Shown here piece after piece: positions 1 to 20,799 of a DNA stretch of 20,799 bases (positions within the stretch are counted from its first letter, which is position 1; each line of letters opens with the position of its first letter). The DNA is from a virus. The translations under genes and the position numbers were made by a program. Location of the stretch: the IMG/VR virus record IMGVR_UViG_3300027896_003915, positions 1 to 20,799 of that record. One strand, written 5' to 3'. The notes beneath the pieces are model-generated. The model was not told the DNA's origin, ran no database searches, and saw only the letters and a program-made list of their open reading frames with translations.

Positions 1-3000
1 CCCATTAGTGAAATCTGAGATTTGTGCATAGTCCCCATTGTTTTCGGAAACTGTTATGGATAAATACTCTCTTATATCTATCGCTCCTGCCGGAAGTGAA
101 ATATCTGTCGGAGGAACAGCTACTAGTATTGAACTTATAGTTTTCCAGTATTCATTTGTTACATAGGATCCATCTTGTAGCATAACTATTTCTTCTGATG
201 TACTTCCGGAATATGTTGTTCCTGTAATAGTAACTATTGCTGGATTATGTAGATAATCTATATTTTCCCCAGACAAATCTATCTGCAGTCTTCTTCCGTT
301 AACATTATTACTTGGTTGGGAAAATCCGGCCAAATACCCCGTTAAATAGCCGTCTATTAAATCAAAACCATCATCTATACTTATTTCGTATCCGTCAAAT
401 ATTATCTCCGTTATTTTAACATCATCTAGCGACGTTGGTGGTCTAGAATTTGTGCGTATATAGCCATCATTTCCGCCGTATACGAACTCTTTCTCTATAA
501 TTCTGGAAAATTTAAGTCCGAGCGTTTCAAGAAATACACTGTCGTACTTAGAAACACCATTGTTTATAGATATAATATATTCATAATTTGAACCATTCGC
601 TATCGAATAGTCTGGCGCAATAGAACTTATCCCATCAAGTTCGTTTTCACTACCAGAAACCCCTTTAGTTTTTATTATAAATCTCTGTATATCTACGGGT
701 GTTGCAGTTGTTACCTGCGTCTGATTAACACTGAAATGTATATTGTCTATTGAATTTAAAAATCCGCTCCATCCTAATAAAGATGAGGTTACCAAAATAG
801 TTGTTTCTCCCACACCAATCACTGTATAAGGATTGCCATTATTTGGTATGCCGGTTCCGTCTTGAGTTGCGTCTAATATATAAAGAGAATCTCTGAACTT
901 TATACCTCCATCAAGAAAATAACTCCCGTTTGATGTAAAAATATTGCTTCCGGCCGTTGTTATTCCGTCAAAGCCACCAATAATAGGCTTCGGAGCAGAC
1001 GGGATCAAAATTTCTTCCGCAACCTCTCCATATAATGCCCCAGAAGTTATATCTGGTTTTCCCCCAAATTTGAATAAGTTCGGTACCTCGAAACCATCTA
1101 CAAATAGATGCATTTCATCTTTTTCCTCAAAAGAATTAAATTTCCAAGACGTTGCGACCTGATGCAATTGCTCAGATGTCCAATCATTAATGTTGGTTGA
1201 TAATATGTAGGTGTTGATGGATTCTTCACAATTATTGCCGAAAACTCTAAAATTTAAATAACCAGTGCCATCTTTATACAATGACATTCTATTAGAATCG
1301 GATGATTTAGCCATATCAAAAATATAATGGTCATCTCCAGAAATAAAAGATAAACTATTAACAGAAGGTACATCTTGAGTATTAAATCCGTGAACCAACG
1401 ACGTAAATGTAATTACATCAGTAACACTTGTTACTATATTCGTAATCAATCCGCCAGTTGAGGCTGTTGCTATTATTGTTCCTGAAGTTATAGTGCTGAA
1501 ATTTATAGTTACGTCATTGACAGAATTATTAATCACAGAAAGTGGAGTTAATACATATCCTAAATCATCGATAACCTGTATTAGCGGAAATAATCCGATA
1601 TTATGAACTAAGTGAACAGAAGTTTGGTTAGTAAAAGAAGCTGTTACGCGATTACTTGGAGAATCTATAGATAATATGGTTCCCGATGTTGGCGACGCAA
1701 ATGTTACTGTAAAATCGTTTATAGAATTATCCACTATAGATAGGGGGATAAAAACTTCATTTGAACTGTTTAAAACTTGAACAACAGGATAAAATCCAAA
1801 ATTATGAACAACATTAACAGATAATTGGTTATTAAATGTAGTAACTATATCTGGAGCTGTAGCAACAATGGTTCCAGACGTTGGAATGATGAATGACACG
1901 ACTGCATCAGCTTTGTTTGTGTTCTTTATTGAATAAGGAATTATCTCAGAACCATTATTATCAAAAGCTTGTATTACGGGATAAACATAAAAATCATGCG
2001 AAAAAGGAACGGATAATTGATTTGTAAATACAACTGTTTGATAAAGAATATACCCATCGGATATCGCTGGATAAGTTATATTAAAAAATCGGCCAGAAGA
2101 TTTTATTGTCCCAGAAAAATCATGAGTTTCTTGTATATTTTGTTTCCATTGTACCTTCCATATCTTCTTAATATTATCAAACCAAATATAAAAACCAGAT
2201 GACACCATATCTGAAGGCTGGCTCAAGAAAACTGCGTCATCCGAATTAAATTGCAACGTAAAGGGCATTGTTTCTGGGTGTTTTCCAGAAAAGCCTATAA
2301 ATACATTGCTTGTGTTAGAATAACCATCCATAGTCAAATTGAATGTTAAAGAAGAATCATTTTCAAGGCCGCTCCACGAAGGACGTATCCATGTCTCTAT
2401 CGTTCCTTCATCAACTTTTACGTGTGATATTGCAGGAACTTCAACGTTTTGTCCGTTTGATATACTTAGGCCTTGCCCGAATTTTCCAAAACCAAATATT
2501 TTTGGTTCAGAATAGACTATAGGCTCTAGGTTTAAGTTACTTTCTCCTAAAACCCAACCAACAGTATTTTCCTTTATTTCTGGTTTAACTTCCGTAAATG
2601 ACTCGACCAATGTTTCTATAGATGGTATTGTAGGTCCTGTTATAAATGACTGTAGCGTTCCACCAACAATAGACCTAAACGTTTCTCTGCTTAAAGACGA
2701 AGAAAGAGTGCTTAATTGTGGCACCTGTGTTAATGATCCAAAATTTGATACTAGTTGTTCTCTTAGAGCACCATATTTATACGAAACATAATACGGAGTT
2801 CCTGGAACAATTGAATTACTAATACTCCAATTGATACTATTATTTCCATATTCATAGGATATTAATATTTCATCCGAAAGATACAAATAATCTACAAATA
2901 AATCTCCGAACGCATAATCTACCAGAACAGCATCTCCGTTAATAAGAGTGTTATAGGCATCTAACTCGATTATATTTCCAGAAATAATATCCTTGTTTAT

Positions 3001-5625
3001 ATTGTAATAATTAGTGAGTTCCGATGAAGAAACAGCGCTAGGACCATAAAGGTCTAATAACTTATAAATCCCCTTTACAGATACTATGGTATTGTCTAAT
3101 TTTAATGTCTTAGATAAATCGGAGGTGGAATAAAGATACCATCCAACATTACTATACGCCGATAGAAAATTAGGAGATACCAAAATCTGATGTTGATTAA
3201 TATATTGAATTATTGTATATGGTATAGGATCATCGTCCACTTTTAATATGTTTCTGACATCACTAGTTGAAAAATTAGCAGAATTAGAAACAAAAATATT
3301 AGAATTTGCGCTTGCTATGCCATCGGGTCCATTTTGATAAAGACCAACAATCAAAGGCGTTAGAACATCATTGTTTATAAATCTTTGCCCAACTTCTTCT
3401 AAGGTTTCTATATTTATACCAGCATCAGAAAAATCAGAATATGAATAATTTTCTACGTTTGGCAGTATTTGACTTACGCTTCTATAAATATTATTAACAC
3501 TAATTAGATGAGAATTTCTAGTAGATATATTTTTGTATTTATAGCTAATATTACCAATGTCTATGCTTTGAGATGGGGAAACGGCAACATAAACAATCCC
3601 ATTCACGTAGTCTATTGTATAATCTCCAATGCTTTGCAATTTATTAAGATTAAATAGTAGATTGCTTATCGGAAGCATGTCTTCATAAAAATATTCATCA
3701 GAAAATATTGTAGTATCGGAGAAATAAACTGATGTATCAAAATTTGCACCAATAAAACTCCCCTGCTTATCAGAAATGCCTTTGTTGGCAAGATTTATCA
3801 CAAATATTGTCTGAGAATATGCGTTGGTTGTATTATTAGCAACGAATAAAGTTTCGTTTGACACTAAAGTAAACGATGCTTTTTCTCTATTAATATTATT
3901 TTGTTTTGGGGCAGATCGTCCAGAAAATGTAATAGATGAATCATTAAATGTGGTAATATTATATATTTCTCCAGTAGTTTCATTAAATACCTGGAAAACA
4001 TCTGTAATTGGGTAATGTTGCGCCTGTACTACAAAATCAGACAATAGCCTATTGCCAACTCTTTCGTTGAGGGATTCTATATGGGATAACGATTCAAAGT
4101 CAACGCCATCAGCAAAAACATCTTCATATTGAAAAGATATTTTAGCAGAAATACCACTAATATTTCTTAAAGAGTTTATTGCTAATTCGTCTGTTGTACT
4201 ATCATATACATAATCTAAATTATTAACAAATACTTTGCGATATATATAAATTAAATCTGGCGGGGCGCTGCCGGTTCCATTGCCATAAGAATCGGCCCCG
4301 AATACGTCAACTTCGCCATTTTGATAGTTTACACTATAATTTCCTGGCGCAGATGGTAATCTCGTAATACTAAAAGGTATTTCTGTAATAAAAGCGGGAT
4401 GAGGAGAAACAAATGCCTGTATTGATTCTGTAGACTGCGTTGCTAAGAATTGTATGCCGCCATATTTAAAAATTTGATCAAGATTATTTACAATAGGAGC
4501 GAAATTTGTTGAAAATCTATTTGTAATGGGAGGAGCTATTTCTCTTGTAACGGATACTATTGTTGATAATTGAACACTTGATTCGTCGATATTTCTTCCC
4601 AAATTTTTATATACATATGATATAATAAATTGATCGCCGGGCTGAGGAGCCGGAAATCCAAAATCAATGCAATCGGATGAAAGAAGAATTTCATTACTGG
4701 TAAAATTAACATTTATACCAGCGAGAAGACTGTCGTATCTATTATTTAACAGTGTATAACCGAATTTTGTTATATTATATTCATAATATATTTCATCTCT
4801 TAGAAGAGCAACAGATATAACCTGCATAACATTTATATTGGACACACTTATGTCTAAACCAGAAAAATGGTTTCCTAAAGAAATATTATCCGTCACTATT
4901 TCGTTAATAACGTCTATAGATTGTAAACTTATTGGGCCAGGAGGCAGAGAAGAAATTACTGGATTAATATAAATTCCAGATCTAGTTGAAAAAGATTGTA
5001 CCCTGTTAGCATCAAATTCAATTTCCCCTATGTTGGTAAATCCTGTAGTTGTTAGCGCGACTCTGGATATTTCAAAGGCCCCCTGGTTGGCTAATTTATC
5101 TATTGGCCCGTTTCCTCTAGTAAGTTGCTCATCTATTACAGAAATTGATAGATAGTTTCCTGCCTTTGTAACTCCGATAGAATCAGAAATTCCCTGCAAT
5201 TGATAAGACAAGCCCGTTAATATATCTTTTATCATTGAAGGAGAATCGGTTTTATAAACTTCTTCCGGAAGATTATTTAACATATCATCTCTAATTGTAT
5301 TTGAATTATCTCCCGGACTAACTATAAATATTGAATTCCTATGCCCGTCTTCTAATATTACTTCTCCGCCAATAGACCGGAACAAAACTGTTGGTGTGCT
5401 AAAAAAAGTAAGAGAGTAATTAACATTTTCAAAAATTGGCGTAAATGATAAGATTATTATATCATTCTCAATATTTATAGATAGTATTTTTGGATTAGGA
5501 ACGCTTTCTATAGAAGATGTTAAAGAAACATTGCTAATTCCCACAGAAGTATCCACATCCTCATTAAACAGTACGCTTATGCTGAATGCAGTAATATTTG
5601 TTATTCTTACAATAGAAAATGCCAT
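1..5625 (-). CDS. Very large modular baseplate wedge / tail fibre protein with LamG-like domain (3' end outside window)
   Basis: From the ATG at 5625 the frame is open for 1875 codons to the left edge. The start has GAGGT 6 bases upstream and lies 4 bases after the J-like stop. Residues about 5-85 resemble a bacterial Ig-like (Big_5/SbsA type) domain (ISVLFNEDVD, then NYSLTFFSTP). About 112-165 is helical (DDMLNNLPEEVYKTDSPSM), loosely like P2 tail protein I, which normally follows J. Many small beta modules follow. A LamG/concanavalin-like jelly roll is recognisable in two halves: about 1040-1100 (GQGLSISNGQNVEVP, GTIETWIRPSW) and about 1430-1530 (YIFDMAKSSDSNRMSLY, HLFVDGFEVP). Between them lie three tandem repeats (1200-1394). 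LamG folds often bind sugars, so host-surface recognition is a reasonable inference. The C-terminus, possibly a fibre tip, is missing. Confidence 0.75.
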   Translation of the reverse strand, partial: MAFSIVRITNITAFSISVLFNEDVDTSVGISNVSLTSSIESVPNPKILSINIENDIIILSFTPIFENVNYSLTFFSTPTVLFRSIGGEVILEDGHRNSIFIVSPGDNSNTIRDDMLNNLPEEVYKTDSPSMIKDILTGLSYQLQGISDSIGVTKAGNYLSISVIDEQLTRGNGPIDKLANQGAFEISRVALTTTGFTNIGEIEFDANRVQSFSTRSGIYINPVISSLPPGPISLQSIDVINEIVTDNISLGNHFSGLDISVSNINVMQVISVALLRDEIYYEYNITKFGYTLLNNRYDSLLAGINVNFTSNEILLSSDCIDFGFPAPQPGDQFIISYVYKNLGRNIDESSVQLSTIVSVTREIAPPITNRFSTNFAPIVNNLDQIFKYGGIQFLATQSTESIQAFVSPHPAFITEIPFSITRLPSAPGNYSVNYQNGEVDVFGADSYGNGTGSAPPDLIYIYRKVFVNNLDYVYDSTTDELAINSLRNISGISAKISFQYEDVFADGVDFESLSHIESLNERVGNRLLSDFVVQAQHYPITDVFQVFNETTGEIYNITTFNDSSITFSGRSAPKQNNINREKASFTLVSNETLFVANNTTNAYSQTIFVINLANKGISDKQGSFIGANFDTSVYFSDTTIFSDEYFYEDMLPISNLLFNLNKLQSIGDYTIDYVNGIVYVAVSPSQSIDIGNISYKYKNISTRNSHLISVNNIYRSVSQILPNVENYSYSDFSDAGINIETLEEVGQRFINNDVLTPLIVGLYQNGPDGIASANSNIFVSNSANFSTSDVRNILKVDDDPIPYTIIQYINQHQILVSPNFLSAYSNVGWYLYSTSDLSKTLKLDNTIVSVKGIYKLLDLYGPSAVSSSELTNYYNINKDIISGNIIELDAYNTLINGDAVLVDYAFGDLFVDYLYLSDEILISYEYGNNSINWSISNSIVPGTPYYVSYKYGALREQLVSNFGSLTQVPQLSTLSSSLSRETFRSIVGGTLQSFITGPTIPSIETLVESFTEVKPEIKENTVGWVLGESNLNLEPIVYSEPKIFGFGKFGQGLSISNGQNVEVPAISHVKVDEGTIETWIRPSWSGLENDSSLTFNLTMDGYSNTSNVFIGFSGKHPETMPFTLQFNSDDAVFLSQPSDMVSSGFYIWFDNIKKIWKVQWKQNIQETHDFSGTIKSSGRFFNITYPAISDGYILYQTVVFTNQLSVPFSHDFYVYPVIQAFDNNGSEIIPYSIKNTNKADAVVSFIIPTSGTIVATAPDIVTTFNNQLSVNVVHNFGFYPVVQVLNSSNEVFIPLSIVDNSINDFTVTFASPTSGTILSIDSPSNRVTASFTNQTSVHLVHNIGLFPLIQVIDDLGYVLTPLSVINNSVNDVTINFSTITSGTIIATASTGGLITNIVTSVTDVITFTSLVHGFNTQDVPSVNSLSFISGDDHYIFDMAKSSDSNRMSLYKDGTGYLNFRVFGNNCEESINTYILSTNINDWTSEQLHQVATSWKFNSFEEKDEMHLFVDGFEVPNLFKFGGKPDITSGALYGEVAEEILIPSAPKPIIGGFDGITTAGSNIFTSNGSYFLDGGIKFRDSLYILDATQDGTGIPNNGNPYTVIGVGETTILVTSSLLGWSGFLNSIDNIHFSVNQTQVTTATPVDIQRFIIKTKGVSGSENELDGISSIAPDYSIANGSNYEYIISINNGVSKYDSVFLETLGLKFSRIIEKEFVYGGNDGYIRTNSRPPTSLDDVKITEIIFDGYEISIDDGFDLIDGYLTGYLAGFSQPSNNVNGRRLQIDLSGENIDYLHNPAIVTITGTTYSGSTSEEIVMLQDGSYVTNEYWKTISSILVAVPPTDISLPAGAIDIREYLSITVSENNGDYAQISDFTNG
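760..975 (-). repeat. SNIF beta module, copy 2, in the fibre protein
   Basis: Residues about 1551-1622 read DGITTAGSNIFTSNGSYF, then a SLYILDAT strand, PYTVIGVG and TTILVTSSLLGW. It matches copy 1 (3127-3330) in the DGI, SNIF, aromatic, PYT(I/V)I and ILV elements. The copies are almost 800 residues apart, so this is a reused module rather than a tandem array. Confidence 0.6.
1441..2028 (-). repeat. Three tandem repeats of 64-67 residues inside the LamG-like domain
   Basis: Copies span 1837-2028, 1636-1836 and 1441-1635. Each begins F(T/N)NQxSV, continues with (S/V)H(D/N)(F/I) and a YPV(I/V)Q or FPLIQ strand, then IP or TP with a Ser-Ile/Val, an Asn/Asp turn, a hydrophobic strand, and ends TSGTI. 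Protein similarity is clear, while the DNA has diverged, so the duplication is not recent. Modules of this general look (a HNxGxxPVVQV strand and a SGT end) are common in phage tail fibres. Confidence 0.85.
3127..3330 (-). repeat. SNIF beta module, copy 1, in the fibre protein
   Basis: Residues about 766-833 of the fibre protein read DGIASANSNIFVSNSANF, then an Ile-Leu-Lys-Val strand, PYTII, and ILVSPNF. The same order of elements occurs again at 760-975. Confidence 0.6.
3880..4020 (-). other. Beta module in the fibre protein, related to one in the J-like protein
   Basis: This is the partner of the module at 7355-7552, spanning residues about 536-580 of the large left-edge protein. The common elements are the Pro-Ile strand, the Thr-Thr-Gly-Glu turn and the Ser-Gly-x(3)-Pro end. 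Confidence 0.5.
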
Positions 5626-5629
5626 TTTA

Positions 5630-8600
5630 TTACCTCGATTCTTCTTTAATATCAACAATACCAGCGGTCAAGTATTGGTTTGCGGCAGCAGTGATACTGA
5701 TGGTGTTAAATCCACCAGCAATACTAAAGTTTAAAACTCTAACTCTGTCCACGCCCGGCACGGAATATAGAACGTTTACTACATCAGACGAATCTACCGT
5801 AGTTCCGAGACTTGTGGCTGTCAAAAACGAAGAAACTGTATCTATAGCGTTCTGAATAACTGTTTGTGCCTGATCAATGTAGGCTGGCAGAATCACTATT
5901 CGAATAGATACATTAACACTGAGTGCTATGGCGGCTTTGATTAATACGTCAGATGTCACTGGTCTAACATTCTCAACAGCCAAGGTGGCAGTGTCTATTA
6001 ATGAATTATAATTATACGTTATTGTTATACGCTCATTTTCCTTTGGTGCTACATATATATAATTTGTGTCGTATACAGTATTGGAATCAGGTTGATTGAA
6101 AGTTCTAATAGACAAAACACCACCAATAATATTATTTATATTAGTGAAACCAGAGTTCACAGATATGCTATCTATAGTTGTATATTTATTTTTAGAAACC
6201 TGCTCACCATTTTTGGTAAAATAAATAGATTCATTATCATCTGTGTTTATATAATAGAATGTAATCCTAAGAATGTCGCCCGTAACCAATATGTTGTCTG
6301 CGTTCACTGATGTTTGGGGCAATACAAATTCTGTACTAGATAAATAACTGTCCTGCAAGGCTACCCTTGTGTCGTTTGAATTATTTTCCAAAACATAATT
6401 TACAATATCATAAATATAATCTACGGCAGTCACCTGATTTGATTGATCAACAGATACTAGTTCTACGGAATAAATTTTTGCCAATCTAACAGAAGACGGC
6501 AAACTATTTGTCCCAATATCAGAAAGAATGGCATCTTGCACGTCTACAGTAAAACCTCCGGACGTTACTCGAACCAATGTATCTACGACAGAATGCATGG
6601 TTGCACCAAATATAGATAAAACTCCATTAGAAAGTATCGAGCCGACATTAATTCTTAAATTACTGCTTGCTTTTCTATAACCATCAACTATGCTTGTCCC
6701 GCTAAATGCATAAGAAGTAGGCTGGTATCCATCCGGTATATTATTTACAAGCAGATAATTGCCAGACGATGTTATTGGCAAAGACGATATATTTGTTTCA
6801 GGAAGTAAATAAGAAATGCTGGATATATAGTTTACTAACACTATAGTCCCTGGTGTTACTAATTGATCTGGCAAATATATCACATTGTTTGTAAAAGACC
6901 CAACACCATATGAATCAGAAGAAAAGACATCAGTAGAATTAAACCTTATGAATGCTGTGTCTCCCGGTACCGCAAGAGTATCTGTTGGCAAATTTATAAT
7001 ATTTGTACCAGTTAATGTACCAGACATAGAGTCTGTATTAAATAATTCTGCATTATCATTTATATTATCTTTTATCCTATTTGTTCTTCTTATATCAATG
7101 ACATTATTTACAACAGATGATGGGGCCACAGATATTGTTCCATCGTTTTGAACGGCCGATGTATATCCACTGTATTCTAAAACGGATAGTACCTTATCGA
7201 CTGGACTTGAAACTATTATATATAAATTACCATTGATATCGGACAAAACAATATTTTGTTCATTTTGAATGAGATTTCCAAAGCTCCAATCAACAGAATC
7301 TTGTGCCGTTCTTGTTGCATTATTATCTTTCAAATTATCGAAATCAAATATATTATCGAAAGGTTTTATCCAAATATAATCACATTGCAATATGTCGGTG
7401 CCCGAGGGCAGAGAGTTTCCGCTTATAATAATGTTTCCATCTAAATTGGGTTCTCCTGCAACACCATTGGGATTTTGATTAGCTATTACATATCTTTCCC
7501 CAGTAGTAAGATTTGTAACTCTACTAACACTTCTTATAGGAGTATGTTTAAGAATAACAAGGCTTCTATTGCTTGAACTAACAAACACACTTTCGTTTAG
7601 AATAGAATAATCTTGCGTAATTTGTAAAATTTCTTCATCGTCTTTAAATTGCAACGGATCCGCACTGTTAAAAATCCCCTTTGTAATTTGCTCGTTATCT
7701 AACTCAATAGAATCAGAAATCCATCTTAGTCTATCGAAACCAAATGGACTTCCGCCGAAATCCCCGGTGTCCTTTAGTAATTCATAGTTTCCGTGAATAA
7801 CTCCTGCGCTGTCTTCATATTTTGCAACAAAATTTGCACCAGATGAGCTGCCTGATATTGATACAATATCGTTTACCGGTTGATATGGGAGTTGATCAGA
7901 GTCTATTAATAAAGTTCTTCGTTGTGATTCATTGCCAGCAGTACTTATGCCGCGTTGACCTAAAATAAAATCGTTCAAAGGATTTGTTGGATCATATTTT
8001 CCGCTTTTATCATTGTATATATATGTGTCTACTTGTGATACTAAAGTGTTTCCCAATATATATATATCAACTTTTCCTCCCGTTCCAGCAGATGTTATTG
8101 CAAGATTTCCATTACTATCAGTCGTAACCTGCGTCCCGTCGCGTGTCATTAAAGGATTACCTGGGCCCACAAGATATGAGCTTTCCACGCCAGATAGTGA
8201 ATCAACAGTATTGGTATATCCAAGAGAAGTCCCAGTATTACTGCCAGCAAAAACACTCAGTATTCTTGTCCTAAAAGCATTATCACTTTCAGGATCAGTT
8301 CCGCCAGAGAACTGTTGTAAATTAGTTACATTAGAAATACCAGTAATATTTTGTGAAACCAATGAATATGGGCCTATATTTCCAGAAGTTCCGGGCGTAA
8401 GCGCCACAACATTTGCTTCTATTGCATATTTGTCGGTAATATTGGCAAGTTGTAAAGATGTACTTAATCTTGTTGCAGTTGCCTTATATACATTGGAGGA
8501 TGTAGATAACATCGTAACACCAGATATTACTTGATAGGTTATACCATTATTAGCAACAACAATTGATCCGGCAGGAATAGGTACATCGGAAGTCAATATA

Positions 8601-8884
8601 TTTGTGGTAAATATAGCCAGTCCACTAGAAGTGCCGCCGGGATTTCTGGTAACATTAAAATTTGACCCAAGATTATCTAAATCTGTGCCGTTAGATGAAA
8701 AGAAAGATGATAGACTGGCAATATTACGAAGCTGTGTGTATAGGTCTGCCATCTCTTGGGCTGGGGAATCAACAAACAAATCCCTTGATACTGTGCCTGG
8801 TTTCGTGTCTAAATTGCTCTGAACTAGTCGTAAGTAGTCTATCATACTTATCACGACATCATTGAAAGATTTAAAAATTGCCAT
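5630..8884 (-). CDS. Baseplate J-like wedge protein (gp6/gp47-like) with long central insertion
   Basis: The protein has 1084 residues. The N-terminal 285 residues fit the baseplate J family: an initial helix with DLFVDSPAQEMADLYTQLRN, then VPIPAGSIVVANNGITYQV, the signature GGTDPESDNAFRTRI (about 194-208), and LSGVESSYLVGPGNP. The C-terminal part (about 950-1084) fits the family end: AVENVRPVTSDVLIKAA followed by a strand-helix-strand segment and SVPGVDRVRVLNF. In between, about 290-945 is an insertion of several small beta modules ending in motifs like ITFYYIN and ITITYNY. P2 J is about 300 residues and T4 gp6 about 660, so this copy is enlarged. J-like proteins form the ring that clamps wedges around the hub. 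The ribosome site GGGAG lies 6 bases upstream; the gap to the previous gene is 15 bases. Confidence 0.85.
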   Translation of the reverse strand: MAIFKSFNDVVISMIDYLRLVQSNLDTKPGTVSRDLFVDSPAQEMADLYTQLRNIASLSSFFSSNGTDLDNLGSNFNVTRNPGGTSSGLAIFTTNILTSDVPIPAGSIVVANNGITYQVISGVTMLSTSSNVYKATATRLSTSLQLANITDKYAIEANVVALTPGTSGNIGPYSLVSQNITGISNVTNLQQFSGGTDPESDNAFRTRILSVFAGSNTGTSLGYTNTVDSLSGVESSYLVGPGNPLMTRDGTQVTTDSNGNLAITSAGTGGKVDIYILGNTLVSQVDTYIYNDKSGKYDPTNPLNDFILGQRGISTAGNESQRRTLLIDSDQLPYQPVNDIVSISGSSSGANFVAKYEDSAGVIHGNYELLKDTGDFGGSPFGFDRLRWISDSIELDNEQITKGIFNSADPLQFKDDEEILQITQDYSILNESVFVSSSNRSLVILKHTPIRSVSRVTNLTTGERYVIANQNPNGVAGEPNLDGNIIISGNSLPSGTDILQCDYIWIKPFDNIFDFDNLKDNNATRTAQDSVDWSFGNLIQNEQNIVLSDINGNLYIIVSSPVDKVLSVLEYSGYTSAVQNDGTISVAPSSVVNNVIDIRRTNRIKDNINDNAELFNTDSMSGTLTGTNIINLPTDTLAVPGDTAFIRFNSTDVFSSDSYGVGSFTNNVIYLPDQLVTPGTIVLVNYISSISYLLPETNISSLPITSSGNYLLVNNIPDGYQPTSYAFSGTSIVDGYRKASSNLRINVGSILSNGVLSIFGATMHSVVDTLVRVTSGGFTVDVQDAILSDIGTNSLPSSVRLAKIYSVELVSVDQSNQVTAVDYIYDIVNYVLENNSNDTRVALQDSYLSSTEFVLPQTSVNADNILVTGDILRITFYYINTDDNESIYFTKNGEQVSKNKYTTIDSISVNSGFTNINNIIGGVLSIRTFNQPDSNTVYDTNYIYVAPKENERITITYNYNSLIDTATLAVENVRPVTSDVLIKAAIALSVNVSIRIVILPAYIDQAQTVIQNAIDTVSSFLTATSLGTTVDSSDVVNVLYSVPGVDRVRVLNFSIAGGFNTISITAAANQYLTAGIVDIKEESR
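7355..7552 (-). other. Beta module in the J-like insertion, related to one in the fibre protein
   Basis: Residues about 445-510 of the J-like protein contain HTPIRSVSRVTNLTTGERY followed by an Ile-rich strand and ISGNSLPSG. A matching pattern occurs in the neighbouring fibre protein at 3880-4020 (HYPITDVFQVFNETTGEIY, then SSITFSGRSAP). The shared order is His-x-Pro-Ile, Val, Thr-Thr-Gly-Glu, Tyr, Ser-Gly, Pro. I infer a common domain. Confidence 0.5.
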
Positions 8885-8899
8885 TTGTTTCTCCCGACT

Positions 8900-9328
8900 T
8901 TATTGCGAAATTATTGTAAAAAATTCCTGAAGGTTCGTTAGTCTTTTGCTAAGTATGGTAACCACAATATTAAGTTGTCTAGCATCCACCGTATCTCTTT
9001 CCACATCAATTCCTCCAACAGACTCAATTAATTCCGCTAAAGAAACTCTTTGATTAGCTGATTGGGCAATTTGTAAGGCTTTTAAATTATCTAAGCTTTG
9101 GGTTATATTGTTTTGTATCCTCACAAGCCTCATTGAATCCGGAAATGATTTTCCAATATCGTCTGTTACACTGCATCCGTACCAGGTATAATTTTTATTT
9201 GATCCTGTCGGTGTAAGTATTATCTTTATAACATCTTGTCGAAGCTTAGGAGTATCTGAAACCGAACATATGGTTCCGTCTGGATTTATTCCTAAATCTC
9301 CTTTGATTAAAGCTAGATCAAACGACAT
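8900..9328 (-). CDS. gp25/GpW-like baseplate wedge protein
   Basis: The protein has 142 residues, close to the 100-140 usual for T4 gp25 and P2 GpW. The pattern fits that family: an N-terminal strand with a Gly-Asp-Leu motif (LIKGDLGINPDG), then KLRQDVIKIILTPTGSNKNY, where the leading helix precedes the conserved Thr-Pro-x-Gly turn. A WYGCSVTDDIGK stretch follows in the usual Tyr-Gly position, and the rest is a helix and a C-terminal strand (DARQLNIVVTI). In T4, gp25 links the wedge to the tail sheath. It sits directly before the J-like gene, the classic W-J order of P2-type tails. The start overlaps the previous stop (TAATG) and has AGGAG 6 bases upstream. The assignment rests on this pattern and on position. 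Confidence 0.75.
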   Translation of the reverse strand: MSFDLALIKGDLGINPDGTICSVSDTPKLRQDVIKIILTPTGSNKNYTWYGCSVTDDIGKSFPDSMRLVRIQNNITQSLDNLKALQIAQSANQRVSLAELIESVGGIDVERDTVDARQLNIVVTILSKRLTNLQEFFTIISQ

Positions 9329-10692
9329 TATTTGCTCCTATTTGGTCCACGATTTATATTCTGATTTCTTACCTTTGGTTGCTTTATGTCACTGTCAAGA
9401 CCGGTCATTATCGAGCGCACACTTTTCTCCAGGGCCGTAACCGCATCTGTAAAACTCATACTACCACCAGTGCCACCGGTGCCGTTGGTGGAACGAGCAA
9501 AACCAAGACCAGTTTGTGTATTTAGTCTGACTATAGCATCATCGTTTATAAGACTTATCAGTGTTTCTACAGGAATGATAAACAAAGCCAGCAAAACACA
9601 AAGAACGTCAGTGCCAGATAAGCCGCTAAATGTGCCGAACACCAAGTCTAAATCTCTAAACGATGTTTTAAGATCAGATGTAGCCTTATTTAACTGATCA
9701 TCAACTCCATTTATTGATTTTTGAGTAAGGCCATTATCGCTATCACTTACAACAATGCTTATAAAAGTAGAAGCTAGTGAGGCATCTTTTAGATTTCTGG
9801 ATATATTTGTTATAGAGGTATTTCCATTAGTATTCTGCACCACAACATCGCTAAAATTAAAAAGTGATAGTTGCGCCTGTTTTTCCGCCAAAACCAAATC
9901 TTGTTGTGTCTTTTTTTGGTCTAGTTGTCCAACTTGATCATTATTTACAACTGTAGTGTTTTGATCCGGATTATCATCGGGCGTTACGTTTGCGCTGGTT
10001 TGTTTTGCAACCCTGTCCATTATCTGTTTTGCTTCTGACACCTTTTGACTTATATTATTCATTGTTTTAACTAGATTGTTGGTTATATCTTTTGCTAATT
10101 CAGAAAAGCTTTTGTAAACACTACTAATTTCTGGCTGTTTTGTGGAATTAAATATTCCAAGAGTACTGAGTCTCAATGATATTATTGTTTCTATAAGTGG
10201 GCGCCTATATTGTGTTTTGTCATTAGAACTTATATCTTGTAGGTCTGTGTCAGTCATAAAAGCCCCGCCTACTCTTTTGCCCACGGGATATATTTCAACA
10301 CTAGCATTCGTATACATTGGAAATAATTGTTCTTTTCTGGTCCCGTCTATACCATCCAATATACTTGCTTTATACGAGCCAACCGAATATCCATCTGGAT
10401 AACCATTGCGCAAAAAATTTTTGTTGGCCTGAAAGAGGGTTTCTCGGTTACCAAGTGGGTTTATAATATCCCGGCCAATGTTTTTATTGCTAAACATATT
10501 GTTATTATTTTTTTCTGGAGGGCCAACTCCTGTTGATAAACCAGGTAATCCCAAGGCTCTATAAAAAGCATTTATTCTAGATTCCTGAGGGTCTGAGGAT
10601 CCTCCTCTTCCATTAGATCTTATACTATCTATTTCTTGTAAAATCTTGATAGCAAAATCTGTAAAATCTAAATCTTTATTGTATACCGACAT
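9328..10692 (-). CDS. Unrecognised baseplate-region protein with one hydrophobic segment
   Basis: The protein has 454 residues and I do not recognise its family. The N-terminal 60 residues hold a short helical start and a Gly/Pro/Asn-rich linker. About 190-345 is helical, rich in Gln, Asn, Lys and Ser, and contains likely coiled coil at about 205-232 and 255-280. A strongly hydrophobic stretch, TDVLCVLLALFIIPVETLISLI, lies at 361-382, followed by a Gly/Thr-rich linker and a basic Asn/Arg-rich end. Its ATG overlaps the previous stop as TAATG, behind the strongest ribosome site in the window (AGGAGG, 6 bases upstream), and its own stop overlaps the next start in the same way. The tight coupling to the preceding hydrophobic protein and the following gp25-like gene suggests a shared baseplate role. 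Confidence 0.6.
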   Translation of the reverse strand: MSVYNKDLDFTDFAIKILQEIDSIRSNGRGGSSDPQESRINAFYRALGLPGLSTGVGPPEKNNNNMFSNKNIGRDIINPLGNRETLFQANKNFLRNGYPDGYSVGSYKASILDGIDGTRKEQLFPMYTNASVEIYPVGKRVGGAFMTDTDLQDISSNDKTQYRRPLIETIISLRLSTLGIFNSTKQPEISSVYKSFSELAKDITNNLVKTMNNISQKVSEAKQIMDRVAKQTSANVTPDDNPDQNTTVVNNDQVGQLDQKKTQQDLVLAEKQAQLSLFNFSDVVVQNTNGNTSITNISRNLKDASLASTFISIVVSDSDNGLTQKSINGVDDQLNKATSDLKTSFRDLDLVFGTFSGLSGTDVLCVLLALFIIPVETLISLINDDAIVRLNTQTGLGFARSTNGTGGTGGSMSFTDAVTALEKSVRSIMTGLDSDIKQPKVRNQNINRGPNRSK

Positions 10693-12569
10693 TATTTGCC
10701 TCCTGGCTCTCTGTCGAATGTGCTATCAAAAGCCCCACGAGAGGAAGACAATCTTCTCTTTGGCAGTACCGCGTCGGATATGAACATTACTTCTAGCACA
10801 ACATTTATAGTTGAATCATCTATAAACTCGGTTATATATTGCCCATTGACTTGGGCAGTAATATTTGCTGTACCCGGTAACATAGATGTTAATTCCGCAG
10901 TAATAGTTCCAGAACTACTATTAAATGTTTGATTTAGTATTGTTCCAAAATCATTAAGTATTTTAACATCTATTGAAACACCGGAAGGCAGGTTTTGTGC
11001 AATTAAACTCCCGGTAGCATCTTTTGGGGTAATAGTTATAATTGCTTTGTCTTGCCCGCCAGCTCGCACTAAGTTTTTATCCACTTCTAACAAACTATTC
11101 ACCGGGTTTGCAATTTTTGAAAGCACAGAGTTCATTATTGATTTTAGATTATTGGCCGAATTATTTAAAATATTTAATGCATTAGTTCTTATATCATCAA
11201 TCGGAGGAACAAAAGGCGGAACTATGGCACTTTGTAAATCATTTAGAACGCCACTCATATCTGGCAATATCACGTTGGCTAGCTCGGGATATTTGTCCAT
11301 AGCCGGAGTTTCTAGGTCCGAAAATTGATTATCCAAAGAATCTCTTGCTGCAGCTACGTCAGGATGACACCCGAGTCCAACAATTCCTAATCCAACTAGA
11401 ACATCCCAATTTGGAACTACTTGATAATTTACAACGCCAACCATTGAAAACAAACTTGGATCTATAACTGTCATGGTAGTGTTTTCTATAGTTATTATTT
11501 GCGTAGTTTGTGTTTGCCCTCTTGAACCATTTAACTGAACACTGAAAGTTGAAGTATGTCCTGCGCCGCCAGCATATTGAGCAACTGATATATTGTCACC
11601 CGTTTGCGCGCTTAACTGTTGAGACATATCTTGTAAATATGGCACAATTTGCGGAAGAGTGCTTGTGCCAGGACCAGGTAATGCTCGTATTTCGAAAACA
11701 GAACCCGGCGGCGCGTCAGCATAAACAGAAGGAAGAACTAAAGCCTGCCCAACCGGAGGAGACGAAAATATCGGAGGACAAACGTCATCATTGCAACAAG
11801 TTTCATCTTCTTGACAAGGAGAGGCTGTCACTACGCCAGTAAGATTATTTGGCGGACATTTTGCGCTTTTCTTTTTATGACATGGTTTTCCGCCGGCCAA
11901 TGTTAAAATCGCCATAACTATATCTAAAATCGGTTTCAATACATTTAGTATGCCCATTTGATTGGCTAAATCTAACAAAATAGCCTCTAGCTTTTGCTGA
12001 GCTGCATCCTGTGCGTTTTTATCGCCCCCAGAACTTATTATATTTTTTAGATTTTCTATATTATTTTTTATAAGCTCTAACACCGGAACTATAACAGTCA
12101 TAATAAAAAATATTATTGCCAGAATCATTTTAATTATATTCAGTATCAAAAGAACGCCGGCTAAAGGAGGAAACAAAGAAAATAATGGAGGTAGCCATTT
12201 TCTAAACAATCTGATTATGGCAGCAGGAACAGACCACGGACTTAATAAAGCACATATAACTTCAAGGATGCCGCGTATAACTCCCAATATAGGAAGTATC
12301 ATTGTATAAGCAGATATGAACGGTGCTATAACTGATAACAATCCAGCAATAGCATTCCCCATAGATGTAATTTCTGGAGGATGCCCTATGCCTTGTAGCG
12401 TAGAACCACCAGGCAATTGAAACTTTAGCAGCTCATCAGAAAGCATATCAGAACCATTATTGGGTTGGGCCGATGTGTCATATGGCACATTAAACGATGG
12501 TCCGGCCATAGATTCTATGGCAGCTATTATAGCTAATGTTGTAGTATCAGTTATAAACCATGCACTCAT
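10692..12569 (-). CDS. Polytopic hydrophobic tail-region protein with cysteine cluster and Ig-like C-terminus
   Basis: This 625-residue protein has no family I recognise for the whole. Long hydrophobic segments lie at about 72-110, 127-168 and 205-226, enough for several membrane spans or amphipathic hairpins. A cluster of six cysteines follows at 230, 238, 252, 258, 259 and 264 (motifs CHKKKSAKC and CQEDETCCNDDVC), fit for metal binding or disulfides. Residues about 280-400 are beta-rich and Gln/Thr-rich. About 495-595 resembles a bacterial Ig-like (Big_1/invasin type) domain: KAIITITPKDATGS, then SGTITAELTS and GTANITAQVNG. The gene lies between spike and wedge genes and starts 16 bases after the spike stop, with an AAGGAA site 6 bases upstream. 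Membrane insertion during DNA delivery is an attractive inference, but a structural role with buried hydrophobic segments is equally open. Confidence 0.55.
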   Translation of the reverse strand: MSAWFITDTTTLAIIAAIESMAGPSFNVPYDTSAQPNNGSDMLSDELLKFQLPGGSTLQGIGHPPEITSMGNAIAGLLSVIAPFISAYTMILPILGVIRGILEVICALLSPWSVPAAIIRLFRKWLPPLFSLFPPLAGVLLILNIIKMILAIIFFIMTVIVPVLELIKNNIENLKNIISSGGDKNAQDAAQQKLEAILLDLANQMGILNVLKPILDIVMAILTLAGGKPCHKKKSAKCPPNNLTGVVTASPCQEDETCCNDDVCPPIFSSPPVGQALVLPSVYADAPPGSVFEIRALPGPGTSTLPQIVPYLQDMSQQLSAQTGDNISVAQYAGGAGHTSTFSVQLNGSRGQTQTTQIITIENTTMTVIDPSLFSMVGVVNYQVVPNWDVLVGLGIVGLGCHPDVAAARDSLDNQFSDLETPAMDKYPELANVILPDMSGVLNDLQSAIVPPFVPPIDDIRTNALNILNNSANNLKSIMNSVLSKIANPVNSLLEVDKNLVRAGGQDKAIITITPKDATGSLIAQNLPSGVSIDVKILNDFGTILNQTFNSSSGTITAELTSMLPGTANITAQVNGQYITEFIDDSTINVVLEVMFISDAVLPKRRLSSSRGAFDSTFDREPGGK

Positions 12570-12585
12570 TTTTTATTCCTTATAA

Positions 12586-14661
12586 TTATTTGATAGGATA
12601 ACCTATTCTATCAACGTGCCGTTCAGATCCTATAATAGATCTGTCGCCACTTATTTCCGTATTTGCTGCTCCATAAATATTTACAACTTCGCCGTTTAAC
12701 AATAATTGGCCCCCAGCGGAAATGGCAAAATTACCAGTAGACGACATCACTATATCACCCTGTATATTTAGAGTCATACCCTTCTCATCAATTAATATCA
12801 TTTGGCTGGTTCCATTTGGCCTATTAAGATGTATTTCAATTCTCCCGGGCCGATTTTCCGTATCTACAGGTTTTTTAAATCTGTCATCGCCACTTATACC
12901 TTTTCCGCCTATTTGTATAATTACATCGCCATCCGTTTGATGTATTAGAGAGCGTCCATTTATATCTCTACCGTAATGAGAAATTACTCCCCCAGCAAAA
13001 TCAATAAGTAACGATTTTCTATCTAATGAATCTGCTCCTATAAATATTTCTGCGCTCCCATCCATATTAACATGTGCGCTTCGTCCACCAGCATTCGCGT
13101 CTGGGTTTGTTTGATATGTTCCATCAGACTGAAGAGACAGGATATTATTATTTATCGTTAATGATACTGGCCCAACATACGCATCAACTGCCGGGTCCGG
13201 ATTTTTAAGTTTACCGGAAGTAAATATAGACGATGCTATAGACAATATATCATGATGCGCAGTACAATCAGTCGTAACTGGATTATTATCTACACTCAAC
13301 GGATGATAATCACTGCCATCAATTGTAGGACCAATAAAAACATCCGGCGCATTGGGCTCAGAGGAACCAAATGGAATTAAACGAATGTCCCGTTTGTTTT
13401 TATCTTTAAATTGCCCCTGGCTTCCTACGCCATTTAATATATTAGAAGTAATATATCTTCCTAAAACCGGAATATTGCCAGTCTCAGAAGAAGCTGGTAT
13501 GTTTATCTTTGTAAGCCCTTCTCCATCAATATCAACGCTCCACCGGCCATGTTCTGTCGCGTTATATGAAGTTTTATGCAACGGAGGGTCTATATCCCGG
13601 ATATCTTTTCGGGAGTTTATTTCAAAATGATACTTAATCGATCTTCGCAAATAACTATATGTTCTTAATAATCCTTGTTCCACACTGGCTTTTGAATTAA
13701 GAGATTCTACTTCAGGAATGTTTATGATATTTCTATTTATATCTAATACCTTGCCATATATATCAACAACAGTACCTTCAACTTTCTCAATTAAATGGTT
13801 GAAGTTTCTAAGATTCAAATTCAATGTATCAGTACGTCGGTTTTCCCTTGTAGACACGTCAACTGCTAAACTAGACGTTACGATATTAGAATTACTACTA
13901 TTTACAACTGTGGTTGATGCCGCTTCATTAACAATATCTCTGACACCAAAGCTATCTGCAAATTCATAAGTTATATTTTTCTTTTCTACTAGGGCCGGAT
14001 TTCTTATTGTTAATTTTGATATAGTGCTACTTCTTAAACTTACTTCATCGGCAGTAGATCTTCCGATACCAACCAAAATGCCATCGTACTCTTCTCCGCT
14101 TAAAAAATTAAGTGTGGATGTATCATTAGGGTCTTCGGTATCGCCGACGTCTCTTCTTACCACGCCCTCTATTTCTCTTCCTGCCTCAGTAAACTTATAG
14201 AAATTGTTTGTTCTCGTATATAGAGCTTGAGAAAAGTTTGATAGTTCTAAATCTGCCCCCAAATCTCCCGCGCCACCGTCTAAAGCAATATTTCCATCCC
14301 GTGTCATAAATAGCGTAGAGCTTTCTGGTCCTTTGAGACATATTTCTCCGCTAACGACACTGGGGTATGAAGTTAAATCTGTCGAACTATTCTCTACGCC
14401 ACTTTGGTCAAAATAATATGATCTTTCGGGCAATACAGCAACAATATACGGTATTTCCTGAGGGCCATGAGATATAAGCACCCGAGTGCCTTTTTCTACG
14501 CCCATAAATATTCCGCTGCCAACTCCAGCATGAGGGTGGGGGATTGGACATCGAACATTTCTCTCGAATTGCCGGTCTGTATATTGTACCTCGACCTGAG
14601 TGTTGTATACTTTTACAACAACGCCCAATCGAACAGAATAACCGCCGGGTATTCGTGACAT
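12586..14661 (-). CDS. Baseplate central spike protein (gp5/gpV/VgrG-like)
   Basis: The protein has 691 residues. Residues about 8-80 form an OB-fold-like barrel typical of spike proteins: GVVVKVYNTQVEVQY, then a CPIPHPHAGVGSG loop, a GVEKGTRVLISHG strand and PYIVAVLPER. A Ser/Asn-rich middle follows, then from about 525 to 672 a run of short alternating strands (for example VNMDGSAEIFIG, DGDVIIQIGG, KGMTLNIQGDIVMSS, NFAISAGGQLLLNGEVVNI). That pattern matches the triple-stranded beta-helix of T4 gp5 and VgrG. Such trimers form the membrane-puncturing needle under the hub. There is no recognisable lysozyme domain between barrel and helix, unlike T4 gp5, and no PAAR tip was seen. The AAGGAA ribosome site, 6 bases before the start, overlaps the hub gene stop codon; the gap is 10 bases. 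Confidence 0.75.
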   Translation of the reverse strand: MSRIPGGYSVRLGVVVKVYNTQVEVQYTDRQFERNVRCPIPHPHAGVGSGIFMGVEKGTRVLISHGPQEIPYIVAVLPERSYYFDQSGVENSSTDLTSYPSVVSGEICLKGPESSTLFMTRDGNIALDGGAGDLGADLELSNFSQALYTRTNNFYKFTEAGREIEGVVRRDVGDTEDPNDTSTLNFLSGEEYDGILVGIGRSTADEVSLRSSTISKLTIRNPALVEKKNITYEFADSFGVRDIVNEAASTTVVNSSNSNIVTSSLAVDVSTRENRRTDTLNLNLRNFNHLIEKVEGTVVDIYGKVLDINRNIINIPEVESLNSKASVEQGLLRTYSYLRRSIKYHFEINSRKDIRDIDPPLHKTSYNATEHGRWSVDIDGEGLTKINIPASSETGNIPVLGRYITSNILNGVGSQGQFKDKNKRDIRLIPFGSSEPNAPDVFIGPTIDGSDYHPLSVDNNPVTTDCTAHHDILSIASSIFTSGKLKNPDPAVDAYVGPVSLTINNNILSLQSDGTYQTNPDANAGGRSAHVNMDGSAEIFIGADSLDRKSLLIDFAGGVISHYGRDINGRSLIHQTDGDVIIQIGGKGISGDDRFKKPVDTENRPGRIEIHLNRPNGTSQMILIDEKGMTLNIQGDIVMSSTGNFAISAGGQLLLNGEVVNIYGAANTEISGDRSIIGSERHVDRIGYPIK

Positions 14662-14671
14662 TTATATTTCC

Positions 14672-17600
14672 TTATGTTGATATTGCCGCAGGATCTTTAA
14701 ATATTAAAACTATTTCAATAACATACGCTATAAACGCTGGATCACTCCCGATAATAGAAAATATCTCTTCTTTTGGTTGTCGCCTAGAATTATTTACTCC
14801 ATTATCGCTCTGTAAGTTTTTTGCCACAGATATTGGGCTTATAAACTTACTTATTTGGCCGTTTCTTAAAGCTGTATTTGTATACCGAGAACTTAATTTT
14901 GCAAAATGTCCGTTATCATATTTTCCCGCAGGATGTTGTAAAACATCTATAACTGCATTAATTTCATTTTGTATTAGAGAACTTATATCAGCTTTTTCAT
15001 TTGGAGTAGATGAATCACTCAGCTTGGGAATAAAACCTCTGACCTCAATCATTGGATAAGCTGATGCGCCCGTAACATAATTTGCCGCAACAGCAAGAAC
15101 ATTTTTGATCTCGTTTATATTGAAGTTTGCATAATCACCAGACAACATAGCAATTTTAGCAGATTCGGCACCAGAGATATTTACTCCAGGAGAAAAGACT
15201 ATTGATCCCAAATGTCTTCCTAAACTTTGGCCGGCTGTTTGCCTAGACGACACAACAGTATTAACTTGTTTCTGTGCTTTTACCAAACTTTTTCCTATAA
15301 TATCCAACGGACTAGGAATATACTCTCCCAAAGGATGCCCATATTCTAGAGAAAGCGCGGTGGTAAAAGTTCCAGCGTATGAAAAAGAATGAGAAACAGA
15401 CGTAACATAATATAGCATATCCCTAGAGTTCAAATATATTACGTCTCCCAATTGATAGTATTCGTTTCCAGGAATCGTTATAGAACCACGGACTGCCCTT
15501 TTTCTATTTTGTGATAGTAACATCACCGCATATGGAGCACACTGTGTTTCTGCATTCTTAAAATAAGGACGACTAATGCCACCTTCAGCTTTATACCCAT
15601 ATTGTCTCCAAAGATCAAAGTCTGTAGCATATGCCGTTAACATAGGTATGTTTCCCAGATTACCCTTTCCCTCTCCAATAAGGTCAATTTCTCCGCTGAC
15701 ATCCACGCGGCATGTGACGTTATCACAACTCTCTGTAAAACTAGAGTTTATTAATTGGTCGTCATAAATAATAAATCTCTTTGACGAATTTGGTCCAAGA
15801 AAATCATTGTAATCATCTTCTATTAAATCCGAAAACTGATTTAAAATATCTGTAGTTGGTGTATTGCCAACATTAGCTTTTATTTTATTTTGTGCCGTAT
15901 TGTTGTTTAATAACGCCTTTTTATATGAATCTACTAGACGCTGTCCTTTGCTAACTTTTTGTGCCAACTGCGTCATCTTTGCGAGTCTATTTGTGTTCAG
16001 ATTAGGATTGTTCGGAGCATTATTAAGCGCCTGATATTCCTGCTGAACTTGCGCAACATCGGCTGGATTTTTGGGATCAATCGCTTGCCCGCCAATTCTT
16101 GATCTCAAAACGGACCTCTTGGTTATTATGTAGTTAACAATATCATCAATATTTGTAGAACTCGCAGTAGCCGGGGCATTAGGAATAGTTGAGCTTAATA
16201 CTGATCCAGCAACAGTGTTTATAACTTCTATTGCCTCTTCTGGTTTTGTAATTACACTTTGTACGCCATTTAGAAGAGCATAATCTATAGCAATTTCCAG
16301 TCCAATATTATCCAAATCATTAGCAGCATTTTCTAGTCTAGACTGAAATAGGCTGATAATATATGGAGGATATAAAGTTTGACTAGCATTTGAATCAAGC
16401 AGAAACATTTTTAATATGAGGGACAGAGGAGTCCTATTGTATCTGGGGGGACGAAACTGTATGTGGCCCATTGAATCGCAATAGAATTCGAAGTCAATAG
16501 TCTTTGCTGTCAGAGAGCAAATTTCTTGAGGAGTCTTGTATTGACTTTCCCAAAGACTTATGTTCTGGGACATATTGATAACAAATGCCTCTATGTCCAA
16601 ATCTTTATCATATTCTTCTGCAACTACGAATAAATTAGTATCCGTGTTCATTTTGCAATCATACTGTGGGCGCAATTGTAAAAGCGAATTTCTTGTACTG
16701 TTGCGCTTAAACTTTTCGTCCATATTTTGTTTTTCTGATTCTGCTGTTGATCCGCCAAAATCATAAGCCCAATCTGTACCATATATTTTAAGAGTGTTTT
16801 GAGATTGATTTGCGGTAGATTTGGTGGCAGAAGACAATGTATTAATCTGTATAGTTAATGCATCAATTCTACTTTTTAGCAATTCACCAAAAACAGACTG
16901 ACTATCGTTTTGAGCCGAAGAGGTGTTTATTGCATTCAGTTGATCCTGTAGATTTGCCAAATCTCCTCTTAACTGCGCTAATTGCCCAGATTTTTGAACT
17001 AAATATTGCTGCGCACCCAATCTTTTGCTAACCATCGCAGGACTTAATATTGAAGTTTTAAACGGCTGAAAATTACCCAGCGCTCTGTTCTGCGACCTAT
17101 TTATATCGAAGAAAGAATGAAAATAACTTTCCGGAGAATTAGATTGTGCATTGCTACTAAACGTTCCTACCGACTTAGAGTTTTCGTAAAAGGATTCATA
17201 ATTATGCGGATAACCAGTAACCAATATACTAACTATGTTGGCTGCGTCCTGACCAACGAAAGGATCATTAACTACATTAACACCAATCTCGCGCTGAGCT
17301 TTTTGTGTTTGGTCTTCTTGGTCGCCCACAGATGTTTTTAGATTTACATTGCGCGTGGCCACCAAAATGCCCTGTTTCCATTTATAAACTAATCCAGGAG
17401 CATGTTTATATTGTGGAGTTGATGTCCCGTCCCCATTAGTTAGATAATCCTGAGCATAATTATCAGTAGTGAATTTTTTACCAAGATAGGATCCGCTATT
17501 ATAATTTATTAAATCATTATTTATCCGGTCTTGGTTTTGAGAGTTAAGTTGCGGCTGTTGTACTATTAAACCAGTTCCAGGGTCAGTAACAATATCAAAA

Positions 17601-19417
17601 GCTGTAAGCGGATCTTCTAATAGCCCCTGTGTTTGGTCAAGACTGGGAGATACATTGACGCGAGATTGAGCCAGCCATTGCATATTACTCGCACCGCTTA
17701 TTTTTGTTGTATATACTCCTGCATCTGCATTATAATCTTCCGTAACCGATGTTACAATGCCACCAAATACATGTGTTCCGCCATTTCTCATCAAACTATC
17801 CGTACGAAGTGAGCGATAGATGTCTACAGGAATCCCTAAATCATCTAAACCAAACACTTTCATTTCTTCTTCAAGCTCAACATCAGATAATTTATTATTA
17901 TTAGTTACAAAGTTTTTTATAAACAAGGAATTATTTATCAGAGAACTCAGCGGGCCAATAATACTATTTTGTTTGAATGTATTGCTTCGCATATAAACAT
18001 TTACAGTGTCCATCGGCTGAACAATGGATTTACCAAGATAATGCAAACGCAAATTTCTTCTGGCATATTTTACATCATTGTCGTTATTATCTGCAGCATA
18101 ATTTTTGTTCAAGTTCTGAACACCCATAACATACTTGCTTAAAGAATCAAATATACTAGTAATCAAAGATATTTCGACAGTTGTTAATTGCTGTTCTGGG
18201 GGAAGTTGTAGAGTATAAGATAAAAAATTAGTTGGTCCAAAGGCTGGTCCATCACCAATGCTTGCTTTTACATTAAATTGCGAGTCAGAACTTAAATCAA
18301 CCTCGAATACTATTTCTGTGTTGTCCGTACCGCTTAGAACCGCATTTCCTGAGTTTTGGCCTAGCCCAAACGCATTAGCTATTCTATTTTTTCTCTTATT
18401 TTTTAGGTCCTGTTCTAGCCTTTGGGCATGTTGTAAATCAAATTGCGGTGAAGTAGCAGGAGCACTTGTTAGAGCATTACCTAATTCTTTCTTAGCAACA
18501 CCTAGCGCTACCTCTATTTCGTCCGTTGTTATCTTCGATAAATTATATGGATCCTGAAAAGTAAAACCTATGCTTCCCACAGAGCCATCTAGCAATAAAG
18601 AAGTATTAAGGTCGCTTACCAAAGTCAATTCGATGACCCCGCTTCCTCTGCCAACCAAAAATACATCCGGCTGAGTGCTATCGACAACCCAAGTCGTATT
18701 AGTTGCGTTCCTCAAATTATCAGATTTAACTTGTAATTCTTGTAGTCCGACTAATAAAGATTCAAAATATTCACTGTCTTTTTTTGCTAGGGCTATTATG
18801 TCGTTGGCTCGGGTGAAAGCAGCTTGTTGACTGGCGACACTATTTCCAGAAGCCAAACCTTGTGTTGCAGATTCTATTGCCGAAGAAGTAAGATTGTTTA
18901 TATTATTTAGATAGTTATTTTGCAAAACATCAATAATAGCACCAATCCTATTATAATCCAGGTCAGATTCTTCGTCTATTAAACGTTGAGCTTTGGTGAG
19001 AGCTTCATACGCTGCTATCTGTTGGCATTTATTTTCGAACAGTATTTTTGTTGCGCGGAGGAATAAAATCTCTCCTCTGTCCAAAAACTTTAGGTCATTA
19101 TCTCCTCTGAGACTTCTGAATGCCCTTTTATGAATGTACGCTGTAATAGATGGTTCTTGGGTTGTGATATTTCTTTTTTTAATATCAGAAACATTATCTA
19201 TCGATGAACCAACAAATGCTGTACCAGGTACTCCTTCGAAGCCACCATCCACATAGACATTCTCCTTCGGCGGCGGAGATGGACGAGTAGAATTAAGCGT
19301 AAAAGCATTAATAAGGCCGTTTTTAGTAGACTGATATTGTTGGTCCAAAAAACCTAGCACTTGGCCAAAACTATTTTGACGGGGAGTGCTGGTATCAGAG
19401 CCAAATATAATAGCCAT
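14672..19417 (-). CDS. Giant baseplate hub / tail protein (gp27/gpD-like core)
   Basis: This 1581-residue protein begins with a largely helical N-terminal third, including Ala/Gln/Leu-rich stretches at about 130-240. Around 445-600 it has a hub-like stretch, with a PMDTVNVYMRS segment and then GGTHVFGGIVTSVTEDY and VYTTKISGASNMQWL, typical of T4 gp27 / P2 gpD / Mu gp44-type ring domains. About 805-870 is a Gln/Leu-rich coiled coil. About 975-995 has DFEFYCDSMGHIQFRPPRY, as in the second hub domain. A second helical segment lies at about 1100-1180. About 1270-1380 has a C-terminal beta region with YYQLGDVIYLNSRDMLYYVTS. Known hubs are about 350-400 residues, so I infer a hub core with large helical insertions. 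The gene lies directly before the spike gene, as expected. No lysozyme or transglycosylase motif was seen. Hub function is moderately sure; the added domains are unknown. Confidence 0.65.
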   Translation of the reverse strand: MAIIFGSDTSTPRQNSFGQVLGFLDQQYQSTKNGLINAFTLNSTRPSPPPKENVYVDGGFEGVPGTAFVGSSIDNVSDIKKRNITTQEPSITAYIHKRAFRSLRGDNDLKFLDRGEILFLRATKILFENKCQQIAAYEALTKAQRLIDEESDLDYNRIGAIIDVLQNNYLNNINNLTSSAIESATQGLASGNSVASQQAAFTRANDIIALAKKDSEYFESLLVGLQELQVKSDNLRNATNTTWVVDSTQPDVFLVGRGSGVIELTLVSDLNTSLLLDGSVGSIGFTFQDPYNLSKITTDEIEVALGVAKKELGNALTSAPATSPQFDLQHAQRLEQDLKNKRKNRIANAFGLGQNSGNAVLSGTDNTEIVFEVDLSSDSQFNVKASIGDGPAFGPTNFLSYTLQLPPEQQLTTVEISLITSIFDSLSKYVMGVQNLNKNYAADNNDNDVKYARRNLRLHYLGKSIVQPMDTVNVYMRSNTFKQNSIIGPLSSLINNSLFIKNFVTNNNKLSDVELEEEMKVFGLDDLGIPVDIYRSLRTDSLMRNGGTHVFGGIVTSVTEDYNADAGVYTTKISGASNMQWLAQSRVNVSPSLDQTQGLLEDPLTAFDIVTDPGTGLIVQQPQLNSQNQDRINNDLINYNSGSYLGKKFTTDNYAQDYLTNGDGTSTPQYKHAPGLVYKWKQGILVATRNVNLKTSVGDQEDQTQKAQREIGVNVVNDPFVGQDAANIVSILVTGYPHNYESFYENSKSVGTFSSNAQSNSPESYFHSFFDINRSQNRALGNFQPFKTSILSPAMVSKRLGAQQYLVQKSGQLAQLRGDLANLQDQLNAINTSSAQNDSQSVFGELLKSRIDALTIQINTLSSATKSTANQSQNTLKIYGTDWAYDFGGSTAESEKQNMDEKFKRNSTRNSLLQLRPQYDCKMNTDTNLFVVAEEYDKDLDIEAFVINMSQNISLWESQYKTPQEICSLTAKTIDFEFYCDSMGHIQFRPPRYNRTPLSLILKMFLLDSNASQTLYPPYIISLFQSRLENAANDLDNIGLEIAIDYALLNGVQSVITKPEEAIEVINTVAGSVLSSTIPNAPATASSTNIDDIVNYIITKRSVLRSRIGGQAIDPKNPADVAQVQQEYQALNNAPNNPNLNTNRLAKMTQLAQKVSKGQRLVDSYKKALLNNNTAQNKIKANVGNTPTTDILNQFSDLIEDDYNDFLGPNSSKRFIIYDDQLINSSFTESCDNVTCRVDVSGEIDLIGEGKGNLGNIPMLTAYATDFDLWRQYGYKAEGGISRPYFKNAETQCAPYAVMLLSQNRKRAVRGSITIPGNEYYQLGDVIYLNSRDMLYYVTSVSHSFSYAGTFTTALSLEYGHPLGEYIPSPLDIIGKSLVKAQKQVNTVVSSRQTAGQSLGRHLGSIVFSPGVNISGAESAKIAMLSGDYANFNINEIKNVLAVAANYVTGASAYPMIEVRGFIPKLSDSSTPNEKADISSLIQNEINAVIDVLQHPAGKYDNGHFAKLSSRYTNTALRNGQISKFISPISVAKNLQSDNGVNNSRRQPKEEIFSIIGSDPAFIAYVIEIVLIFKDPAAIST

Positions 19418-20605
19418 TTAATTTACTTCCTGCGGTTGTATTTTGATAGTTGATAATTCCAGTATAGAAATATCAATAATTGGTTCTTCTATAGAGTTTA
19501 ATATATTCATAAGTTCGGAGAACTTTTCTTTTGTATAGAAATCTTCTGGATTTTTATCACTTTTAGAAGAATTACACGATTTACATAATATACAAGCATT
19601 TTTACGAGTCAAAGCGTTACCCTTTGATAATGGTTTGACATGATCAACGCATAAATCCTTATCTTTGCCGCAATTAAAGCATTTATTATTAAATAGTGTA
19701 AAAGTAAAAGCTTCGTCTGCGGCGGTAAAATATTCGTTTACTTTAAGCACCAAAGATCTTCTTCTTCGATCCTTCTCACGAAGCTTCTCAGGAAATTTCT
19801 TTTGTCTATATGATGCTCCACATATTGTTGAACAATATTTTGCTTTGGCATTCATATAAGTTATTTCGTTTTTACAGTGTAAACAAAATCTTCTATTTTT
19901 TTCTTTTTCCCCTTTTACTTTATCGCTTCTTTTTTTGATATAATAAAGGCTCAAACACAATTCAGAACAGTATTTTGCACGAATATTGCGGCCAACTATT
20001 CTTTTTTCACAATGTAAACAGTATTTTTTAATTTTTGATTTAGGTTTACTTTTCTTATGGGTTATTCTATATTGCTTGTGATACAGAGCAAGACTATCGG
20101 CTTTTTTTATTTTTCTGTCAAACTCTCTGCATTGTTTGGAACAATATATAGCATCCGCTCTTCTTTTTAAAATTTGGCCGCCACAATATAAACAGAAGTT
20201 TTTTGGACGAGATTCTATTTTTTCTTTTCTTTTTGTTTTTAATTTCTCGTTTGTTGCTGCATGTTTACATTTTCTAGAACAATATTTTGCTTTAGTGTTT
20301 CTGCCAAGAATTTCTTTTCCACACAATTTGCAATTTTTAGCAGTTTCTGGCGAATCGCGATTTTTATTTTTCAACATAGTATGCCAGTAATCTTCTCTAC
20401 ATTCGCTGGAACAATATTTGGCGTTTTTAGGCTTTCCAGTTATTTCTTTTTTGCATTGCCTGCAAAACACAGCCGGGCGAGAAGATTTTTGTTTTTGCCA
20501 TTTATGTTTATCTCTGCATACGCCCGAGCAATACTTAGCAGAACTAATTTTGGAAGAAATATCTATTCCGCATTGTAAGCATATTCTTATTTCATTATTT
20601 TCCAT
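19418..20605 (-). CDS. HNH endonuclease with six N-terminal zinc knuckles (homing-type)
   Basis: The protein has 395 residues and is very lysine-rich. Six knuckles of the form C-x2-C-x13-C-x3-C occur at Cys 9/12/26/30, 48/51/65/69, 92/95/109/113, 138/141/155/159, 196/199/213/217 and 241/244/258/262. Each has a core like AKYCS before the last cysteine, and basic linkers of variable length separate them. A canonical HNH domain follows at about 305-357: Cys309/Cys312, the catalytic-type pair Asp321-His322, Asn336, Cys341/Cys344, then Asn345 and Lys348. The HNH family cuts DNA with one metal ion. I infer that the knuckle array binds DNA and gives specificity. The start at 20605 follows a rather weak GAGAGT ribosome site overlapping the upstream stop. 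The gene ends directly against the hub gene start. Among large structural genes it is most likely a free-standing homing endonuclease rather than a virion part. Confidence 0.88.
   Translation of the reverse strand: MENNEIRICLQCGIDISSKISSAKYCSGVCRDKHKWQKQKSSRPAVFCRQCKKEITGKPKNAKYCSSECREDYWHTMLKNKNRDSPETAKNCKLCGKEILGRNTKAKYCSRKCKHAATNEKLKTKRKEKIESRPKNFCLYCGGQILKRRADAIYCSKQCREFDRKIKKADSLALYHKQYRITHKKSKPKSKIKKYCLHCEKRIVGRNIRAKYCSELCLSLYYIKKRSDKVKGEKEKNRRFCLHCKNEITYMNAKAKYCSTICGASYRQKKFPEKLREKDRRRRSLVLKVNEYFTAADEAFTFTLFNNKCFNCGKDKDLCVDHVKPLSKGNALTRKNACILCKSCNSSKSDKNPEDFYTKEKFSELMNILNSIEEPIIDISILELSTIKIQPQEVN
19426..19431 (-). promoter_or_regulatory. Shine-Dalgarno site of the hub gene, inside the HNH gene 3' end
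   Basis: AGGAAG on the minus strand lies 8 bases before the hub ATG (19417) and within the last codons of the HNH gene (about Gln-Glu-Val-Asn-stop). The HNH stop TAA (19418-19420) touches the hub ATG with no gap. The hub gene therefore depends on sequence inside the HNH reading frame for its ribosome site, and the two are probably translationally coupled. Confidence 0.7.
19820..20581 (-). repeat. Six-copy zinc-knuckle coding repeat
   Basis: This stretch encodes the six CxxC...AKYCSxxC knuckles of the HNH protein, spaced 39 to 58 codons apart. Similarity is visible in the DNA as well: the 17 bases gaacaatattttgcttt (plus strand) occur identically at 19830-19846 and 20277-20293. Close variants occur near 19966, 20139, 20410 and 20527. 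The pattern suggests internal duplication. Confidence 0.8.
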
Positions 20606-20616
20606 TTTTTTACTCT

Positions 20617-20799
20617 CTATTTTGTTGTTGCTCCCAAGTTAGGAAGTCCCAAATCTGCAGAAACATCATTTCCGCCGAAGCTTAGAGGGGAACTACCCGG
20701 ATGGTATTGGCTTGGGGTATTTTGTGTTGGCGAAAGACCAAATAATCCCCTAATTGAATTGCCTGCGCTAGATACTAAGGAGTTTATTTGGTCTTTCGC
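20617..20799 (-). CDS. C-terminal end of an unidentified protein (5' part outside window)
   Basis: Reading from the right edge in the frame that begins at base 20799 gives 60 codons and a TAG stop at 20617-20619. The fragment starts AKDQINSLVSSAGNSIRG and is then rich in Gly, Pro, Ser and Asn (a LFGLSPTQ stretch, then HPGSSPLSFGG and a final LGLPNLGATTK). This looks like a flexible, low-complexity tail of a structural protein; I do not recognise a family. It sits just upstream of the HNH gene, and its stop is 11 bases before that start, so it belongs to the same transcription unit. The last 16 bases of the window form one arm of a perfect inverted repeat with 20730-20745, so the first few residues could be affected by an assembly or amplification artefact. 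Confidence 0.6.
   Translation of the reverse strand, partial: AKDQINSLVSSAGNSIRGLFGLSPTQNTPSQYHPGSSPLSFGGNDVSADLGLPNLGATTK
20730..20799. repeat. Perfect 16-bp inverted repeat at the right edge
   Basis: Bases 20730-20745 (GCGAAAGACCAAATAA) are the exact reverse complement of 20784-20799 (TTATTTGGTCTTTCGC), separated by 38 bases. The right arm ends exactly at the end of the window, so the repeat may extend further. Both arms lie in the C-terminal coding fragment. A transcript could form a hairpin, but the position at the edge also suits a fold-back artefact at a contig end. Confidence 0.85.

Follow-up and report, generated by a model that had tools for sequence, protein, structure and literature searches.

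The stretch of DNA analyzed here (the window; 20,799 nucleotides) is a 20.8-kb virus fragment with baseplate genes, including matches to Baseplate_J and tail families, and with a sheath-initiator-like protein whose score falls under the Pfam cut-off. Near one end, on the minus strand, lies a free-standing HNH endonuclease gene (19418 to 20605), recognized from the list of open reading frames (ORFs), Pfam, the phrog_1271 profile and a repeated cysteine pattern. Its ATG is at 20605, its stop codon ends at 19418, and the intact frame encodes a protein of 395 amino acids in which six zinc units are followed by an HNH domain. The gene occupies a slot between two tail genes on the same strand. The upstream gene ends 11 bp before the endonuclease gene begins and is represented by the C-terminus of a tail-tube-initiator-like protein (20617 to 20799, cut by the window end), an assignment based on a homolog in the related contig L006 that matches PF23980. 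On the downstream side, the endonuclease stop codon directly abuts the ATG of a gene (14672 to 19417) for a 1581-aa tail protein, defined from the ORF list and a comparison of six contigs.

No confident Pfam or PHROG family was found for the 1581-aa protein, a tblastn search with it against 50,697 phage records gave no match, and homologs of its gene were found in just five other viral contigs (L005, L006, L117, L118 and L119). Thus, the virus lineage looks uncharted. Elsewhere in the window, the tail protein encoded at positions 10692 to 12569 has an Invasin_D3/Big_1-like domain close to the C-terminus, and positions 1 to 5658 encode a protein of at least 1886 aa, cut by the window end, whose sole match is phrog_21918, a family of unknown function.

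All six zinc units fit C-x2-C-x13-C-x3-C exactly and lie N-terminal to the single HNH domain, at residues 9-30 (unit 1; minus strand, as for all units, 20516 to 20581), 48-69 (unit 2; 20399 to 20464), 92-113 (unit 3; 20267 to 20332), 138-159 (unit 4; 20129 to 20194), 196-217 (unit 5; 19955 to 20020) and 241-262 (unit 6; 19820 to 19885). The initial annotation had described six regular units before one HNH domain, and this description is borne out both by the exact matches and by 20,000 shuffles of the ORF residues, of which 19,804 contained no unit, 194 contained one, two contained two and none contained more. The linkers between units are indeed basic, as had been proposed (35% K+R vs 11% D+E), but at 17, 22, 24, 36 and 23 residues they are shorter than the 30 to 50 residues first given for them; the unit-to-unit period of 39-58 residues comes nearer to that range. 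Likewise, the conserved AKYCSxxC core that had been noted holds in large part, with AKYCS present in five of the six units and AIYCS in unit 4.

A lack of cysteine conservation in relatives would have counted against the initial interpretation; all four are invariant in 11 of 11 aligned units from four proteins (those of the window, of contigs L005 and L002, and of an IMG/VR copy of phage GAL1). The cysteines and the AxYCS core are kept from unit to unit while the linkers diverge, and the conserved units are probably functional. A recent tandem DNA duplication of the units can be rejected because the window units share just 8-13 of their 22 residues, and 45-65% of their bases, with one another, and even the codons of invariant residues differ synonymously from unit to unit.

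The nuclease domain itself (residues 309-351; 19553 to 19681, minus strand) was assigned using Pfam, an alignment to a solved structure and Foldseek. It matches PF01844 (E 1.1e-6) and HNH_5 (E 2.4e-6), both above their curated cut-offs, and its model groups with HNH nucleases such as the Cas9 HNH, McrA and 4h9d HNH domains. Among solved structures, the closest in sequence is that of the HNH nickase Gmet_0936 (PDB 4h9d), although the match from sequence alone is weak (E 0.0053). In the alignment, C309, C312, D321, H322, N336, C341, C344 and N345 of the window protein pair with C38, C41, D53, H54, N68, C73, C76 and N77 of Gmet_0936, of which the four cysteines are zinc ligands and the other four are active-site residues according to the published account (PMC3765158). 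On the basis of this pairing, the window nuclease is assigned to the HNN variant, with zinc cysteines 309, 312, 341 and 344 and active-site residues Asp321-His322, Asn336 and Asn345, and as judged by the alignment its active site is complete. The two proteins share the HNN-type HNH fold and its zinc-site residues, whereas Gmet_0936 is a 112-aa chain that has no array and nicks weakly and apparently nonspecifically (PMC3765158). An identity as IscB was rejected, given that NCBIfam NF040563 scores 33.7 bits against a cut-off of 175 and covers the HNH region only. A known anti-phage defense protein was likewise rejected, with no PADLOC family matching at E values up to 1.

The units had been called zinc knuckles. 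A retroviral-type CCHC zinc knuckle has the spacing C-x2-C-x4-H-x4-C, and this class is rejected for all six units, which have C-x2-C-x13-C-x3-C instead. Modeling of the full-length protein gave a mean pLDDT of 68.6 and a pTM of 0.29, with poor results at unit 6 and in the stretch joining the array to the HNH domain. In units 1-5, modeled helices begin inside the second cysteine pair (residues 28-41, 67-81, 111-130, 157-183 and 215-236), so the "linkers" would largely be basic helices. Unit 3 modeled alone and zinc-free (pLDDT 84.9) has a CxxC turn, two short strands and a helix from the second cysteine pair. Its Foldseek search gave no match under E 0.5, and the nearest folds identified with VIA are all weak (YacG, Z 4.2; FCS, 2.7; TRASH, 2.1; also L24e-type ribosomal chains and MYND). 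When the unit profile was compared with the PDB, the matches were mostly partial and confined to CxxC; L24e, one of the two best matches examined as alignments, was matched in both halves (whole chain E 0.0025, with each half weak alone). The weak YacG, L24e, FCS, MYND and TRASH fold matches together with the two-half L24e match suggest, with moderate confidence, that each unit is a treble-clef or FCS-like finger with a basic helix. Therefore, the original term is wrong in the CCHC sense, and fingers of the treble-clef, FCS or L24e type appear closer.

Comparing one unit with protein families, a check that had been proposed at the outset, produced short-finger matches to Ecl1 (PF12855) and no match of family length. 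The Ecl1 profile matched eight of 11 single units (best E 2.4e-6; unit 3 alone scored 17.0, under the cut-off), and its summed score for the whole protein exceeds the cut-off (58.9 vs 28.3, in four stretches). Membership in that family is rejected because the best stretch spans just positions 6-33 of 170, and the match is read as that of a common short finger.

The overall architecture is already catalogued. The window ORF matches the PHROGs family phrog_1271, "HNH endonuclease" (E 1.7e-31, 110.9 bits, in three stretches, in a collection without a curated cut-off), with residues 131-355 falling on positions 112-322 of 361, across units and HNH domain. Gordonia phage GAL1 gp80, a phrog_1271 protein, likewise has several Cys4 units with YCSxxC-type ends and then a C-terminal HNH domain, and its three units are 39-41 residues apart. 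Searching 50,697 phage records by tblastn with the window protein returned two records, both GAL1; searching with the GAL1 protein matched 211 of them, 12 over at least 80% of the query. Units were counted in 12 of the 60 records listed from this second search, in addition to GAL1 itself. By pattern, GAL1, Patio, NatB6, GTE5 and IDyn have three units each, as does the aligned portion of GTE8. Four units each are found by a looser pattern in Arthrobacter phage 1191A and in contig L002, whose protein matched two records by tblastn, both Haloarcula tailed virus 3. Fewer are present in MoxS-R1 (two), GiKK (two, with an altered core) and Kenmech (one), while only one of the three pattern matches in Yvonnetastic passes a hidden Markov model (HMM) of the unit, and none passes in Riptide or Sycamore. 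Known phages of this architecture therefore carry one to four units, and the named multi-unit phages of phrog_1271 carry two to four, although among GAL1, NatB6, Patio, GTE5 and GTE8 only GAL1 was scanned against the family profile. The window protein differs from these in having six units and in belonging to a different virus lineage. Some family members also adjoin terminase genes, whereas the window gene is in a tail slot. In bacterial genomes the phrog_1271 profile matched six of six and 10 of 14 controls, which says little about arrays because it was mostly the HNH part alone that matched. In the literature searched, no publication on multi-unit HNH arrays was recognized, which is no proof of absence.

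A wider sample came from a scan driven by the HNH domain, which found at least 197 relatives in at least 600 stretches. The best 80 loci were retained, less three that repeat L005, L001 and L002; since the scan was HNH-driven and limited to these best 80, array-rich proteins with a distant HNH domain may be missed. Among the reconstructed frames, at least four (L015, L027, L036 and L047) are broken and two (L066 and L094) are short. When the unit HMM was applied with a threshold of more than 5 bits and the cysteine pattern required, 17 of the 102 proteins compared had at least one unit and 11 had at least two; the window protein alone had six and the next had three (four by the looser pattern), with an HMM that favors the window because six of its 11 training units are the window's own. 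Six is the highest unit count among these 102 proteins, which draw on the best 80 of at least 197 relatives scanned. Thus, an arrangement first presented as possibly novel is known in kind, as phrog_1271, while six units occur nowhere else in the sample. Other combinations were noted during this survey. The locus L020:2521-4119 encodes 533 aa in which FCS-like units are combined with an HNH domain at the end and, by eye, an apparent HNH-like stretch inside the protein, making it a composite of module types; of its four looser-pattern matches, the third looks like part of the internal HNH rather than a unit. At L032:3001-4094, one HNH-encoding stretch appears to be followed by a second in another frame (by eye).

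All six contigs that carry the 1581-aa tail gene, including the window, keep the upstream gene or its end at the slot, and three of them have the slot occupied. In the window it holds the six-unit endonuclease gene, in L005 a gene for 246 aa with one unit and an HNH domain 64% identical to that of the window, and in L006 a gene for 287 aa with an unrelated endonuclease-VII-like HNH domain (phrog_1035). The slot is empty in the other three, leaving 20 bp in L117, 11 bp in L118 and 0 bp in L119. Across these six contigs, such a presence/absence pattern, with the site empty or filled by another endonuclease in relatives, is that of a free-standing homing endonuclease. Ribosome-binding-site-like sequences precede the downstream ATG in the window, L005 and L006 (by eye). 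The endonuclease genes of the window and L005 are 31% G+C vs 37-38% in the adjacent gene, and the L006 slot gene shows no clear difference from its neighbor (35% vs 37%). At the junction on the far side of the 1581-aa gene, an endonuclease-VII-like gene is found in L005 only; in the other five contigs the genes there overlap or are no more than 11 bp apart, with 10 bp in the window (14662 to 14671). With both sites filled, L005 carries two different endonuclease genes (L005:5592-6317 and L005:130-870), one on each side of a single tail gene, which resembles the "HEG islands" described in PMC10448857.

The history of the slot can be approached through the HNH domain, for which identity to the window is 64% in L005 (65% over aligned codons), 55% in L001, 48% in L002 and 39% in GAL1. 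A score limit left 76 of the 102 proteins for a tree built on few columns, in which the window and L005 domains are sisters (support 98/88), with L001 next (98/88). Divergence between the window and L005 at codon positions 1, 2 and 3 is 0.37, 0.18 and 0.56 in the HNH domain, 0.33, 0.23 and 0.58 in the flanking gene, and 0.29, 0.21 and 0.58 in a 691-aa gene. Because the domains are sisters and their divergence is close to that of the flanking genes, the simplest reading and best fit would be a single old insertion before the window and L005 viruses split, followed by remodeling of the N-terminus to one versus six units. The unit-number comparison suggested initially thus gave one in L005 and six in the window, with no other six. 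The single L005 unit is most like window unit 1 (12 of 22 residues vs at most 9 for the others), and MAFFT aligned it to unit 4. In both L005 and L001, a single unit is accompanied by repeats rich in K, Y and E that are taken by eye as helical. L013 has a related HNH domain, a different N-terminal cysteine element and K/Y/E-rich repeats, in a baseplate-like region of another virus; by a reading of its ORFs, the genes on either side of L013:2740-3348 are gp25-like and baseplate J-like. Given how these N-termini differ, this type of HNH domain appears to keep company with several N-terminal parts.

Overall, the gene is quite likely a free-standing HNH homing-type endonuclease of a tailed phage, located between two tail genes, with Cys4 modules that would bind DNA and place the HNH domain. 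The homing assignment made initially agrees with the slot census, in which three relatives are empty and two hold other endonucleases; at the sequence level, the gene is stand-alone and intergenic, is absent from the slot in three of six contigs and has an intact active site. In each module a basic helix would follow a small zinc finger of treble-clef-like form, and the array as a whole would bind the DNA of an uninvaded relative, at its empty junction or close by. The bound array would then position the C-terminal HNH domain to nick or cut at the junction, and repair from the carrier genome would copy the gene into the empty allele by recombination. Zinc binding, DNA binding by the array, nicking or cutting of the empty allele and copying are all proposed, by analogy with T4 MobA/MobE (PMC2988022). 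The number of units would have changed after the single insertion in the window/L005 ancestor, and this remodeling may have changed the target.

Several known systems share parts of this design. The free-standing T4 mob HNH endonucleases are likewise encoded by stand-alone intergenic genes, but in them a distinct region, presumably DNA-binding, follows the HNH domain at the C-terminus, whereas the window protein has its array at the N-terminus and its HNH domain at the C-terminus. Zinc-ribbon HNH nicking endonucleases, which also combine a small HNH nicking domain with one or more extra zinc-binding elements, reportedly have few zinc sites per protein. These enzymes (Xu and Gupta 2013) are cited in PMC4422536, PMC8845596 and PMC3765158, and strand-specific nickases typically recognize 3-7 bp (PMC8845596). 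I-TevI, which has a zinc finger in its linker, reads DNA over an extended stretch (PMC2988022), much as the window protein putatively does, but it is an intron-encoded GIY-YIG nuclease whose one zinc finger helps set cleavage distance.

Other readings of the same evidence must be weighed. If the gene is a homing HNH endonuclease, its array might still serve as a nonspecific nucleic-acid tether or a protein-contact surface, with the HNH domain and adjacent helices setting the site. This possibility deserves serious thought even though the odds are somewhat against it: the array seems dispensable in kin, as L005 and L001 keep the HNH domain with one unit and helical repeats and L013 keeps it with another cysteine element, and the nearest folds (YacG, MYND, L24e and FCS) include protein- and RNA-contact domains. 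The cysteines and AxYCS core are nevertheless retained amid diverging linkers, which points to specific constraint acting on the individual modules. It is rather unlikely that related genes entered one hot spot independently in the window and L005 lineages, so that the one-versus-six difference would involve no remodeling in place. The slot does behave as a hot spot, since L006 holds an unrelated endonuclease there, and L001 has a 55%-identical HNH domain in another gene context, but one old insertion fits both the sister placement and an HNH divergence similar to that seen in the flanking genes.

Two further readings have little in their favor. In some phages a packaging-associated HNH protein is encoded beside the terminase genes, and by annotation the Kenmech gp13 and MoxS-R1 genes adjoin the terminase large subunit gene and that of 1191A adjoins the small subunit gene; with tail-gene neighbors in the window fragment and the gene absent from the slot in three of six contigs, such a role in place of a selfish gene is very improbable here. 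Homing genes often decay, and this insertion is old, yet an inactive endonuclease kept by chance is just as improbable when the 395-aa frame is intact, the active-site set is complete, all cysteines are kept and second-position divergence is far below third (0.18 vs 0.56).

Within the preferred reading of a homing-type endonuclease, a bolder proposal is that the array makes a natural zinc-finger nickase, in which every treble-clef/helix module recognizes a short sub-site of its own. The six-unit enzyme would then read an interrupted target, as the initial annotation had suggested it could, and one far longer than that of the one-unit enzyme at the same locus, and homing endonucleases would change target by gaining or losing modules before a constant HNH domain. 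This proposal is speculative and probably incorrect as a whole, but it bears on how homing endonucleases acquire new targets. Two related viruses that retain one HNH domain at the same locus, joined to a single zinc module in one case and to six in the other, offer a natural comparison of array length. The question of specificity is directly testable because one-unit, six-unit and empty-slot relatives exist, and the empty sites are the natural substrate. The kind of protein is known and its array is unusually long. If the modules do not read DNA one by one, the gene is a phage homing gene of the ordinary sort, apart from the unusual length of its array; if they do, they would provide compact, naturally combined binding parts for nickases.
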